From Actinocatenispora rupis (GTDB lineage Bacteria; Actinomycetota; Actinomycetes; Mycobacteriales; Micromonosporaceae): a DNA stretch of 64,000 nt. The notes beneath the pieces were generated by a model. It saw only the letters and a list, made by a program, of their open reading frames with translations, was not told the origin of the DNA and did no database searches. Positions 1 through 64,000 of this stretch are shown piece by piece. Location of the stretch: NCBI RefSeq assembly GCF_016861975.1, contig NZ_BOMB01000003.1:62001-126000 (forward strand), given 5' to 3'. A program made the position numbers and the translations under genes. Numbering within the stretch: position 1 is the first letter of the stretch; every line of letters begins with the position of its first letter.

Positions 1-949
1 GTTCCACGGCGAGGTCAGTGAGGGCCGGGATGTCGATCTCGACGTCGAAGTGGCCGGCGTTGGCGAGGACGGCGCCGTCGCGCATCAGCGCGAAGTGTTC
101 GGCGCGCAGCACGTCGCGGTTGCCGGTGGCGGTGACGAACACCTCGCCGACCGCGGCCGCCTCCGCCATCGGCAGCACCTGGTACCCGGCGAGCGTGGCG
201 GCCAGCGCGCGCAGCGGGTCGACCTCGGTGACGACCACCCGGGCGCCGAGTCCGCGCGCCCGTTCGGCCACGCCGGTGCCGCACTGGCCGTACCCGGCGA
301 CGACCACGGTGCGGCCGGCGAGCAGCATCGACGTCGCCCGCAGTACTCCGTCCACTGTGGACTGTCCGGTGCCGTACCGGTTGTCGACCAGTAGCCGGGT
401 CGGGGTCTGGTCGAGCGCCACCATCGGGAACCGCAGCGCGCCCGCCCGCGCCATCTGCCGCAGCCGCAGCACGCCGCTGGTGGTCGACTCGCAGCCCGCG
501 CGTACGCCGGCGGCCAGGTCCGCGCGGCCCGCCGCGTGCAGCTCGTCGACCAGGTCACCGCCCTCGTCGAAGATCAGCGTCGGTGCCACGTCCAGCACCG
601 CCGCCACGTGCCGCCGGTACGTCTCGGCGTCGACGCCGCTGCGCGCGAACACCCCCACCCCGTACTCCGCGGCCAGCGCGGCGGCGGTGTCGTCCTGGGT
701 GGACAGCGGGTTGGACGCGGCGAGTCGTACCTCGGCGCCGCCGGCGACGAGCGTGCGCAGGAGTACCGCGGTCTCGGCCGTGACCTGGAGGCACGCGGCG
801 ACCCGGATCCCGGCGAACGGCCGGTCCACGGCGAACCGCTCCCGCAACGCCCGCAGTACCGGCATGGAACGCTCGGCCCAGTCGACCCGGCGTACACCCG
901 CGGCGGCCGAACCCAGGTCGGCCACCTCGTACCGGTCCCCCGCGTCCAT
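1..949 (-). CDS. Adenosylhomocysteinase-like protein, partial (C-terminus beyond window edge)
   Basis: The frame is open from an ATG at 949 down to the window edge, about 316 residues. It is homologous to S-adenosylhomocysteine hydrolases: an STQD motif near residue 83, FDEGGDL near 127, CESTTSG near 153, DNRYGTGQST near 189 and the NAD-binding GYGQCGTG near 219. The DNRYGTGQST form is the variant found in archaeal and thermophile enzymes rather than the DNLYG form. Two positions usually catalytic differ: the CLHMT histidine is Gln55 (CLQVT) and the lysine four residues before the DN aspartate is Arg185. Glu154 and Asp189 are kept. It may therefore act on another nucleoside thioether or be inactive. 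It is divergent from the MazG-like gene with 38 bp between start codons. Confidence 0.85.
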   Translation of the reverse strand, partial: MDAGDRYEVADLGSAAAGVRRVDWAERSMPVLRALRERFAVDRPFAGIRVAACLQVTAETAVLLRTLVAGGAEVRLAASNPLSTQDDTAAALAAEYGVGVFARSGVDAETYRRHVAAVLDVAPTLIFDEGGDLVDELHAAGRADLAAGVRAGCESTTSGVLRLRQMARAGALRFPMVALDQTPTRLLVDNRYGTGQSTVDGVLRATSMLLAGRTVVVAGYGQCGTGVAERARGLGARVVVTEVDPLRALAATLAGYQVLPMAEAAAVGEVFVTATGNRDVLRAEHFALMRDGAVLANAGHFDVEIDIPALTDLAVE

Positions 950-956
950 GATCGGC

Positions 957-981
957 ACCCTAGTCGACGCCGCTGTAGCGT
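957..981. promoter_or_regulatory. Divergent leaderless promoters
   Basis: Only 38 bp separate the two divergent starts. On the minus strand TAGGGT (962-957) lies 7 nt before the ATG at 949; on the plus strand TAGCGT (976-981) lies 6 nt before the ATG at 988. A TANNNT -10 box at this distance is the usual actinobacterial arrangement for leaderless mRNAs, and neither start has a good Shine-Dalgarno sequence. No clear -35 box was seen on either strand. Confidence 0.5.
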
Positions 982-987
982 GCCGGC

Positions 988-1344
988 ATGGACATCGAGG
1001 CGCTCTCCGAGCAGGTCGAGGCGGTGTCCGCCGGGTACGCCGCGGCGTTCGGCATCGACCGGGACGAGCCGTGGTTCCTGCTCAAGCTCCAGGAGGAGAT
1101 GGGCGAGCTGACCCAGGCGTACCTGATGCTGCGGGGGCTGGCCCGGACGAAGGGGCGCACGTCGGAGGAACGGGACGCCGCGTTCCGGGCCGAGGTGGCC
1201 GACGTGTTCTGCCACGTCCTGCTGCTGGCCCGGGCGCACGACGTCGACCTGCCGGCCGAGATCGGGCGCAAGTGGCTCTCCCGACTGGAAGTCCCCTGCC
1301 GGCTGGATCCGCCGGGCTCGGGTGCCCCGCCCGGCCCGGCATGA
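988..1344 (+). CDS. MazG-like nucleotide pyrophosphohydrolase
   Basis: A 118-residue all-alpha NTP pyrophosphatase-like protein. The signature EEMGE (about residues 36-40) followed by EVADV (about 71-75) matches the EExxE...ExxD metal-binding pattern of MazG/dUTPase-type hydrolases, which cleave NTPs or modified nucleotides to NMP and pyrophosphate. The length fits single-domain MazG-like proteins. The ATG is 6 nt downstream of a TANNNT box, so the mRNA is probably leaderless. The TGA at 1342-1344 lies just before a palindrome and the zur gene, so co-transcription with zur is possible. The substrate cannot be told from sequence. Confidence 0.8.
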   Translation: MDIEALSEQVEAVSAGYAAAFGIDRDEPWFLLKLQEEMGELTQAYLMLRGLARTKGRTSEERDAAFRAEVADVFCHVLLLARAHDVDLPAEIGRKWLSRLEVPCRLDPPGSGAPPGPA

Positions 1345-1345
1345 T

Positions 1346-1367
1346 TGCATGGCAATATCGCCATGCA
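1346..1367. promoter_or_regulatory. 22-bp palindrome in front of zur (candidate operator)
   Basis: TGCATGGC (1346-1353) and GCCATGCA (1360-1367) are perfect 8-bp inverted arms around AATATC, whose inner bases are also nearly symmetric: one mismatched pair in 22 bp. It lies directly after the MazG-like stop codon and 23 bp before the GTG start of the Fur-family gene. This is where an autoregulatory operator would be expected. The sequence does not match the known TGAxAATxATTxTCA-like Zur box, so the binding protein is uncertain. Confidence 0.5.
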
Positions 1368-1390
1368 TCGACGCGCGAGGGAGGACGACG

Positions 1391-1810
1391 GTGGCGGACG
1401 GGCGGACCGGGGCGGCACAGACCCGGGCGACGTGGCAGCGCGCCGCCGTACGGGAGCTGCTCGCCGAGACCGACGAGTTCCGCAGCGCGCAGCAGTTGCA
1501 CGAGCTGTTGCGCCGCGGCGGCAGCACGATCGGCCTGACCACCGTGTACCGGGCGCTGCAGAGCCTCGCCGATGCGGGTGAGCTGGACGTCATCACGATC
1601 GCCGGGGACGAGAAGCTCTACCGGCAGTGCGCCGGCAGCGGTCACCACCACCACCTGGTGTGCCGCGTCTGCGGGCGTACCCGGGAGGTCGACGTACCCG
1701 CCGCGGAGAAGGCCGCCACCCAGCTCGCCGCGCGCTACGGGTACGACCAGGTGCGGCACACGGTGGAGATCTTCGGCCGCTGCCCGGAGTGCGCCGCCAG
1801 CGGCGCCTGA
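1391..1810 (+). CDS. zur: Zur-type zinc uptake regulator (Fur family)
   Basis: A 139-residue Fur-family metalloregulator. The winged helix has the typical TVYRALQSLADAGELD recognition region; the HHHHLVC run with CRVCG, and FGRCPEC near the C-terminus, supply the two CxxC pairs of the structural zinc site and histidines of the regulatory site. It closely resembles actinobacterial Zur (HHHHLVCRxCG...HTIEIFGxC pattern) rather than FurA. The GTG at 1391 is chosen because GGAGG (1380-1384) lies 6 nt upstream; the in-frame ATG at 1349 has no such site and lies inside the palindrome. A 32-bp tandem duplication begins in its last codons. When Zn-loaded it should repress zinc uptake genes; none is in the window. 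Confidence 0.82.
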   Translation: MADGRTGAAQTRATWQRAAVRELLAETDEFRSAQQLHELLRRGGSTIGLTTVYRALQSLADAGELDVITIAGDEKLYRQCAGSGHHHHLVCRVCGRTREVDVPAAEKAATQLAARYGYDQVRHTVEIFGRCPECAASGA

Positions 1811-1857
1811 GCGTTCCAGCGCCGACCGCCAGCGGCGCCTGAGCGTTCCGGCGCCGA
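1794..1857. repeat. Tandem 32-bp duplication at the 3' end of zur
   Basis: The segment 1794-1825, which contains the last codons and stop of zur, is repeated head to tail at 1826-1857 with a single difference (A at 1818, G at 1850). The copy carries a second, out-of-use stop. A recent slippage or unequal-crossover duplication is the simplest reading. Confidence 0.85.
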
Positions 1858-2098
1858 GCGCCACCCGCAACGTTCCACCGCCGCGCCGCGACGACGGCCC
1901 GGCGTGCCGTCCCACCGCGCCCGGATCCGGTGCCACCCGGTCACGGGACGATCACCCGAACGTGGACACGACCGACCAGCCGGCGAACTCGTTGCCCCGG
2001 GTACCGCATCGAACACCCAGTACCCAAAACCCTCCGTGCCCGTTAGAACCACACAGAGAAACCCCATCAGGTACGAGAGTGGTCTCAAGGAGGCGAGC

Positions 2099-3454
2099 GT
2101 GGCCGAACCGGCCCACAGCACCACCCCGCCCCCGGCACCGGACCGCCGGAACACGACGGCGTGGCGCACCGCCCTCGCCGCCGTCACCCGGTACGCGAAG
2201 GCCAACGGCCACACGTACCCGCCGCGCGACGCCCGTACGCCGGACGGCCGGAACCTCGCGACCTGGGTGAGCAACGCGCGGTACGCGTACCACCGGGGCA
2301 CGTTGAGCCGGGACCGCGTCGAGGCGCTGGAGGCCGTACCGCACTGGGTGTGGCGGACGAAGAACCCGCGGCGAAGACTGGACACCGGCCTCGCCCGGTG
2401 GAACCTCGGCTTTCCCCACCTCGCCGCCTGGGTCGCCGACCACGGTCGCATCCCGCCCGTCGGCGCGGTCGCCGACGACGGGTACCCGGTCGGCCGCTTC
2501 GCCCGCAACTGCCGCCAGCACCGCGCCCGGCTCACCACCGACCAGCGCGCCGCGCTGCTGCGGTTGCCCGCCTGGACGTGGGACGTGGCCGCCGACCGCC
2601 GGCGTACCGCGGCGGACCGGCTCGGGCAACTCCGTACGTTCGTCGGCCGGCACCGCCATCTGCCGCAGCCCGACGCCGACGACCCGGCCGAACGCACTCT
2701 CGCCGGCTGGCTGCGCCGCTCCCACCCGACCCTCGCCGGCCAACTCGCCGAGGTACGCGCCGCCGCGGTGCCGGACACGTGGCTGCGCCGGTACCGGCTG
2801 GCGGCGGCCGGCGACACCAGCAAGTCGACGGTGGAGTGGATGAGCCGGCAGCGCTCCGCCGCCCGCCGCGGCGAACTCCCCGAACCGCACCGCGAACTGT
2901 TCGCCACTCTCCGCGGCAGCCAGGAACGCCGCTGGCACCAGCGCGCCACCGAACTCCGCGCCGCGGTACGCCGGGGTCGGCGGCCCACCGAGTCCGCGCT
3001 CGGCTGGCTCGCCCGGCAACGCCGCCGCGACGAACGCGGCACCCTCACCGACGCGCAGCACACCGAACTCGCCGAGCTGACCGGCCTGGTCACGCGGTTC
3101 CGCGCCGAGAACCCGCCGCGCCGCCCACCCGTCGCCTGCCAACGACCCGGCTGTACGACGCGGATCCAGCCGCCGGCGCGCGGCCGCGCCCCCCGGTACT
3201 GCGGGCGTACGTGTGCCGCCGCCGCGCGCCGCCGCGCGTCCGCGACGACCCCGACGGCCAGGTCCGCCGCCGCGCTGATCCGGTTGGTACCGGCGCTCGA
3301 ACGGGTCGCCGCCGGTCGCACGGCCGGGCTGCCCGCACTCACCCGCCGCGTCCAGCGCGCCGCGGACGCGCTCGCCACCGGCACCCACCGGGTACGGCCG
3401 GCCGCGACCCGTACCCGGCGGCGGCGCTGGCGCGCGACCACCACCGTCCACTGA
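2099..3454 (+). CDS. Helicase-associated (HA) domain repeat protein with C-terminal zinc-finger-like motif
   Basis: A basic, Arg-rich protein of 451 residues. It has successive HA-type modules (about 65-70 residues each; patterns such as ...LATWVSNARYAYHRGTL... and ...VGRFARNCRQHRARL...), which in other proteins follow a helicase core and bind nucleic acid. No helicase motor is present here. Near the C-terminus CQRPGCTTR and YCGRTCAAAAR place four cysteines in a zinc-knuckle-like arrangement, followed by a basic tail. The GTG at 2099 has GGAGG (2089-2093) 5 nt upstream; an open extension to 1904 lacks signals. Function unknown; DNA or RNA binding is an inference. Confidence 0.7.
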   Translation: MAEPAHSTTPPPAPDRRNTTAWRTALAAVTRYAKANGHTYPPRDARTPDGRNLATWVSNARYAYHRGTLSRDRVEALEAVPHWVWRTKNPRRRLDTGLARWNLGFPHLAAWVADHGRIPPVGAVADDGYPVGRFARNCRQHRARLTTDQRAALLRLPAWTWDVAADRRRTAADRLGQLRTFVGRHRHLPQPDADDPAERTLAGWLRRSHPTLAGQLAEVRAAAVPDTWLRRYRLAAAGDTSKSTVEWMSRQRSAARRGELPEPHRELFATLRGSQERRWHQRATELRAAVRRGRRPTESALGWLARQRRRDERGTLTDAQHTELAELTGLVTRFRAENPPRRPPVACQRPGCTTRIQPPARGRAPRYCGRTCAAAARRRASATTPTARSAAALIRLVPALERVAAGRTAGLPALTRRVQRAADALATGTHRVRPAATRTRRRRWRATTTVH

Positions 3455-3476
3455 GGACGGTCGGACCGGCGGCGGC

Positions 3477-3495
3477 ACCGTCCGGTACGGACGGT
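3477..3495. terminator. Hairpin between convergent genes
   Basis: ACCGTCCG (3477-3484) and CGGACGGT (3488-3495) form an 8-bp stem with a 3-nt loop in the 40-bp gap between the convergent HA-domain and amidohydrolase genes. A bidirectional terminator is likely; there is no T-run, as is common in actinomycetes. Confidence 0.5.
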
Positions 3496-4757
3496 CAGAG
3501 CGGCAGCCGCGCGGCGGAGTCCCGCGCCGCCGCCACCGCCGCCGGTACGTCCGCGAGCAGGCGCCCGGCGCGCTTCACCACGCGCCCGGCGACGAGCACG
3601 GTGTCCACGTTGCCGGGATGCGCACCGAGTACGACGGCGGCGGCCGGGTCGGTGACCGGCGCGAGGTTGACGGCGTCGGCGCGCAGCAGCACGAGGTCGG
3701 CGGCGAGCCCGACGGCCACCGCGCCCGTACGGTCGGCGAGCCCGGCGACGGCGGCACCGTCCGCCGTCGCCAGCCGCAGTACGTCGGCGGCGGTGGGCAA
3801 CGGCTCGCCGACCGGCGTGTCGCGGCGCCACGACGCCAGCGCGAGCCGCATCTGGCTGAACAGGTCGGCGCTCGCGGCCACCTCGGTGTCGGTCGACAGC
3901 GATGCGCGTACGCCGGCCCGCCGCAGCCGGCGCAGTGCCGTGCCCGCCCCGACCCCCGGCATCACCAGCTCGGTCTGCGGGCTGACCGACACCCCCACCC
4001 CGTACTCGGCGAGCAGCGCCAGGTCGGTGTCACTCGCACCCGTCGCGTGCACGACGGTGAGGTCGGGGCCGAGCAGCTTCGCGTCGGCGAGCGCGCCGAT
4101 GCCGTCCGGGTGGTCGCCCGGCGCGCCGCCCGCGACGTGCGCGCTCACCGGTACGCCGAGGTCGCGGGCCAGGGCGAGGTCGGCCCGGGTGGTGTCCAGA
4201 TCGCTGAAGTCCGGCCCGCGTACGGCAAGGGCCAGCGTGACGAGCGCGTCGTCGTCGGGCAGCAGCTCGGCGCGGACCCGTCGTACGTCGGCGGGGTGCG
4301 GGCCGACGTGCCCGCCGGCCCAGCCGTGCGCGAAGACGGCGCGGACGCCGGCGTCGCGCAACGCCCGTACGGACGCGTCGGCGTGCGCGGGCGTGGCCAT
4401 CACGTGCGCCCAGTCGACGACCGTGGTGATGCCGGCGTCGAGCGCGGCGAGCGCGCCGAGCAGCGTCCCCGCGTACACGTCGGCGGGCCGGAACGCGGCG
4501 CCGAGCGGGCCGAACATCCGGGCCGCGTAGTCGCCGAGGGTCCAGTCGGATCCGGTCTGCCGCAACGCGGTCTGCCAGGTGTGCCGGTGCGTGTCGACGA
4601 ACCCCGGCAGGACGAGCGTGCCGGCCGCGTCGATCACCTCCACCCCCGGCGGTACGGCGAGGTCCGGGCCGACCGCGGCGATCCGCCCGCCGCGCACCAG
4701 TACGTCGGCGTGGGTGTCGGGGTCGACGAGCCGGCCGCCGCGGATCAGGACGTCCAT
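3495..4757 (-). CDS. Amidohydrolase (cytosine deaminase / chlorohydrolase-like)
   Basis: A 420-residue metal-dependent hydrolase of the amidohydrolase superfamily. The N-terminal beta-sandwich (DVLIRGGRLVDPDT...) leads to the metal-binding HRH near residue 58; further superfamily positions are SAHVAGG (near 205), VHATG and the STDT segment (near 292) that carries the catalytic Asp. The C-terminal part returns to the sandwich with ADLVLLRADA. Members deaminate or dechlorinate N-heterocycles or guanidino compounds; the substrate is not evident. It starts at ATG 4757 with GGAGG just upstream and is divergent from a MarR regulator, with an inverted repeat between them, suggesting control by that regulator. 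Confidence 0.8.
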   Translation of the reverse strand: MDVLIRGGRLVDPDTHADVLVRGGRIAAVGPDLAVPPGVEVIDAAGTLVLPGFVDTHRHTWQTALRQTGSDWTLGDYAARMFGPLGAAFRPADVYAGTLLGALAALDAGITTVVDWAHVMATPAHADASVRALRDAGVRAVFAHGWAGGHVGPHPADVRRVRAELLPDDDALVTLALAVRGPDFSDLDTTRADLALARDLGVPVSAHVAGGAPGDHPDGIGALADAKLLGPDLTVVHATGASDTDLALLAEYGVGVSVSPQTELVMPGVGAGTALRRLRRAGVRASLSTDTEVAASADLFSQMRLALASWRRDTPVGEPLPTAADVLRLATADGAAVAGLADRTGAVAVGLAADLVLLRADAVNLAPVTDPAAAVVLGAHPGNVDTVLVAGRVVKRAGRLLADVPAAVAAARDSAARLPL

Positions 4758-4775
4758 CCAAGTACCTCCGTAGAA

Positions 4776-4791
4776 AGCTTTTTGAAAAGCT
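4776..4791. promoter_or_regulatory. Inverted repeat between amidohydrolase and marR-type gene (candidate operator)
   Basis: AGCTTTT (4776-4782) and AAAAGCT (4785-4791) are perfect 7-bp arms with a 2-bp centre, in an AT-rich island unlike its surroundings; a further AAAGCT copy follows at 4798-4803. MarR proteins bind such 16-20 bp palindromes between divergent genes, so this is the likely shared operator. Confidence 0.6.
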
Positions 4792-4818
4792 ACAGAGAAA
4801 GCTAGCAGGGAAGCCCGA

Positions 4819-4824
4819 TAGGCT
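4819..4824 (+). promoter_or_regulatory. -10 box of a leaderless marR-type transcript
   Basis: TAGGCT ends 7 nt before the ATG at 4832 and no Shine-Dalgarno is present, so transcription probably starts at the start codon. Confidence 0.4.
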
Positions 4825-4831
4825 CAACCGC

Positions 4832-5347
4832 ATGAAGGTGACGCGGACCGACCCGGTGGACGACCTGGTCGCCGCCTGGCGCGCCGAACTGCCCGAGGTC
4901 GAGCTCGGCCCCCTGGAGATCGGCAAGCGCGTCGCGCGGCTCACCGTGCTGCTCGACGACGCCGCCGCGCCTGAGCTGACCCGGCTCGGCCTGACCAAGG
5001 CCGAGTACCAGATCCTGGCGACGCTGCGGTCGGTCGGGAAGCCCTACCGCCGCCGGCAGAACGAACTCGCCGCCTCGCTGCTGCTGTCCTCCGGCGGTAC
5101 CACCAACGTGGTGCACCGGCTGGTCGCCGCCGGCCTCGTCGTCCGCGAGCCGGACCCGGGCGACCGGCGCGGCTCCGCGGTCCGCCTCACCGACGAGGGC
5201 GTCGAGCGCGCCGAGGAGGCCGTCCTCGCGACGAACGCCGCGCACGCCGCCCTGTTCGCCCACCTCGACGCCGACACCACCGCCGCGCTCACCACACAGC
5301 TGCGCGCCACGCTCCGCGCACTGGACCGCCCCGGCCGCCGCCACTGA
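4832..5347 (+). CDS. MarR family transcriptional regulator
   Basis: A 171-residue MarR-type regulator. A helical dimerisation segment precedes the winged helix: LTKAEYQILATLRSVG (about residues 53-68), recognition helix around SSGGTTNVVHRLVAAGLV, and the wing PDPGDRRGSAVRLT typical of the family (DxRG/S). It is divergent from the amidohydrolase and separated from it by an AT-rich inverted repeat, so it probably represses both genes and responds to the amidohydrolase's substrate or product. The ligand is unknown. Confidence 0.85.
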   Translation: MKVTRTDPVDDLVAAWRAELPEVELGPLEIGKRVARLTVLLDDAAAPELTRLGLTKAEYQILATLRSVGKPYRRRQNELAASLLLSSGGTTNVVHRLVAAGLVVREPDPGDRRGSAVRLTDEGVERAEEAVLATNAAHAALFAHLDADTTAALTTQLRATLRALDRPGRRH

Positions 5348-5484
5348 CGATTCGCTTGCGCCACAAGGCAACGCCGTCACGGCTGGCCGCGACACCCGCC
5401 CGCGACGCCCGCGCTCACGCGCCCGCCTCGCCGCGTCCGCGGTGAACGCCGGTCGCTGACGCCCGACCGCGTGGTGGTCCCCGG

Positions 5485-6738
5485 CTACGCGGTGGGTGAG
5501 GCGACGACGCTGCGGCGGGTCGGGGTGCCGGCCGTACCGCTGCGGGTGGACGGGCGCGGCTTCGCGAGTTCGCCCGGGGGCTGGCCGGTGGAGTGCGACG
5601 GCTTCGGCGGCAGCGGCGTACGCGGGATGTTGCCGGGGACGGAGGCGACCGCGAGCGGCGGGCCGAGGTGCGCCGACAGCCAGTCGAACGCCGGGCCCTC
5701 GATCGCCCGCCACGTCACCATGTTGTGCCCACCGGTGTTCACCTCGACCTGGGTGAGGTGCACCGGGCCCGGGTGGCGGCGCAGCGCGGCGGCGAACAGG
5801 TGCGCCTCCTTGCACGGCTCCGGGTCGGGCTTGGCGCACGCCGAGTACAGCGAGATGCCGGGCAGGTGCCGGGCGTGTTCCAGCTGCCACAACGGATAGC
5901 TGGCCTGGCGGGCTTTCACGTTGCCGTGGAACAGGTTGCCCGTACCGCGATCCTGGTACGGGATGAAGTAGCCGGACATGGCGGCGCCCGCGGCGTAGCC
6001 GTACCCGGGTTGGAACGCGAGGTTGTTCACGCAGAACCCGCCGGTGGAGTACCCGATGAGGCCCCAGCCGTCGCGGGTGAGCGCGGCGCGGAACTTGGTC
6101 CGGACGACCTGCTGCACGTCCCGCGTCAGGTACGTGGCGAACTGGTCGCCGCCGACCGCGTTGATGCACTCGGAGTCGCGCCACTTGTTCGTCTGCTGGG
6201 TCGGCATCACGACGATGGTCGGCGCCATCCGGCCGGCGGCGATCTCCGCGTCGAGGATGCGCGGCAGGTGCAGTGTGTGGGTCCAGCGCTCCGGCGTGCC
6301 GGGGAACCCGTCCAGCGCCTCGACCACCGGGAACCGCCGGTGCGTCCACCCCTTCTGGCTGTACTGCGGGGGCAGGTAGACGAGCGCCGGCAGGTCGAGC
6401 CCGGAGCGCGCGCCGGGAATCCTGAGCGACATCACGATGCCGTGGCCGTGCTTGTTCGCCGCGTCGGCGGCGGCCTTGCGGTCCAGCGTGCCCGACGCCG
6501 CCGCCTGCGTCTTCGTACCCTCGGCGCCGAGCAGGTCGTCCCAGCTGGTGAAGAAGTCCTGCTTGCGGTTGATCTCCAGCCCGATGGCCAGGCTGAACAG
6601 CAGCTGCCCGCACACGACGAGCGCGATCGTACGGACCAGGCGCAGGGTGCGCCAACGCCACCCGTACACGGCGAGGACCGGCATGGCCAGGGCCAGCAGT
6701 CCGACGACCACCAACAGCGGCCTTCCGGTCAGACTCAT
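5485..6738 (-). CDS. Membrane-anchored esterase of the esterase-D / mycolyltransferase fold
   Basis: A 417-residue alpha/beta hydrolase. Two hydrophobic helices at the N-terminus (about residues 7-22 and 35-53) anchor it in the membrane, and the catalytic domain should face outward. The nucleophile elbow GYSTGG is near residue 224; upstream LVYLPPQY and VVMPTQQTN and the later NTGGHNMVTW (candidate catalytic His) match the PF00756 family that includes S-formylglutathione hydrolases and corynebacterial mycolyltransferases. The Pro/Ser/Arg-rich 60-residue tail is probably disordered. Real mycolyl transfer is unlikely outside Mycobacteriales; a generic cell-surface esterase is the safe call. Confidence 0.75.
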   Translation of the reverse strand: MSLTGRPLLVVVGLLALAMPVLAVYGWRWRTLRLVRTIALVVCGQLLFSLAIGLEINRKQDFFTSWDDLLGAEGTKTQAAASGTLDRKAAADAANKHGHGIVMSLRIPGARSGLDLPALVYLPPQYSQKGWTHRRFPVVEALDGFPGTPERWTHTLHLPRILDAEIAAGRMAPTIVVMPTQQTNKWRDSECINAVGGDQFATYLTRDVQQVVRTKFRAALTRDGWGLIGYSTGGFCVNNLAFQPGYGYAAGAAMSGYFIPYQDRGTGNLFHGNVKARQASYPLWQLEHARHLPGISLYSACAKPDPEPCKEAHLFAAALRRHPGPVHLTQVEVNTGGHNMVTWRAIEGPAFDWLSAHLGPPLAVASVPGNIPRTPLPPKPSHSTGQPPGELAKPRPSTRSGTAGTPTRRSVVASPTA

Positions 6739-6814
6739 GGCGTAAGGCTAGAAACACCACAGCAAGACACCGGCAAATCTCGGGCAACGGGAGGTACTCG
6801 TCACCCGCGGCAAC

Positions 6815-6851
6815 CTAAGAGGTCCTGACAGAAAGGACTGTCGGGACCTCT
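6815..6851. repeat. Dispersed palindromic repeat element, copy 1
   Basis: AGAGGTCC (6818-6825) pairs with GGACCTCT (6844-6851), and GACAG (6827-6831) pairs with CTGTC (6838-6842) around a 6-nt loop; the only interruption is T6826 opposite G6843 (a G-U pair in RNA). The first 31 nt from CCTAAGAGG are identical to the element at 28284. It lies in a divergent intergenic gap, so it is not simply a terminator. Confidence 0.8.
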
Positions 6852-6961
6852 AAATGGGTTGCGCGGCGTCGTACTGCCGATAGTGTGTGCGCTCGATGCC
6901 GGTGCTCCGGCAGGTCGAGCTGCCGGCGGTGCCGGCGGGGTGCGAAGGGAGGCGTGACCTC

Positions 6962-7036
6962 ATGGCTGCCGATGTCATTCGGCGCGCCTTCGTGTGCGCG
7001 TCAGACGCCTTCCGCTTCGCCCAGCCCACCGCCTGA
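6962..7036 (+). CDS. Possible 24-residue leader peptide ahead of the RIO kinase
   Basis: ATG at 6962 is followed by 23 sense codons and TGA at 7034-7036. GGGAGG lies about 10 nt upstream. Codon third positions are mostly G/C. It ends 42 nt before the kinase start. There is no recognisable motif; it may be chance. Confidence 0.25.
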   Translation: MAADVIRRAFVCASDAFRFAQPTA

Positions 7037-7078
7037 GTCACGTGCCCGCGGTGGGCCACTCCCGAGGAGACCACCGCA

Positions 7079-8023
7079 GTGCACGAGTACGACAGCTTCA
7101 CCCGTATCCGTTCCCGTGGCGGGAAGAAGAGCCGCGAGGACACCACCACCGAGTACGACATGGACGGGGCGTTCGCCGACTACGCCGAGCGGTTCGACGT
7201 GTTCGGCGAGGACACGCCGGTCGCGCCGGACGGTCCGCCGTCCGGTGACCGCTGGTCCACCTGGGACCAGTCCACCCCCACCGAGCGCGGCCCCCGGCCG
7301 TACCCGGAGTGGGTGGTGACCGAGCTGGGTGCGGTCGACACCGAGCTGGGCGTCCTGAAGACGGGCAAGGAGGCGGACGTCTACCTGCTCGACCGGTCCG
7401 TACCCGGGACCGACCGCGGCACGCTGCTCGCCGCCAAGCGGTACCGGGATCCGAAGCACCGGATGTTCCACCGCGACTCCGGGTACCTGGAAGGCAGGCG
7501 GGACAAGGAATCCCGGGTCAACCGGGCGGTCGCGAAACGGTCCGCGTTCGGCCGCGAGGCGATCGCCGGGATGTGGGCGAACGCCGAGTTCACCGCCCTG
7601 TGCCGGATGTACGAGGCGGGCGCGGCCGTGCCGTACCCGGTGCAGATCGTGGGCACCGAGCTGCTGATGGAGTTCGTCGGGACGGCCGACGGTACGGCGG
7701 CGCCGCGGCTCGCGCAGACCCGGCCCGACCCCACCGAACTCGCCGACCTGTGGGAACAGTTGCGGCACAGCCTGTCCGTACTCGCCCGCGACGGGTACGC
7801 GCACGGCGACCTGTCCGCGTACAACCTGCTGGTGCACGAGGGGCGGCTCGTCGTCATCGACGTGCCGCAGATCGTGGACGTGATCGGCAACCCGCGCGGC
7901 CGGGAGTTCCTGGAACGCGACGTACGCAACGTCGGTGGCTGGTTCACCGCACGCGGGCTGTCCGCCGACCTCGTCGACGGGCTCGCCGCCGACCTGGTCC
8001 ACGACGCCGGACTCGACCGCTGA
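7079..8023 (+). CDS. RIO-family serine/threonine kinase-like protein
   Basis: A 314-residue RIO1-type atypical kinase. The ATP-binding part has LKTGKEADVYLL (near residue 92) and AAKRYR with the phosphate-anchoring lysine; the catalytic loop is HGDLSAYNLL (near 242) and the metal-binding motif is VIDVPQ (near 261), where RIO kinases replace the usual DFG. The Arg/Lys-rich N-terminal 60 residues look disordered. In archaea and eukaryotes RIO1 acts in small-subunit ribosome maturation; bacterial homologues are little studied. The GTG at 7079 has GAGGAG about 9 nt upstream. Confidence 0.85.
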   Translation: MHEYDSFTRIRSRGGKKSREDTTTEYDMDGAFADYAERFDVFGEDTPVAPDGPPSGDRWSTWDQSTPTERGPRPYPEWVVTELGAVDTELGVLKTGKEADVYLLDRSVPGTDRGTLLAAKRYRDPKHRMFHRDSGYLEGRRDKESRVNRAVAKRSAFGREAIAGMWANAEFTALCRMYEAGAAVPYPVQIVGTELLMEFVGTADGTAAPRLAQTRPDPTELADLWEQLRHSLSVLARDGYAHGDLSAYNLLVHEGRLVVIDVPQIVDVIGNPRGREFLERDVRNVGGWFTARGLSADLVDGLAADLVHDAGLDR

Positions 8024-8186
8024 CCGCCGGCCTCGCCCGGACCCCGCGCCCGCGTACCGGGGTGGGGCCGGGCGTGCGCGGGCTGTCGCGCCGGTGGCCG
8101 GAGGTTCGGCGGCGCGGGTCGGGTCGGCGGCGGCCGCCGCGCGGTGGGCGTCGCCGGCCGCCGGCCCGGTCCGGTCCGGCTGAAGG

Positions 8187-9845
8187 TCAGACCGGGGTGG
8201 CGACGATGAGGTTCATGTCGACCGGCAGCGCGCGCACGCCGGTGAGCTGGAAACCCGCCCCCGCCAGCAGCTTGTCGTACTCGGCGCGGCTGCGTTCCCG
8301 GCCACCGGTCACCGCGAGCATCTGCATGTCCCACGGCAGGGCGAGCGAGAAGCCGCCCAGGTCGGCGCCGTCGTCGGGCAGCAGCCGTTCCAGTACGAGC
8401 AGGGTGGCGTCCGGGACGCAGGCGGCGCGGCACGCGGTGAGGATCCGGTGGCAGTCCGCGTCGTCCCAGTCGTGCAGCACCCGGGACAGCAGGTACACGT
8501 CGCCACCGTCCGGTACGGCGGTGAAGAAGTCGCCGGCCTCGGTACGCAACCGCCCGTCGGCGCCCGCGGCGGCGGCCACGTGGTCGCGGTCGAACAGCAC
8601 GCCGGAGGTCGTCGGGTGCCGGTGCAGTACGGCGCGGAGCAGGGCGCCGTTGCCGCCGCCGACGTCCACGACCGTCGCGCCCGCCGGGAAGTCGTACGCG
8701 GTGCCGACCTCGGCGGCGACCACGTCGGTCACCGCCGCCATCGTCCGGTCGAAGACCCGCGCGGTCTCCGGGTGCGCGGCGAGCCAGTCGAAGTGCTCCG
8801 TCCCGTACCGGTGGCCGAAGGCGCTGCCGCCGTCCCGTACCGCGGGCAGCAGCTCGGACCACGCGTCGTAGAACGCCCCGCCGTACAGCCGGGTCAGGTC
8901 GCGGAACGGGTTGTCGGCGCGCAGCAGCGCACCGGTGCCGGTGAGGGCGAAACGCCCGTCGCCGGCCGGGCGCAGCACGTCCAGGTGCGCCAGGAAACGC
9001 AGCAGCCGGGCGGTCGCGTCCGGATCGGTACCGGCGCGCTCGGCGACCTCCGCGGCGCTGGCCGGCTCGACCAGCAGGTCGGCGAGCCCCAGCTCCGCCG
9101 CCACGTGGACGGCGCGGGCCGCCCAGTGCCCGGTGAGCAGCGCGAGCAGTTTCTCCGGCGCCTGCCCGAACTGTTGCCCGACGCTGCGCAGATGCCCGTC
9201 GATGACCTCCGGGAAATGGCCGGCACAGGTCAGCTCGAATCGGCGGACACCCGCCGCGGAACCGTCCGGGACGCGGAAGTACAAGACCGAACGGCCGCCC
9301 GAGGCGGCATCGTCGTACGGGTTGTAGCCGCCGCCGTCGGGAACCAGCGACAGCCGATTCGCGAACGTCTTCCGCAGCGATTCCAAAGCGCCGTCGCCGG
9401 GGTCCACCATGGTGAACGCGAAATGCGCCTCGGTGTCGTTCGCCCGCTCCGCGGCCACCATCGACGCGGGCAGTTCGCCGGTCGCCGCGAACACCTCGAC
9501 ACCGCGCCCCGCGGCCGGGCCCGACGGGATCGTCCCGCGCACGATCGACACCGGCAGCGCGTCCTCGGCCACCCCGTACCGCTCGGCGAGGCGCTGCCGC
9601 ACCACCACGCTCGCCACCGGGGGCAGCGCCGTGAACCCGGCGTCGGTCAGCAGCTCGGTCACGTCGGCGACGTCGTCCGGGAAGACCAGCAGCGCGGCAT
9701 GGTCGAACACCAGCACACCGTCCAGGCCGGGATCACGACCGCCGACGAATTCACTGAAGAACCCGGCGACCGATTCCCTCCCCCCGTACTCCCGCACCTC
9801 GTCGAGAAGCCGGCGCAGCCGCGCGGAATCCTGGGCGTCCAGCAC
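8187..9845 (-). CDS. Two-domain protein: uncharacterised N-terminal domain plus O-methyltransferase
   Basis: A 552-residue protein. Residues about 1-220 form a domain not recognised with certainty; the spacing of LVFDHAALLVF, VRQRL, VEVFAATGE, AHFAFTM, PDGGGYNPY and RRFELT is reminiscent of a vicinal-oxygen-chelate (glyoxalase-like) module. Residues about 230-552 are a small-molecule O-methyltransferase of the plant/CrtF type: helical dimerisation part (HVAAELGLADLL), SAM motif VVDVGGGNGALL (near 388) and LHDWDD (near 460). GTG at 9845 has AAGGAG 7 nt upstream; the open frame continues upstream but lacks coding signals. Likely role is methylation of a phenolic or polyketide-like metabolite; no biosynthetic cluster surrounds it. 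Confidence 0.75.
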   Translation of the reverse strand: MLDAQDSARLRRLLDEVREYGGRESVAGFFSEFVGGRDPGLDGVLVFDHAALLVFPDDVADVTELLTDAGFTALPPVASVVVRQRLAERYGVAEDALPVSIVRGTIPSGPAAGRGVEVFAATGELPASMVAAERANDTEAHFAFTMVDPGDGALESLRKTFANRLSLVPDGGGYNPYDDAASGGRSVLYFRVPDGSAAGVRRFELTCAGHFPEVIDGHLRSVGQQFGQAPEKLLALLTGHWAARAVHVAAELGLADLLVEPASAAEVAERAGTDPDATARLLRFLAHLDVLRPAGDGRFALTGTGALLRADNPFRDLTRLYGGAFYDAWSELLPAVRDGGSAFGHRYGTEHFDWLAAHPETARVFDRTMAAVTDVVAAEVGTAYDFPAGATVVDVGGGNGALLRAVLHRHPTTSGVLFDRDHVAAAAGADGRLRTEAGDFFTAVPDGGDVYLLSRVLHDWDDADCHRILTACRAACVPDATLLVLERLLPDDGADLGGFSLALPWDMQMLAVTGGRERSRAEYDKLLAGAGFQLTGVRALPVDMNLIVATPV

Positions 9846-10405
9846 TGTGTGGCTCCTTTTCCGGGGTGGCCGGTATCGAGCTGCACGGCGAATTCGCCGG
9901 CCGTTCATCGAGCCGACTCCCACGGTCGCGCGGCGACTCGGGCTCCCATTCTTGGGTAGCGCCGGGCGGCTCCGCAACCCGGCGGTGGGATCGGACGGAG
10001 TCGATGAGTTCGGGTCCGATCCTCGTCCTACCCACGGCACGGACGCGGCTACGACGAGGCGCCGCGGACACCCGGCCCGTCGACACCGGAGCCATGTCGG
10101 CCCGGCGCCGCTGGACAGGCGCGCGGCCGGACGCGGGTGTACCGGACGGTGGTGCCGGGGGTCGGCAAGGCTGCCACGAACCAGCCGAACCGGTGGCGCT
10201 TCGGCCGTGAATCCCGTTGCCCGGCGCGGATCCCGCCGGCCTGCGACGATGAAGGTGACCGCGTCTCCGGCGTGTCGGCGATGCGGTCGCCCCGTCCCGC
10301 GGTACAAGGGGTCGGTTCCGCGGACCCCTGGTTGAAATGCCGCGGTTGGGGGTATTACTAGGGTGGGCATCTCATGATCGACGGCGCGGCGGCTGGAGGG
10401 GCATC
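9846..10405. other. 560-bp divergent intergenic region
   Basis: Between the methyltransferase and DivIVA-like starts. Open frames run through it on both strands, but their products are Arg/Pro/Gly-rich without motifs, as expected by chance in GC-rich DNA. The right end holds a promoter for the DivIVA-like gene; nothing else could be supported. Confidence 0.5.
10332..10361 (+). promoter_or_regulatory. Promoter of the DivIVA-like gene
   Basis: TTGAAA (10332-10337) and TACTAG (10356-10361) are separated by 18 bp, close to the principal sigma factor consensus. It lies in a locally AT-rich stretch 45 bp before the start codon. Confidence 0.5.
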
Positions 10406-11236
10406 ATGGGGATCCGACGGGACTTCTCTGACCACGAAGTTGCCTTGCGCGACACCGGTTTCCGGCCCGAGGCGGCCTTCGACACCGCGGTCCGCGGGTA
10501 CGACCGGGACCAGGTCCGGCGGTACGCGGACCGCGTCGAACGCACCCTCACCGAGCTCGCCGTCCGACAGGGTCGGGCGCAGGCCCGCGAACGCGAACTG
10601 ATGACGCAGATCGCCGAGCTGCGCGCCGACATGATCGCGCAGGACCGCGACGAGCAGGTCAACCGGCTGACGCCGGCGCAGTACCTGGGTGGGCGGATGG
10701 AGCAGTTGCTCGCCGAGTCCGAGCAGCTGTCCGCGGGTGTGCTGGAGGACGCGCACACCGAGGCGGAGCGGATCCGCGCGGCGGCCCGCGACGACGCCGA
10801 GGCGGCGCGCGCCGCGGCGCACCAGGACGCGGAGGCGGCGCGGACGGCGGCGCGCAACGACGCCGAGGCGACGCGTACCGCGGCGCGCAACGACGCGGAG
10901 TCGATGCGTACGGCGGCGGCCGAGGACGCGAAGGTGGCCGTGGCCGACGCGCAGCACCGGGCCGGCCGGATCGTCGACGAGGCGCGGCAGGAGGCCGCCA
11001 GGATCCTCGGCCTCGCGCGCGAGCGGTACGACAAGGCCGCCGCGGTGCGGCACGCCGTACACGAGGAGATCGTGGAGGTCCTGCGGACGGTGAGCCAGCT
11101 CGCCGGGCCGGCCGAGGAACCGGTCGAGACCGGCGAGGACGCGGCCGAACCGCTCTGGCTGGTCAACAACGCGCCCCGGCCGCGCCGCCCCGACGACGTG
11201 CAGGCCCGCCCCGCGGGCGTCCCCGCCGCCGACTGA
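10406..11236 (+). CDS. DivIVA-domain coiled-coil protein
   Basis: A 276-residue protein with a DivIVA-type N-terminal motif (VRGYDRDQVRRYADRVE, residues 29-45), which in DivIVA/Wag31/SepIVA proteins leads into a parallel coiled coil and targets curved membrane or poles. Residues 41-110 are heptad coiled coil. Residues 124-178 are five 11-residue repeats starting RxAA and containing DAE, a hendecad coil with an unusually regular charge pattern. The C-terminal 50 residues are Pro-rich. ATG at 10406 has GGAGG 6 nt upstream. A cytoskeletal or polar-growth role is inferred; it stands alone, away from the division cluster. Confidence 0.8.
   Translation: MGIRRDFSDHEVALRDTGFRPEAAFDTAVRGYDRDQVRRYADRVERTLTELAVRQGRAQARERELMTQIAELRADMIAQDRDEQVNRLTPAQYLGGRMEQLLAESEQLSAGVLEDAHTEAERIRAAARDDAEAARAAAHQDAEAARTAARNDAEATRTAARNDAESMRTAAAEDAKVAVADAQHRAGRIVDEARQEAARILGLARERYDKAAAVRHAVHEEIVEVLRTVSQLAGPAEEPVETGEDAAEPLWLVNNAPRPRRPDDVQARPAGVPAAD
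10775..10939 (+). repeat. Five 33-bp imperfect repeats within the DivIVA-like gene
   Basis: Each unit encodes 11 residues (RxAAxxDAExx): residues 124-134, 135-145, 146-156, 157-167 and 168-178. The units are diverged but in register, giving a hendecad coiled coil. Such repeats can change in copy number between strains. Confidence 0.8.
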
Positions 11237-11249
11237 TCCGCGGCGGTGG

Positions 11250-12323
11250 TCAGCGCATCACGGTGGCGAGCAGGTCGACGCCGAGGTCGAGCAGCAGCCG
11301 GGCGTGCAGCCGGTGGTAGACCATGCGGCCCTCGCGGCGGGAGGTGACGAGGCCGACCTCGCGCAGCCGGCGGATGTGCCGGGACACCTGCGGCTCGCCC
11401 AGCGCCGTACGTTCGGCCAGCTCGGACGTGGTGATCGGCTCGCCGAGCAGGTGCCGGCAGAGGTCGAGGCGGGCCGGTTCGGCGAGGGCGGCGATGCGTT
11501 CGCGGACCAGCGACTGGGAGACCTGCCGGTGCTGTTCCCAGTCGCCGGCGAGGAAGTGCACGACGACCGGCTCGTCCGGGTCGAGCTTCACGATCAGGTG
11601 CGGCCACCCGCGCAGCGTCGGTACGAGCAGGCAGCCGTGCGCGGCGACGGCCCCGGTCGCGGACTGGAGCTTGTCGTAGTGCACCCGCGGCGGTACGTCG
11701 GTGGTGGTGGCGGTCGGCGACATGGACGCGAGGGTGGCGGCGACCGTCGCGCCGCGGGTGGCGTCGCGCAGCCGGGCGGACACGTCGCGCAGCCGCGGGC
11801 CGACCATCCGCCACTCCGCGTCGAAGTACGAGGTGGCGCAGCGGGCGAGCGTCTCGACCAGGCCGGCGCGTACGGCGGCGGGATCGGTGACGAGGGCGCG
11901 CGCCAGCTCGGCCCGGGAGTACGAGCGGCGCTCGCAGGCGCGCAGGAAGCCGGACGGGTCGGCGAGCAGCCCGTCGACGGGGAAGGTGGTGCCGCGGATC
12001 GCGATCGCCGCGTACCGGACGAAGGTGTCCTCGTCGAGCCGGGACAGCGCGTCGAGTTCGCCGTCGAGGTCACGGTCGAGCGGCCCGGCGAACGGGTAGA
12101 ACAGCCGGCAGCGGAACCGGGCCCACAGCGGCGCGTGGTACGCGAGGTCGGTGGCGAGGCCGTCCGGCATCCGTTCGCGGACCCGGCCGAGCCAGGCCCG
12201 GGACTCGGGGTGGTGCTCGGGCTCGGCCAGTACGTGCAGCCCGGCCATCAGCTCGGCGAGCGGGGACGCGCCCGCGACCAGGTCGGCCGGGCGCGCCTTC
12301 GCCAGGTCGAGCGTCACCACCAC
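11250..12323 (-). CDS. ArsR-type winged-helix regulator with large N-terminal domain (DUF5937-like)
   Basis: A 357-residue regulator. The first 270 residues are an Arg/Leu-rich helical domain of the DUF5937-like type often attached to ArsR regulators; the C-terminal about 80 residues form the HTH (LAEPARLDLCRHLL, TSELAERTALGEPQVSRHIRRLREVGLV, then the wing RREGRMVYHRL). There are no metal-binding cysteines of the classical ArsR alpha3N site. It begins at one of three consecutive GTG codons. It lies 39 bp downstream of the CocE hydrolase gene on the same strand, so it may be the last gene of the amino-acid transporter operon or control it. Confidence 0.75.
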   Translation of the reverse strand: MVVTLDLAKARPADLVAGASPLAELMAGLHVLAEPEHHPESRAWLGRVRERMPDGLATDLAYHAPLWARFRCRLFYPFAGPLDRDLDGELDALSRLDEDTFVRYAAIAIRGTTFPVDGLLADPSGFLRACERRSYSRAELARALVTDPAAVRAGLVETLARCATSYFDAEWRMVGPRLRDVSARLRDATRGATVAATLASMSPTATTTDVPPRVHYDKLQSATGAVAAHGCLLVPTLRGWPHLIVKLDPDEPVVVHFLAGDWEQHRQVSQSLVRERIAALAEPARLDLCRHLLGEPITTSELAERTALGEPQVSRHIRRLREVGLVTSRREGRMVYHRLHARLLLDLGVDLLATVMR

Positions 12324-12362
12324 GGACGCCGAGTCTAGGGCCGGCGCGTCCCGGGTCGCCGG

Positions 12363-14237
12363 TCAGGACGCCGGCAGTGCCTCCGCGCCGGCGAGTACGT
12401 GCACCGTCAGCCCGGAGGGTCCGAGATGTACCCGGTTGGTGGCGACGACGCGGCGGCGGGAGTCGACCTCGGTGCCGCCGGTGTTCGGGTTGACGTCGAA
12501 CCGCGGGAAGTTGCTGGACGACACGTCCAGCCGGATCCGGTGCCCGGCGGCGAACAGGTTCGCGGTGTCCGGCACCGGCACCACGATCTCGTACTCCGCC
12601 CCCGGCTCCATCGGCTCGGGCCGCTCGTACGAGTTGCGGTAGCGGCAGCGCAGGATCCCGTCGGTCAGGTTCATCGCGTACCCGTTGGGGTGGTCCGGGT
12701 TCGGCGGGTGCACGTCGACCAGCTTGGCCGTGAAGTCCGTGTCGACGGCGCTGGACGACACGCGCAGGCGTACCTCGACGGGGCCGGCGAGCGCCACGTC
12801 GGCGGCGAGCGGCGGGGTCTGGAAGACGAGCACGTCGGGCCGGCTGGCCAGCGGCAGGTACGGCGCGGTCCCGCCGTACGTGCCGGGCCCGGGGACCTGG
12901 TCGTACGCGCCGCCGGACATCACCGGTTCGCCGGAGGTGACCTGCCCGCCGATCGTCGGCACCGGCCGCGCCGGGTCGAAGTCGTACTCGACGGTCCCGC
13001 CGTCCGGCGCGTCGGTGCCGAGCGTGCCGCCGTCCCGCAGGTACAGGGTGACGGGGGTGGTCTCGGTGGGCGGCCACGCCGACGCGGTGCGCCACGAGCC
13101 GCCGTGGTCGAGCCGGCCCTCCGCGGTACGCCGGCCGGAGCCGCCGCCCATCAGGAAGTACCGGACGGCGGGGTCGTCGCCGCCCTCCCCCGCCAGGTGC
13201 CGGGCCAGGAAGTCGGCGCGGAACTCCAGGTAGTCCGGCGCCAGGTTGCCGTCGAGGGTGGCCGCCGGCCCGAAGTCCACGTCCCCGGCGTACGACACGC
13301 TGCGCGCGCCGTGCGTCCACGGGCCGATGACGAGCCGGGTCGGGCCGGTCTTGCGGGCCGACAGCTGGCGGACGTTCTCCAGGGCGGTCGGCACGTACGG
13401 GTCGTACCAGCTCACCATGTGCAGGCTCGGTACGTCCGGGAACGCGTCGTACCAGCCGCGGCCGTAGATGCCGAGCTGCCGCCAGAACCCGTCGAACGCG
13501 CCGTGCGCCCACTGGTCCAGCAGATACTCCTCGTACTCCGGGACCGCGGCGAGCGGGGACAGGCCCCGCCGCCACGGCAGCGCGCCGAACCAGGCCCGCA
13601 GGTCCTGCGAGTCCAGCGCGGCCCGGACGACCGGGTCGGCGCGCGCGGCGGGGCTCTCCTGCGCGTGCCGGAACGCCCACGTCGCCTGCTTCAGCTCGAA
13701 CGCGCCGCCCATCCGCACGCCCGCCTCGTACGCGCTGGCGAAGCCGCCCGAGTCGACGAACATCGCCGCCAGGTGCGGCGGGGCGAGCGCGGCCAGCGCG
13801 GTCTGCGCGTGCGCCGAGTACGAGACGCCGGTGGTGGCCACCCGCCCGTCGCACCACGGCTGCGCGGCCAGCCACTCGACCGTGTCGTACCCGTCCTCCG
13901 CCTCGCCCAGGTACTTGACGAACGTGCCGTCCGAGTCGCCCCGCCCGCGGCAGTCCTGGCGTACCAGGACGAGGCCGCGGCGGGCGAAGTACGCGGCCTG
14001 GTCGACCGGCTGGATCGGCGCGCCGTCGCGGGTCAGGCCGTCCGACCCGCGACGCTCGCGCCGCCCGTACGGGGTGCGCTCCAGCAGTACCGGGGCGGGT
14101 GCCGGCTCGGCGGTCAGGGCGTACCGGTCGGCGACGAGCTCGACGCCGTCCCGCATCGGGATCCGCAGCACCGTGCGGTACACGGATCCGCCGTCAGGTA
14201 ACGGAATCGGTTCGGCGGTCGCGGGCGTGACGGTCAC
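12363..14237 (-). CDS. CocE/NonD family alpha/beta hydrolase (X-Pro dipeptidyl-peptidase S15-like)
   Basis: About 624 residues. The N-terminal alpha/beta hydrolase domain (IPMRDGVELVADRY, RTPYGRRER, QDCRGRGDSDG) has the nucleophile motif GVSYSA; the C-terminal jelly-roll domain (VRLRVSSSAVDTDFTAKL, IRLDVSSSNFPRFDVNPNTG) is diagnostic of the CocE/X-Pro peptidase family. No signal peptide is seen. The start is ambiguous: GTG at 14249 overlaps the upstream stop as GTGA, while GTG at 14237 has GAGG 6 nt upstream and is preferred. It is translationally coupled to the amino-acid binding protein, suggesting it processes an imported peptide, ester or amide. Substrate unknown. Confidence 0.8.
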   Translation of the reverse strand: MTVTPATAEPIPLPDGGSVYRTVLRIPMRDGVELVADRYALTAEPAPAPVLLERTPYGRRERRGSDGLTRDGAPIQPVDQAAYFARRGLVLVRQDCRGRGDSDGTFVKYLGEAEDGYDTVEWLAAQPWCDGRVATTGVSYSAHAQTALAALAPPHLAAMFVDSGGFASAYEAGVRMGGAFELKQATWAFRHAQESPAARADPVVRAALDSQDLRAWFGALPWRRGLSPLAAVPEYEEYLLDQWAHGAFDGFWRQLGIYGRGWYDAFPDVPSLHMVSWYDPYVPTALENVRQLSARKTGPTRLVIGPWTHGARSVSYAGDVDFGPAATLDGNLAPDYLEFRADFLARHLAGEGGDDPAVRYFLMGGGSGRRTAEGRLDHGGSWRTASAWPPTETTPVTLYLRDGGTLGTDAPDGGTVEYDFDPARPVPTIGGQVTSGEPVMSGGAYDQVPGPGTYGGTAPYLPLASRPDVLVFQTPPLAADVALAGPVEVRLRVSSSAVDTDFTAKLVDVHPPNPDHPNGYAMNLTDGILRCRYRNSYERPEPMEPGAEYEIVVPVPDTANLFAAGHRIRLDVSSSNFPRFDVNPNTGGTEVDSRRRVVATNRVHLGPSGLTVHVLAGAEALPAS

Positions 14238-14245
14238 GGTCGTCC

Positions 14246-15061
14246 TCACTTGCCGAGCGCCGGCCACACCTTGACCAGCTCCGGGCGCGGCGGCTCGGTG
14301 AACCAGCGCCGGTAGATCTTCAGGAACGTGCCGTCGGCGACCATCGCGGCGAGCTGCTTGTCCACGGCCGTACGGAACGCGGTGTTGTCCCTGCCCGTGG
14401 CCATCGCGGTCGGGTGGTCGACCGGCGCGGACACCGCGACCTTCAACGAGTCGTACTGCTTGAGGTAGGCGTCGGCGTCGGGGCCGCCGACCACGAACGC
14501 GTCGAGGTTGCCGGACAGCAGCTGCGACACGGCGGCGTTCTGGTTCTGGAACTTGGTGGCCACCACGCCGGGCATCTTGTCCAGGAACCTCTCCTGCACC
14601 GCCCCGGTCACCACGCCGACCTTCCTGCCCTTGAAGTCGCCGAGTCCCTTGGCGCTACTGGACTTCCGGGTCAGGACCGCGGTGGTGCTCCAGTACAGGG
14701 CCTTGGTGAACGCGACGGACCGCTCGCGTTCCGGGGTGACGCCGAGGCCGCTGGCCGCCAGGTCGTACTGGCCGGTCGTGACGCCCTGCAGCGCACCCGG
14801 CACCGTGCTCGCCTTGTACTGCACCTTCACGTGCAGCCGCTTCGCGACCTCGTCGGTCAGGTCGACGATGTAGCCCTTCGGCGTGCCGCCCTTCGCGGCC
14901 GACGCGAACGGCGGCTGGTCGGTGGACACCGCGGCGGAGATCGTACCGGGCTGGACGAGGTGCAGCGGGTTGTCGGCGGCGTCGGAAGCGCCGCCACCGC
15001 AGGCGGTGAGCGGCAGGGCCGCGGCGAGTACCGCGCCGGCCGCGAGGACACGCAGTCGCAT
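14246..15061 (-). CDS. Polar amino-acid ABC transporter, substrate-binding lipoprotein
   Basis: A 271-residue family-3 solute-binding protein. The signal peptide ends in lipobox LTAC (Cys near residue 21), so it is anchored to the outer face of the membrane. Conserved segments are PPFASAAKGGTPKGYIVDLTDEVAKRL (split ligand-binding lobe 1), LAASGLGVTPERERSVAFTKAL and the GVVTGAVQERFL hinge region. It lies 85 bp after the ATPase gene and is coupled to the CocE hydrolase downstream. Amino acid specificity cannot be read from the sequence. Confidence 0.88.
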   Translation of the reverse strand: MRLRVLAAGAVLAAALPLTACGGGASDAADNPLHLVQPGTISAAVSTDQPPFASAAKGGTPKGYIVDLTDEVAKRLHVKVQYKASTVPGALQGVTTGQYDLAASGLGVTPERERSVAFTKALYWSTTAVLTRKSSSAKGLGDFKGRKVGVVTGAVQERFLDKMPGVVATKFQNQNAAVSQLLSGNLDAFVVGGPDADAYLKQYDSLKVAVSAPVDHPTAMATGRDNTAFRTAVDKQLAAMVADGTFLKIYRRWFTEPPRPELVKVWPALGK

Positions 15062-15146
15062 GGGATGGGTCCTTTCGAGGGGTACGGAACCTGGGGACGT
15101 TCCGCCGATTGCCTTGGTACGTCAGGGAAAGCGGGTTCGGGCGGGG

Positions 15147-15923
15147 TCAGAGGACCTGCGACAGGAAGGTGCGCAGGCGTTCGGTGCGCGGCCGTTCGAG
15201 TACGTCGCGGGCGGGGCCCTGCTCGGCGATGACGCCGTCGTCCATGAACAGGACCCGGTCGGCGACCTCGCGGGCGAAGCCGATCTCGTGCGTCACCACG
15301 AGCATCGTCATGCCGGACCCGGCGAGGTCGCGCATCACCTGTAGGACGCCCTTGACGAGTTCCGGGTCGAGAGCGGAGGTCGCCTCGTCGAACAGCATCA
15401 CCTCGGGCCGCATCGCCAGCGCGCGGGCGATCGCGACGCGCTGCTGCTGGCCGCCGGACAGGTTCGCCGGCCGCTGGTCGGCCAGGTGCGCGAGGCCCAG
15501 CCGGTCGAGCTGCTCGGCCGCCTCCGCGTCCGCCGCCGCCCGCCCGAGCCCGCGCACGTGCCGCAGCGCGAGCGTCACGTTCGCCCGTACGGTCTTGTGC
15601 GGGAACAGGTTGAAGTGCTGGAACACCATGCCGATCCGGGCGCGTACCGCGTCGACGTCGACCTTCGGGTCGGTCAGCGTCACGCCGGACACGGCGATCT
15701 CACCGGCGGTCGGCGCGTCCAGCAGGTTGATGCACTTGAGCATCGTGGACTTGCCCGAGCCGGACGGCCCGATCACGCACACGACCTCGCTCGGCGCCAC
15801 GTCGAAGTCGACCCCGCGCAGCACCTCCACCGGCCCGTACGACTTGCGCAGGCCGCGTACCCGGATGAGGGGTTCGGTCGCCGGCTCGACCACCGCGGTC
15901 GCCGGCTCCGGCCGTACGTTCAT
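15147..15923 (-). CDS. Polar amino-acid ABC transporter, ATP-binding protein
   Basis: A 258-residue ATPase of the GlnQ/HisP type: Walker [11 protein letters not shown]-loop [12 protein letters not shown], signature [15 protein letters not shown], Walker [13 protein letters not shown] and switch His in VVTHE. ATG at 15923 overlaps the permease stop as ATGA, so the two are translationally coupled. The first about 18 residues ([13 protein letters not shown]) are a non-conserved extension. Confidence 0.92.
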
Positions 15924-16675
15924 GCGGACACCTCCGTCTGCTCGGCCGCGGGTTCGACCGGGGCCGGGGTCGCGACGCGGGGACGGCCGGCGCGCATCCG
16001 GCGGTCCAGCCAGTTCACCAGGTACGTCAGCGGGATCGTGATCACCAGGTAGCACAGGCCCGCGGCGACCAGCGACGACGAGTTGTACGACGCGGCCTGG
16101 TGCTCCTGCGCGATGAAGTACAGCTCGCGCTGCCCGACGGCGAGGCCGAGCAGGTACACCAGCGAGCTCTCCTTGATGTCGACGATGAACTGCCCGGCCA
16201 GCGCCGGCAGCACGTTGCGGATCCCCTGCGGCACCACCACCAGCCGCATCGTCTTCAGGTACGACAGGCCGAGGCTGCGGCCCGCCTGGAGCTGGCCGGG
16301 CGGTACGGACTGGATGCCGGACCGGAAGATCTCGGCGCAGTACGCGGCGGAGATCAGGCCGACCGCCAGCACCGCGTACCCGAGGGGGCTTCGGCCGAAC
16401 GGGCGCAGGTGCGCCGCCGGCAGGCCGAGGCCGACCAGGCTGACGGTGACGATCGCCGGCAGCCCGCGGAACACGTCGACGTAGAGCCGGGCGGGCAGCC
16501 GTACCAGCCGGCGCTTCGACAGCAGCAGTACGGCCAGGAGCATGCCGAGGACGAGGCCGAACACGATCGCGAGTACCGCGATCAGCAGGGTGTTGCGGAG
16601 ACCCTCGCCGAGCAGTTCGGGCAGTACCGACCACATCTCGTGCACGTCGAAGAAGGTGTGCAGAAAGTCGCCCAC
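15920..16675 (-). CDS. Polar amino-acid ABC transporter, permease
   Basis: A 251-residue HisM/GlnP-type permease: membrane helices about residues 27-50, 65-82, 90-110 and 200-225, and the cytoplasmic coupling loop around [18 protein letters not shown] (EAA-like). A single permease gene implies a homodimer. The start is GTG at 16675 with GGAGG 4-5 nt upstream. First gene of the operon permease - ATPase - binding protein - CocE hydrolase. Confidence 0.9.
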
Positions 16676-17031
16676 GGCGCCTCCGATCGCGCTGCCGTAC
16701 CAGCATCCGGGAAGGTTGAATCAGGAGCTGGGATGGCCCTGACCAGGCAACACCGTAGACACGAGGGCCCGCGGCGGGCACCGACGGTTGCGCCAGAGTG
16801 GTAACTGTCGCGCGCCGGACCGGACAGGACGCCTGCGGCGGGGAGGAAAGGGTGCCGGCGGCGGGGATGAAGCGGTCTCCCGGAGCCGGGTGGGGGCCCG
16901 GGCCCGGGAGACCGCGCCCGGCGTCGCACGAGCGGAATGCTCGACTCGGGGGGTGTCGACGCCGGGAGCCGGTTCGGACCCGCGCCGGTCCGATCGCGTG
17001 CACGCTACCCCATGCGGTTACGGTGATCGAC
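16676..17031. other. 356-bp divergent intergenic region
   Basis: Lies between the ABC permease and the PPOX flavoprotein. It contains a GC-only self-complementary stretch near 16890-16905 and a leaderless -10 box for the right-hand gene (TACGGT, 17019-17024). No gene or convincing operator was seen. Confidence 0.45.
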
Positions 17032-17508
17032 ATGCCGACGTACGCGAGCGCACGGCGCCCGGACCGCGACGACCTGCTGGAGTTCGTCCGGCCGCGCCAC
17101 CACGCGGTCCTGTTCACGACCCGGCGCGACGGTCGCCCGCAGGTCTCCCCGGTGACGTGCGGCGTGGACACCGCGGGCCGCGTCGTCGTCTCCACGTACC
17201 CGGAACGGGCCAAGGCGCGCAACGCGCGACGTGACCCCCGGGTCACCGTGTGCGTGCTGTCCGACGAGTTCAACGGGCCGTACGTGCAGCTCGACGGGAC
17301 GGCGGAGGTGCTCGACCTGCCCGACGCGATCGAGGACATGGTCGAGTACTACCGGTGCATCGGCGGCGAGCACCCGGACTGGGACGAGTACCGGGCGGCG
17401 ATGGTGCGGCAGGGCAAGTGCCTGATCCGCGTCACGATCGACGACTGGGGTCCGGTCGCGAGCGGCGGCTTCCCGCCACGGCTGGCCCCGGACGAGCCGA
17501 ACCGCTAG
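17032..17508 (+). CDS. PPOX-class flavin/F420-binding protein
   Basis: A 158-residue split-barrel protein. [19 protein letters not shown] (split over strands 1-2), [23 protein letters not shown] and [11 protein letters not shown] are the typical elements of the pyridoxamine-5-phosphate-oxidase-like family that in actinobacteria binds FMN or F420. Such proteins reduce quinone-like or aromatic substrates; this one is not assignable further. TACGGT ends 7 nt before ATG 17032, so a leaderless transcript is likely. Confidence 0.8.
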
Positions 17509-17557
17509 CGTTTGGGCGCAAATCTTCCGCGTACACGCCAACTCGGAGGAATTCGCC

Positions 17558-18811
17558 ATGAAGCGACGTGCGGTCCTGATCGGCGGTGCCGTGCTCGCCG
17601 CCGGCGTCACGGGCGGCGACCCGGCCTTCGCCAGCACCCGGAAGGCCACAGTGGACACCCGCAACATCGCCTACCGCGCCTGGTCCGGCGCCGACCTCGG
17701 CGCGGGCGCCACCGCCGGTACCACGGTGGCGAACGGCACGGTCGTGCTCGGCGAACCGGTCGGCACCGTCGACTACACCGACCCGTACGGCGGGGGCACC
17801 CGGACGTACGAGTTCGGGCAGTGGACGTCGCCGGTGGTCGAACCCGGCTTCGGGCTGACCCAGCTCATCGCGTCGTGGAACGCCGCGACGCCGGGCGGCA
17901 GCTGGCTCCAGGTCGAGGCGCGCGGCCCCGGCACCGCCTGGTACGTGCTGGGCCGGTGGGCGGCCGACGACACGGCGCTGCACCGTACGTCGGTGGCCGG
18001 GCAGTCCGACCCGAACGGCCGCGTCGACGTCGACACGTTCGTCGCCGCGTCCGGCGTCACCCTCGCCAGCTGGCAGCTGCGCCTCACCCTGTACCGCCCG
18101 GCCGGCAGTACCGACAGCCCGGCCGTACGGTCGCTCGGCGCGGTCGCGTCGGCGCTGCCGACGAAGAAGCCGACCGCGAGCGCGCCCGGTCCCGCCGCCG
18201 GCACCGTACTCGACGTGCCGAGGTACTCGCAGGAGATCCACGACGGGCAGTACCCGCAGTGGGACGGGGGCGGCGAGGCGTGGTGCAGCCCCACGTCGAC
18301 GTCCATGGTCGTCGCGTACTGGGGCACCGGTCCGACGCCCGCCGACTACGCCTGGGTCGATCCGTCGTACGCCGACCCGTGGGTCGACCACGCCGCCCGC
18401 AACACCTACGACCACGCGTACTCCGGGTGCGGCAACTGGCCGTTCAACACCGCGCACGCGGCGCGCTTCGGTGGGCTGGCCACGTTCGTGACACGGCTGC
18501 GGTCGCTGACCGAGGCGGAACTGTTCGTCCAGGCGGGCATCCCGCTGGTGGTGTCGGTGTCGTTCCGCAAGGGCGAGATCCCGGGCCTCGACTACGCGAC
18601 GAACGGGCACCTGCTGGTGATCGCCGGGTTCGCCGCCGACGGCAGCCCCGTCCTCAACGACCCGTACTCCCCGGACGACGCAGCGGTGCGCAAGACGGTG
18701 GGGCGTGCCGAGTTCGAGGCGGCATGGCTGACCGGTTCCGGCGGCACCACGTACGTGATCCACGATCCGGGCACGCCGCTGCCGCCCGCGCCCGGCCAGG
18801 CCAACTGGTAA
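17558..18811 (+). CDS. Secreted C39-like cysteine peptidase
   Basis: A 417-residue exported protein with signal peptide (MKRRAVLIGGAVLAAG..., cleavage near residue 26). Residues 30-205 are beta-rich and resemble an uncharacterised sandwich domain; residues about 220-405 are a Peptidase_C39_2-type domain with the catalytic Cys in EAWCSPTSTSM (near 243), His in NGHLLVIAG (near 350) and NDPY (near 367). GGAGG precedes ATG 17558. A TAGCGT box overlaps the stop of the upstream gene, so it may have its own promoter. Likely an extracellular protease or peptidoglycan/bacteriocin-processing enzyme. Confidence 0.78.
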   Translation: MKRRAVLIGGAVLAAGVTGGDPAFASTRKATVDTRNIAYRAWSGADLGAGATAGTTVANGTVVLGEPVGTVDYTDPYGGGTRTYEFGQWTSPVVEPGFGLTQLIASWNAATPGGSWLQVEARGPGTAWYVLGRWAADDTALHRTSVAGQSDPNGRVDVDTFVAASGVTLASWQLRLTLYRPAGSTDSPAVRSLGAVASALPTKKPTASAPGPAAGTVLDVPRYSQEIHDGQYPQWDGGGEAWCSPTSTSMVVAYWGTGPTPADYAWVDPSYADPWVDHAARNTYDHAYSGCGNWPFNTAHAARFGGLATFVTRLRSLTEAELFVQAGIPLVVSVSFRKGEIPGLDYATNGHLLVIAGFAADGSPVLNDPYSPDDAAVRKTVGRAEFEAAWLTGSGGTTYVIHDPGTPLPPAPGQANW

Positions 18812-18851
18812 TCCGCTACCCGACGCACCGCGGCGCCGGGAGACTGGCGCC

Positions 18852-19607
18852 ATGGCAACGTTCGACGATCTCGTCGCCGAGGGCGCCGCGGTGCCGGTCG
18901 AGGGCTGGGACTTCTCCTGGTTCGCCGGCCGCGCGACCGAGGCGCGCCCCTCCTGGGGGTACGCCCGGCTCCTCGGCGAGTACCTGGCCCGCGCGCACCG
19001 CGCCCTCGACCTCGACACCGGCGGCGGCGAGGTCGTCGCCACCGCCGGCACTCCGCCACCGGTACTGGTCGCCACCGAGTCCTGGGCGCCCAACGTGCCG
19101 GTCGCGCAGGCGAACCTGGCGCCGCTGTCCGGCGTCGTCGTACGCACCGCGCCGGACGCGCCGCTGCCGTTCGCCGACGGCACGTTCGACCTGGTCACCA
19201 GCCGCCATCCGGTACGCGCGGACTGGCCCGAGATCGCCCGCGTCCTCGCCCCCGGCGGCACGTACCTGTCGCAGCAGGTGGGGCGGGCCTCCGTGCACGA
19301 GCTGTCCGAGTACTTCCTGGGGCCGACGCCGGTGGCGCCGGGGCGCGACCCGGAGGTCGCCGTGGCCGCCGCGTACGCCGCGGGGTTGCGGATCAGGCGG
19401 CTGCTCGTGGAGTCGCTGCCGATGACGTTCGACGACGTCGCCGCGGTCATCGTGTTCCTGCGGAAGGTCCCGTGGATCGTCCCGGGATTCACCGTGGACG
19501 CGTACCGCGACCGGCTGCGGGAACTGCACGACCGGATCACCGCCGACGGCCCGTTCCGCGCGACCTCGGCCCGTTTCCTCATCGAGGCGGTACGCCCGGC
19601 CGGCTGA
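18852..19607 (+). CDS. Class I SAM-dependent methyltransferase
   Basis: A 251-residue methyltransferase-like protein. The SAM-binding part is recognisable as ALDLDTGGGEVVATAG (near residue 53; motif I with LDLDTGGG) and PFADGTFDLVTSRHPV (motif IV region), followed by the ARVLAPGGTYLSQQVG strand. The substrate is unknown. It lies 40 bp downstream of the peptidase gene and converges on the MFS gene. Confidence 0.8.
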   Translation: MATFDDLVAEGAAVPVEGWDFSWFAGRATEARPSWGYARLLGEYLARAHRALDLDTGGGEVVATAGTPPPVLVATESWAPNVPVAQANLAPLSGVVVRTAPDAPLPFADGTFDLVTSRHPVRADWPEIARVLAPGGTYLSQQVGRASVHELSEYFLGPTPVAPGRDPEVAVAAAYAAGLRIRRLLVESLPMTFDDVAAVIVFLRKVPWIVPGFTVDAYRDRLRELHDRITADGPFRATSARFLIEAVRPAG

Positions 19608-19617
19608 CCGCGGGCGC

Positions 19618-19677
19618 GGATGGGGCGAGGGGCCAGGAAACCCCCCAGTACCTGGCGCCTCGCCCGGAGCCCCATCC
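19618..19677. terminator. Large bidirectional hairpin
   Basis: GGATGGGG (19618-19625) pairs with CCCCATCC (19670-19677), and 19626-19637 pairs with 19651-19662 (11 of 12), with a 13-nt apical loop. It lies between convergent methyltransferase and MFS genes, fitting a bidirectional terminator. Confidence 0.7.
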
Positions 19678-19813
19678 TGACCCGTCGGACGGCCCGCGCC
19701 AACCCCGCGGCACCCGATTTGCGGACGCTCAACCGATCCGCCACCCGGACGGAGGACGCCGCGCCGGTGCGGCCGGCGGGATGTCCGCCGACCGCACCCG
19801 GGTCCGGTTCGTG

Positions 19814-21211
19814 TCACCGGCGCGGCTTCGGCAGCGCCTGGGCCAGTACCGCCACGGCCAGTGCGGCGAGGACCAGGTACACCAGCCCGGCGCGGAACGC
19901 CACGGCGTACCCGGCGGTGAGCCGGCCGTAGAACAGGACGCCGATGACCGCGATGCCGAGCGCGCCACCGACCTGCTGCGCGGTGTTGAGCGCGCCCGCG
20001 GCCGCCCCCGCGTACTCGACCGGCACGCGGGCCAGTACGAGGGTGGTCAGGGGGGCGAGGACGAGGCCCATGCCGACGCCGGTGACCGCGAACCCGGGCA
20101 CCAGCGCGGCCACCGACCCGGCCGGCACGGTCAGGTACACGAGGGTCAGGCCGAGCGCCATGGTGCCGCCGCCGAGGGCCAGCGCCTGCCGCCCGAGGCG
20201 TGCGGCGACGCGGCCGGCGAGCAGCGAGCTGCCGACGTACCCGAGGGCGATGGGGGTGAACGCCACGCCGGAACCGAGCGGCCCCATGCCGTGCCCGGCC
20301 TGGAGGTAGAGCGCGAGGACGAAGAAGAACGACCCCATGCCCGCCTGGAACGCGACGGTGGCGACGAGTCCGACCCCGAACGTACGGTGCCGGAACAGCG
20401 CCGGGTGCACCAGCGGTCCCCCGCCGCGCGCCGCCACCCGCCGCTGGTACGCGACGAACCCGGCGCCCAGCGGTACGGCAGCGGCCAGGGACAGCCAGGT
20501 CCACGCCGGCCAGCCGTGCTCGCGCCCCTCCACGAGCGGCAGGACGACGGCGAGCAGGGCGAGCGTCACCAGCGCGGCGCCGGGCAGGTCGAGCTGACCG
20601 CCGGTGCGCCGCCCGCCCGGTACCAGGCGCGGCGCGAGCGCCAGCGTCACGAGGCCGACCGGGACGTTCACGAGAAAGCAGGCGCGCCAACCGAGTCCGG
20701 CCACGTCCGCGTCGATGAGCAGGCCGCCGACGAGCTGCCCACCGACCGCCGCCAACCCCAGGGTCAGCGCGTACGCGGTGAGCGCCCGGACCCGGTCCGC
20801 CCCCTCGTACGTGCGGCGCAGGATCGCGAGGCCCTGCGGGGTGAGCAGCGCCGCCGCGAGACCCTGGCCGACCCGGGCGGCGATCAGCCAGCCCGCGCCC
20901 GGTGCCAGCCCGCACCCGGCGGACGCCGCCGTGAACAGCGCCAGCCCGAGCAGGAACATCCGCTTCTGTCCGTACAGGTCGCCGAGCCGGCCGCCGAGGA
21001 TCAGCGCCGACGCCAGCGCCAGGCCGTACCCGGCGAGGACGAGCTGGCTGTCGCCGGTGGTCGCGGACAGGTCCCGCTGCATGGACGGGACGGCGACGGC
21101 CACGATGAAGAAGTCCAGGGTCACCATGAACGCCGCGGTGAGGATCACCGGCAGCGCGGCCCAGCGGCGTACCGCGGTGGGCGTGGTGGGCAGGTTCAGT
21201 ACTGCGGTCAC
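19814..21211 (-). CDS. MFS drug-type exporter (DHA2, EmrB/QacA-like)
   Basis: A 465-residue transporter with about 14 membrane helices. The first helix carries ILTAAFMVTLDFFIVAVAVPS (TLDxxIVxVAxP, motif D1 of DHA2 exporters) and the 2-3 loop has GGRLGDLYGQKR (motif A). Motif C-like Gly-rich segments follow (GLAAVGGQLVGGLL). It should export hydrophobic compounds by proton antiport. Start GTG 21211 with GGAGAG upstream. No adjacent TetR-type regulator is present. Confidence 0.88.
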   Translation of the reverse strand: MTAVLNLPTTPTAVRRWAALPVILTAAFMVTLDFFIVAVAVPSMQRDLSATTGDSQLVLAGYGLALASALILGGRLGDLYGQKRMFLLGLALFTAASAGCGLAPGAGWLIAARVGQGLAAALLTPQGLAILRRTYEGADRVRALTAYALTLGLAAVGGQLVGGLLIDADVAGLGWRACFLVNVPVGLVTLALAPRLVPGGRRTGGQLDLPGAALVTLALLAVVLPLVEGREHGWPAWTWLSLAAAVPLGAGFVAYQRRVAARGGGPLVHPALFRHRTFGVGLVATVAFQAGMGSFFFVLALYLQAGHGMGPLGSGVAFTPIALGYVGSSLLAGRVAARLGRQALALGGGTMALGLTLVYLTVPAGSVAALVPGFAVTGVGMGLVLAPLTTLVLARVPVEYAGAAAGALNTAQQVGGALGIAVIGVLFYGRLTAGYAVAFRAGLVYLVLAALAVAVLAQALPKPRR

Positions 21212-21380
21212 GGGTCTCTCCGTCCCCTCGTGGTGTGCGGCACCACGATCACCCGGGCACGGTCACGCCGTCGATGACCTCGCGGGTCAAGTGGCCGGTT
21301 CACCGGCGCCCGCCCGCCGGCCGACCGACAATGGAGCCGTCCACCGGCCGCGGACGCGGCGGGTCGGCGAGGGAGGACCG

Positions 21381-21800
21381 ATGGGTGAGGCGGACCGGCG
21401 GCTGCGCGAGGAACTGGCCGAGCTGGAGGCCCAACGCGCCAGGCTCGCGGCGGACCTGCCCGCCGACCGTGGCCCCGGCGACAGCGCCGACGAGGCGCAG
21501 GAGATCGGCCTGGCCACCGAGATCTCCCACCTGGACGTCCGGATCACCGAACTCCGGGACCGCCTGACGTACGGCGGGGAGCCGGTGGACGGGCCGCCGC
21601 TCGGTACCAGCGCGGTGCTGCGCTACCCGGACGGGAGTACGGAGCGGTTGGAGGTGGCGGCGGCCCCGGCGGCCGGCGCCATCACCCAGGACAGCCCGCT
21701 GGCGCGCGCGCTGGCCGGGCACGGCGCCGGCGAGACCGTCACGTGGGCGACGCCGTCCGGCCGGGTCAGCGCGCGGATCGAGGAGTACCGGACGCCCTGA
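21381..21800 (+). CDS. GreA/GreB-like transcription elongation factor homologue
   Basis: A 139-residue protein. The N-terminal part is a coiled-coil hairpin (residues 1-65) whose tip, GDSADEAQEIG, aligns with GDLxENAEYxAA of GreA: Asp34 is kept and the second acidic residue is Asp37 (Glu in GreA). The C-terminal part (ITQDSPLARALAGHGAGETV, residues about 97-116, then TPSGRVSARI) matches the GreA FKBP-like domain (SIxSPLGxALlGkxvGD). It is clearly divergent and probably a paralogue of the housekeeping factor, acting in the RNA polymerase secondary channel. ATG 21381 has GGAGG upstream. Confidence 0.78.
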   Translation: MGEADRRLREELAELEAQRARLAADLPADRGPGDSADEAQEIGLATEISHLDVRITELRDRLTYGGEPVDGPPLGTSAVLRYPDGSTERLEVAAAPAAGAITQDSPLARALAGHGAGETVTWATPSGRVSARIEEYRTP

Positions 21801-21986
21801 CGCGCCCCGTACGCAGCGGGTCGTACGGGGTGAGGTCGGTGTCGGGGGTGCCGACGGCGGCGGCCGCGGCGAGCCGCCCGGCGTACGGGCACATGGTGAG
21901 GCCGCCGGCGACGGCCCCGGCCGCACGGGCGTGCGGGCCGGGGCCGGGATGGGCGGATCCCGCTGTGGGGCAACGGGATCCGGGGT

Positions 21987-24038
21987 TCAGCTCTTCGGCG
22001 CGGTCAGGTCGTACACCGTGGTGCCGCCGACCGTCTTCGCGGTGAAGTGCGCCGCGACCCAGGAGGCGATCCGGTTGTTGCCACCCATTCCGCCGCCCAT
22101 GCCGCCCTGGCCCTCCGAGACGTAGTAGTGGATCTGGTGCGCCGCCACGTACGCCGTGAACTGCGCGAGCGTCGGGTAGTTGTCGCCGCCCGAGAACCCG
22201 CCGACCGCGAGTACCGAGGCGCCGCTGTTCAGTTCCAGCGGGGCGGCCATCATCGAGCCGTTCGTGGCCGCCGCCCAGCGGTACGAGGTGCTCTGCTTCA
22301 GCAGCGCCACCAGCGCGCTGTTGGTTCCCATCTCCCCGCCGGGACCGCCCGTCCCGCGGCCACCCTGCGGCCCGGTCGACCCGCCGGGCGCGTTGCCCGA
22401 ACCGTTGCCCGTGCCGCCGGGCGCGCTGCCGTTGCCGGGCGCGTTGCCGGTACGGCCGTTGCCGGAGGTGCCGCCGCCGGGGAAGCCGCCCATGCCGCCG
22501 GATACGTACCCGGAGGGGCCGGCGCTCGGGGTACTGCCGGTGTGCGCGGTGCCGGCCGTGGCCGCGCCGAACGCCGCGCTGCCGCCGATCCCGGCGACGG
22601 CCAGGACCACGGCGAGCAGCACCGCGATCCGGCGTACCACGAGCGAACGCGGGCCCGGTGTGCTGGCGAGCCCGACTCCGGCCCGGCCGCCGACGAGCAG
22701 CCAGACGGCGGCCGCGAGCGACAGTACGAGGACCGCGTACCGCAGCTCGGGGTGCCAGGCGGAAGCGCGGGCGAGCAGTACGAACGACCAGGCGCCGGCG
22801 GCCACCACGACCACCGCCAGCAGCGCGCGGGACAGCAGGCTCGACCGGGTCTGCCACAGCCGCTGCACGCCGATCGCCAGGACGGCGGCGATCCCGGGCG
22901 CGAGCGCGACCGTGTAGTACGGGTGGATGATGCCGGACATGTAGCTGAAGGTGAGGCCGGTGACGAGCACCCAGCCGCCCCACAAAAGCAGCGCCGCCCG
23001 GGTCCGGTCGGTACGCGGGGAGCGGCGGGTCAGCCACAGCCCGGCGAGGAGCGCCACCAGCGCGGCGGGCAGCAGCCAGGAGATCTCGGTGCCGAACTCG
23101 GACGAGAACATCCGGGTGATGCCGGTCGCGCCGCCGAAGCCACCGCCGGCACCACCGCCGCCTTTGCCGCCACCGCCGGGATTGCCGCCACCGCCGAAGA
23201 TCCGGCCCAGCCCGTTGTACCCGACGGCGAGCTGCAGCAGGCTGTTGGTCGTCGATCCCCCGATGTACGGCCGGGACGAGGCGGGCCACAGCTCCACCAG
23301 CGCCACGTACCAGCCGGCGGAGACGATCATCGCACCGCCGGCGGCGAGCAGGTGCCACAGCCGGCGCGGCAGCGACACCGGCGCCGCCACCAGGTACGCC
23401 AGCGCCAGGCCGGGGAGTACCAGGAGGGCCTGGAGCATCTTGGTCAGGAAGCCGAAACCGATCGCGGAGCCGGCGAGCACCAGCCAGCCGACGTGGCCGC
23501 GGCTGATCGCCCGGGTCGTCGCGTACGCGGCGGCGACGAGCAGCAGCACCAGCAGCGCGTCCGGGTTGTTGAACCGGAACATCACGACCGCGACCGGGGT
23601 CAGCGCGAGGACCGCGCCGGCCGCCAGACCGGCGACGTACCCGGCGACGCGGCGGACCGCACCGTACAGCAGGGCGACGGAGGCGACGCCCATCAACGCC
23701 TGCGGCGCGAGCATGCTCCAGGACGAGAAACCGAAGATCCGGCCGGACAGGCCCATCACCCACAGCGCGGCGGGCGGCTTGTCCACGGTGATGCCGGAAC
23801 CGGGGTCGAGCGAGCCGAACAGCCACGCCTTCCAGCTCTGCGTACCGGCCTGCACGGCGGCGGCGTAGAAGTCGTTGGCGTACCCGGAGGCCGACAGGTT
23901 CCACAGGTACAGCACGGCGGTGCCGACCAGCAGGACGCCGAGCGCCGGCCACAGCCAGACCGGGCGGCTCCTGCCGCGGGGCGGCGCGGCGTGCGCGGGT
24001 GGCGCGAGCGTCGTCGTGGACACGGTATCCCCCATCAT
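21987..24038 (-). CDS. PMT-type polytopic membrane glycosyltransferase (copy 1)
   Basis: A 683-residue integral membrane protein of the ArnT/PMT (GT-C) superfamily. After the first helix, the periplasmic loop GSLDPGSGITVDKPPAALW carries the conserved acidic residues; FRFNNPDALLVLLLV follows. There are about 11-12 helices. A Gly-rich loop (near residues 305-325) and a long Gly/Asn/Ser/Pro-rich extracytoplasmic segment (near 525-590) precede the C-terminal soluble domain (WAAATNGSMMAAPL, VGGFSGGDNYPTLAQF). It should use a polyprenyl-phosphate sugar. The gene starts 14 nt after the GT2/GtrA stop, so the two are one operon: the GT2 enzyme likely makes the lipid-linked donor. Confidence 0.85.
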   Translation of the reverse strand: MMGDTVSTTTLAPPAHAAPPRGRSRPVWLWPALGVLLVGTAVLYLWNLSASGYANDFYAAAVQAGTQSWKAWLFGSLDPGSGITVDKPPAALWVMGLSGRIFGFSSWSMLAPQALMGVASVALLYGAVRRVAGYVAGLAAGAVLALTPVAVVMFRFNNPDALLVLLLVAAAYATTRAISRGHVGWLVLAGSAIGFGFLTKMLQALLVLPGLALAYLVAAPVSLPRRLWHLLAAGGAMIVSAGWYVALVELWPASSRPYIGGSTTNSLLQLAVGYNGLGRIFGGGGNPGGGGKGGGGAGGGFGGATGITRMFSSEFGTEISWLLPAALVALLAGLWLTRRSPRTDRTRAALLLWGGWVLVTGLTFSYMSGIIHPYYTVALAPGIAAVLAIGVQRLWQTRSSLLSRALLAVVVVAAGAWSFVLLARASAWHPELRYAVLVLSLAAAVWLLVGGRAGVGLASTPGPRSLVVRRIAVLLAVVLAVAGIGGSAAFGAATAGTAHTGSTPSAGPSGYVSGGMGGFPGGGTSGNGRTGNAPGNGSAPGGTGNGSGNAPGGSTGPQGGRGTGGPGGEMGTNSALVALLKQSTSYRWAAATNGSMMAAPLELNSGASVLAVGGFSGGDNYPTLAQFTAYVAAHQIHYYVSEGQGGMGGGMGGNNRIASWVAAHFTAKTVGGTTVYDLTAPKS

Positions 24039-24052
24039 CGTCGTGGCAGTCT

Positions 24053-25288
24053 CTAGCGCGCGGTTCCGAAGACCCACACGCGCAACAGCAGGAAGCGCAG
24101 CGCGGTCGCCACCAGGTTCGCGGCGACCAGGACGACCAGCTCGACCAGCCGCTGCGGCGTACCGGTGAGCGCGTGCAGGACGGCCAGCGAACCGGACGTG
24201 AGCGCCAGGCCGAGCGCGAACACCAGCAGCCCCTGGGCCTGGTGGCGGCCCGCGTGCCGCCGCCCACTGATCCCGAACGTGAGGCGCCGGTTCGCCGCGG
24301 TGTTCGCGACCGCGGTCACCAGCAGCGCCACCAGGTTCGCCCCCTGCGCGCCGATCCCGTTGCGCAGCACCAGAAACAGCAGCAGGTACGCCAGCGTCGA
24401 CGCGACGCCGACCGCGGCGAACCGTACGGCCTGGCGGACGAGCCCGGCGGGCACCCCGGGCGTCCGTACCGGCAGGGGGTGGCGGCCGAGCTGGCTGCTC
24501 AGCTCCGCCAGCGGCAGCCGCCCGGTGGCGAGCGCCCGGCCGACCCGTACGATGCCCTTCAGGTCGGCCAGCGCCGTCGACACGATGTCCACCCGGCTGT
24601 CCGGGTCGTCCACCCAGTCCACCGGTACCTCGTGCACCCGCAGGCCGGCGCGCTGCGCCAGGACGAGGAGTTCGGTGTCGAAGAACCAGCCGGTGTCCTC
24701 CACCAGCGGCAGCAGCTCGCGCGCCACGTCCCGGCGGATCGCCTTGAACCCGCACTGCGCGTCGGAGAAGCCGACCCGCAGCGTGCCGCGCAGCAGCAGG
24801 TTGTAGCAGCGGGAGATGACCTCGCGCTTCGTCCCGCGTACGACCCGGGATCCGCGCGACAGCCGGGTACCGATGGCCAGGTCGGAGTGGCCGGTGATGA
24901 GCGGCGCCACCAGCGGCAGCAGCGCGGCCAGGTCCGTCGACAGGTCCACGTCCATGTACGCCAGCACCGGCGCGTCCGACGCCGACCAGACCTGCGCCAG
25001 CGCCCGGCCCCGGCCCTTCTGGTCCAGGTGCGTCACGGCCACCTCGGGCAGCTCCGCCGCGAGCTTCTGCGCGATCGGCAGCGTCTCGTCGGTACTCGCG
25101 TTGTCCGCCACCGTGATCCGGTACCGGTACGGGAAGTGCGTCCCCAGGTACTCGGTCAGCCGGTACACGCACGACGCCAGGTCGTCCTGTTCGTTGTAGA
25201 CCGGCACCACCACGTCGAGGACCGGGACGGTCGCGGACGTGGTGGGCACGGGTTCGCCCGGAGCGGACGGGATCGTCGAGGTTGCCAT
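24053..25288 (-). CDS. GT2 polyprenyl-phosphate glycosyltransferase fused to GtrA-type domain
   Basis: A 411-residue protein. Residues about 20-260 are a DPM1-like GT2 domain: VVVPVYNEQDDL, ADNASTDET, YMDVDLSTD (metal-binding DxD) and SDAQCGFKAIRRD. Residues about 280-405 are a four-helix GtrA-like flippase domain (AVRFAAVGVASTLAYLLLF, NTAANRRLTFG). It probably transfers a sugar to polyprenyl phosphate and helps flip it for the membrane glycosyltransferase encoded next. ATG 25288 is preferred over 25342; three 11-bp direct repeats lie just upstream, inside the longer reading. Confidence 0.85.
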   Translation of the reverse strand: MATSTIPSAPGEPVPTTSATVPVLDVVVPVYNEQDDLASCVYRLTEYLGTHFPYRYRITVADNASTDETLPIAQKLAAELPEVAVTHLDQKGRGRALAQVWSASDAPVLAYMDVDLSTDLAALLPLVAPLITGHSDLAIGTRLSRGSRVVRGTKREVISRCYNLLLRGTLRVGFSDAQCGFKAIRRDVARELLPLVEDTGWFFDTELLVLAQRAGLRVHEVPVDWVDDPDSRVDIVSTALADLKGIVRVGRALATGRLPLAELSSQLGRHPLPVRTPGVPAGLVRQAVRFAAVGVASTLAYLLLFLVLRNGIGAQGANLVALLVTAVANTAANRRLTFGISGRRHAGRHQAQGLLVFALGLALTSGSLAVLHALTGTPQRLVELVVLVAANLVATALRFLLLRVWVFGTAR

Positions 25289-25316
25289 GGTTCCGAGCCT
25301 CACCGGGTGCGCTTTG

Positions 25317-25349
25317 CCGGCTGTGTGGCGATCCTGTGCCACCTCTGTG
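25317..25349 (-). promoter_or_regulatory. Three 11-bp-pitch direct repeats upstream of the GT2/PMT operon
   Basis: On the plus strand TGTG occurs at 25324-25327, 25335-25338 and 25346-25349, each ending an 11-bp unit; on the minus (coding) strand this reads CACAG/CACA three times at 11-bp pitch, 30-60 bp before the ATG at 25288. OmpR/PhoB-type regulators bind direct repeats at this pitch. A similar array precedes the second PMT gene. Confidence 0.5.
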
Positions 25350-25355
25350 AGTACG

Positions 25356-27467
25356 TCACGACGTCGGCGCGGTCAGGTCGTACAGGGTGACGCCGCCGAC
25401 CGTACGGCCGGTGTGGTGCGCGGCCACCCACGACTCGATCCGTTGCGCCGCCTGGCTTCCGCTCGTCGCGCGCATCCCCGCACCGCCGCCGCTGCCACCG
25501 ACGAACCAGTGGATCCGCCCCGCCGCCACGTACTCCCGGAACTGCGCCAGCGTCGGGTACGCGTCCGTGCCGTTGAAGCCGCCGATCGCCATCACCGGGT
25601 ACCCGGCCGCGAGCTGGTACCCGGCGGCGCTGTTCGAGCCGACCGTCGCCGCGACCCAGGAGTACCGGGAATGGTTGGCCTGCAACAGTTTCACGACGGC
25701 GGCGGTCGGGGTCGGCGCGTCCAGCAGGTTCATCCCGCCGCCGCGCATTCCCCCGCCGTTGCCGGGAAACCCGTTGCCCGGGAACCCGCCACCGCTGCTC
25801 CCGATCCCGTTACCGTTCGCGGAGCCGTTGCCGTTGCCGTTGGCTGGGCCGTTGCCGTTGGCTGGGCCGATTCCGGTGCCGTTTCCGGCGCCGGGGGCGG
25901 CGTTCCGGCCGGGTGGGGCGCCGTTCCCGCCGCCGGCCGTCCGGAAGCCGCCGCCCGCGCCGGCCGGTCCGGCGGACGGGATCGCGCCGGTGTGCGGGCT
26001 GGCCGCCGTGGACACCGAGTACGCGAGCGGGCCGGCCAGTACCGTTGCCACGGCGGCGATCCCGGCGACGGCGGCGACCCGGCGGGACATCGTGGCGGTC
26101 AGCCACAGCGCGACCGCCGTCAGCAGCCCGCCGAACAGCACCAGGTACCGCAGCCACGGCTGCCAGTCCGACGTCCGGTCCAGCAGCACGTACGACCAGG
26201 CGGCGGTGACGGCGACGGTGCCGGCCGCGAGCAGCCGCGCGTACCGCCAGGCGTACCAGCCGCCGATGCCGACGAGTGCGGCGATCGCGGGCGCGAGCGC
26301 GACCGTGTAGTACGGGTGGATGATGCCCTGGGCGAGGCTGATGACGGCGCCGGTGAGCACCAGCCAGCCGCCCCAGAGGACGAGCGCGGCGCGGATCCGG
26401 CGTACGGCCGGGGCGGCGCCACCGTCCGTGTCGCGGTCCGGGTTGCGCCAGGTCAGCCACAGCACGGCGACCAGGAGCAGCAGTGCGGCGGGCAGCAGCC
26501 AGGAGATCTGCCCGCCCATCTCGCTGCCGAACAGCCGCAGCGGCCCGGCGTCGGCGTTCATGTTGCCGAGGCCGCCGGTCTCGTCGCCGGTCAGCCGCCC
26601 GAACCCGTTGTACCCGAAGGTCAGTTCGAGCACGCTGTTGTGCTGCGTCCCCCCGATGTACGGCCGGTCCGCGGCGGGTACGAGTTCGGCGAGCGCGATC
26701 CACCAGCCGGCGGCGAGGACGAGGCCGAGCCCGCCGACGAGCACGTCGCGTACCCGGGTGCGCATGCGGCGGCCGGCCGGCGCGTACGCGAGGTGGACCA
26801 GCGCCAGGACGGGCACGATCACGAGTGCCTGGAGCATCTTGGCCAGGAAGCCGAAGCCGACGAACACGCCGGCGAGGAACAGCCAGCGTACGGCCCGGTC
26901 ACCGACCAGGGACCGCAGTCGGGACGCGACGGGCGCCGGCCGGTCGTGTTCCAGCGCCCGCGTCGTCGCGTACGCGGCGGCGGTCAGCAGCAGCACGAGC
27001 AGCGCGTCCGGGTTGTTGAACCGGAACATCAGCGTGGCGACCGGGGTGAGCGCGAGCGCGGCGCCGGCGAGCAGCGCGGCGCCGGCCGGGAACCAGCGCC
27101 GGACCGTCGCGTACAGCACGGCGACGGCGGCCACGCCCTCCAGCGCCTGCGGTACGAGGATGCTCCAGGTGTTGAGCCCGAACAGCCGCACCGAGATGTC
27201 GATGACCCACAGGAACGCGGGGGTCTTGTCGACGGTGATCGCGTTCGCCCCGTCGGACGAACCGAACAGGAACGCGGTGACGTTCGAGGCGCCGGCCTGC
27301 GCGGCGGCCGAGTAGAAGGCGTTGGCCCAGCCGGACGAGCCGAGACCCACCAGGTACAGCACGGCGGTGCCGACCAGCAGCCCGGCGTACGCCGCCCGGT
27401 GCCGCCAGCCACCTCCCCGGACGCGCGTCTCGGGCAGGGCTGTCGGCGGCGCCTCGATCGTGGTCAC
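25356..27467 (-). CDS. PMT-type polytopic membrane glycosyltransferase (copy 2)
   Basis: A 703-residue paralogue of the 21987-24038 protein with the same plan: GANAITVDKTPAFLW periplasmic motif, FRFNNPDALLVLLLT, about 11-12 helices, then a Gly/Asn/Pro-rich external segment (near residues 520-590, built of repeated ANGNG-type units) and a C-terminal soluble domain (VAATVGSNSAAGYQL, IGGFNGTDAYPTLAQF, ending TLYDLTAPTS as in copy 1). The start is GTG 27467. It has its own promoter region with 11-bp-spaced repeats. Likely role: transfer of a lipid-linked sugar to an external acceptor. Confidence 0.85.
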   Translation of the reverse strand: MTTIEAPPTALPETRVRGGGWRHRAAYAGLLVGTAVLYLVGLGSSGWANAFYSAAAQAGASNVTAFLFGSSDGANAITVDKTPAFLWVIDISVRLFGLNTWSILVPQALEGVAAVAVLYATVRRWFPAGAALLAGAALALTPVATLMFRFNNPDALLVLLLTAAAYATTRALEHDRPAPVASRLRSLVGDRAVRWLFLAGVFVGFGFLAKMLQALVIVPVLALVHLAYAPAGRRMRTRVRDVLVGGLGLVLAAGWWIALAELVPAADRPYIGGTQHNSVLELTFGYNGFGRLTGDETGGLGNMNADAGPLRLFGSEMGGQISWLLPAALLLLVAVLWLTWRNPDRDTDGGAAPAVRRIRAALVLWGGWLVLTGAVISLAQGIIHPYYTVALAPAIAALVGIGGWYAWRYARLLAAGTVAVTAAWSYVLLDRTSDWQPWLRYLVLFGGLLTAVALWLTATMSRRVAAVAGIAAVATVLAGPLAYSVSTAASPHTGAIPSAGPAGAGGGFRTAGGGNGAPPGRNAAPGAGNGTGIGPANGNGPANGNGNGSANGNGIGSSGGGFPGNGFPGNGGGMRGGGMNLLDAPTPTAAVVKLLQANHSRYSWVAATVGSNSAAGYQLAAGYPVMAIGGFNGTDAYPTLAQFREYVAAGRIHWFVGGSGGGAGMRATSGSQAAQRIESWVAAHHTGRTVGGVTLYDLTAPTS
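25831..25866. repeat. Two perfect 18-bp tandem repeats in the Gly/Asn-rich coding segment
   Basis: Positions 25831-25848 and 25849-25866 are identical 18-mers (CCGTTGCCGTTGGCTGGG) and encode successive six-residue Asn/Gly/Pro/Ala units of the low-complexity linker of PMT copy 2. Slippage-prone. Confidence 0.85.
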
Positions 27468-27489
27468 CGCGCCACCCTGCCGGCCCCCG

Positions 27490-27527
27490 CTGTACCCGCC
27501 ACAGGTCCGGCCTGTGCGGAACCTGTG
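27490..27527 (-). promoter_or_regulatory. 11-bp-spaced repeats upstream of PMT copy 2
   Basis: On the plus strand CTGTG occurs at 27512-27516 and 27523-27527 (11-bp pitch) and CTGTA at 27490-27494 (22 bp further), with an inverted CCACAGG at 27499-27505. The CACAG motif and pitch match the array before the GT2/PMT operon, pointing to one response regulator for both transcription units. Confidence 0.45.
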
Positions 27528-27545
27528 CCGCGCGGGCCGCCCAGG

Positions 27546-28274
27546 TCAGGGCACCAGGTAGCGGGCGCGCAGCCGGTCGGTCAGCGCGGTGTCGACGCCG
27601 ACCACGTCGCGCAGGTACGCGTCGACCGAGCCGTACGTGCCGGCCAGGTCGGTGAGGAACAGCCGCAGCACCGTGGCCGGGGCGCGGCCGTACCCGGGCC
27701 AGCGGAGCGTGCGGCCGGGGTTCGCGGCGTGCCAGTCGGCGACGAGCCGGTCGGTGGCGCGTTCGGTCAGCGCGAAGTCGGCCAGCACGTCCGCCTCCGC
27801 CACCCCGAGTACGGTCAGCGCCAGCGCCGCCACGATCCCGGTACGGTCCTTGCCGGACGCGCAGTGGAACGCCACCGGACCCGGGTCGTCGGCGAGCGCG
27901 GTCAGCGCCTGCCGCAGCTCCACCGCACCGTCGGCGGCGACCTCCGCGTACCGGTCGGCGAGGAAGCGCCACGGGTCGACGGCCGGGTCGATCGCCGCCT
28001 GGTCGTACGGCCGGTGCTCGATGCTCAGGTTCCGGTACGTCAGGCCCTCGTCGGCGGGCACCCGGCCGCGCGCCTCGACCTCCCACGGGTACCGCAGGTC
28101 GAGGACGGTACGGACGCCGAGGGCGCGGAACCGGGCCAGGTCGGCGCCGGCCAGCTTGCCCAGCGAGTCCGCCCGGTAGAGCGCGCCCCAGCGGACGGTG
28201 CCGCCACCGTGCCCCCGGTACCCGCCGAGGTCGCGGACGTTGTGCAGCCGCTCGAAGACGATGTGCCGGTCCAT
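27546..28274 (-). CDS. Tyrosine-protein phosphatase (PF13350 type)
   Basis: A 242-residue phosphatase. N-terminal NVRDLGGY is the usual opening of this family, and the active-site P-loop HCASGKDRTG (CxxxxxR, near residue 136) has both the nucleophilic Cys and the Arg; the KDR lysine version occurs in MptpB-like enzymes that also act on phosphoinositides. The intact length and motif suggest an active enzyme dephosphorylating tyrosine phosphoproteins or lipids. It ends 79 bp upstream of the PMT copy 2 start. Confidence 0.85.
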   Translation of the reverse strand: MDRHIVFERLHNVRDLGGYRGHGGGTVRWGALYRADSLGKLAGADLARFRALGVRTVLDLRYPWEVEARGRVPADEGLTYRNLSIEHRPYDQAAIDPAVDPWRFLADRYAEVAADGAVELRQALTALADDPGPVAFHCASGKDRTGIVAALALTVLGVAEADVLADFALTERATDRLVADWHAANPGRTLRWPGYGRAPATVLRLFLTDLAGTYGSVDAYLRDVVGVDTALTDRLRARYLVP

Positions 28275-28283
28275 GCCGACACC

Positions 28284-28355
28284 CTAAGAGGTCCTGACAG
28301 AAAGGACTGTCGGCGCCTGGCGGACTCAGGACGACGCCTTTCTGTCAGGACCTCT
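28284..28355. repeat. Dispersed palindromic repeat element, copy 2
   Basis: Arms AGAGGTCCTGACAGAAAGG (28287-28305) and its exact reverse complement (28337-28355) flank a 31-nt centre. The left 31 nt (from CCTAAGAGG at 28284) are identical to the element at 6815. The inner GACAG-AAAGGA-CTGTC mini-hairpin is also shared. It fills the gap between the phosphoesterase stop and phosphatase start (both minus strand) and runs a few bases into the phosphoesterase 3' end. Confidence 0.82.
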
Positions 28356-29292
28356 GAGGAGCGCCGCCGGACCCGCCGAACACGTCGGTCACGGGTGTGG
28401 TGCGCGCCGCGTCGCCCAACGCCGGCAGCCCTTCCAGGCTCTCGACGGTACGCAGCACGCGGTAGTGGTCGACGCGCTCGGCGTACCGGCCGGGTCGGAC
28501 GCCCTGACCGGTGAACGACGTCCAGATGCGGTTGCCCGCCGACTGGTCGTCCTCGTCGAACGTGGTGACGAGCAGGCTGTCGTGCGTCCTCGCCCAGCGC
28601 GCGTACGCGTCGAGGTGGGTGCGCAGCCACGCGTCGCCGGTGGCGATCGGGCAGTCGTGCATGTCGTCGCACAGGTTCGGCACGACGAACGACACGGTCG
28701 GCAGCGCGGCCGGGTCGGCGGGGAACGCGCCGAACGGGTGCTGCGTGCCGGCCGGCACCGCCGGGAAGTCGGCCCACGGCGCGTGCTTGCGCGCGTACGA
28801 GCCGGCCGAGCAGCCGGTGAATCCCGTCGCCGGCAACCCTTCCGAGTACGCGGCGAACGTGCGGCCGGCGGCGCGGAGCTGACCGGCGAGCGTACCGGTG
28901 CCGAACGTCTGCGGGCACGAGTCGTCCGTGACCCCCTGCGTACTCCCGGAGAACAGCGCCAGGTAGTTCGGCTGGCTCGGATGGGTCACCGCGTACGACC
29001 GGGTGAACAGCGCGCCGCGCGCGGCCAGCGCCCGCAGGTACGTGGCGTCCGGGCTGGTCGCGATGTCCGGGAAGCTCTTGTTCTCCAGTACCACCACGAC
29101 GATGTGCGCGTACCGCCGCGCGGACGGCACCGGGGTGGCCGGTGCGGCGGACGACGGGGAGGCGGCGGGGCGCGGTGCGGTCGTCGGGTGCGGCGGCGCC
29201 GGCGAGGACGCGGCGTGGTGCACGGTCGGCCCACCGCACCCGGCACCGAGGATCACCACGGCGCCGAGCACGGCCACGACCGTACGGAGCAT
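28345..29292 (-). CDS. Phosphoesterase-family lipoprotein (acid phosphatase / phospholipase C-like)
   Basis: A 315-residue exported protein. The signal peptide ends in lipobox LGAGC (Cys near 18), followed by a Pro/Ser/Ala-rich linker to residue 60. The PF04185 domain begins with IVVVVLENKSFPDI (metal-binding/nucleophile region) and continues with THPSQPNYLALFSGST, FVVPNLCDDMHDC and LLVTTFDEDD, all standard for this family of phosphoesterases. It should hydrolyse phosphomonoesters or phospholipids at the cell surface. ATG 29292 is chosen over 29313 because the signal peptide starts there. Its 3' end overlaps the right arm of the palindromic element. Confidence 0.82.
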   Translation of the reverse strand: MLRTVVAVLGAVVILGAGCGGPTVHHAASSPAPPHPTTAPRPAASPSSAAPATPVPSARRYAHIVVVVLENKSFPDIATSPDATYLRALAARGALFTRSYAVTHPSQPNYLALFSGSTQGVTDDSCPQTFGTGTLAGQLRAAGRTFAAYSEGLPATGFTGCSAGSYARKHAPWADFPAVPAGTQHPFGAFPADPAALPTVSFVVPNLCDDMHDCPIATGDAWLRTHLDAYARWARTHDSLLVTTFDEDDQSAGNRIWTSFTGQGVRPGRYAERVDHYRVLRTVESLEGLPALGDAARTTPVTDVFGGSGGAPQRS

Positions 29293-29329
29293 GCGCACTC
29301 CCGCACCGTACAACGGGATGCGCGGTGGG

Positions 29330-30160
29330 TCAGACGGGCTCGGGTTCGAAGGCGGCGATGCGGTCCTCGCCCGGCTGCACGATGCCGTACGCCGACTCGG
29401 GCGCCTCCTGCCACGCGCCCGGCAGGTCGCCCAGCGGTTCGGACACGATGATCCGGGTCTCCTCCGAAAGCCGCTGGAACGTCGGGTTCTCCGGGTACAG
29501 CGCGCGCAGCGCGTCGATCTCCCGCGAGTAGAACAGCGACCGGGACTTGCGCTGCGTCGAGTACCGGAAGGCCCAGACGCGGGCGCCGTCGGAGGTCGCG
29601 ACGGTCATCTGCACCGGGTCGGCGATGCCGTGCTCGGCCGCGACCCGTTCGACGTGCCCGACCATCCGGGCCACCGCCTTCGGCGGGTCGCTGCGCAGCC
29701 CGAGGCTGAGCGCCAGGTAGAACATCATCTCCGAGTCGGTCGTGCCCTCCATGTGCGGGAACAGTTCGGGTTCCACCGCGAGCGCCAGTTCCCGCTTGAT
29801 CCGCGGGAAGTCCTTGATCAGCCCGTTGTGCATCCACAACCAGTTCCGGTACCGGAAGGGGTGGCAGTTGGTCTCCTGCACCGCCGAGCCGGTCGAGGCC
29901 CGGATGTGCGCGAAGAACAGCCCGGTCTCCAGGTGCTCGGAGATCTCGCGCAGGTTGCGGTTGCTCCACGCCGGGCCGGTTCCGCGGAACAGTCCCGGCG
30001 GGCGCGACCCGTCGTACCAGCCGAAGCCGAAGCCGTCGCCGTTGAGCGTGGTGGCGCCCATCCGCGCGTGCATGCTCTGGTCGATCAGCGAGTGGTCCGT
30101 CTTGTACAGCACTTCCTCGGGCCGGATCGGCGACCCCGCGTACACCAACCACCGACACAT
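29330..30160 (-). CDS. Class II glutamine amidotransferase (EgtC/YafJ-like)
   Basis: A 276-residue N-terminal-nucleophile amidotransferase. Cys2 (MCRW) becomes the catalytic N-terminus; LNGDGFGFGWY, FFAHIRASTGSAVQETNCHPF, WMHNGLI and TDSEMMFYLAL are the class II glutaminase motifs. It resembles EgtC (gamma-glutamyl hercynylcysteine sulfoxide hydrolase) and the YafJ group; no egtABDE genes are nearby, so ergothioneine synthesis is not supported here. ATG 30160 is fixed by the need for Cys at position 2. Confidence 0.82.
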   Translation of the reverse strand: MCRWLVYAGSPIRPEEVLYKTDHSLIDQSMHARMGATTLNGDGFGFGWYDGSRPPGLFRGTGPAWSNRNLREISEHLETGLFFAHIRASTGSAVQETNCHPFRYRNWLWMHNGLIKDFPRIKRELALAVEPELFPHMEGTTDSEMMFYLALSLGLRSDPPKAVARMVGHVERVAAEHGIADPVQMTVATSDGARVWAFRYSTQRKSRSLFYSREIDALRALYPENPTFQRLSEETRIIVSEPLGDLPGAWQEAPESAYGIVQPGEDRIAAFEPEPV

Positions 30161-30477
30161 GCCGACATCATCGCCCGCCGACCCGTCGCCGCGTGGTGGG
30201 AACGCCGTGTTTCCGTCCGAACCGCGCAGCCCGCATCGGCCACCCGGCCAGTTCCGCGCCCTGGCCGGATCCGTTGGTACGGCAGCGGATGCGCCGTCCA
30301 CGACCGATCCACCGGTACGTCACCGTCACAGGCCGGTCGTGCCCCGACGCCCGGTACGGTCGCCCGGCTTCGCCGCGCCGGGCCGGGGACGTACCGGGTG
30401 CGGCGGGATCGGGCGGTGTCACCATCGGCTCGGCCATTCGGTGGTTACCCCCGCGGATCTCTGTCAGTGTTGATCAC

Positions 30478-31563
30478 ATGCGTTTGCGTGTCTCCTGGCA
30501 GCTTCTCGTACCGCTGGTCGCGGTCATCGCGCTGGTGGTGGCGTGGGGTCGCCACCTCGGCCCGGTGCCCGTCGCCCTGATCGCCGTACTGCTGGCCGGT
30601 GCCGTGCTCGCCGCGGTGCACCACGCGGAGGTGGTCGCGCACCGCATCGGCGAGCCCTTCGGTTCCCTCGTACTCGCGGTCGCGGTCACCGTCATCGAGG
30701 TCGCCCTGATCGTCACGCTCACCGTCTCGGGCGGCAAGGACAGCGCGTCGCTGGCCCGGGACACCGTCTTCGCCGCCGTCATGATCACCACGAACGGGAT
30801 CGTCGGTCTGGCGCTGCTGCTCGGCGCCCTCCGGTACGGCGTGACCCGGTTCAACTCGGAGGGCAGCGGCGCGGCGCTCGCCACGGTCGCCACGCTGGCG
30901 ACGCTGAGCCTGGTGCTGCCGACGTTCACGACCACGAAGCCGGGGCCGGAGTTCTCGGCCGCGCAGCTGACGTTCGCGGCGATCGCCTCGCTCGCGCTGT
31001 ACCTGGTTTTCGTACTGACCCAGACGGTGCGGCACCGCGACTTCTTCCTGCCGGTGGACAGCCGGGGCGAGGTCGCCGAGGAGGAGGAGCACGCGGCGCG
31101 GCCGTCCCGGCGGGCGGCGCTGGCGAGCCTGGGGCAGCTGCTGATCGCGCTGGTCGCGGTGGTCGGCCTGGCCAAGGTCGAGTCGCCGGCGATCGAGTCC
31201 GGCGTCCGCGCGGTCGGCTTCCCGCCGTCGTTCGTCGGCGTCGTCATCGCCCTCCTCGTACTCCTGCCGGAGACGCTGGCGGCGGGTCGCGCGGCGCGGC
31301 GCAACCGGATCCAGATCAGCCTCAACCTCGGGTACGGCTCGGCGATGGCGAGCATCGGCCTGACGATCCCGGCGATCGCGCTGGCGTCGGTGTGGCTGCC
31401 GGGTCCGCTGATCCTGGGCCTGTCGAGCGTGCACATGGTGCTGCTGGGGATCACCGTCGTGGTCAGCGTGCTGACGGTGGTGCCGGGTCGGGCGACCCGG
31501 TTGCAGGCGGCGGTGCACCTGGTACTCCTGGCCGCGTTCCTGTTCCTGGCCGTCAAGCCCTGA
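30478..31563 (+). CDS. chaA: ChaA-type calcium/proton antiporter
   Basis: A 361-residue membrane protein of the Ca2+:cation antiporter superfamily with about 11 helices. The two alpha repeats are visible: EPFGSLVLAVAVTVIEVALI (near residue 60-79) and LLVLLPETLAAGRAARRNRI with NLGYGSAMASIGLTIP (near 260-300), each with the key Glu. A charged cytoplasmic loop rich in Glu (GEVAEEEEHAARPSRR) separates the halves. It would extrude Ca2+ or Na+/K+ in exchange for protons. ATG 30478; there is no strong Shine-Dalgarno. Confidence 0.85.
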   Translation: MRLRVSWQLLVPLVAVIALVVAWGRHLGPVPVALIAVLLAGAVLAAVHHAEVVAHRIGEPFGSLVLAVAVTVIEVALIVTLTVSGGKDSASLARDTVFAAVMITTNGIVGLALLLGALRYGVTRFNSEGSGAALATVATLATLSLVLPTFTTTKPGPEFSAAQLTFAAIASLALYLVFVLTQTVRHRDFFLPVDSRGEVAEEEEHAARPSRRAALASLGQLLIALVAVVGLAKVESPAIESGVRAVGFPPSFVGVVIALLVLLPETLAAGRAARRNRIQISLNLGYGSAMASIGLTIPAIALASVWLPGPLILGLSSVHMVLLGITVVVSVLTVVPGRATRLQAAVHLVLLAAFLFLAVKP

Positions 31564-31602
31564 GATCCCGGCCGGGCCGTGGACAGGTCGGGCGTATCGC
31601 CC

Positions 31603-31626
31603 TACGCTGGCGAGAAATCGATTTCC
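31603..31626 (+). promoter_or_regulatory. LacI-type operator 1 overlapping the promoter of the 31643 gene
   Basis: GAAATCGATTTC (31614-31625) is a perfect 12-bp palindrome preceded by GA. TACGCT (31603-31608) is a good -10 box, so the operator would cover the transcription start. The core matches those at 37656 and 40573, tying this gene to the LacI regulator. Confidence 0.65.
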
Positions 31627-31642
31627 AGCGGAGGTGTCGGCG

Positions 31643-33367
31643 ATGGCCGGTGGGGTGTCGAGACGCGGGGTGATCCTGGGCGGGTTGGCGGCGGTACCGC
31701 TGGTGGCGGCCGGCGCACCCCTGGCGTACGCGGGGAGGCGCGTGACGCCGGCGGACGGTGTGGTGGAGCCGGCGAGCACGTTCTTCGCCACCGTCGACCT
31801 GCCGTACGCGGCGGAGGTGTCGACCGCGAGCGACGGCGACCTGTGGCCGTCGGCGTGGGCCCGCGACGGCGCGACCTACGCGGCGAACGGCGACGGCCGC
31901 GGCTTCTCCGACCAGCCGGCGCTCGACATCGTGGCGAACCGGATCACCGGCGCCCCACCGTCCGGCATCACGGGAGTACGCACGGCCGGCGGTGACGCGA
32001 TCGGCCCGGTGTGGTCGGATCCCGCGCAGTACAACCGGAAGCCGACCGGGATGATCGCGATCGACGGGGACGGCGACGGCACCGACGAGCTGTACCTCGC
32101 GGTCCAGGACCTCAAGTCCGGCAGCGTCGACCCGTTCGACGACGCGGCCGCCGCGAGCATCGCCCGCTCCACCGACGGCGGCGTCACCTGGACGCACACC
32201 GATGCGCCGATGTTCACCGACCACGTGTTCACCACGGTGTTCTTCCTCGACTTCGGCCAGGGTTCGGTGCACCGCAGCGTCCTCGGCCCCGACGACTCCG
32301 GCTACGTCTACGCGTACGGGCTGGACGGCAACTGGCGCACCTCGTACGCGCACACCGTGCCGGACCCGGTCGACCTGTACCTGGCGCGGGTTCCGGTCGG
32401 CTCGGTACAGGACCGGTCGGCGTGGCGGTTCTTCACCGGGCTGGCCGGCGACACTCCACAGTGGAGCGCCGACATCGGCGCGCGGCGGGCCGTCCTGCAC
32501 GACGACCGGCGCCTCTACCCGACGATCTCGAACAACCCGAAGAACGGCCCGACGAACCTCAGCGTGCTCGCCCAGGGCGGCGTGCTCTACAACCCGGGCC
32601 TGGACCGCTACCTGTACACGTCGTGGACCGAGTACACGTTCGAGTTCTACGAGGCGCCCGCGCCGTGGGGGCCGTGGACACTGTTCCTGCACAAGGACTT
32701 CGGCCCGTACCCGTGGTGGGGTGCGGCGCCCGGACCGAAGAACGGCGGCTACGCCACGACGATCCCGTCCGCGTACGTCAGCGCCGACGGCCGCACGATG
32801 TGGGTGCAGGCGAACTGGTTCGTCGGCAACGACTCCGGCCCGGCGAACTACGACTTCTCGTTGCGGCGCCTGGTGGTCACGCCGTGGCAGCCGACGACGC
32901 CCGGCAACCCGCGCGACGCGTCCGCGAACCTGGCCCGTACGGTCGCCGGCACCGTACCGGTCGACAAGACCTCGCACTACGGCAACCTCGCGTACCTCAA
33001 CGACGGGAACACCGCGCAGAGCGAGGACTCCTGGGACGGTACGGCCAAGGACTCCGACCAGTGGGGCTACACCTGGCCGCGGGCGTACCACGTGAACCGG
33101 GTCGTCTACACGACCGGGACGATGTTCGCCGACGGCGGCTGGTTCGCCCGCGACCTGCGCGTGCAGGTACGCCAGAACCACGCGTGGGTGGACGTCACCG
33201 GCGTCACCGTCGACCCGGCCTACCCGTACTCGGACGCGGCCGGCACGAACGTCACGTACACGTTCACGTTCGACGACACGTGGGGCGACGGCGTCCGGCT
33301 GTACGGCGTGCCCGGTGGCACGCAGGCGTTCACCTCGGTCGCCGAACTCGCCGTGTACTACGCCTGA
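31643..33367 (+). CDS. Secreted DUF4185-like beta-propeller glycosidase with C-terminal discoidin-type domain
   Basis: A 574-residue exported protein with a Tat-like signal (SRRGVILGGLAAVP). Residues about 45-420 form a DUF4185/five-bladed-propeller-like domain: sialidase-style SIARSTDGGVTWTHTDAP, then YLYTSWTEYTFEFYEAPAPWG, and ATTIPSAYVSADGRTMWVQ. DUF4185 contains the GH183 endo-D-arabinanases, but this copy is more divergent than the one at 39453. Residues about 425-574 (NLARTVAGTVPV ... LNDGNTAQSEDSWDG ... VRLYGVPGG) resemble an F5/8-type C sugar-binding domain. Start ATG 31643 after GGAGGTG. It carries the LacI-type operator and probably attacks the polysaccharide outside the cell. Confidence 0.65.
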   Translation: MAGGVSRRGVILGGLAAVPLVAAGAPLAYAGRRVTPADGVVEPASTFFATVDLPYAAEVSTASDGDLWPSAWARDGATYAANGDGRGFSDQPALDIVANRITGAPPSGITGVRTAGGDAIGPVWSDPAQYNRKPTGMIAIDGDGDGTDELYLAVQDLKSGSVDPFDDAAAASIARSTDGGVTWTHTDAPMFTDHVFTTVFFLDFGQGSVHRSVLGPDDSGYVYAYGLDGNWRTSYAHTVPDPVDLYLARVPVGSVQDRSAWRFFTGLAGDTPQWSADIGARRAVLHDDRRLYPTISNNPKNGPTNLSVLAQGGVLYNPGLDRYLYTSWTEYTFEFYEAPAPWGPWTLFLHKDFGPYPWWGAAPGPKNGGYATTIPSAYVSADGRTMWVQANWFVGNDSGPANYDFSLRRLVVTPWQPTTPGNPRDASANLARTVAGTVPVDKTSHYGNLAYLNDGNTAQSEDSWDGTAKDSDQWGYTWPRAYHVNRVVYTTGTMFADGGWFARDLRVQVRQNHAWVDVTGVTVDPAYPYSDAAGTNVTYTFTFDDTWGDGVRLYGVPGGTQAFTSVAELAVYYA

Positions 33368-33371
33368 CACG

Positions 33372-33405
33372 CGTTGCGGGGGGCCGGATCCGGCCCCCCG
33401 CAACG
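33372..33405. terminator. 34-bp perfect palindrome, bidirectional terminator
   Basis: CGTTGCGGGGGGCCGGA (33372-33388) is followed immediately by its exact reverse complement. It lies between the convergent secreted-enzyme and permease genes and would fold into a very stable GC hairpin in both transcripts. Confidence 0.8.
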
Positions 33406-33417
33406 GAATCCCGCGGC

Positions 33418-34278
33418 CTACTTGAAGCCGGACGTCTTGATGGACTCCACGATCCGGCGCTGGAACAGCGCGAACAGTCCGAGCGTCGGGATCGCCGCGA
33501 TGGTCGACGCGGCGAGCGTGTAGTTCCAGTTGTTGGCGTGCTCCTGCTGGAACGACGCGATGCCGAGCTGCACGACGTTCAGGTCCTGCGAGTTCGTGGC
33601 GATCAGCGGCCAGAGGAACGCGTTCCAGTTCGCGAGGAAGAACAGCACCGCGAGCGCCGCGAACACCGGCTTCGACAGCGGCAGGATGACCCGCCAGTAG
33701 ATCTGCCAGTACGAGCAGCCGTCGACGATCGCGGCGTCCTCCAGTTCGCTCGGGATCGACAGGTAGAACTGGCGCAGCAGGAAGATGCCGAACGCGTTGA
33801 AGATGGCCGGGATGATGAGCCCCGCGTACGTGTCGAGCAGGCCGAGCGTGTGCACGATCAGGAACAGCGGCACCAGGATCACCGGCGCGGTCACCAGCAG
33901 CGTGGAGAAGATCAGCAGGAACAGCGTGTCCCGCCCGGGGAACCGCAACCGGGCCAGCGCGTACGCGGCCATCGAGTGGAACCACAGCGCCACCACGGTG
34001 ACCACGACGGAGACGATGAGGCTGTTCAGCAGGTACCGGGCGAACGGCACCTGGGTGAACACGTACGTGTAGTTGGACAGGGTCGCCTTGTGCGGCAACA
34101 GGTTCGTGCTCAGTACCTCGTCGGCGCCCTTGAACGACGAGGTCACCATCCACAGCAGCGGGAAGATCGTCATCAGCGCGAGGATGGCGCCGACGGTCAG
34201 CGCGGTGGCGCGCCGGCCGCGACCGGACGGCCGGTTGACGCGTACCGCGGGGCGGGTCACCGTGTCACTTGTCGCCAT
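33418..34278 (-). CDS. Sugar ABC transporter permease, MalG type
   Basis: A 286-residue carbohydrate permease with six helices; the EAA coupling loop is EDAAIVDGCSYWQIYWRVILP (near residues 186-205, split here by its helix-turn). The C-terminal FQRRIVESIKTSGFK ends as in typical CUT1 MalG-like permeases. Its start overlaps the end of the partner permease by 14 nt. Last gene of the operon DUF2961 - binding protein - permease 1 - permease 2. The ATPase is not encoded here; a shared MsmK-like ATPase elsewhere is likely, as is common for CUT1 systems in actinomycetes. Confidence 0.9.
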   Translation of the reverse strand: MATSDTVTRPAVRVNRPSGRGRRATALTVGAILALMTIFPLLWMVTSSFKGADEVLSTNLLPHKATLSNYTYVFTQVPFARYLLNSLIVSVVVTVVALWFHSMAAYALARLRFPGRDTLFLLIFSTLLVTAPVILVPLFLIVHTLGLLDTYAGLIIPAIFNAFGIFLLRQFYLSIPSELEDAAIVDGCSYWQIYWRVILPLSKPVFAALAVLFFLANWNAFLWPLIATNSQDLNVVQLGIASFQQEHANNWNYTLAASTIAAIPTLGLFALFQRRIVESIKTSGFK

Positions 34279-35212
34279 CGCCGAACCGCCCTCCCCGGGT
34301 CAGCGCGAACAGCGCCGCCGACCAGATCAGCAGGATCACCACCAGGAACGCGCCGATCGCCGACGCGTAGCCGAACTCGCCGTACACGAACGCCTGCTGG
34401 TAGATGTAGTAGATGATCAGGGTGGTCGAGTTGGCGGGGCCACCGCTGGTCAGCACGTACAGCAGGTCGAGGCCGCCGGTCATCATCGACACGGTCGAGG
34501 TGAGCAGGATGAAGAAGCTCGTCGGCTTGAGCAGCGGCCAGGTGATGTGCCGGAACGTCTGCCACGGCCCGGCCCCGTCCAGCTTCGCCACCTCGTAGTA
34601 CTCGCGGGGGATGTCCTGGAGGCCGGCGAGGAAGATGAGCATGTAGTAGCCCATCGCGAACCAGATGGTCACGACGAGGATGCTGCCGACCGCCCACTTC
34701 GGCGTACCGAGCCAGGACGGTGCGGTGACCCCGAAGAAGCCCAGGATCCGGTCGATCACGCCGATCTGGTCGGTCAGCATGAACTTCCACACCAGCGCGA
34801 CGACGACCAGGCTCACCACGTTCGGCGCGAACAGCATGCTGCGCACCAGCCCGACGAGCGGGAAACGCTGGCGTACCAGCAGGGCCAGCGCGAGGCTCAC
34901 CACGAACAGCCCGGGGATCAGGATCACCAGGTACAGCAGGGTGGTGCGGAGGCTGTGCAGGAACAGCGGGTCGGCGAACATGCGCTCGTAGTTGCCGAGC
35001 CCGATCCACTTGTACCCGCCGAAACCGTCCACCTGGAAGAAGCCGAGCACCAGGCACGCCACCATCGGGATGCCCAGGAACAGCAGCAGCCCCAGCATGT
35101 CCGGCGCCAGGAACAGCATCGCGGCGAGCGCCTCCCGCCGCCTCCGGCTCGTCGGCCGGCGCCCGCTCGTCGTCGACGGGGCGCCCGCCGGTGCCTGCGC
35201 GACCGCGGTCAT
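34265..35212 (-). CDS. Sugar ABC transporter permease, MalF type
   Basis: A 315-residue CUT1 permease. The basic N-terminus precedes six helices, beginning AAMLFLAPDMLGLLLFLGIP; the EAA loop is EYYEVAKLDGAGPWQTFRHI. ATG 35212 overlaps the stop of the binding-protein gene (ATGA), so translation is coupled. It forms the heteromeric channel with the 33418-34278 product. Confidence 0.9.
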   Translation of the reverse strand: MTAVAQAPAGAPSTTSGRRPTSRRRREALAAMLFLAPDMLGLLLFLGIPMVACLVLGFFQVDGFGGYKWIGLGNYERMFADPLFLHSLRTTLLYLVILIPGLFVVSLALALLVRQRFPLVGLVRSMLFAPNVVSLVVVALVWKFMLTDQIGVIDRILGFFGVTAPSWLGTPKWAVGSILVVTIWFAMGYYMLIFLAGLQDIPREYYEVAKLDGAGPWQTFRHITWPLLKPTSFFILLTSTVSMMTGGLDLLYVLTSGGPANSTTLIIYYIYQQAFVYGEFGYASAIGAFLVVILLIWSAALFALTRGGRFGDGDK

Positions 35213-36546
35213 AGGATCCTGCCCCCCTCGTAGCTCTTGAGGTACGCGTCGATCTGCTTCGACGCCAGCTCGGCCTGCTGGCGCGGATCCGCGCCGGTGA
35301 GCTGGCACGCCTGGATCGCGTCGGAGATCGCCTTGTACACCACGGGTGGGTAGCGTGGCTCGCCCCGGCCGGTCGGGAAGATCTCGTCCTTGAACTTCTT
35401 CATGATCGGGTCGTCGTACCCGCCGTTGCGGGTCGCCAGCTCCAGCGCGGACTTCCGCGGCGCGATGTCGGCCTTGGCCTTGGTGCACCAGTCGACGACG
35501 CGGTCGATCGAGTCCTGCTCCATCGAACCGATCGCCCAGGCGCAGAACTTCGCCGCCGTCTCCGGGTCGCGCCCCCGCGCGTTCGCCACGAACGCCCAGC
35601 CACCCAGCACCGTCTTCGGCGTACCGCCGGGCGGGGTCGGCGGCGCGAACACCCCGTACGGGAACTTCGGCTTGCGGTGGCGGAACTCGGCGACCGACCA
35701 GATGCCCGTGTGGTATGCCGCGGCGTAGCCCTGCATGAGCGCGAGCGCGCCGTCCGCGTTGGCCGGCTCGACCCGCGGCGAGATGCCCCGCTGGATCGTC
35801 TGCTTGTACAGGTTCAGCGCGTGCACCGCGCCGGGCGAGTCGAACGCGCTGTGCTTGCCGTCCGCGGAGATCGCGTTGCCGCCGCCCTGCCACATCCACG
35901 GGTACCAGGTGAAGTTCTGGTAGTAGCCGGGGGCGGCGCAGAACACGATCGGCGGCTTCTTCGCCCGCTTCAGCTTCTCGCCGAGCGCCAGCATTTCGTC
36001 CCAGGTCGTCGGCAGGTCGCTGTCGGCGGTGACGCCGACGGACTCCATCAGCGGCTTGCTGTAGAACATGGCGAGCGGCTCGATCTCCATCGGCAGCGCG
36101 TACACCCGGTCGCCGACCAGGCGGGTGTCCATGTTCGGCCGCGAGAAGTCGGCGATCGCCTCCTTCGTCAGGTACGGCGTGAGATCGGTGAGCACGCCGG
36201 CGTTGTAGTACCGGAGGATGTCGCCTGGACTGATCAGGAAGATGTCCGGGCCCTCGTCAGCGGCGAACGCGGTGGCGAGCTTCGGCGTCCCGAGGATCGT
36301 CACGTACTGGAGGCGGATCTTGGTCTCGTGTTCCCGGTTCCACGCGGCGACCATGTCCTCGAACCACTTGCTCTGGGCGGCGAGGGTGGGATCGCCGGGG
36401 TTCGGGTTCGGCGCGTAGAAGTTCCAGAACGTCAGTTCCTTGGCACCGCCGGACTTCCCGCACCCGGACAGCAGTGCCGGCGCGCCGAGCGTGGCCGCGC
36501 CCGCGGCCGCCGCGGTGAACAGCGACCGGCGCCGGATCCCCGCCAT
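35209..36546 (-). CDS. Sugar ABC transporter substrate-binding lipoprotein
   Basis: A 445-residue family-1 solute-binding protein. The signal peptide has RRRSLF (Tat-like) and lipobox LSGC (Cys near residue 29). Lobe segments ELTFWNFYAPNPNPGD, FAADEGPDIFLISPGDIL, WDEMLALGEKLKRA and ALALMQGYAAAYHTGIW are typical. It should capture oligosaccharides released outside the cell. ATG 36546 follows the DUF2961 stop by one base, so the two are tightly co-translated. Confidence 0.9.
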   Translation of the reverse strand: MAGIRRRSLFTAAAAGAATLGAPALLSGCGKSGGAKELTFWNFYAPNPNPGDPTLAAQSKWFEDMVAAWNREHETKIRLQYVTILGTPKLATAFAADEGPDIFLISPGDILRYYNAGVLTDLTPYLTKEAIADFSRPNMDTRLVGDRVYALPMEIEPLAMFYSKPLMESVGVTADSDLPTTWDEMLALGEKLKRAKKPPIVFCAAPGYYQNFTWYPWMWQGGGNAISADGKHSAFDSPGAVHALNLYKQTIQRGISPRVEPANADGALALMQGYAAAYHTGIWSVAEFRHRKPKFPYGVFAPPTPPGGTPKTVLGGWAFVANARGRDPETAAKFCAWAIGSMEQDSIDRVVDWCTKAKADIAPRKSALELATRNGGYDDPIMKKFKDEIFPTGRGEPRYPPVVYKAISDAIQACQLTGADPRQQAELASKQIDAYLKSYEGGRIL

Positions 36547-36547
36547 G

Positions 36548-37618
<1,071 letters not shown>

Positions 37619-37655
37619 GACCCGCCTCCGACACACTGTCGACAACGATTCGCAA

Positions 37656-37673
37656 CGAGAAACCGATTTCTCG
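37656..37673. promoter_or_regulatory. LacI-type operator 2 in the divergent DUF2961/lacI-type region
   Basis: CGAGAAACCGATTTCTCG is an 18-bp palindrome with one mismatched pair and the central CG typical of LacI/GalR operators. It lies 38 bp before the DUF2961 start and 88 bp before the regulator start, so it can control both. Confidence 0.72.
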
Positions 37674-37760
37674 ATAACCTAGGTGCACCACATCGGGTCG
37701 TCAAGGGTGACCCGCCGGTTCGGTACCCGGGCGGCGGAGCCGGGGAGGTGATGGAGGACC

Positions 37761-38759
37761 ATGGTCGGCATGCCCACCATCTACGATGTCGCCCGGCACG
37801 CCGGGGTGTCACCGGCGACGGTCTCGCGCGTGCTCAACGGGCACGAGGGCGTCGACGCCGCGCTGACCGCCCGGGTGCGCGAGTCCGCGGCGACGCTCGG
37901 CTACCGGCCGAACTCGTTGGCGCGCAACCTCCGGCGCAGTACCACGAACCTGTGGGCGGTGATCATCTCCGACGTCAACAACCCGTTCTTCACCGCCGTG
38001 GTCCGCGGCGTCGAGGACGCCGGGCAGGACCTCGGATACTCGGTGGTGCTGTGCAACTCCGACGAGCAGCCCGACAAGGAGGCGCGGTACGTCACGGCCC
38101 TGCTCGCCGACCAGATCTCCGGCTTCATCGTCTCCCCCACCAGCCGTACGGCGAACATCCGGGCGCTCGTCGACGCCGGCCGCGCCGTCGTCGCCATCGA
38201 CCGCCGCCCGCGCGGGCTCGCCCTCGACACCGTGCTGGTCGACAACGAGCACGGCGCGCGCGAGGCCACCGCACACCTCATCGACCAGGGGTACGAACGG
38301 ATCGCGTGCATCACCGGCCCGTCCCGGCTGAGTACGGCCAGCCAGCGGTTGCGCGGGTTCCGCGCCGCGCTCCGCGCCGCCGGGCGTACGCCGGAGCCGG
38401 AGCTGGAGCGGCACGCCGACTTCCGCGAGCGCGGCGGGTACGAGGCGATGGCGGACCTCGCCGCCGCCCGGCCCGACGCGGTCTTCGTGGCCAACAACCT
38501 GATGACCGTCGGCGCGCTGGAGTTCCTGTCGGACAAGGGGATCCGGGTGCCGGACGAGGTCGCCGTGGTCGGCTTCGACGACGTACCGTGGGCGACGTTC
38601 ATCCGGCCGCCGCTGTCCACCGTCACCCAGCCGACGTACGAGCTGGGTCGCACCGCGGCGACGCTGCTCAAGTCGCGCATCGACGACCCGGGCCGGCCGC
38701 CGACCGTCGCGACCCTGCGCACCGAGCTGCACGTCCGCGCCAGTTCCCGCCGCCGCTGA
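37761..38759 (+). CDS. LacI/GalR-family regulator of the glycan locus
   Basis: A 332-residue regulator. HTH TIYDVARHAGVSPATVSRVL at the N-terminus, hinge helix LARNLRRSTTNL, then the periplasmic-binding-protein-like effector domain (NPFFTAVVRGVEDAG, GFIVSPTSR, VLVDNEHGAREATAHLI, FVANNLMTVGAL, VGFDDVPWATFIRPPLSTV). It is divergent from the DUF2961/ABC operon with an 18-bp palindrome between, and the same motif precedes both secreted-enzyme genes. It probably represses all of them until an oligosaccharide binds. ATG 37761 (GGAGG close upstream) or ATG 37770 could be used. Confidence 0.9.
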   Translation: MVGMPTIYDVARHAGVSPATVSRVLNGHEGVDAALTARVRESAATLGYRPNSLARNLRRSTTNLWAVIISDVNNPFFTAVVRGVEDAGQDLGYSVVLCNSDEQPDKEARYVTALLADQISGFIVSPTSRTANIRALVDAGRAVVAIDRRPRGLALDTVLVDNEHGAREATAHLIDQGYERIACITGPSRLSTASQRLRGFRAALRAAGRTPEPELERHADFRERGGYEAMADLAAARPDAVFVANNLMTVGALEFLSDKGIRVPDEVAVVGFDDVPWATFIRPPLSTVTQPTYELGRTAATLLKSRIDDPGRPPTVATLRTELHVRASSRRR

Positions 38760-38824
38760 CCGGCGTCCGCTCCCCGCCGGTGGCGCGCTGGTTCTCCGCC
38801 ACCGCCGAGGGTGGCGCGTGGCGG

Positions 38825-39364
38825 TCACCCGGCCAGGTGGCGGTGTGCGGCGGTCCAGGCGATGCGGCGGTCCAGCTCCGCCAGGTGTCCCTGCCGGGCC
38901 CAGGTCACCTGCGGCTCCCGGCCCCGCCGGGCCAGGTCACGCGCGAGGGCCGCGGTGGTCCGCTGGGCGTCGAGTACGGCGTCGGCCATGCCCGCCGGGT
39001 CCACGCCGTACGCGGCGCAGAAGGTGGCGATGCGCGCCCGGGACGAACCCGGCGACCGCCTCGTGGTACTCCCGCAGCAGCCGGCCGAACGCCCGCAGAC
39101 CCACCGGATCGACCACCTTCGCCCAGCCGGCCGGACCGCACTCCCCCGGCAGGTATCGTCGCTGCCGCTCCTCAACTACGTATACGCCAGCACCTCGCGG
39201 CCCTCGCGGTCGGCGCCGAACGCACGCGGCGCGTACCGGAAGCCGACGGCGCGCAGGTGGTCGAGCAGCGCGTGCACGGTCGGGGTCCACGGCCGCCACG
39301 GCCGGCGCACCGTGTCGCCGATCCGCACCACCCGGCGTCCGGGGTCGTCCTGGAGCACCTCCAT
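38825..39364 (-). pseudogene. Aminoglycoside-phosphotransferase-like pseudogene
   Basis: Three minus-strand frames together make a broken APH-family gene. Frame 1 from ATG 39364: MEVLQDDPG, then GDTVRRPWRPWTPTVHALLDHL and FGADREGREVLAYT, stopping at 39176. Frame 2 (about 39175-39030): ERQRRYLPGECG, LRAFGRLLREYHEAVAGFVPG. Frame 3 (about 39020-38825): RIATFCAAYGVDPAG, REPQVTWARQGHLAEL, AWTAAHRHLAG. The segment that should carry the catalytic HGDxxxxN loop and the metal-binding Asp, about 60-70 residues, is missing between frames 2 and 3. Two frameshifts plus this deletion make it non-functional. It lies inside the glycan locus, between the LacI gene and the second secreted enzyme. Confidence 0.8.
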
Positions 39365-39452
39365 CCGCCCAGCATCGGCCGGATCCCGTTGCCCCGCAAC
39401 ACTTTTCCGGTACTCCCGCATCAGCCGGCGCGGCGCCCTCCCGGGGCGGGCG

Positions 39453-40553
39453 TCAGTGCGCGAGGCCGTCGATCCGGTAGTGCATGACGCGGTAGTCGAC
39501 GTCGTCGTACCACTGGCTGACGCAGACGTGGAAGTCGTCGAACGTCGAGCCCGGCACGATGAACCCGCCGTACGGGCTGGCGACCGCGTTGCCGCCCTCG
39601 TTGCCCGGCGTGGTCGGCACGATGATGGTCTGTTCCGGTGTGGTGAACAGGTTCGAGGTGGGCAGCGGGAACACCTGCGCCCGCATCGACAGCGCATCCA
39701 TGTTGAGCCACGTGAACGCGTACTGCCCGCCCATGGCGCGGAAGCAGATCTCGCCCCACCGCCGCGCGCCGGTGATGGTGGTCGGCGGGTTGCCCCACGC
39801 CCAGGCGCCGTTCGCGTACCCCCACGGCTGGTACGCGTCGGGCACGCCGAGGCTGTCCTGGCGTACCCGGTGCAGCAGCAGGCCCGAGGTGACGTCGCGG
39901 TTGAACACCGTGGACAGCACGTAGCAGTACCCGTCGTCGGCCACCGCGTACGTCTTCTGCTGGAACTGGCCGCCGTACATGTCGCCCGGCCACAGGCACA
40001 GGTACTCCCAGGTCTCGCCGTTGTCGGTGGACCGCCAGAAGTCGCTGTGGTCGGTGCGGTAGATGACGCCGCGCATGAGGTGCATGTACATCGTGTCGCC
40101 GACGGTGAACACGTCGGACGGGATCGCCGTCGTGTAGCCACCGTCGACGGGATTGTGCGGCTCCGGTACGAGCCCGACCGCGTGCGAACCGCCGACGCTG
40201 CCGTCGATCGCGATGCCCGCGGGGCTGCCGTTGCTGGACCGCAGCCCGGTCGGCGCGCGCCAGTCCGCGGCGCCCACCGTCGCCCCGTCGAACGTGTCGC
40301 CGCAGACGAACAGCATCGAGCCGTCCGGGCAGCGCGCCGGGATGCCGAGGTCCGCCCACGGCGCCGCGTACCCGCCGGTCTCGGCCGGACCGGTCAGGTT
40401 CCTGATCTTCGTACCGCTGATCGCGTCGGGGTGGACGGTGCCGCCGGTCGCGGCGGACGCGGTGGCGGGGACGGCGAGTGCTCCCGCGGCGAGGCCGAGT
40501 CCGGCGCGCAGCACGGTACGGCGGGCGAGTGGGCGGGATGCGGATGCGGTCAT
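39453..40553 (-). CDS. Secreted DUF4185 (GH183 family) glycosidase, predicted endo-D-arabinanase
   Basis: A 366-residue exported protein with Tat signal (ARRTVLRAGLGLAAG). The rest is one DUF4185 domain: APWADLGIPARCPDGSMLFV, GDTF (residues 85-88), DWRAPTGLRSSN, YTTAIPSDVFTVGDTMYMHL, FWRSTDNGETWEY, YGGQFQQKTYAVADDGY and GNAVASPYGGFIVPGS. The family founded GH183, whose characterised members are mycobacterial and actinomycete endo-D-arabinanases with a five-bladed propeller. ATG 40553 has GGGGGA 6 nt upstream. A LacI-type palindrome covers its promoter. Substrate assignment is from family and context only. Confidence 0.8.
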   Translation of the reverse strand: MTASASRPLARRTVLRAGLGLAAGALAVPATASAATGGTVHPDAISGTKIRNLTGPAETGGYAAPWADLGIPARCPDGSMLFVCGDTFDGATVGAADWRAPTGLRSSNGSPAGIAIDGSVGGSHAVGLVPEPHNPVDGGYTTAIPSDVFTVGDTMYMHLMRGVIYRTDHSDFWRSTDNGETWEYLCLWPGDMYGGQFQQKTYAVADDGYCYVLSTVFNRDVTSGLLLHRVRQDSLGVPDAYQPWGYANGAWAWGNPPTTITGARRWGEICFRAMGGQYAFTWLNMDALSMRAQVFPLPTSNLFTTPEQTIIVPTTPGNEGGNAVASPYGGFIVPGSTFDDFHVCVSQWYDDVDYRVMHYRIDGLAH

Positions 40554-40564
40554 GACAGATCCCC

Positions 40565-40598
40565 CAATGCCGTGAGAAATCGAATTCTCACGGCATTG
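40565..40598. promoter_or_regulatory. LacI-type operator 3 upstream of the DUF4185 gene
   Basis: 14-bp perfect arms (40565-40578 and 40585-40598) around ATCGAA; the core GAGAAATCGAATTCTC matches operators 1 and 2. On the minus strand TTGCCA (40613-40608) and GAGAAT (40589-40584) form a plausible -35/-10 pair, so binding would block the promoter. Confidence 0.7.
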
Positions 40599-40656
40599 CG
40601 GCCCCTTGGCAACCCCCACCGCGACCGGGCCGGGTACCCCTTCCCGTGCCGGGGCG

Positions 40657-42354
40657 TCAGAAGTCGGTGGCGCGCAGATCGGTCGCGCGACCGCCGGCAC
40701 CGACCACGGTCAGGCCGCGCACCGCGCCCAGCCGTACCCGGGTCAGGCCGGCGCGGCGCAGCGCGTCCCGCAGATCCGCGCCGCCGAGCCGGTACAGCGC
40801 GACCACTGCCGGAGTGAGCGTGACCCGCAGCGTCGCGGCGTACCCGGGCGGCGCGGCCGGTACGGCACCCGCGAGAGCGGCGATCCGTTGTACCGCAACG
40901 GAAGCGGACGACGAGTCGACCTGCGCGACGCGTACCGTCTGGTGCCGGCCGGCGTCGATCACGTCCGCCCGGTACGAGTGGCCGCCGGTGCGCCAGGTGC
41001 CCACGGCGACGCGGTCGGTGCCGGCGTCGGCCCGGCGTACCGCCTCGGTCAGGGCGGCGGGGGTGAGCCGGTGCGCCGCGACGTCGGCGGCGAGGTCCGC
41101 GGCCCGGTACGCGAGCCGGCCGGACGCGACCAGGTGCGCGACGTCGCCGATCAGGTCCGCCCGTACCAGCGCGGCGCAGGTCCTTTCGACGGTCTTCCGG
41201 GTCCAGCCGGGGTCGGCGATGAGGCCGCCGAGCGCGGTCAGCACCTCGACGGGGTGGTCGTCCTCGTCGAGCCATTCGAGGTCGTACCCGCGGTCGAGCA
41301 GCCGGACCAGCGGCGCCGGATCGCTGCCCTGCCACCCCGGGCTGAACGTGACCCACTGGTACCAGCCCTGACCGTCGGGCGACGCGTGCACCGTGCACCG
41401 CACCGTCGCCGTACGGCCCGGCGCGATCGGCGGGAGCTGCGCGTGGCAGTCGCCGAGCTTCGCGCCCTCGACGCTGCCCTGGGTGAGCCGGCCGTACACG
41501 GTGCCGGGGGTGGTCGCGCGGCCGCCCTCGTTCCGGATTTTCACGGTCTCGGTGCAGCTCGATCCGTCGCAGCTGCCGGTGCCGGACACCGACACGTACC
41601 GGGCGGGCAGCGTGTCGTAGCGCTGGACGGTGGCGGCGGCGCGGCGGGCGGCGGCGACCGCGCGCGCGGCGGTGTCCCGGCCGACCGGCGTCACGTCGAG
41701 CGCCGCGTACCGGCCGGCGAGGCGCGCGTCGAGGGCGGTGACGGTGCCGTGCAGGTACAGGGTGGCGCCGGTGGAGGTGGTGACCGGGGTGACGGGCGTG
41801 CCGCCGAGGCGGGTGGCCCGGCCGGTGGCGGCGCGCGCGCCCGCCGGTACGGTGCCGAGCGCGGCGGCGAGCGCGGCCGGGCGCAGCGCGGTGCGCGGGT
41901 CGAGCCCGCCGAGCACGGACGGTGCGCCGCTCACCCAGTGCCCGGCCATGATCCCGGTACGGTCCGCGGCGAGCGACAACCACCAGCCACGGTCGCCGTC
42001 GACGTACGTGCCGCCGGCGACGGCGAGCAGCCGCGCGCTGCCGCCGGTGGGCAGCCGCAGCGTGCCGACGGTGTCGCCGGCGGCGGTCACCCGCAGGTCG
42101 ACGTGCACGACGCGGTCGCCGGCGAGCACGTCCCCGACGTACCGGAGGGCGGGTGCGCGGCGCAGCGCGGCGGTGCCGGCGCGGGCGAGCGCGGCCGGGG
42201 TGGCCGGGGCGGCGCCGCCGTGCAGGGCCGGGAGTACGACGAACTCGACGAGCAGGGCGACCACGAACGCGAGCGCGGGGCCGCCGAGGGCGAGCACCCA
42301 GGGCCACCGCCGCGACCGTACCGTGGGGACGGGGGAACCGGTCATCGCACGCAT
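40657..42354 (-). CDS. Membrane-anchored extracytoplasmic protein of unknown function
   Basis: About 565 residues from ATG 42354 (or 42345). One N-terminal helix (PWVLALGGPALAFVVALLVEFVVLPAL, split at its Pro) anchors it, the rest outside. Residues about 40-230 resemble LppX/LprG-like lipid-binding lipoproteins in general pattern (VGDVLAGDRVVHVDLRVT, GWWLSLAADRTGIMAGHWV), but this is weak. The middle (SGTGSCDGSSCTETVKIRNEG ... KLGDCHAQLPPIAPGRTATVRCTV, given here in part) looks like a CARDB/Ig-type fold with disulphides. The C-terminus is Ala/Arg/Val-rich. I do not recognise the protein; no neighbours suggest a role. Confidence 0.6.
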   Translation of the reverse strand: MRAMTGSPVPTVRSRRWPWVLALGGPALAFVVALLVEFVVLPALHGGAAPATPAALARAGTAALRRAPALRYVGDVLAGDRVVHVDLRVTAAGDTVGTLRLPTGGSARLLAVAGGTYVDGDRGWWLSLAADRTGIMAGHWVSGAPSVLGGLDPRTALRPAALAAALGTVPAGARAATGRATRLGGTPVTPVTTSTGATLYLHGTVTALDARLAGRYAALDVTPVGRDTAARAVAAARRAAATVQRYDTLPARYVSVSGTGSCDGSSCTETVKIRNEGGRATTPGTVYGRLTQGSVEGAKLGDCHAQLPPIAPGRTATVRCTVHASPDGQGWYQWVTFSPGWQGSDPAPLVRLLDRGYDLEWLDEDDHPVEVLTALGGLIADPGWTRKTVERTCAALVRADLIGDVAHLVASGRLAYRAADLAADVAAHRLTPAALTEAVRRADAGTDRVAVGTWRTGGHSYRADVIDAGRHQTVRVAQVDSSSASVAVQRIAALAGAVPAAPPGYAATLRVTLTPAVVALYRLGGADLRDALRRAGLTRVRLGAVRGLTVVGAGGRATDLRATDF

Positions 42355-42463
42355 CCAGGGTCGTTCCGTCGCAACGTTCCGGGACGGTACCGGACGGTGC
42401 GGGTCGGCCACATCGGCACATCGACCCACCCGCAAGTCCGGCGGCAAAAAAGTGGTCCCAGGG

Positions 42464-42490
42464 TGTCGATCCGGCCGGCGGCCGTTCGTA
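42464..42490 (+). promoter_or_regulatory. Candidate ECF42-type promoter of the YCII/sigma pair
   Basis: TGTCGA (42464-42469) and CGTA (42487-42490) are 17 bp apart, 37 bp before the YCII gene. ECF42 sigma factors are reported to recognise a TGTCGA-type -35 element, so the operon is probably autoregulated. Confidence 0.5.
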
Positions 42491-42527
42491 TGGAGGGTGA
42501 AGCTACGAGAAACCACGGAGGTGCGTC

Positions 42528-42872
42528 ATGACGAAGTACGTGATGAGCATGTGGCAGCCCGACGGCATCGTGCCGCCGCCGGAGGTGCTGGAGCCGGTCA
42601 TGCGCGAGCTGTACGCGATGGAGGACGAGATGCGCGCCGCCGGCGTGTGGGTGTTCTCCGGCGGGCTGCACCAGCCGGACACCGCCACCGTCGTGCGGTT
42701 CAAGGAGGGCGAGGTGTTCACCACCGACGGGCCGTACGCGGAGGGCACGGAGCACATCGGCGGCTTCACCATCGTCGACGTACCGGACCTGGACGCGGCG
42801 CTCGGCTGGGCGAAGCGGATCAGCCGCATCACCACCCTGCCCATCGAGGTACGCCCGTTCCAGGGGGCGTGA
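42528..42872 (+). CDS. YCII-related (DGPF-domain) protein
   Basis: A 114-residue ferredoxin-fold protein of the DGPF/YCII family: YVMSMWQPDG opening, TTDGPYAEGTEHIGGFTIVDV (DGPY in place of DGPF) and the IEVRPF end. Such proteins regularly occur next to ECF42 sigma factors and are part of their regulon; their biochemical role is unknown. ATG 42528 has GGAGGTG. Its TGA is followed directly by the GTG of the sigma factor gene. Confidence 0.85.
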   Translation: MTKYVMSMWQPDGIVPPPEVLEPVMRELYAMEDEMRAAGVWVFSGGLHQPDTATVVRFKEGEVFTTDGPYAEGTEHIGGFTIVDVPDLDAALGWAKRISRITTLPIEVRPFQGA

Positions 42873-44087
42873 GTGCCGGAGGTGCCGGCCGCCGCGGTCG
42901 AGCGGGTGTTCCGCGCCGAGTACGGGCGGGCGGTCGCGGTGCTGGTGCGCGCGTTCGGTGACCTCGACCTGGCCGAGGAGGCGGTGCAGGACGCGTTCAC
43001 CCGCGCACTGCACCGCTGGCCGGTGGACGGCGTACCGCCGAGTCCGGCCGGCTGGATCATCACGACCGCGCGCAACGGCGCGATCGACCGGCTGCGCCGC
43101 GAGGCGTCCCGGCCGGGGAAGTACGAGCAGGCGGCGCGGCTGGCCGCGCACGACGAGCCGGACGAGGAGGGCGCCGTGCACGACGACCGGCTCCGCCTCG
43201 TCTTCACCTGCTGCCACCCGGCGCTCGCCCCGGCGGCCCGGGTGGCGCTGACGCTGCGACTCGTCGGCGGGCTGACCACGGCGGAGATCGCCCGCGCGTT
43301 CCTGGTACCGGAGTCGACGATGGCGCAGCGGCTGGTACGGGCCAAGGCCAAGATCCGGGACGCGCGCATCCCGTACCGGGTGCCGTACGAGCAGGACCTG
43401 CCGGAGCGGCTGACGTCGGTGCTCGCCGTGGTGTACCTGGTCTTCACCGAGGGGTACGCGGCGAGTTCCGGCGACGCGCTGGTACGGGCGGACCTGTGCG
43501 CGGAGGCCGTACGGCTCGGCCGGCTGCTGGTCGAGCTGATGCCGGACGAGCCGGAGGCGGTGGGACTGCTCGCGCTGATGCTGCTGACCGAGTCCCGGCG
43601 CGACGCGCGCACCGACGCCGCCGGGCGGCTGGTGACGCTCGCGGAGCAGGACCGGGGTCGCTGGGACCGCGCGCTCGTCGCCGAGGGCCAGTCCCTGGTA
43701 CGCGCGTGCCTGCGCCGCGACCGTCCCGGCCCGTACCAGATCCAGGCGGCGATCAACGCGGTGCACGCCGACGCGCCGCGCGCCGCGGACACCGACTGGC
43801 GCCAGATCCTCGCCCTGTACGACCAGCTCCAGGCGATGACGCCGACGCCGGTCGTGGCGCTGCACCGGGCGGTCGCGGTCGCCGAGGTCGCCGGGCCCGC
43901 CGCGGCGCTCGACCTGGTCGACCCGCTCGACCTGCCCCGGCACCACCTGTACCACGCGGTCCGCGCGGACCTGCTGCGCCGGCTCGGCCGTACGGGTGAG
44001 GCGGCCGCGGCGTACGACACGGCGATCGCCCTGGCACGCAACGGAAGCGAGCGGGATCACCTGCGCCGGATGCGCGCCGGATGTTGA
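42873..44087 (+). CDS. RNA polymerase sigma factor, ECF42 type
   Basis: A 404-residue ECF sigma factor. Region 2 (VERVFRAEYGRAVAVLVRAFGDLDLAEEAVQDAF, ITTARNGAIDRLRRE) and region 4 (ALTLRLVGGLTTAEIARAFLVPESTMAQRLVRAKAKI) are followed by a C-terminal extension of about 200 residues (LAVVYLVFTEGY, LCAEAVRLGRLLVEL, LALMLLTESRR, and TPR-like GRTGEAAAAYDTAIAL) characteristic of ECF42. There is no anti-sigma gene; the extension is thought to take that role. GTG 42873 directly follows the YCII stop. Confidence 0.88.
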   Translation: MPEVPAAAVERVFRAEYGRAVAVLVRAFGDLDLAEEAVQDAFTRALHRWPVDGVPPSPAGWIITTARNGAIDRLRREASRPGKYEQAARLAAHDEPDEEGAVHDDRLRLVFTCCHPALAPAARVALTLRLVGGLTTAEIARAFLVPESTMAQRLVRAKAKIRDARIPYRVPYEQDLPERLTSVLAVVYLVFTEGYAASSGDALVRADLCAEAVRLGRLLVELMPDEPEAVGLLALMLLTESRRDARTDAAGRLVTLAEQDRGRWDRALVAEGQSLVRACLRRDRPGPYQIQAAINAVHADAPRAADTDWRQILALYDQLQAMTPTPVVALHRAVAVAEVAGPAAALDLVDPLDLPRHHLYHAVRADLLRRLGRTGEAAAAYDTAIALARNGSERDHLRRMRAGC

Positions 44088-44436
44088 CATCCGTTGCGGC
44101 GACTGGGTTTGATGGTCGGCGTGCCGCAAGGCCGCGCCCCCTCCGGAGAGAGATCGAGGACACCGAGACCGGGGGCGAGGGGCCGGCGGCACCCGATTCA
44201 GAGGGGGCAGTCGTGACGACTCACTTCACCGGGCGCTGCTGAGCCCATCCGGCCGCGCGCCACCCTCGCTCCCTTCCCGGTACGACCCCGTTTCCGCCGT
44301 GGGCTGCTGCACCCTCGACGGCGCGGGTGGCCGGGTCGTACCCTCCGCTTCCCGGACACCGTCCACTGTGGACCGGGCGGGTCGGTGTGCGCGCGTTTCC
44401 CTGTCGTACCAACCGATCCGACGCGTGAGGAGACGC
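44088..44436. other. 349-bp intergenic region
   Basis: Contains a 9-codon leader-like ORF (44213-44242) and a 13-bp palindrome GTCCACTGTGGAC near 44363-44375. No other gene or clear promoter was identified. Confidence 0.45.
44213..44242 (+). CDS. Possible 9-residue leader peptide
   Basis: GTG start, product MTTHFTGRC, TGA stop; AGAGGGGGC lies about 5 nt upstream. The Cys codon immediately before the stop would suit cysteine- or redox-dependent attenuation of the downstream nitroreductase-hemerythrin gene (start 44437), but this is speculation. Confidence 0.25.
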   Translation: MTTHFTGRC

Positions 44437-45258
44437 ATGCCCAACGAGTTCGACCAGCAGGTGATCGAGGAGTTCCGGGCCAACGCCGGGGTCGTCGGCG
44501 CATACGGCCGCCTGCTGTTGCTGACCACCACCGGCGCCCGTACCGGCGCACCGCACACCACGCCGCTCGGCTACCTGCCCGACGGGGACCGCACGCTCGT
44601 CCTCGCCTCCGCCGGGGGGTCGCCGCGCCACCCCGACGGGTACCGGAACGTGCTGGCGCAACCCCGGGTCACCGTGGAGACCGGCGTCTTCACGTACGAC
44701 GCGGACGCGGTGGTGCTCGACGGCGCGGAACGCGACCGGCTGTTCGACCGGGCGGTGGAGGCCGACCCGGGATGGCTGGCGTACCAGGAGAAGTCGGGGC
44801 GGACGATCCCCGTCGTGGCGCTGCACCCGGTGCGGTACGAGCGGGGCGGCGGCGCCTGGGGCGACGGCCTGCGCACCGTGCACGCCGCGTTCCGCCGCGA
44901 ACTCGCCCTGGTACGCGCGGAGGTCGCGGCGGCCGGACCGCGGCTCGGCGCGCAGCTCCGGATCAACTGCCTGACCCTGTGTCGCGGCCTGGAACACCAC
45001 CACCGGACCGAGGACGACGGGATGTTCCCGTACCTCGACGCGCACCGGCCGGACCTGGCCGACACCGTGGCGCGGCTGCGCGCCGAGCACGACACGGTGC
45101 ACCGGCTGCTCGACGAGCTGCGCGCCACGCTGGCCGACGACACCACCGAGCAGCCCGCCGTACTCGCCGAGGTGGACCGGCTCGTCGCCGAGGTCACCGC
45201 GCACCTCGACCGCGAGGAGGCGGAACTCGTCGCGGTACTCAACGCCGCGGCCCCGTAG
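44437..45258 (+). CDS. DDN-type (F420-dependent) nitroreductase fused to a hemerythrin-like domain
   Basis: A 273-residue fusion. Residues about 15-130 are a deazaflavin-dependent nitroreductase split barrel (LLLTTTGARTGAPHTTPLGYL, LVLASAGGSPRHPDGYRNVLAQP, VEADPGWLAYQ). Residues about 150-270 are a four-helix HHE domain: RGLEHHHRTEDDGMFPYL, RLRAEHDTVHRLLDEL and AHLDREEAELV supply the His/Asp/Glu iron ligands. A di-iron sensor or carrier coupled to an F420 reductase is suggested, perhaps for O2, NO or peroxide. GAGGAG precedes ATG 44437; the longer open frame from 44299 lacks signals. Confidence 0.8.
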   Translation: MPNEFDQQVIEEFRANAGVVGAYGRLLLLTTTGARTGAPHTTPLGYLPDGDRTLVLASAGGSPRHPDGYRNVLAQPRVTVETGVFTYDADAVVLDGAERDRLFDRAVEADPGWLAYQEKSGRTIPVVALHPVRYERGGGAWGDGLRTVHAAFRRELALVRAEVAAAGPRLGAQLRINCLTLCRGLEHHHRTEDDGMFPYLDAHRPDLADTVARLRAEHDTVHRLLDELRATLADDTTEQPAVLAEVDRLVAEVTAHLDREEAELVAVLNAAAP

Positions 45259-45291
45259 CCGGCGCCGCGGCGAGCGCCGCCGCGGTACGGC

Positions 45292-45759
45292 TCAGGCGGT
45301 GCGGACGGTGACGCTGCGGCCCGCCGGTACGTGCACGGTCGCCGCGCCGGACGGGTCGACGGTCAGCACGATGCCGTCGATCGCGGCGCGGCGGCTGCCG
45401 GCGGGTGCAGCCTGCGGCGCGACCTGCCCGGCGGCCCGGGTGTCCAGGTACTGCACGGGTTTCGCGTACCCGTCGTTGCCCCACGGCTGGCCCGGGTTCG
45501 GCTGGCCGAGCAGGTGGCCCCAGGTCGTCGACGGGGTACCGCCGAACCGGGTCTTGCCGCCGGGCAGCACCTGCGTCTTCGCCAGGTCGAGGTCGTACAC
45601 GGCGATGACGGTGTTGCGGTAGATGCCGAGCAGCACGTCGCCGTACTGCTGCAGGCTCTGCGCGTCCACACCGGGCCAGTCGCCCAGCACGGCCTCGTCC
45701 GGCGTGGTCGAACCGGTCAGCACGGACAGCCAGCTCTGCTGGACCTGTACCAGGATCAT
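45292..45759 (-). CDS. Hypothetical protein
   Basis: A 155-residue soluble protein (MILVQVQQSWLSVLTG...). It has no signal peptide or membrane segment. DEAVLGDWPGVDAQSLQQYGDVLLGIYRNTVIAVYDL suggests a PUA/EVE-like small beta barrel, but no family is recognised with confidence. ATG 45759 has GGGAGG 5-6 nt upstream. The C-terminal about 30 residues (AAIDGIVLTVDPSGAATVHV) are beta-rich. Convergent with the nitroreductase-hemerythrin gene. Confidence 0.55.
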   Translation of the reverse strand: MILVQVQQSWLSVLTGSTTPDEAVLGDWPGVDAQSLQQYGDVLLGIYRNTVIAVYDLDLAKTQVLPGGKTRFGGTPSTTWGHLLGQPNPGQPWGNDGYAKPVQYLDTRAAGQVAPQAAPAGSRRAAIDGIVLTVDPSGAATVHVPAGRSVTVRTA

Positions 45760-46009
45760 CGTCGCCTCCCGAGGCGGATCTCGACGTTTCGCACCGATCG
45801 GTAGCATCCCACCGTCCGTACCTGGGCCGGCCGCGGGGCACCCACCGCGACCGGCTGCGTTACCCGCCGTTTACTCGGGCGGCGACTCCCCGCAGCGCCC
45901 CGACCACGCACCGCGGATCCACGCCGTACCAAGCGATCCGCGGTGACCGGCTCGTACCCGGTTGCTACCGTCGGTGCCGGCCCGCGGCCGGGCCGGAGCG
46001 GAGGGGACC

Positions 46010-46810
46010 GTGACCGTGGAGCGCATAGCCTGCGAGTGGTGCCGGGTGCAGAACCCGCCGGGCACCACGAGCTGCCAGACCTGCGGGGCGCCGCTCGACG
46101 AGCGGAACCGGGTGACCGACTCGGGCTGGCGGGAGGCGCCCCGGCTGCGCGACCTGACCGAGTTCCGGTTCTCCGGCAGCGTCTGTCAGGTCGAGGGCGA
46201 GCTGGTCCCGGTCGCCGAGATGGCCCTCGCCCCCAACGACTGGGTGTACTTCGAGCATCACGTGATGCTGTGGAAGGACGAGCGGGTGCCGCTGTCGTCG
46301 ATGCAGACGGGCGGCGGGTTGCGGCGGATGTTCGCCGGCATGCCGTTCGTACTGTCGGTGGCGAGCGGGCCGGGGCGCATCGCGTTCTCCCGGGACGCGC
46401 CGGGCGAGCTGGTCGTGCTGCCGATGCACCCGGGCATGGAGCTGGACGTACGCGAGCACGCGTTCCTGCTCGCCGCCGGCTCGGTGAACTACTCGTTCAT
46501 CCGGATCAAGGGCCTGGCCAACATCCTGCACGGCGGCAACGGGATGTACCTGGACCGCTTCATCACGCAGCAGTACCCGGGGGTGCTGTTGCTGCACGGC
46601 AACGGCAACGTGCTGGAGCGCACGCTCCGGCCGGGTGAGAAGATCCTGGTCGAGCCGGGCGGCTTCCTCTACAAGGACGCCTCGGTGCAGATGCAGGCGG
46701 TGCAGCAGGACCTGCGGGTCGGCCTGATGCGCAAGCTCTACCTCGCCGAGATGACCGGACCCGGCCGCGTCGGCATCCAGTCCATGTACGTGCACCACCG
46801 GACCGGCTGA
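46010..46810 (+). CDS. AIM24-like protein with N-terminal zinc ribbon (copy 1)
   Basis: A 266-residue protein. Residues 1-35 hold a rubredoxin-type zinc ribbon (CEWC ... CQTC). The remainder is an AIM24/TrpRNA-binding-like trimeric beta fold (PF01987): VEGELVPVAEMALAPNDWVYFEHHVMLWKD, FVLSVASGPGRIAFSRDAPGELVVLPM, HAFLLAAGSVNYSFIRI and LLLHGNGNVLERTLRPGEKILVEPGGFL (sequences split across strands). GTG 46010 has GGAGG upstream. It precedes a paralogue by 30 bp. The biochemical role of bacterial AIM24 proteins is unknown. Confidence 0.75.
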   Translation: MTVERIACEWCRVQNPPGTTSCQTCGAPLDERNRVTDSGWREAPRLRDLTEFRFSGSVCQVEGELVPVAEMALAPNDWVYFEHHVMLWKDERVPLSSMQTGGGLRRMFAGMPFVLSVASGPGRIAFSRDAPGELVVLPMHPGMELDVREHAFLLAAGSVNYSFIRIKGLANILHGGNGMYLDRFITQQYPGVLLLHGNGNVLERTLRPGEKILVEPGGFLYKDASVQMQAVQQDLRVGLMRKLYLAEMTGPGRVGIQSMYVHHRTG

Positions 46811-46840
46811 CATGGCGGCACTCCACCGGTCGGAGGCCCG

Positions 46841-47725
46841 ATGACCACTCACGTCTACACCTGCCGGTACTGCCGGCACGCGAGCGACCCGACCGCGCGG
46901 TCGTGCGTCCGGTGCGGTGCGCCGGTCGACGTGCGGGCCGCGGTGACGACGTCCGGCTGGCAGCGCCAGGAGCCGATCCCGGACATGGCGCGCATCCAGT
47001 TCGGCCAGTCGTACGTGCAGATCGAGGGCACGCAGGTGCCGGTCGCCGACTTCGCGCTCGCGAACGGCGACCGGATCTACTTCTCGCACCACTCGCTGCT
47101 GTGGACCGACCCGTCCACGCGCCTGTCGAACATGGGGCTGTCCGGCGGCTGGAAGCGCATCATGGGCGGGCTGCCGCTGTTCATGATCGAGGCGCACGGG
47201 CCGGGGCACGCCGCGCTGTCCGACAACCACGCCGGCGACCTGGTCTGCCTGCCACTCGACCACGGCCAGCAGATGTGGGTACGCGAGCACCGGTTCCTCG
47301 CCGCCACCGGCAACATCACGTACGACTGGACGTCGACCGGGGTGTGGTACACGACGCGGTCCGGGGACGAGACGGAGACGCACTACCCGCTGGGCCAGTT
47401 CGGTGACGTGTTCACCGCGCGGGAGGCGCCGGGGCTGCTGATGCTGCACGCGCCGGGCAACACGTTCGTCCGCGACCTCGCGCCGAACGAGACGCTGCTG
47501 ATCCAGCCGTCCGCCCTGCTGTACCGGGACCTGACCGTCGGGACGCACCTGCACCTGGAGTACCCGCGGTCGGCGGTGAGCTTCTGGCTGTCGAGCTACA
47601 GCTACCGCAACGTGTGGCTGCGGCTGGTCGGTCCGGGCCGGGTCGCGGTGACCTCGGTGACCGAGCACCCGGAGGAGAGCAACCGCATCGTCCGCTCGTC
47701 GTACGCGACGACCTGGCGGTGGTGA
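46841..47725 (+). CDS. AIM24-like protein with N-terminal zinc ribbon (copy 2)
   Basis: A 294-residue paralogue of the preceding protein: zinc ribbon CRYC ... CVRC (residues 8-25), then the same beta fold (YVQIEGTQVPVADFALANGDRIYF, FMIEAHGPGHAALSDNHAGDLVCLPL, HRFLAATGNITYDW, LLMLHAPGNTFVRDLAPNETLLIQPSALLY). A Thr/Glu-rich insertion and a longer C-terminus (SYATTWRW) distinguish it. The pair probably forms hetero-oligomers and looks like a single tandem duplication. Confidence 0.75.
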   Translation: MTTHVYTCRYCRHASDPTARSCVRCGAPVDVRAAVTTSGWQRQEPIPDMARIQFGQSYVQIEGTQVPVADFALANGDRIYFSHHSLLWTDPSTRLSNMGLSGGWKRIMGGLPLFMIEAHGPGHAALSDNHAGDLVCLPLDHGQQMWVREHRFLAATGNITYDWTSTGVWYTTRSGDETETHYPLGQFGDVFTAREAPGLLMLHAPGNTFVRDLAPNETLLIQPSALLYRDLTVGTHLHLEYPRSAVSFWLSSYSYRNVWLRLVGPGRVAVTSVTEHPEESNRIVRSSYATTWRW

Positions 47726-47795
47726 GGGCGCGCGGGACCGCGGCGGGCGCGCGGACGGACTAGGTTGGCGGCACCCTTCGACCGAGAGGTACGCC

Positions 47796-48158
47796 ATGCC
47801 CAGCGACCTGACCGCCCGCGTGTTCCGCGCGGTGGACGCCACCGACGTGCCGGCGTTCGTGGACCTGTTCACGCCGGACGGTTCGATGACCTTCGGCAAC
47901 TCCGCGCCGCTGTCCGGCCGCGAGGCGATCGCCGCGGGCCTGACCGCCTTCTACGCCACGCTGTCCGGCCTCCGGCACGACATCCGCAACGAGTGGACGG
48001 TCGGCGCCGACACGGTCGTGGAGGCGACGGTGACGTACTCGCTGCCGGACGGGCGGGAGGTTCCGGTGCCAGCGGTGACGATCTTCCACACCGACGGCGG
48101 CGGCCTGATCGACGACTACCGCATCTTCATCGACCTGGCGCCGCTCGCCGCGGGCTGA
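47796..48158 (+). CDS. SnoaL-like (NTF2-fold) protein
   Basis: A 120-residue NTF2-like protein: AVDATDVPAFVDLFTPDGSMTFGNSAPLSGREAI is the standard SnoaL-like opening (shown whole it spans residues 12-45), ending with IDDYRIFIDLAPL. Members are polyketide cyclases, isomerases or small-molecule binders; which applies is unknown. GAGAGG precedes ATG 47796, with a TAGGTT -10 box near 47761. Confidence 0.75.
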   Translation: MPSDLTARVFRAVDATDVPAFVDLFTPDGSMTFGNSAPLSGREAIAAGLTAFYATLSGLRHDIRNEWTVGADTVVEATVTYSLPDGREVPVPAVTIFHTDGGGLIDDYRIFIDLAPLAAG

Positions 48159-48194
48159 CGCGGGCTGTCAGGCCGGCGGCCGACACTGGCCGCC

Positions 48195-48749
48195 ATGACG
48201 ACGGAGTACTTCACGGCGGTCAGCCTCGACGGGTACGTGGCGGATCCGGACGGTGGGATGGACTGGCTGTCCGGGTTCCCGCCCACCGCGGCGAAGCGGG
48301 ACCGGTTCGAGCGGTTCTTCGCCGGTGTGGGGGCGATGGCGATGGGCGCCACCACGTACCGGTGGGTGCTGGCGCACGAGAAGCCCGAGGCGTGGCGGCG
48401 GCACTACGGCGACACCCCCTGCTGGGTGTTCACCCACCACGACCTGCCGGTACCGCCGGGCGCGGACGTACGGTTCGTGTCGGGTGACGTGGCCGCGGCG
48501 CACGACGCGATGCGCGCGGTGACGACGCCGTCCGCGCCGACGGTGTGGCTGGTCGGCGGTGGGGTGCTCGCGGCGCGGTTCGCCGCCGCGGGCCGGCTCG
48601 ACCGGGTACACCTGGGTGTCGCGCCGGTCGTCCTCGGCGGCGGTGCTCCCGTGCTGCCGGTGCGTACCGGGCCCTTGCGGCTGGCGCGCGTGGACCAGGA
48701 CGGCGCGTTCGTGTTCCTCACGTACGAGGTGCCGGATCGGCTCGGCTGA
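48195..48749 (+). CDS. Dihydrofolate-reductase-like (RibD C-terminal) protein
   Basis: A 184-residue NADPH-dependent reductase-fold protein: FTAVSLDGYVADPDGGMDWL, GAMAMGATTYRWVL, WVFTHHDL, VWLVGGGVLAARFAAAGRLDRVHLGVAPVVLGGGAPVL (in parts) are the RibD_C motifs. Not the housekeeping DHFR; substrate unknown. It follows the SnoaL gene by 36 bp. Confidence 0.82.
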   Translation: MTTEYFTAVSLDGYVADPDGGMDWLSGFPPTAAKRDRFERFFAGVGAMAMGATTYRWVLAHEKPEAWRRHYGDTPCWVFTHHDLPVPPGADVRFVSGDVAAAHDAMRAVTTPSAPTVWLVGGGVLAARFAAAGRLDRVHLGVAPVVLGGGAPVLPVRTGPLRLARVDQDGAFVFLTYEVPDRLG

Positions 48750-48761
48750 GCCGATCCGGGC

Positions 48762-50408
48762 TCAGAGGTCCTGGGCGGCGGCGTACCCGAAGACCATGGC
48801 GGGGCCGATCGTGGCGCCCGGCCCGGGGTACGTCTCGCCCATGACGGCGGCGGAGGTGTTGCCGGTGGCGTACAGGCCGGCGATCGGGGTTCCGTTGGGG
48901 CGCAGCACCCGGCCGTCCGGGTCGGTGACGAGCCCGCCCTTGGTGCCGATGTCCCCCGGGTACACGCGGACCGCGTACAGCGGCGGGGTGGTGAGCGGCA
49001 GCAGGTTCGGGTTGTGGAGGGTCGGGTCGCCGTAGTAGCGGTCGTAGGCGCTGTCGCCGCGGCCGAAGTCGGTGTCGCGGCCGGCGCGCGCGAGGTCGTT
49101 GTACCGCGCGATCGTGCGGCGCAGGGTCGCCGCGGGCACGTCGATCCGGTCGGCGAGGTCGGCGATGCTGCGACCGGTCCGCACGAACCCGCTCTCGTAC
49201 CACCGGGCCGGGAACGGCTGCCGCGGGAACGTCCCGGCGACGACGTACCGGTTCTTGGCGCGCCGGTCGAAGACCGCCCACGAGTACGGCACGGCGCCCG
49301 CGGCGTACATCCGGTCCACGAACTCGTGGTACGGCAGCGACTCGTTCAGGTACCGCTCGCCGCCGGCGTCCACCACGATCAGGTTCGGGATGCCGCGGTC
49401 GGAGACGAGGAAGAACGGCGCCGCGCCGGGCGGGAGCAGGCTCGGCGCGCCCCACACCCGGTCCATCAGGTCGGCGGCGGCGCCGAGCCCGACCCCGAGC
49501 CGGATCGCGTCGCCGGTCTGCCCCTCCGGCGCGGACGTCCACGCCACGTCCGTCGGATGCGGCAGGTACTCGTCGCGCATCGGCGCGGAGCGGGAGAACC
49601 CGCCGGCCGCCAGGATCACGCCGCGCCGCGCGGTGATGGTGCGCGCGCCGTGCCGGTCGCGTACCCGGACGCCGGTGACGTGCGCGCGCTCGTCGGTGGT
49701 CAGCTCCACCAGCTCGGTACCGAGCAGCACCGGTACGTCCGCGTCGCGCAGCGCCAGCCGCAGCCGCGCCACGAGCGCCTGCCCCAACGTGAGCGGGTCG
49801 TACCCGGTGGCACGGGCGCGGACGAGGCGCGCGCCGAGCGTGAGCGACCGGGCCCGGCCCCGCCACGTCCGGGTCACCATGGTGACGTCGTGGAACTCCG
49901 CGGCGCTCATGGCGAAGCCCTTGGTGTCGATGCTCGGCGGGCGCAGTGCCGCCCGGTCCGGGCCGAGCAGCCGGCCGTCGATCAGCTCCGCCTCGACCGA
50001 GCGGCCCTCGGGCATTCCGCCCGGCCGCTCCGGGTAGTAGTCCGGGTAGCCGGGGACGTACGCGAAGCGCAGCCATTCCGTACGCTCCGCCAGGAACCGC
50101 AGCATCTCCGGCCCGCGCCGCAGGTACGCGTCGGTGCGCTCGCGCGGCACCCGGTCGCCGACCGTCGCGTCCAGGTACCGCCGGGCCCGCTCGTACGAGT
50201 CGGGGACGCCGGCCGCGTGCAGCAGGTGGTTGTCCGGGATCCACAGCGCGCCGCCGGACAGCGCCGTGGTCCCGCCGTACACGTCGGTCTTCTCGACGAC
50301 GACCGCGGACAGCCCGCGCAGGGCGGCGGTCAGCGCCGCGGTCAGCCCACCGCCGCCCGACCCGACCACCACGACGTCGTACCCGGAGCGACGTTCGGTG
50401 CCGGCCAT
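48762..50408 (-). CDS. FAD-dependent 3-ketosteroid delta1-dehydrogenase-like flavoprotein
   Basis: A 548-residue flavoprotein of the fumarate-reductase/KstD group. Rossmann motif VVVGSGGGGLTAALTAALRG (residues 13-32), VVVEKTDVYGGTTALSGGALWIP, ILAAGGFSRS, and C-terminal GNTSAAVMGETYPGPGATIG with PAMVFGYAAA, which closely resembles the GNTxAxVMGxTYPGPGxTIGPA signature of 3-oxosteroid 1-dehydrogenases. It probably dehydrogenates a steroid-like or cyclic ketone. No other steroid catabolism gene is in the window. ATG 50408; divergent from the XRE regulator. Confidence 0.82.
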   Translation of the reverse strand: MAGTERRSGYDVVVVGSGGGGLTAALTAALRGLSAVVVEKTDVYGGTTALSGGALWIPDNHLLHAAGVPDSYERARRYLDATVGDRVPRERTDAYLRRGPEMLRFLAERTEWLRFAYVPGYPDYYPERPGGMPEGRSVEAELIDGRLLGPDRAALRPPSIDTKGFAMSAAEFHDVTMVTRTWRGRARSLTLGARLVRARATGYDPLTLGQALVARLRLALRDADVPVLLGTELVELTTDERAHVTGVRVRDRHGARTITARRGVILAAGGFSRSAPMRDEYLPHPTDVAWTSAPEGQTGDAIRLGVGLGAAADLMDRVWGAPSLLPPGAAPFFLVSDRGIPNLIVVDAGGERYLNESLPYHEFVDRMYAAGAVPYSWAVFDRRAKNRYVVAGTFPRQPFPARWYESGFVRTGRSIADLADRIDVPAATLRRTIARYNDLARAGRDTDFGRGDSAYDRYYGDPTLHNPNLLPLTTPPLYAVRVYPGDIGTKGGLVTDPDGRVLRPNGTPIAGLYATGNTSAAVMGETYPGPGATIGPAMVFGYAAAQDL

Positions 50409-50515
50409 GGCGCCCCCTGTGGTCGAGTCCGCCGTGGCACCAGTACAGCACTTCGGGCGGCGCCCGGTACCGGGATCGGCCGGGCCCGCCGCCGCCGACG
50501 TCCACCGGGCGGTAC

Positions 50516-50533
50516 CGTTCGGGTCAGCGAACG
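50516..50533. promoter_or_regulatory. XRE-cupin operator, copy 1 (upstream of the regulator gene)
   Basis: CGTTCGGGTCAGCGAACG: 6-bp arms CGTTCG/CGAACG. It overlaps a TACCGT -10 box (50513-50518) just upstream of the regulator's start at 50546 and is 16/18 identical to the palindrome at 51145. Confidence 0.65.
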
Positions 50534-50545
50534 CGGGAGGCGCAC

Positions 50546-51124
50546 ATGCAGGAGTCGGTACGGGACACGCTCGCGGCGAACCTGCGACACGCGCGTACCC
50601 GCCGCGGCCTGTCGCTGTCCGAGCTGTCGCGGCGGTCGGGGATCGGCAAGGCGACGCTGTCGGCGCTGGAGTCCGGCGCCGGCAACCCGACGATCGAGAC
50701 GGTGTTCAGCCTGTCCCGCGCGCTCGAACTGCCGATCTCCGACCTGCTCGACCAGCGCCCGGCCGGGATGACCGTGGTACGCGCCGCCGAGGCGGAGGTC
50801 CTCACCGGCGAGGGTGTCGATCTGCGGCTGCTGCGCCGGATCGAGGCCGGCCCGGCCCTCGTCGAGGTGTACGACCAGCGGGTGCGCGCGGGTCGGCGGC
50901 AACCGTCGCTCGGGCACGTCGGCACCGAGTACACGGTGGTGCAGGACGGGGCGCTGCGGGTGGAGGTGGACGGCACGGTCGCCGAGCTGGGGCCGGGGGA
51001 CTGCGTCAGCTTCGACGCCCGCCTCCCCCACCGGTACGCGGCGCCCGACGGCCCGGTCCGTTCGGTGCTGCTGCTGGCGTACGACGCGCCGCACCCGGCC
51101 GGGCCCGGCCACCCGCACCCCTGA
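50546..51124 (+). CDS. XRE-family regulator with C-terminal cupin domain
   Basis: A 192-residue regulator. HTH LRHARTRRGLSLSELSRRSGIGKATLSALESG (residues 13-44, in parts), then a linker and a small cupin (EVYDQRVRAGRR, HVGTEYTVVQDGALRV, LGPGDCVSFDARLPHRY). Such proteins usually sense amino acids or related small molecules. It lies 51 bp upstream of the DapA-family gene on the same strand, and near-identical palindromes precede itself and that operon, so it is probably autoregulated and controls hydroxyproline-type catabolism. ATG 50546 has GGGAGG upstream. Confidence 0.87.
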   Translation: MQESVRDTLAANLRHARTRRGLSLSELSRRSGIGKATLSALESGAGNPTIETVFSLSRALELPISDLLDQRPAGMTVVRAAEAEVLTGEGVDLRLLRRIEAGPALVEVYDQRVRAGRRQPSLGHVGTEYTVVQDGALRVEVDGTVAELGPGDCVSFDARLPHRYAAPDGPVRSVLLLAYDAPHPAGPGHPHP

Positions 51125-51136
51125 GGTGCGACGCGC

Positions 51137-51162
51137 TAGTCTGGCGTTCGGTTCACCGAACG
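51137..51162 (+). promoter_or_regulatory. Promoter and XRE-cupin operator, copy 2 (upstream of the dapA-like operon)
   Basis: TAGTCT (51137-51142) is a -10 box; CGTTCGGT (51145-51152) and ACCGAACG (51155-51162) are perfect 8-bp arms with a 2-bp centre, covering the expected transcription start. It matches the palindrome at 50516. Confidence 0.7.
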
Positions 51163-51175
51163 AACGGAGCGTCGC

Positions 51176-52093
51176 ATGAGTACCAGCACGGACCTCGGCG
51201 GCGTCGTCGTCGCCACCCCGCTGCCGTACGTGGCGGACGGCGCGGCGCCGGCCGGTCTCGCCGTCGACTACGACCGGTACGCGGAGCACTGCCGGTGGCT
51301 GGTGGACAACGGCTGCCACGGCGTCGGCCCGAACGGTTCGCTCGGCGAGTACTCGTCGCTCACGGACGAGGAGCGGCGGCGGGTGGCGCGGACCGCGGTC
51401 GAGGCGGTGCGCGGGGACGGCATCGTGGTGGTGGGCGTGCACGGGGTCGGCTGGCACCAGGCGAAGCACTGGGCGGAACTGGCGGCCGAGGACGGCGCGG
51501 ACGGGGTGCTGTGCCTGCCGCCGACGATCTACCGGGCCAACCGCGGCGAGGTCGTCGCGCACTACGAGGCGGTCGCGTCGGTCGGGCTGCCCGTCATGGT
51601 CTACAACAACCCGTACGACACGAAGGTCGACCTGACGCCGGACCTGCTGGCCGAGCTGGCGCAGATCGACAACGTGGTGGCGGTCAAGGAGTTCTCCGGC
51701 GACGTCCGGCGGGTGTCGGCGATCCGCGAGGCGGCGCCCGGCCTGGCCGTGATCGCCGGCGCCGACGACGTCACCGTGGAGGCGCTGCTGATGGGCGCGA
51801 CCGGCTGGTTCGCCGGCTTCCCCAACGTCTTCCCCGCCGAGTCCGTCGCCCTGTACGAGCTGGCCCGCGCGGGCGACCTCGCCGAGGCGCGCCGCCGGTA
51901 CGAGCCGCTGCTCGCGGCGTTCCGGTGGGACTCGCGGACCGAGTTCGTTCAGGCGATCAAGCTCGGCATGGAGCTGGTCGGCCGGTACGGCGGGCCCTGC
52001 CGTCCGCCCCGCGGCCCGCTCACCCCCGAGCACGACGCGCAGGTACGCGAGGCGATGGCGCGCGCGGTCGCGGCCGTACGGGGTGGTGCGTGA
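51176..52093 (+). CDS. DapA-family lyase/deaminase (possible 4-hydroxy-pyrroline-2-carboxylate deaminase)
   Basis: A 305-residue TIM-barrel class I aldolase-type enzyme: GPNGSLGEYSSLTDEER (substrate carboxylate loop), MVYNNPYD (catalytic Tyr near 142) and AVKEFSGD with Schiff-base Lys171. The DapA family includes the deaminase that converts pyrroline-4-hydroxy-2-carboxylate to alpha-ketoglutarate semialdehyde in trans-4-hydroxyproline catabolism; the overlapping epimerase gene makes this the favoured role, but family membership alone does not prove it. Stop and next start overlap (TGATG). Confidence 0.8.
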   Translation: MSTSTDLGGVVVATPLPYVADGAAPAGLAVDYDRYAEHCRWLVDNGCHGVGPNGSLGEYSSLTDEERRRVARTAVEAVRGDGIVVVGVHGVGWHQAKHWAELAAEDGADGVLCLPPTIYRANRGEVVAHYEAVASVGLPVMVYNNPYDTKVDLTPDLLAELAQIDNVVAVKEFSGDVRRVSAIREAAPGLAVIAGADDVTVEALLMGATGWFAGFPNVFPAESVALYELARAGDLAEARRRYEPLLAAFRWDSRTEFVQAIKLGMELVGRYGGPCRPPRGPLTPEHDAQVREAMARAVAAVRGGA

Positions 52094-53094
52094 TGCGCTC
52101 GGTACGCACGATCAGCGCGGTCGACTCGCACACCGAGGGCATGCCGACCCGGGTGGTGACCGGCGGGGTGGCGCCGGTGCCGGGCGACACGATGGCCGAG
52201 CGCCGGGTGTACTTCGCCGAGCACCTGGACGACCTGCGCCGGTTCCTGGTGGACGAGCCGCGCGGGCACGCCGCGATGTCCGGCGCGATCCTGCAACCGC
52301 CGACCCGGCCGGACGCCGACTGGGGCGTGCTGTACGTGGAGGTCAGCGGGCTGCTGCCGATGTGCGGCCACGGCACGATCGGGGTCGCCACGGTGCTCGT
52401 GGAGACCGGCATGGTGACCGTGACCGAACCCGAGACCCTGGTACGCCTGGACACGCCGGCCGGTCTGGTGGAGGCCCGCGTCGCCGTACGCGACGGTCAC
52501 GCGGAACGGGTGACACTGCGCAACGTCGACTCGTTCCTGGTGGAGCGGGACGCGGTGGTGGACGTCCCGGAGCTGGGCCGGATCACGTACGACATGGCGT
52601 ACGGCGGGAACTTCTACGCGATCCTCGACCTGGCCGCGGTGGGCGTGCCGTTCGACCGGTCCCGCAAGGACGACATCCTGTCGGCGGGGCTGGCCGTGAT
52701 GTCCGCGGTCAACCGGCAGCGCCGGCCGGCCCACCCGCTCGACCCGGCGATCGGCGGCTGCAAGCACGTGCAGTTCCTCGCACCCGGCTCGGACGCCCGG
52801 CACTCCCGCAACGCGATGGTCATCCACCCGGGCTGGTTCGACCGCTCCCCCTGCGGTACGGGCACGTCGGCGCGGATGGCGCAGCTGCACGCGCGCGGCG
52901 AGCTGGCCGTCGGCGCCGAGTTCGCGAACGAGTCCCTGCTGGGTACGGAGTTCGTCGGGCGGGTGGTGGACACGACCACGGTCGGTGGGCTGCCGGCCGT
53001 CGTACCGGAGTTCTCGGGGCGGGCGTGGATCACCGGCACGGCGAACTACCTGCTGGACCCGACCGACCCGTTCCCGGCGGGTTTCACGCTCTGA
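52093..53094 (+). CDS. Proline racemase family enzyme, probable 4-hydroxyproline 2-epimerase
   Basis: A 333-residue PLP-independent racemase. Both catalytic cysteines are present: MCGHGTIG (Cys91) and SPCGTGTSA (Cys254), so it should be a true two-base racemase/epimerase, not the single-Cys dehydratase. SHTEGMPTRVVTGG, GHAAMSGAIL and YGGNFYAILDL are family motifs. It probably converts trans-4-hydroxy-L-proline to cis-4-hydroxy-D-proline. ATG overlaps the stop of the DapA-family gene. The next pathway enzyme, a D-hydroxyproline oxidase or dehydrogenase, and the semialdehyde dehydrogenase are not in the window. Confidence 0.85.
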   Translation: MRSVRTISAVDSHTEGMPTRVVTGGVAPVPGDTMAERRVYFAEHLDDLRRFLVDEPRGHAAMSGAILQPPTRPDADWGVLYVEVSGLLPMCGHGTIGVATVLVETGMVTVTEPETLVRLDTPAGLVEARVAVRDGHAERVTLRNVDSFLVERDAVVDVPELGRITYDMAYGGNFYAILDLAAVGVPFDRSRKDDILSAGLAVMSAVNRQRRPAHPLDPAIGGCKHVQFLAPGSDARHSRNAMVIHPGWFDRSPCGTGTSARMAQLHARGELAVGAEFANESLLGTEFVGRVVDTTTVGGLPAVVPEFSGRAWITGTANYLLDPTDPFPAGFTL

Positions 53095-53168
53095 CACCGG
53101 GCGACCCCTGACGAAGGTCGGGGGTGGCCGGTGCCGTCCGACCGGGGCGGCCCGGCAGGTCCGATTCG

Positions 53169-53174
53169 TAGCGT
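53169..53174 (+). promoter_or_regulatory. -10 box of a leaderless transcript
   Basis: TAGCGT ends 7 nt before ATG 53182; no ribosome binding site is present. Confidence 0.4.
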
Positions 53175-53181
53175 CGGCGGC

Positions 53182-54630
53182 ATGAGAACGACGACGATCC
53201 TCGCCGCCGCGGCCGCGGTGGCGACCCTGCTGGCCGGTACGCCGGCGGCACAGGCCGCACCGGCCCGGGTGGACGGCACCGCGATCGACCGCTTCGTACG
53301 GGACTACGTGGAGCGGACCGGGCTGCCCGGCGCGGAGGTCGCCGTCACGCACGGCCGCGACGTGGTCCGCGTCGGCGGGTACGGGCACGACTCGGCCGGA
53401 CGGCCCGTCACCGCCCGTACGCCGATGCCGGTGGCGTCGCTGAGCAAGTCGTTCACCGCGCTGGCCGTACTCCAGCTCGTGGAGGCGCACCAGGTGGACC
53501 TGGACGCGCCGGTCCGGCGGTACCTGCCGGAGTTCCGGCTGGCGGACCCGCGCGGCGACCGGATCACCGTACGGGAGCTGCTGGACCAGACCTCCGGCAT
53601 GTCCGACGCGGAGTTCCCGGACCTGAGGCTGGCGCAGCCGCACACCCTCGACGGCGCGGTACGCCGGCTGCGGACGGCCGGGCTGGACAGCGCACCCGGC
53701 GCCCGATTCCACTACCACAACCCGAACTACCAGGTCGCCGGCCGGCTCGTCGAGGTCGTCTCCGGCGAGGAGTACGGGACGTACCTGCGGCGGCACGTGT
53801 TCGCGCCGCTCGGCATGGACGCCAGCCGGAACGTCCTGACGTCCGAGGCGCTGGCCGGCCTGCCGCGCGGGCACGTCCGGGCGTACGGGGCGGCGGTCAC
53901 CGAACCCGAACCGTACTGGTTCACCGGGGGCAGCCACGGCGTCGTCACCACCGCCGCCGACCTGTCCCGCTGGCTCGTCGCGCAGAACTCCGGCGGCGTC
54001 GGGCCGGGCGGCGGCCGCATCCTGTCCGCCGCCGGCATCCGCACGTCGCACACGCCCGCACCGCACGCCGACGGGTACGCGCTGGGGTGGCGGAAGCAGG
54101 CCGGACCCGGTGGTGTCACGGAGATCCGGCACAACGGCGAGCTGTTCACGTACACGGCGGAGCAGGTGCTGCTGCCCGACTCCGGGTACGGCATCGCGGT
54201 GCTGACCAACACCGGCCTGTCCATCGACAACGACAGCGCCGAACTCGCCGACGGGCTCGTCGACCTGGTCACCGGCCACGACCCGGGACATCCGGCGCCC
54301 GCCGGTACGACCGCGGACCGGGTGCTGCTCGGCCTCACCGTCCTCCTCGCCGCGCTCGCCGTACTCGGGGTGGTCCGGTCCCGCCGCTGGGCGGCGCGGG
54401 CCCGCGCCTGGCGGTACCCGCTGCTCGTGGTGTACCTGGCTCCGTTGGCGCTGCTGGCCTTCCTGCCGTCCGTCGTCGGGTACGTGTTCGCCGGCCGGGC
54501 CGGCGGTTTCCGCCACGTCGCGTACGTCTGGCCCGCCCTGGTGGTGTTCCTCGCCGTCGCGGCCGCCGCCGGCCTGGTCGTCCCGGCGGTACGCCTGGTC
54601 CGGCTGCTGCGCCTGCGCCGTCCGCGGTGA
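53182..54630 (+). CDS. Exported serine hydrolase (class C beta-lactamase / esterase-like) with C-terminal membrane helices
   Basis: A 482-residue protein with a signal peptide (cleavage near AQA-AP, residue 26). The penicillin-binding-like domain has SLSK (Ser86, Lys89), YHN (near 174) and RHNGEL (KTG-equivalent HNG). The C-terminal 120 residues carry three hydrophobic helices, as in several actinobacterial serine hydrolases, so the enzyme faces outward while anchored. It may be a D-aminopeptidase, esterase or beta-lactamase; no resistance role is evident. Leaderless transcript likely. Confidence 0.85.
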   Translation: MRTTTILAAAAAVATLLAGTPAAQAAPARVDGTAIDRFVRDYVERTGLPGAEVAVTHGRDVVRVGGYGHDSAGRPVTARTPMPVASLSKSFTALAVLQLVEAHQVDLDAPVRRYLPEFRLADPRGDRITVRELLDQTSGMSDAEFPDLRLAQPHTLDGAVRRLRTAGLDSAPGARFHYHNPNYQVAGRLVEVVSGEEYGTYLRRHVFAPLGMDASRNVLTSEALAGLPRGHVRAYGAAVTEPEPYWFTGGSHGVVTTAADLSRWLVAQNSGGVGPGGGRILSAAGIRTSHTPAPHADGYALGWRKQAGPGGVTEIRHNGELFTYTAEQVLLPDSGYGIAVLTNTGLSIDNDSAELADGLVDLVTGHDPGHPAPAGTTADRVLLGLTVLLAALAVLGVVRSRRWAARARAWRYPLLVVYLAPLALLAFLPSVVGYVFAGRAGGFRHVAYVWPALVVFLAVAAAAGLVVPAVRLVRLLRLRRPR

Positions 54631-54722
54631 CCTGGGCAACCGTCCGTCCGGCGTGCTGGCACGCCGGACGGACGGTGCAGGGCACGATGGACCCGTACGA
54701 CACGCGGAAAGGCCGAACGCCG

Positions 54723-56309
54723 ATGCCCACGTCCAGCCCGTCCTGGCTCACCGACGCCGTGCTGTACCAGATCTATCCGCAGAGCTTCGCCGACTCGGAC
54801 GGCGACGGGATCGGCGACCTGGCCGGCATCACCGCGCGCCTGGACCACCTGGCGTGGCTCGGGGTGACCGCGGTGTGGCTGAGCCCCTGCTTCGCCTCGC
54901 CGTTCCGCGACGCCGGGTACGACGTGAGCGACTACCTGACCGTCGCCCCGCGGTACGGGACGAACGCGGACCTGGCGCGGCTGGTCGAGGCGGCGGGCCG
55001 GCGCGGCATCCGGGTGCTGCTGGATCTGGTCGTCGGGCACACCTCGGTCGAGCACCCGTGGTTCCTGGCCGCCGCCGACGACCCCACCGACGGCCGGTAC
55101 GTCTGGGCCGACACCGTGCCGCTGCCGCCCGGGTTCGTGCCGTCGCCGGGCACCCGACCCGGCGGTTTCCTGCCCAACTTCTTCGACTCCCAACCCGCCC
55201 TCAACTTCGGGTACGCCCGGCCCGCGGCCGGCGAGCCGTGGCGGCAGCCGGTCGACGCGGACGGGCCGCGCGCCAACCGCGACGCGCTGCTCGCCATCCT
55301 CGACCACTGGCTGCGCCTCGGCATCGCCGGTTTCCGCGTCGACATGGCGTCCTCGCTGGTCAAGGACGACCCCGGGTTCACCGAGACGGCGAAGCTCTGG
55401 ACCGGCGTACGCGAGGTGCTGGACCGGGACCACCCCGACGCCGTACTGCTGTCCGAGTGGGGCGACCCGGCGGTCGCCGTACCGGCGGGGTTCCACGCCG
55501 ACTTCTTCCTCCAGTTCGGCGGGCCGGGGGTGGGGATGCCGATGCGGTCGCTGTGGAACAACCGGCAGGGCACCGACAACCCCGACTGGCCGCCCGTACC
55601 CTGCTACTTCGACGCGGCGGGCGGCGGCTCCGCGGCACTGTTCGCCGAGGCGTACGAGCATGCGGTGGCGACGATCGGTGAACCGGGGCACGTCGCGCTG
55701 CCGACGTCCAACCACGACTTCTCCCGGCTGGTGTGCGGCACCCGTACCGCGGAGCAGGTGCCGGCGGCGTTCGCGTTCCTGCTGACCTGGCCGACGCTGC
55801 CGACCATCTACAACGGCGACGAGATCGGCATGCGGTACGTGCCGGGCCTGCCCGACGTGGAGGGCAGCATGCTCGGGCCGGGGTACAACCGGGCCGGCTC
55901 GCGGACGCCGATGCAGTGGGACGACGGGCCCGGCGCCGGGTTCTCCACCGCCCCGCCCGAGCGGCTGTACCTGCCGGTCGACCCCGACCCGGGCCGCCCC
56001 ACGGTCGCCGCCCAGCGCGCCGACGACGCGTCCCTGCTGCACCTGGTACGCCGGCTGGTCCGGCTCCGCCGCGACACCCCCGAACTCGGCCCGTACGGCA
56101 CGCTCGACGTGCTCGCCACCGGCTACCCGCTGGTGTACGTGCGGGGCGACCGGTACCTGGTGGCGGTGAACCCGTCCGGCGCCCCGGTGTCCGCGCCGCT
56201 GCCGCGGCCGGAGTTCGCCACCGCGCGGCCCGTCGAGTACGCGGACGCCACGGTCGGCGCCGACGGCCTGCGCCTCGGCCCGTACGGCTGGGGCGTCTTC
56301 GCGCGATGA
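54723..56309 (+). CDS. GH13 alpha-amylase family enzyme
   Basis: A 528-residue (beta/alpha)8 glycosidase with no signal peptide. YQIYPQSFADSDGDGIGDLAGI is the usual start; catalytic residues are Asp207 in GFRVDMAS, Glu245 in LLSEWGD and Asp332 in TSNHD. The short length and cytoplasmic location suit an alpha-glucosidase or oligo-1,6-glucosidase/trehalose-type enzyme; subfamily is not clear. Its TGA overlaps the ATG of the histidine kinase gene, an unusual pairing. Confidence 0.88.
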   Translation: MPTSSPSWLTDAVLYQIYPQSFADSDGDGIGDLAGITARLDHLAWLGVTAVWLSPCFASPFRDAGYDVSDYLTVAPRYGTNADLARLVEAAGRRGIRVLLDLVVGHTSVEHPWFLAAADDPTDGRYVWADTVPLPPGFVPSPGTRPGGFLPNFFDSQPALNFGYARPAAGEPWRQPVDADGPRANRDALLAILDHWLRLGIAGFRVDMASSLVKDDPGFTETAKLWTGVREVLDRDHPDAVLLSEWGDPAVAVPAGFHADFFLQFGGPGVGMPMRSLWNNRQGTDNPDWPPVPCYFDAAGGGSAALFAEAYEHAVATIGEPGHVALPTSNHDFSRLVCGTRTAEQVPAAFAFLLTWPTLPTIYNGDEIGMRYVPGLPDVEGSMLGPGYNRAGSRTPMQWDDGPGAGFSTAPPERLYLPVDPDPGRPTVAAQRADDASLLHLVRRLVRLRRDTPELGPYGTLDVLATGYPLVYVRGDRYLVAVNPSGAPVSAPLPRPEFATARPVEYADATVGADGLRLGPYGWGVFAR

Positions 56310-57730
56310 GACGCGACCTCGCGATCGCCCTCGTACTCGCCGTCGCCGGGGCGTTCGTGGCGCTCGGCCGCGGCGACGTGTCCTGGCTGCCGCTCGCGGT
56401 GTCGGCGGTGGCGCTGGTCGCCGCGGTGGCCGTGTCGCGCCGGCTGCCGCTGCTGGCGCCGGTGATCGTGGTCGCCGCCGCCACCCTCGACCGCCCCGCC
56501 CTGTACGACGCGGTCCTGCTCCCCGCCGTGTGCGTCCTCGGCTACCTGGCCGGCCGGCGCGTCGTGCGCGCCCGTACCGGGGCGGCGGCGCTGGCCGGGT
56601 TGTCCGCCGCGGCCGTACTGTCCGCCGAGGTGCGCGCGGCCGACCCGTGGGCCTGGTTCGACCCCGCCCTGACCGTCGTCCTCGCGCTCGCGTTCCCGGC
56701 GCTGCTCGGCTTCTACCGCAGCCGGGACGAGCGGCGCGCCGCCGCGGACCGCACGCGCGAGCGGCGCGCGGTCGTACGGGAGGCGCGGCTGCGCGAGCGG
56801 ACCCGGATCGCCCGCGAGATGCACGACTCCCTCGGGCACGAACTCAGCCTGCTCGCGGTCCGCGCCGGCGCCCTCGAACTGGCCCCCGACCTGTCCGAAC
56901 GGCACCGGCGGGCGGTCGGTGAGCTGCGCGCCGCGGCGGGTGCGGCGACCGGCCGGCTGCACGAGATCATCGACCTGCTGCGCGACGACGCGGGCCCGCC
57001 GCCGGACGACGACCCGACCGTCCTGGTCGACCGCGCGCGGGACGCCGGCCTGCGCGTCGACGTGCACGGCGACCTCGGCGCCGCCCCCACCCCACTGCCC
57101 GGCGTACTGCGGGAGGCGCTGACGAACGCGGCGAAGCACGCACCCGGCGCGCCGGTCACCGTACGGCTGGCGGACGACGGCGGCGACGCGGTGCTGACCG
57201 TCGCCAATCCCGTACCGGCGGGTGCTTCTCCGGGCAGCGGTGGGCGGCGCGGGCTCGCCGCCGCGGCCGAGACGCTGCGCGCCGCCGGCGGCTCGCTCGA
57301 CACCGACGACGCCGGCGACCGCTTCACCCTCACCGCCCGGGTACCGCGCGACGCGACGACCGCCGCACCCGGCGAGCAGCCCGTACCGGGGCGGCGGCGG
57401 TGGCGGATCGCCGTGGTCCTGGCCCCGACCGGGATCACCGCGGGACTCGTCGCGCTGATCGGCGTCGCCGTCCTCACCTGGTACGCGGTGGCCGCGGCGC
57501 GCGCCACCCTCGACCCGGCCGACTTCGCCGCGCTGCGCGTCGGATCGTCCACCGCCACCGTCCGCCCCGTACTGCCGGCGCGGCAGGCGCCCGACCGCGG
57601 CCCGGACCGTACCGCCCCGCGCGGCGCCGACTGCCGCTACTACCGGTCCGCCGCGACCCCGTTCGCCGCGTACGACGTGTACCGGGTGTGCTTCGCCGGT
57701 GGCCGGCTCGTCGCCAAGGACGTGCTGTGA
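56306..57730 (+). CDS. NarL-type sensor histidine kinase with C-terminal membrane/extracytoplasmic extension
   Basis: A 474-residue kinase. Four to five N-terminal helices (residues 5-135), then HisKA_3 with phospho-acceptor His173 in REMHDSLGHE, and a reduced ATPase domain (LREALTNAAKHAPGAPVTVRL, GGRRGLAAAAETLRAAGGSL). Residues about 370-474 are unusual: another helix (AVVLAPTGITAGLVALIGVA) and an exterior tail with two Cys (DCRYY...YRVCFAGG) that could sense something outside. Overlaps both neighbours (ATGA at the start, GTGA at the end). Confidence 0.85.
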   Translation: MRRDLAIALVLAVAGAFVALGRGDVSWLPLAVSAVALVAAVAVSRRLPLLAPVIVVAAATLDRPALYDAVLLPAVCVLGYLAGRRVVRARTGAAALAGLSAAAVLSAEVRAADPWAWFDPALTVVLALAFPALLGFYRSRDERRAAADRTRERRAVVREARLRERTRIAREMHDSLGHELSLLAVRAGALELAPDLSERHRRAVGELRAAAGAATGRLHEIIDLLRDDAGPPPDDDPTVLVDRARDAGLRVDVHGDLGAAPTPLPGVLREALTNAAKHAPGAPVTVRLADDGGDAVLTVANPVPAGASPGSGGRRGLAAAAETLRAAGGSLDTDDAGDRFTLTARVPRDATTAAPGEQPVPGRRRWRIAVVLAPTGITAGLVALIGVAVLTWYAVAAARATLDPADFAALRVGSSTATVRPVLPARQAPDRGPDRTAPRGADCRYYRSAATPFAAYDVYRVCFAGGRLVAKDVL

Positions 57731-58383
57731 TCCGCGTACTGCTGGCCGACGACGAGGCGATGATGCGGGCGGGCATCGCGGCGATCCTGGCCACCGACGC
57801 CGGGATCGAGGTGGTGGCCGAGGTCGGCGACGGGCGGGCGGCGGTCGACGCGGCCCACCGGTACCGGCCGGACGTGGCGCTGCTGGACATCCGCATGCCC
57901 GTACTGGACGGGCTCGCCGCCGCGCAGCGGATCCGCCTGGAGGTACCGGCGACGGTGGTGGCGATGCTGACCACGTTCGGCGAGGACGACTACGTGGCGC
58001 GGGCGCTGGGCGGCGGCGCGAACGGTTTCCTGCTCAAGTCGGGCGACCCCCGCGAACTGCTTGCCGGGGTGCACGCGGTCGCGGGCGGCGCGGCGTACCT
58101 GTCGCCGTCGGTGACGCACCGGGTCATCGCCCGGCTCGGCCGGGACCGGCTGGCCCGCGACTCGGCCGCGCGGGACCGGGTGGCGGCGCTGACCGACCGG
58201 GAGCGCGACGTGCTGGCGCTGCTCGGCGCCGGGCTGTCCAACGCGCAGATCGCCCGCCGGCTGCACCTGGTGGAGGGCACCGTCAAGGCGCACGTGAGTA
58301 CGATCCTGCTGCGCCTGGACGCGCGTAACCGGGTGCAGGCGGCGATCGTCGCGCACGAGGCGGGCCTGGCCGCCGACGGCTGA
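57727..58383 (+). CDS. NarL/LuxR-family response regulator
   Basis: A 218-residue response regulator. Receiver with DDE at residues 8-10, phospho-acceptor Asp54 (VALLDIRMP), Thr near 86 (MLTTF) and Lys near 107 (LLKSG). LuxR-type HTH LTDRERDVLALLGAGLSNAQIARRL with VEGTVKAHVSTILLRL at the C-terminus. GTG 57727 overlaps the kinase stop; the two form a two-component system. The geosmin synthase gene follows 160 bp later but has its own promoter. Confidence 0.92.
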   Translation: MIRVLLADDEAMMRAGIAAILATDAGIEVVAEVGDGRAAVDAAHRYRPDVALLDIRMPVLDGLAAAQRIRLEVPATVVAMLTTFGEDDYVARALGGGANGFLLKSGDPRELLAGVHAVAGGAAYLSPSVTHRVIARLGRDRLARDSAARDRVAALTDRERDVLALLGAGLSNAQIARRLHLVEGTVKAHVSTILLRLDARNRVQAAIVAHEAGLAADG

Positions 58384-58468
58384 GGCGCGGGCGGGGTACC
58401 GCGTCGGGCCGGGTCGGGTGGGCGTTTCCCCCGATCGGGCGGTGTCAGATTTCAGCACGTAGTGGGCA

Positions 58469-58498
58469 TTGTGGACGGTCGACGCCTAGTGACACTAT
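58469..58498 (+). promoter_or_regulatory. Promoter region of the geosmin synthase gene
   Basis: TTGTGG (58469-58474) and CACTAT (58493-58498) are 18 bp apart. The -10 element overlaps a small palindrome TAGTG-A-CACTA (58487-58497), a possible regulator site. Tentative. Confidence 0.4.
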
Positions 58499-58524
58499 CC
58501 CCGCGGAGAGTCATTCCCCCATGA

Positions 58525-60795
<2,271 letters not shown>

Positions 60796-60815
60796 GGGGC
60801 ACGCGGCCACCGACC

Positions 60816-60862
60816 CCGGGCGGCCGTACGGATCCACCGGCCGGATCCGTACGGCCGCCCGG
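60816..60862. terminator. Terminator hairpin after the geosmin synthase gene
   Basis: A 20-bp perfect stem (60816-60835 with 60843-60862) and 7-nt loop, 20 bp downstream of the geoA stop. Strong intrinsic-type hairpin without a T-run. Confidence 0.85.
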
Positions 60863-60982
60863 TGTGCCCACGTACGGGATGTAGTGAGTGTGTAGTCGCG
60901 CTCCGCATGCTGCTCGGTGGAGTCGATCGTCCACGGACGGTCGGCCGACCCCTCGTCGCCACCGACGCAGGAAAGGTGCAGC

Positions 60983-62239
60983 ATGCGGATCCCCAGCAGG
61001 ACAAGGATGTCAGCGGTCGCGCTCGCGGCGGCGCTCGTCGCCGCGACGCTGGGCGCGACGGCGTACGCGGCGCCTGGCACGGCGCCCGCGAAGGGCTCGG
61101 CGGGCAGCTGGCACGAGAGCCTCGGCCGGCTCGCCCCCGACCAGGTGAACCTCGCGCGCAACACCGGTCGGGTCTCGATCGCCGACCCCGACGTACATCC
61201 GGCGGCGGCCGGCGGTGACCGCGGGTACGGCATGGAGATGCTGGCGCCGCGGACCCTCGCCGCCCCGGTCGACCAGGTGTCCGTCACCGTCGACGGCACG
61301 GTGCCGGACGGCGCCAGCGCCACCGTGGACGTGCGTACCGCGGACACGGGTGGGCAGTGGACGTCGTGGCAGCAGGCGTCCGGTACGCCGGCGACGCTGA
61401 CCACGCCGGCCAACCAGGTACAGCTGCGGATCACGTTGTGGTCCAACGGATCGGGGGCCAGTCCGGAGATCACCGGGCTGGATGTCAGTACCCGGGCGGC
61501 GACGTCCACCGGCCGGACCGTCCGGCCGCACGCGGCGCTCAGCTACCGCGTGTACGCCACGCGCGAGGGTCTGGTCGGCGGCACCACCGCCAACGGCCAC
61601 GTCATCACCGGAAGCGACCACTTCGTCGCCCTGCCGTCCGGCAAGAACCTGTCCCCCAAGGGCAGCGGCCAGTACTCGGTGCAGGTGTGCGGGCCGACCC
61701 GGTGCGAGACCGCGCCGGTGTGGGACGTCGGGCCGTGGAACACCAAGGACGACTACTGGAACCCGGGCTCGGTCCGGTCGGAGTACTCGGACCTGGCGCA
61801 GGGGCTGCCGGAGGCGCAGGCCGCGTACCTCAACGGGTACAACGGCGGCAAGGACCAGTTCGGCCGGACGGTGTCGAACCCGGCCGGCATCGACCTGGCC
61901 GACGGCACGTTCTACAACGTCGGCCTCAACGACAACGGGTACGTGACGGTCACGTACCTGTGGACCGGCAGCGGCGGCGGGTCCAGCGCGACCGGCACCG
62001 TGAAGACCACCAGCGGCGCCTCGCTCAACGTCCGGTCCGGCCCGCACACCTCGTCGACGGTCGTCGGCTCGGTGGCGAACGGCGCGACCGTGACGATCAC
62101 CTGTCAGACCCAGGGCGACTCGGTGAGCGGCACGTACGGCACGACGACGCTCTGGGACAAGATCACCTCGCCGGCCGGGTACGTGTCGGACGCCTACGTC
62201 TACACCGGATCCGACCAGCAGGTCGCGCCCAACTGCTGA
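60983..62239 (+). CDS. Exported protein with C-terminal SH3b domain (copy 1 of 3)
   Basis: A 418-residue secreted protein. Signal peptide MRIPSRTRMSAVALAAALVA (cleavage near AYA-AP). Residues about 40-200 form a beta-rich domain of unknown family (VSVTVDGTVPDGASATVDVRT); 200-335 contain HAALSYRVYATREGLVGGTT, DDYWNPGSVR and YNGGKDQFG, as in many extracellular actinomycete proteins with a peptidoglycan context. The last 80 residues are an SH3b domain (SLNVRSGPHTSSTVVGSVANGA). ATG 60983 follows GGAAAGG. No catalytic residues were identified. Confidence 0.7.
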   Translation: MRIPSRTRMSAVALAAALVAATLGATAYAAPGTAPAKGSAGSWHESLGRLAPDQVNLARNTGRVSIADPDVHPAAAGGDRGYGMEMLAPRTLAAPVDQVSVTVDGTVPDGASATVDVRTADTGGQWTSWQQASGTPATLTTPANQVQLRITLWSNGSGASPEITGLDVSTRAATSTGRTVRPHAALSYRVYATREGLVGGTTANGHVITGSDHFVALPSGKNLSPKGSGQYSVQVCGPTRCETAPVWDVGPWNTKDDYWNPGSVRSEYSDLAQGLPEAQAAYLNGYNGGKDQFGRTVSNPAGIDLADGTFYNVGLNDNGYVTVTYLWTGSGGGSSATGTVKTTSGASLNVRSGPHTSSTVVGSVANGATVTITCQTQGDSVSGTYGTTTLWDKITSPAGYVSDAYVYTGSDQQVAPNC

Positions 62240-62260
62240 CGCTCGACGGAAGGAGCGATC

Positions 62261-63025
62261 ATGTCGTTCATCAGGGCCCGATCCCTACGAGTGGTCATCG
62301 GCGGACTCGCCGCGGCGGCCGCCGGGGTCCTCGCGTTCGCCGCGCCGGCCGCGGCGGCGACCGGCACCGTACACACCGACTCGGGTGCCGCGGTCAACGT
62401 CCACTCCGGCCCGCACACCGGTGACTCCGTCGTCGGCTCGGTGGCCAACGGCGCCGGCATCACCATCGACTGCCAGACCTACGGCGACACCGTCACCGGC
62501 AAGTACGGCACCAGCAACGTGTGGGACCACATCTCCACCGGCTACATCACCGACACGTACGTCTACACCGGCTCCGACGGGCTCGTCGCACCGCTCTGCG
62601 CCGGTACCTCCACGGCCTGCTCCACCAGCGGGCTGAACGACCCGCGCACCTGCGCGCAGGCGGTGTCGTGGGCGGTCTCGCACGAGACCACCTCGTACGT
62701 CGCGGACTACTACAACCGCTGCGACCACGTCGTCGGCCTGGCGTACGGGTTCTCGGCGAGCGGCTCGACCACCGCGTACAACCACTGGTTGGCGGTACCG
62801 GCGTCGCTCAAGCACGCGGGCGACACGAACGTCCCGCCGGGCGGTCTCGCGTTCTTCTCCGGCGGGGCCGGCCACGTGATGATCTCGATCGGTGACGGCA
62901 AGTTCGTCTCGAACGACATCCACGGCAACGGAACCCTCACCGAGACGACGATCAGCGAGATCAAGTCCACGTGGGGCAAGCCGTACCTGGGGTGGACCCA
63001 GCCCTGGTTCCAGGCCAACCACTGA
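62261..63025 (+). CDS. Exported SH3b protein with CHAP/NlpC-like C-terminal domain (copy 2 of 3)
   Basis: A 254-residue secreted protein. Signal peptide to about residue 33, SH3b domain (AVNVHSGPHTGDSVVGSVAN, residues 40-110), then a cysteine-peptidase-like domain with NRCDHVVGLAYG (candidate nucleophile Cys near 152) and GGAGHVMISIGDGKFVS (His near 206), as in NlpC/P60 or CHAP hydrolases. A peptidoglycan-directed role is likely. The gene starts 21 bp after copy 1, GAAGGAG upstream. Confidence 0.75.
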   Translation: MSFIRARSLRVVIGGLAAAAAGVLAFAAPAAAATGTVHTDSGAAVNVHSGPHTGDSVVGSVANGAGITIDCQTYGDTVTGKYGTSNVWDHISTGYITDTYVYTGSDGLVAPLCAGTSTACSTSGLNDPRTCAQAVSWAVSHETTSYVADYYNRCDHVVGLAYGFSASGSTTAYNHWLAVPASLKHAGDTNVPPGGLAFFSGGAGHVMISIGDGKFVSNDIHGNGTLTETTISEIKSTWGKPYLGWTQPWFQANH

Positions 63026-63044
63026 CACCAACCACCCCCAAGGG

Positions 63045-63084
63045 AAACGGCCCGCCGTCCTTCCGCGAGGACAGCGGGCCGTTT
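63045..63084. terminator. Bidirectional terminator hairpin
   Basis: AAACGGCCCGC (63045-63055) pairs with GCGGGCCGTTT (63074-63084), with an inner GTCC/GGAC pairing and 8-nt loop. It lies between convergent SH3b genes; A- and T-tracts at the ends suit both directions. Confidence 0.88.
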
Positions 63085-63100
63085 CGCGTACGCGGGCGGG

Positions 63101-63910
63101 TCAGGCGACTGGGCTGGAGTACCCGAGGATGCCGGTGCCGGACAGCGAGATCGTCTTCTGCGCGATCGCGTCGATGTTCCCGGTCGACGGGTTCGTCGTG
63201 TTCCCCGAGATGTACGTGACGTCCGACGAGGTCGCCGACACGACGATCCCGACGTGGTTCTCGAACACGATCGCGTCGGCCTTCTTCGGCCCGCTCGTGT
63301 GCCAGGTCCCGTGGTCCTGGCCGTACGTGCGGAAGCTGATCGCGGACGGGTCGGAGCCGGACGTGTCCGCGCCGGCCTGACCCCACACCCACTTGGTGAA
63401 GTCGGCGCACCATTCCTCGGTGTGCCAACCGTTCGAGCAGGAGTCGCCGGTACCCGGCTCGCCGAGGGCCGTCGTGTAGTAGTTGCAGTTGTACCCGCCG
63501 ATCTCGTGGTTGCGGCTGTCGTCGCCCATCTGCTGCTGGGCGATCGTCAGGATCCGCGCGGCGAGGTCGCCGTCCGGCGGCGGTGTCGAGTCGCAGGCCG
63601 GGACCGACGCGCCACCGGCGTCCACGTACGCGGCGCTCAGGTAGCCGGACGCGATGTGGTCCCAGAGGTCCGTCGTGCCGTACCGGCCGGTGACGGTGTC
63701 GCCGTGGGCCTGACAGTCGACCGAGATGCTGGCACCGTCGGCGACCGACCCGACGGCCGCGTCACTGGTGTGCGGTCCGCTGCGGACGTTCACCGACGAG
63801 CCGGAACTGGTGTGCACGGTGGCCGTCACCGCCGCCCAGGCGGCACCGGCCGGCAGCAGTACCGCGGCGGCGGCCACCGCAACGACGATCGGGACACGGA
63901 AACGGGGCAC
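63101..63910 (-). CDS. Exported SH3b-CHAP protein (copy 3 of 3)
   Basis: A 269-residue secreted protein: signal peptide (cleavage near AWA-AV), SH3b domain (SVNVRSGPHTSDAAVGSVAD), linker, and a CHAP-type domain with catalytic Cys in EEWCADFTKWVWGQAGAD and His in ENHVGIVVSAT. Likely an amidase or endopeptidase acting on peptidoglycan. GTG 63910 follows GGAGGACGAC; the longer frame to 63949 lacks a signal peptide at its start. Convergent with copy 2. Confidence 0.82.
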   Translation of the reverse strand: MPRFRVPIVVAVAAAAVLLPAGAAWAAVTATVHTSSGSSVNVRSGPHTSDAAVGSVADGASISVDCQAHGDTVTGRYGTTDLWDHIASGYLSAAYVDAGGASVPACDSTPPPDGDLAARILTIAQQQMGDDSRNHEIGGYNCNYYTTALGEPGTGDSCSNGWHTEEWCADFTKWVWGQAGADTSGSDPSAISFRTYGQDHGTWHTSGPKKADAIVFENHVGIVVSATSSDVTYISGNTTNPSTGNIDAIAQKTISLSGTGILGYSSPVA

Positions 63911-64000
63911 GTCGTCCTCCCTCCGACGGGTGTCCCGCCGGGGCCTCACCGCGAGGGCCGGCCGGGGACACCAGAACGCTCGATCGTGTCAAAACGGACT

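What the first reader, a model, noticed from the sequence alone, without database searches (positions are those of the whole stretch)
31603..40598. Candidate D-arabinan utilisation locus (two DUF4185, one DUF2961, ABC importer, LacI)
Seen: secreted DUF4185-like proteins at 31643 and 39453, a cytoplasmic DUF2961 protein co-transcribed with a CUT1 sugar importer, and a LacI regulator. Known: DUF4185 founded GH183 (endo-D-arabinanases) and DUF2961 founded GH172, which includes exo-D-arabinofuranosidases. Inference: secreted endo-cleavage, import of oligo-D-arabinofuranosides and cytoplasmic exo-cleavage, so the organism could scavenge arabinogalactan or lipoarabinomannan of other actinobacteria, or recycle its own. 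I know of no described regulon combining these families with a dedicated importer.
Basis: partly seen in the sequence, partly recalled or inferred. Interest (0 to 1): 0.88.

Follow-up and report, generated by a model that had tools for sequence, protein, structure and literature searches.

The report
LacI-controlled D-arabinan scavenging gene locus
A soil actinomycete carries a gene set that most likely cuts the D-arabinose polymer found in mycobacterial-type cell walls, imports the pieces and breaks them down inside the cell; the pathway type is already published, but one secreted protein family and a shared DNA switch in front of the genes look new.

Summary
The DUF2961 protein is an ExoMA1-type GH172 exo-alpha-D-arabinofuranosidase (E 1.4e-159 to 8ic8; both catalytic Glu; the Asn separating D-Araf from D-Fruf enzymes). 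The 39453 protein is a GH183-type DUF4185 protein with the catalytic residues. The 31643 protein (P1) scores below Pfam's DUF4185 cut-off, but its predicted fold is nearest to the GH183 enzyme EndoMA1. The endo/import/exo scheme is not new: PMC10509167 described it in Microbacterium in 2023, importer included, so the novelty claim is wrong.

Two parts my literature searches did not find: (1) a palindrome (core GAAATCGATTTC) before all three transcription units, recurring upstream of cluster genes in 29 of 35 other GH172+LacI loci (119 permuted palindromes: at most 2 each); (2) P1 as a recurrent partner: 12 of 13 genomes with a strong P1 hit (394 sampled) also have a strong ExoMA1-type GH172 hit.

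The organism is an Actinocatenispora relative without Emb arabinosyltransferases, which favours scavenging. Against a complete pathway: it lacks the isomerase/kinase/GH116/importer cluster of three sister species (same site shown for two). Nothing has been assayed.

The parts
31612..31627 (.). LacI-type operator GAGAAATCGATTTCCA, 15 nt before the inferred ATG of P1
   Evidence: A. comari has a site without mismatch before its P1
31643..33367 (+). P1: secreted (Tat-like leader, read by eye) divergent DUF4185/GH183-like propeller protein with C-terminal beta-rich domain
   Evidence: (top structural match EndoMA1, Foldseek E 4e-18)
33418..34278 (-). CUT1 sugar ABC permease (PermB)
   Evidence: BPD_transp_1 E 1.1e-17
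34265..35119 (-). CUT1 sugar ABC permease (PermA)
   Evidence: BPD_transp_1 E 2.3e-19
35209..36546 (-). substrate-binding lipoprotein (RRRSLF...LSGC leader)
   Evidence: SBP_bac_1 E 7.7e-37; no solved relative at E up to 1e-20
36548..37618 (-). cytoplasmic GH172 exo-alpha-D-arabinofuranosidase (ExoMA1 type); E235, E257 and N265 in the 365-aa numbering of P0002
37657..37672 (.). LacI-type operator GAGAAACCGATTTCTC between lacI and GH172
   Evidence: found in all four genus members held (0-1 mismatch)
37761..38759 (+). LacI/RbsR-like repressor
   Evidence: RbsR is the best NCBIfam model, below its cut-off
39453..40553 (-). secreted (Tat-like leader, read by eye) DUF4185/GH183-type endo-D-arabinanase; D117, D135, E317 in the 415-aa numbering of P0003
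40574..40589 (.). LacI-type operator GAGAAATCGAATTCTC before the DUF4185 gene
   Evidence: the same 16 bases before the unlinked orthologue in three sister species

Best explanation
A D-arabinan scavenging regulon. Two secreted GH183-type propeller proteins (39453, and probably P1 at 31643) cut the D-arabinan of arabinogalactan or lipoarabinomannan from other bacteria. A CUT1 ABC importer takes up oligo-D-arabinofuranosides. A cytoplasmic GH172 enzyme removes terminal alpha-D-arabinofuranose. A LacI-family repressor binding GAAATCGATTTC-type palindromes silences all three units until a D-arabinan breakdown product appears. Shown here by comparison: enzyme families, catalytic residues, gene order, shared operators. 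Inferred: secretion, catalysis, imported ligand, repressor binding and effector, ecological role. How this species metabolises the D-arabinose is not known.
For: GH172 matches ExoMA1 (E 1.4e-159) far better than the fructofuranosidase alphaFFase1 (E 2e-43) and has Asn at the specificity position. The 39453 protein keeps D117/D135 and E317, invariant in the 16 DUF4185 proteins of alignment A2, aligned to D39/D56 of 8an0; its low-confidence model's best PDB match is EndoMA1. P1's model: best match EndoMA1. Related Streptomyces, Jiangella and Micromonosporaceae loci add FucI-like isomerase, FGGY kinase and in part GH116. Operators before all three units; the core motif upstream of cluster genes in 29 of 35 other loci, 59 of 62 sites upstream. 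In three sister species the unlinked DUF4185 gene keeps the operator. No Emb match. An ExoMA2-like GH116 lies elsewhere in the genome.
Against: No FucI-type isomerase match in this genome; the sister species' cluster with isomerase, kinase, GH116 and importer is replaced here by three other genes. In P1 the third catalytic Glu appears to be an invariant Gln. The binding protein's ligand is not predictable. No biochemistry for any of these proteins. The GH116 gene on contig C10 has no operator on its contig at up to 2 mismatches, nor has the second DUF4185 gene on C40. Six of the 35 loci lack the core motif in the windows tested.
Confidence: 0.85

Rival explanations
1. Fructan or difructose-anhydride utilisation: the GH172 enzyme acts on alpha-D-fructofuranosides and the importer takes fructo-oligosaccharides, as in the Bifidobacterium dentium operon (LacI, GH32, GH172, ABC).
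For: B. dentium has a LacI + GH32 + DUF2961 + ABC operon (passages).
Against: Asn at the position that is Gly299 in alphaFFase1; much better match to ExoMA1; no GH32 match among the nine proteins scanned at 30.5-42.5 kb, and a DUF4185 partner instead.
Confidence: 0.04
2. Turnover of the organism's own D-arabinose-containing envelope glycan rather than scavenging.
For: Mycobacteria and Nocardia carry GH183/GH172 homologues; a role in wall modification is proposed for the mycobacterial GH183 enzymes. I recall that Micromonosporaceae whole-cell hydrolysates contain arabinose; which enantiomer and glycan I do not know.
Against: No Emb-family (PF04602) match in this genome; 2 of 41 genomes searched have one. 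The locus has an importer and repressor layout, and its GH172 is patchy: 14 of 61 genomes searched, own included, match the query, some only by distant relatives. Other arabinosyltransferase families were not tested.
Confidence: 0.08
3. Scavenging of short D-arabinofuranose glycans other than mycobacterial wall, such as type-IV pilin glycans or O-antigens.
For: Such alpha-D-Araf glycans exist, and a subset of characterised GH183/GH172 enzymes act on P. aeruginosa PA7 pili.
Against: Secreted enzymes of an endo-acting family suggest a polymer; D-arabinan of actinobacteria is a likely soil source (inference).
Confidence: 0.1

Closest known systems
D-arabinan PUL of Microbacterium arabinogalactanolyticum (PMC10509167)
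   Same: Secreted GH183, ABC importer with SBP_bac family protein, cytoplasmic GH172 of the same clade; proposed endo / import / exo pathway, induced by D-arabinose and mycobacterial wall extract.
   Different: There: four DUF4185 genes, GH116 and isomerase/kinase in one cluster; no LacI regulator is mentioned ('laci' 0 occurrences in the main text). Here: one clear DUF4185 plus P1, LacI with shared operators, no FucI-type isomerase found in the genome, GH116 unlinked. Whether one of its two uncharacterised DUF4185 proteins is of P1 type I could not tell.
PUL42 of Dysgonomonas gadei (PMC10115798)
   Same: DUF4185 and DUF2961 enzymes degrading D-arabinan.
   Different: Bacteroidota locus type; no CUT1 importer or LacI operator of this kind in the passages read.
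B. dentium alphaFFase1 operon (PMC8605356)
   Same: LacI + GH172 + ABC transporter genes together.
   Different: GH32 partner; GH172 with Gly at the specificity position and D-fructofuranosidase activity.
EndoMA1 (8hhv/8ic1), GH183
   Same: Best Foldseek match of both secreted proteins; for P1 the alignment spans nearly the whole protein.
   Different: 15% identity to P1 in the structural alignment; P1 appears to have Gln for Glu243.

Membership tests
GH172 (exo-alpha-D-arabinofuranosidase clade) | DUF2961 domain, nucleophile and acid/base Glu (E291/E270 of alphaFFase1) | tested here: met
   E257 and E235 aligned
GH172 (exo-alpha-D-arabinofuranosidase clade) | Asn (ExoMA1 Asn253) instead of Gly299 at subsite -1 | tested here: met
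   N265
GH172 (exo-alpha-D-arabinofuranosidase clade) | activity on alpha-D-Araf | not testable with these tools
   needs assay
GH183 (39453 protein) | DUF4185 domain above curated cut-off | tested here: met
   174 bits against 39.5
GH183 (39453 protein) | catalytic Asp pair and supporting Glu | tested here: met
   D117, D135, E317; in alignment A3 D117 drops from the invariant list because three short gene calls begin after it
GH183 (39453 protein) | endo-D-arabinanase activity | not testable with these tools
   needs assay
GH183 (P1) | DUF4185 domain above curated cut-off | tested here: not met
   window protein: no hmmscan match, 35.8 bits in the six-frame search. Relatives: 4 of 12 match at E up to 1; of 6, 2 are above 39.5 bits, 2 just below, 2 without match
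GH183 (P1) | propeller fold of EndoMA1 | tested here: met
   top PDB match EndoMA1, E 4e-18; model mean pLDDT 70.5; TM-scores only 0.42-0.50, rmsd 12 A
GH183 (P1) | catalytic Asp pair 18 residues apart and third Glu | tested here: inconclusive
   D69 and D87 invariant in 12 of 12 with the same spacing; Gln314 appears at the Glu site; DgGH4185b broadly kept activity without its Glu
LacI regulon | shared palindromic operator before member units, conserved in relatives | tested here: met
LacI regulon | repressor binds the operator and is released by a pathway sugar | not testable with these tools
   needs EMSA and ligand test

The most novel reading that the evidence does not exclude
P1 is a new GH183 subfamily, or a new glycoside hydrolase family of the same clan, with a distinct D-arabinan specificity (for example branch points, capped ends or lipoarabinomannan). 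It belongs to a previously undescribed, widely conserved LacI/GAAATCGATTTC regulon with which many non-mycolate actinomycetes feed on the D-arabinan of their neighbours.
Probability: 0.5. Interest if true: 0.65.

Novelty: new variant of a known kind. Interest (0 to 1): 0.55.

Why it matters
D-arabinan is the signature polymer of mycobacterial-type walls, and its main degrading enzyme families were described only in 2023. A sequence-defined operator lets one list the D-arabinan regulon in many actinomycete genomes, and so find unrecognised enzymes. P1 is the first candidate: a secreted GH183-like family at the edge of Pfam's DUF4185 model that keeps company with D-arabinan genes. Common soil genera such as Streptomyces and Jiangella appear equipped to eat this polymer, which bears on how mycobacterial wall carbon is recycled in soil and on enzyme tools for wall analysis.

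Tried and rejected
PDB and NCBIfam searches to identify the binding protein's ligand gave nothing specific. A literature search for the PDB name EatA (9mz5, a DUF4185 relative matched at E 1.7e-11) found no relevant paper. I considered a mycolate-ester attack role for the neighbour of the C40 paralogue (PE-PPE/cutinase fold); its solved relatives are weak (E about 0.002), so it stays a lead. Six FGGY kinase matches in this genome: I looked at the surroundings of three of them on two contigs, which showed no isomerase of the cluster's kind, and assigned none to D-arabinose. I rejected 'assembly gap' as the reason for the missing isomerase cluster: both flanks lie on one contig, with three called genes between them that match nothing in the sister stretches.

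Weak points of my counts. GAAATCGATTTC was chosen after seeing the PWM scan, whose ten training sites came from Actinocatenispora; the A. comari locus L008 was left out of the test. The 35 loci are those of 79 with both a GH172 and a LacI hit at E up to 1e-8, weak LacI relatives included. Upstream windows were 350 bases before to 60 after each called start of a cluster gene. Among the other 44 GH172 loci 3 have a site. Searches scored at most 3 and 5 candidates per genome; they list 17 and 36 of 394 genomes at E up to 0.001, from which I kept the strong ones (13 and 23). The co-occurrence P value ignores shared ancestry. Gene calls in loci come from a home-made caller, so starts are approximate. 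The 80 loci are the best of 315 relatives. The search had no positive control; one search had.
Full report
WHAT IS THERE. In 31.6-40.6 kb three transcription units meet. P1 (31643-33367, plus) runs convergent to GH172-SBP-permease-permease (37618 down to 33418, minus), lacI (37761-38759, plus) is divergent from GH172, and a DUF4185 gene (40553 down to 39453, minus) follows. P1 and the DUF4185 protein have twin-arginine-like leaders, the SBP has a lipoprotein leader, and GH172 has none (read by eye). None of the nine proteins scanned there is an ABC ATPase.

THE GH172 ENZYME. phmmer gives 534 bits to 8ic8 (ExoMA1, exo-alpha-D-arabinofuranosidase), 152 to alphaFFase1, and 110-115 to two further chains of the family, 4kq7 and 8ah3. 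E235 and E257 align with the acid/base and nucleophile of alphaFFase1 (E270, E291; PMC8605356, passages). PMC10509167 (outline, sections 8-9 and passages) names Asn253 of ExoMA1 against Gly299 of alphaFFase1 as the residue that decides D-Araf against D-Fruf; the window protein has Asn (N265, alignment).

THE DUF4185 PROTEIN AT 39453. Pfam 174 bits. Against 8an0 (AraH2 of M. tuberculosis, name; E 1.8e-14) its D117 and D135 align with D39 and D56 by my count in the alignment; the paper names residues of these numbers as catalytic (PMC10115798, passages; the printed sentence pairs the numbers in a garbled way). D117, D135 and E317 are invariant in the 16 sequences of A2. Its model is of low confidence (mean pLDDT 57.3, pTM 0.65); its best PDB match is EndoMA1, E 5.8e-14.

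P1 AT 31643. No Pfam match by hmmscan for the window protein; among 12 family members, 4 match DUF4185 at E up to 1, the best being 7.9e-14. Of six P1 relatives, four match at 39.0, 39.1, 44.2 and 56.4 bits (cut-off 39.5) and two do not match. Profile against profile, P1 matches the DUF4185 alignment at 98.3% probability over residues 134-351. Its model (mean pLDDT 70.5, pTM 0.67) has EndoMA1 as best of 698 matches at E up to 10, E 4e-18, over 563 alignment columns; 8an0 is rank 14 with TM-score 0.62 on the target. The TM-scores to EndoMA1 (0.42-0.50) and rmsd (12 A) are poor, perhaps because of domain placement. D69 and D87 are invariant in 12 of 12, with the spacing of 18 seen in EndoMA1 (D33, D51). 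Where EndoMA1 has Glu243, P1 seems to have an invariant Gln314 (weak alignment). E243Q nearly abolished EndoMA1 activity, but the Glu change in DgGH4185b was broadly tolerated. P1 could be an endo-D-arabinanase of other specificity, or a binding protein.

P1 AND GH172 TRAVEL TOGETHER. In 394 genomes of the class, 17 have any P1 match at E up to 0.001 and 36 any GH172 match. Of these, 13 have a strong P1 hit (at least 350 bits) and 23 a strong GH172 hit (at least 430 bits, at least 60% identity); 12 of the 13 are in both sets (hypergeometric 7e-16, not corrected for ancestry). The exception is G188, which has a distant GH172. In 10 of the 13 genomes a GH172 relative or a DUF4185 gene lies in the same stretch as P1 (in G240 the neighbouring GH172 is of another clade, in G133 only DUF4185 and LacI were seen on P1's contig); in the stretches taken for G188, G221 and G148 none was seen. 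Of the 80 loci, all chosen for GH172, 13 have a called P1 gene.

CONTEXT ELSEWHERE. In Streptomyces (e.g. L024) FGGY kinase - FucI-like isomerase - DUF4185 - P1 run on one strand, divergent from GH172-SBP-permease-permease. In Jiangella (L080) isomerase and kinase flank the cluster; in a same-family genome (G004, L116) GH116, isomerase, kinase and a canonical DUF4185 protein (387 bits) do. This would complete the chain to D-ribulose phosphate (family knowledge). Not every P1 or GH172 locus has all of these genes in the stretch held.

THE OPERATOR. GAGAAANCGNTTTCTC with up to 3 mismatches occurs three times in the 64-kb window (0.37 expected; 3 of 100 shuffles reached three), and the three places are before P1, between lacI and GH172, and before DUF4185. 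In the genus (up to 2 mismatches: 10, 10, 7 and 5 sites in four genomes; reversed-pattern control 0, 1, 1, 0) sites stand before GH172 in all four genomes and before P1 in the two where I saw P1. They also stand before the DUF4185 orthologue (82%) in three sisters, where it is unlinked; before an apparently secreted GH172-like gene here and its relative in A. comari; and between the kinase/isomerase and second-importer genes of the three sisters. Other listed sites, among them C18, C35, C48, C49 and C56 here, lie by genes without a match to the cluster, apart from another LacI gene on C48. Outside the genus, GAAATCGATTTC with up to 1 mismatch lies upstream of cluster genes in 29 of 35 loci (exact in 23); 59 of 62 such sites are in upstream windows that make up 14% of the sequence; 119 permuted palindromes reach at most 2 loci. 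Of the other 44 GH172 loci 3 have a site. The LacI protein is nearest to RbsR models, below their cut-offs. Binding is inferred.

SCAVENGING OR RECYCLING. PF04602 (Emb) has no match in this genome; 2 of 41 genomes searched do, and the control genome C. glutamicum rings. Other arabinosyltransferases were not tested.

WHAT IS MISSING HERE. No FucI-like isomerase by protein or family search. In G002 and G003 one site carries lacI, GH116, isomerase, kinase and a second CUT1 importer; here the same flanks on contig C1 enclose three other called genes. In A. comari the stretch held shows GH116, isomerase, kinase and importer with one of these flanks. An ExoMA2-like GH116 exists here on C10: best solved match exo-beta-D-arabinofuranosidase, E 8.5e-119, with the catalytic and substrate residues (E431, D557, H446, R483) conserved by my reading of the alignment. 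The fate of D-arabinose in this species is open.

LITERATURE. The pathway, importer included, is in PMC10509167. For the operator and P1, the searches (listings) and the passages and sections read of three papers gave no description; the library lacks most subscription papers, and no supplementary files were read.

VERDICT. A well-supported D-arabinan locus, of a kind published in 2023; new, as far as these searches go, are the conserved operator/regulon and P1, both computational.

Noticed in passing
L110:9315-11227 (contig C40 of the window's genome): A second DUF4185 protein, 69% identical to the 39453 protein, lies 32 nt from a PE-PPE/cutinase-fold esterase gene on the same strand; possibly an enzyme pair against mycolylated arabinan.
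   Followed up: partly
L112:3075-10548 (contig C17): Apparently secreted GH172-like gene with an operator before it, split between two frames here (intact 910-aa relative in A. comari, L185:3396-6128), followed by a CUT2-type importer and a GH43-like gene.
   Followed up: partly
L197:3000-5473 against L191:1077-12469: An eight-gene D-arabinan cluster of sister species is replaced by three other genes at the same site in the window's species.
   Followed up: yes
L018, L023, L032, L036, L039, L040, L046-L050, L052, L054, L057-L061, L063-L072: ExoMA1-type GH172 at 59-68% identity in Chloroflexota, Bacillota and Chthonomonas relatives; one search found the operator in 3 of the 44 loci without a LacI hit. 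A Virgibacillus locus (L036) has it next to a DUF4185 gene.
   Followed up: no
L111:8919-16740 (contig C1): DUF5005/weak DUF4185-like gene with a GntR regulator, a CUT1 importer and a GH38-like gene: a separate sugar locus.
   Followed up: no
40657-42297: 546-aa protein without Pfam or NCBIfam match directly upstream of the DUF4185 gene; a 38% relative lies near the GH172-like operon on C17.
   Followed up: no
58546-60795: 749-aa protein with two Terpene_syn_C_2 stretches (geosmin-synthase-like layout, recalled).
   Followed up: no
51176-53094: DHDPS-family gene followed by a proline racemase family gene with overlapping ends: probable hydroxyproline catabolism pair (recalled).
   Followed up: no
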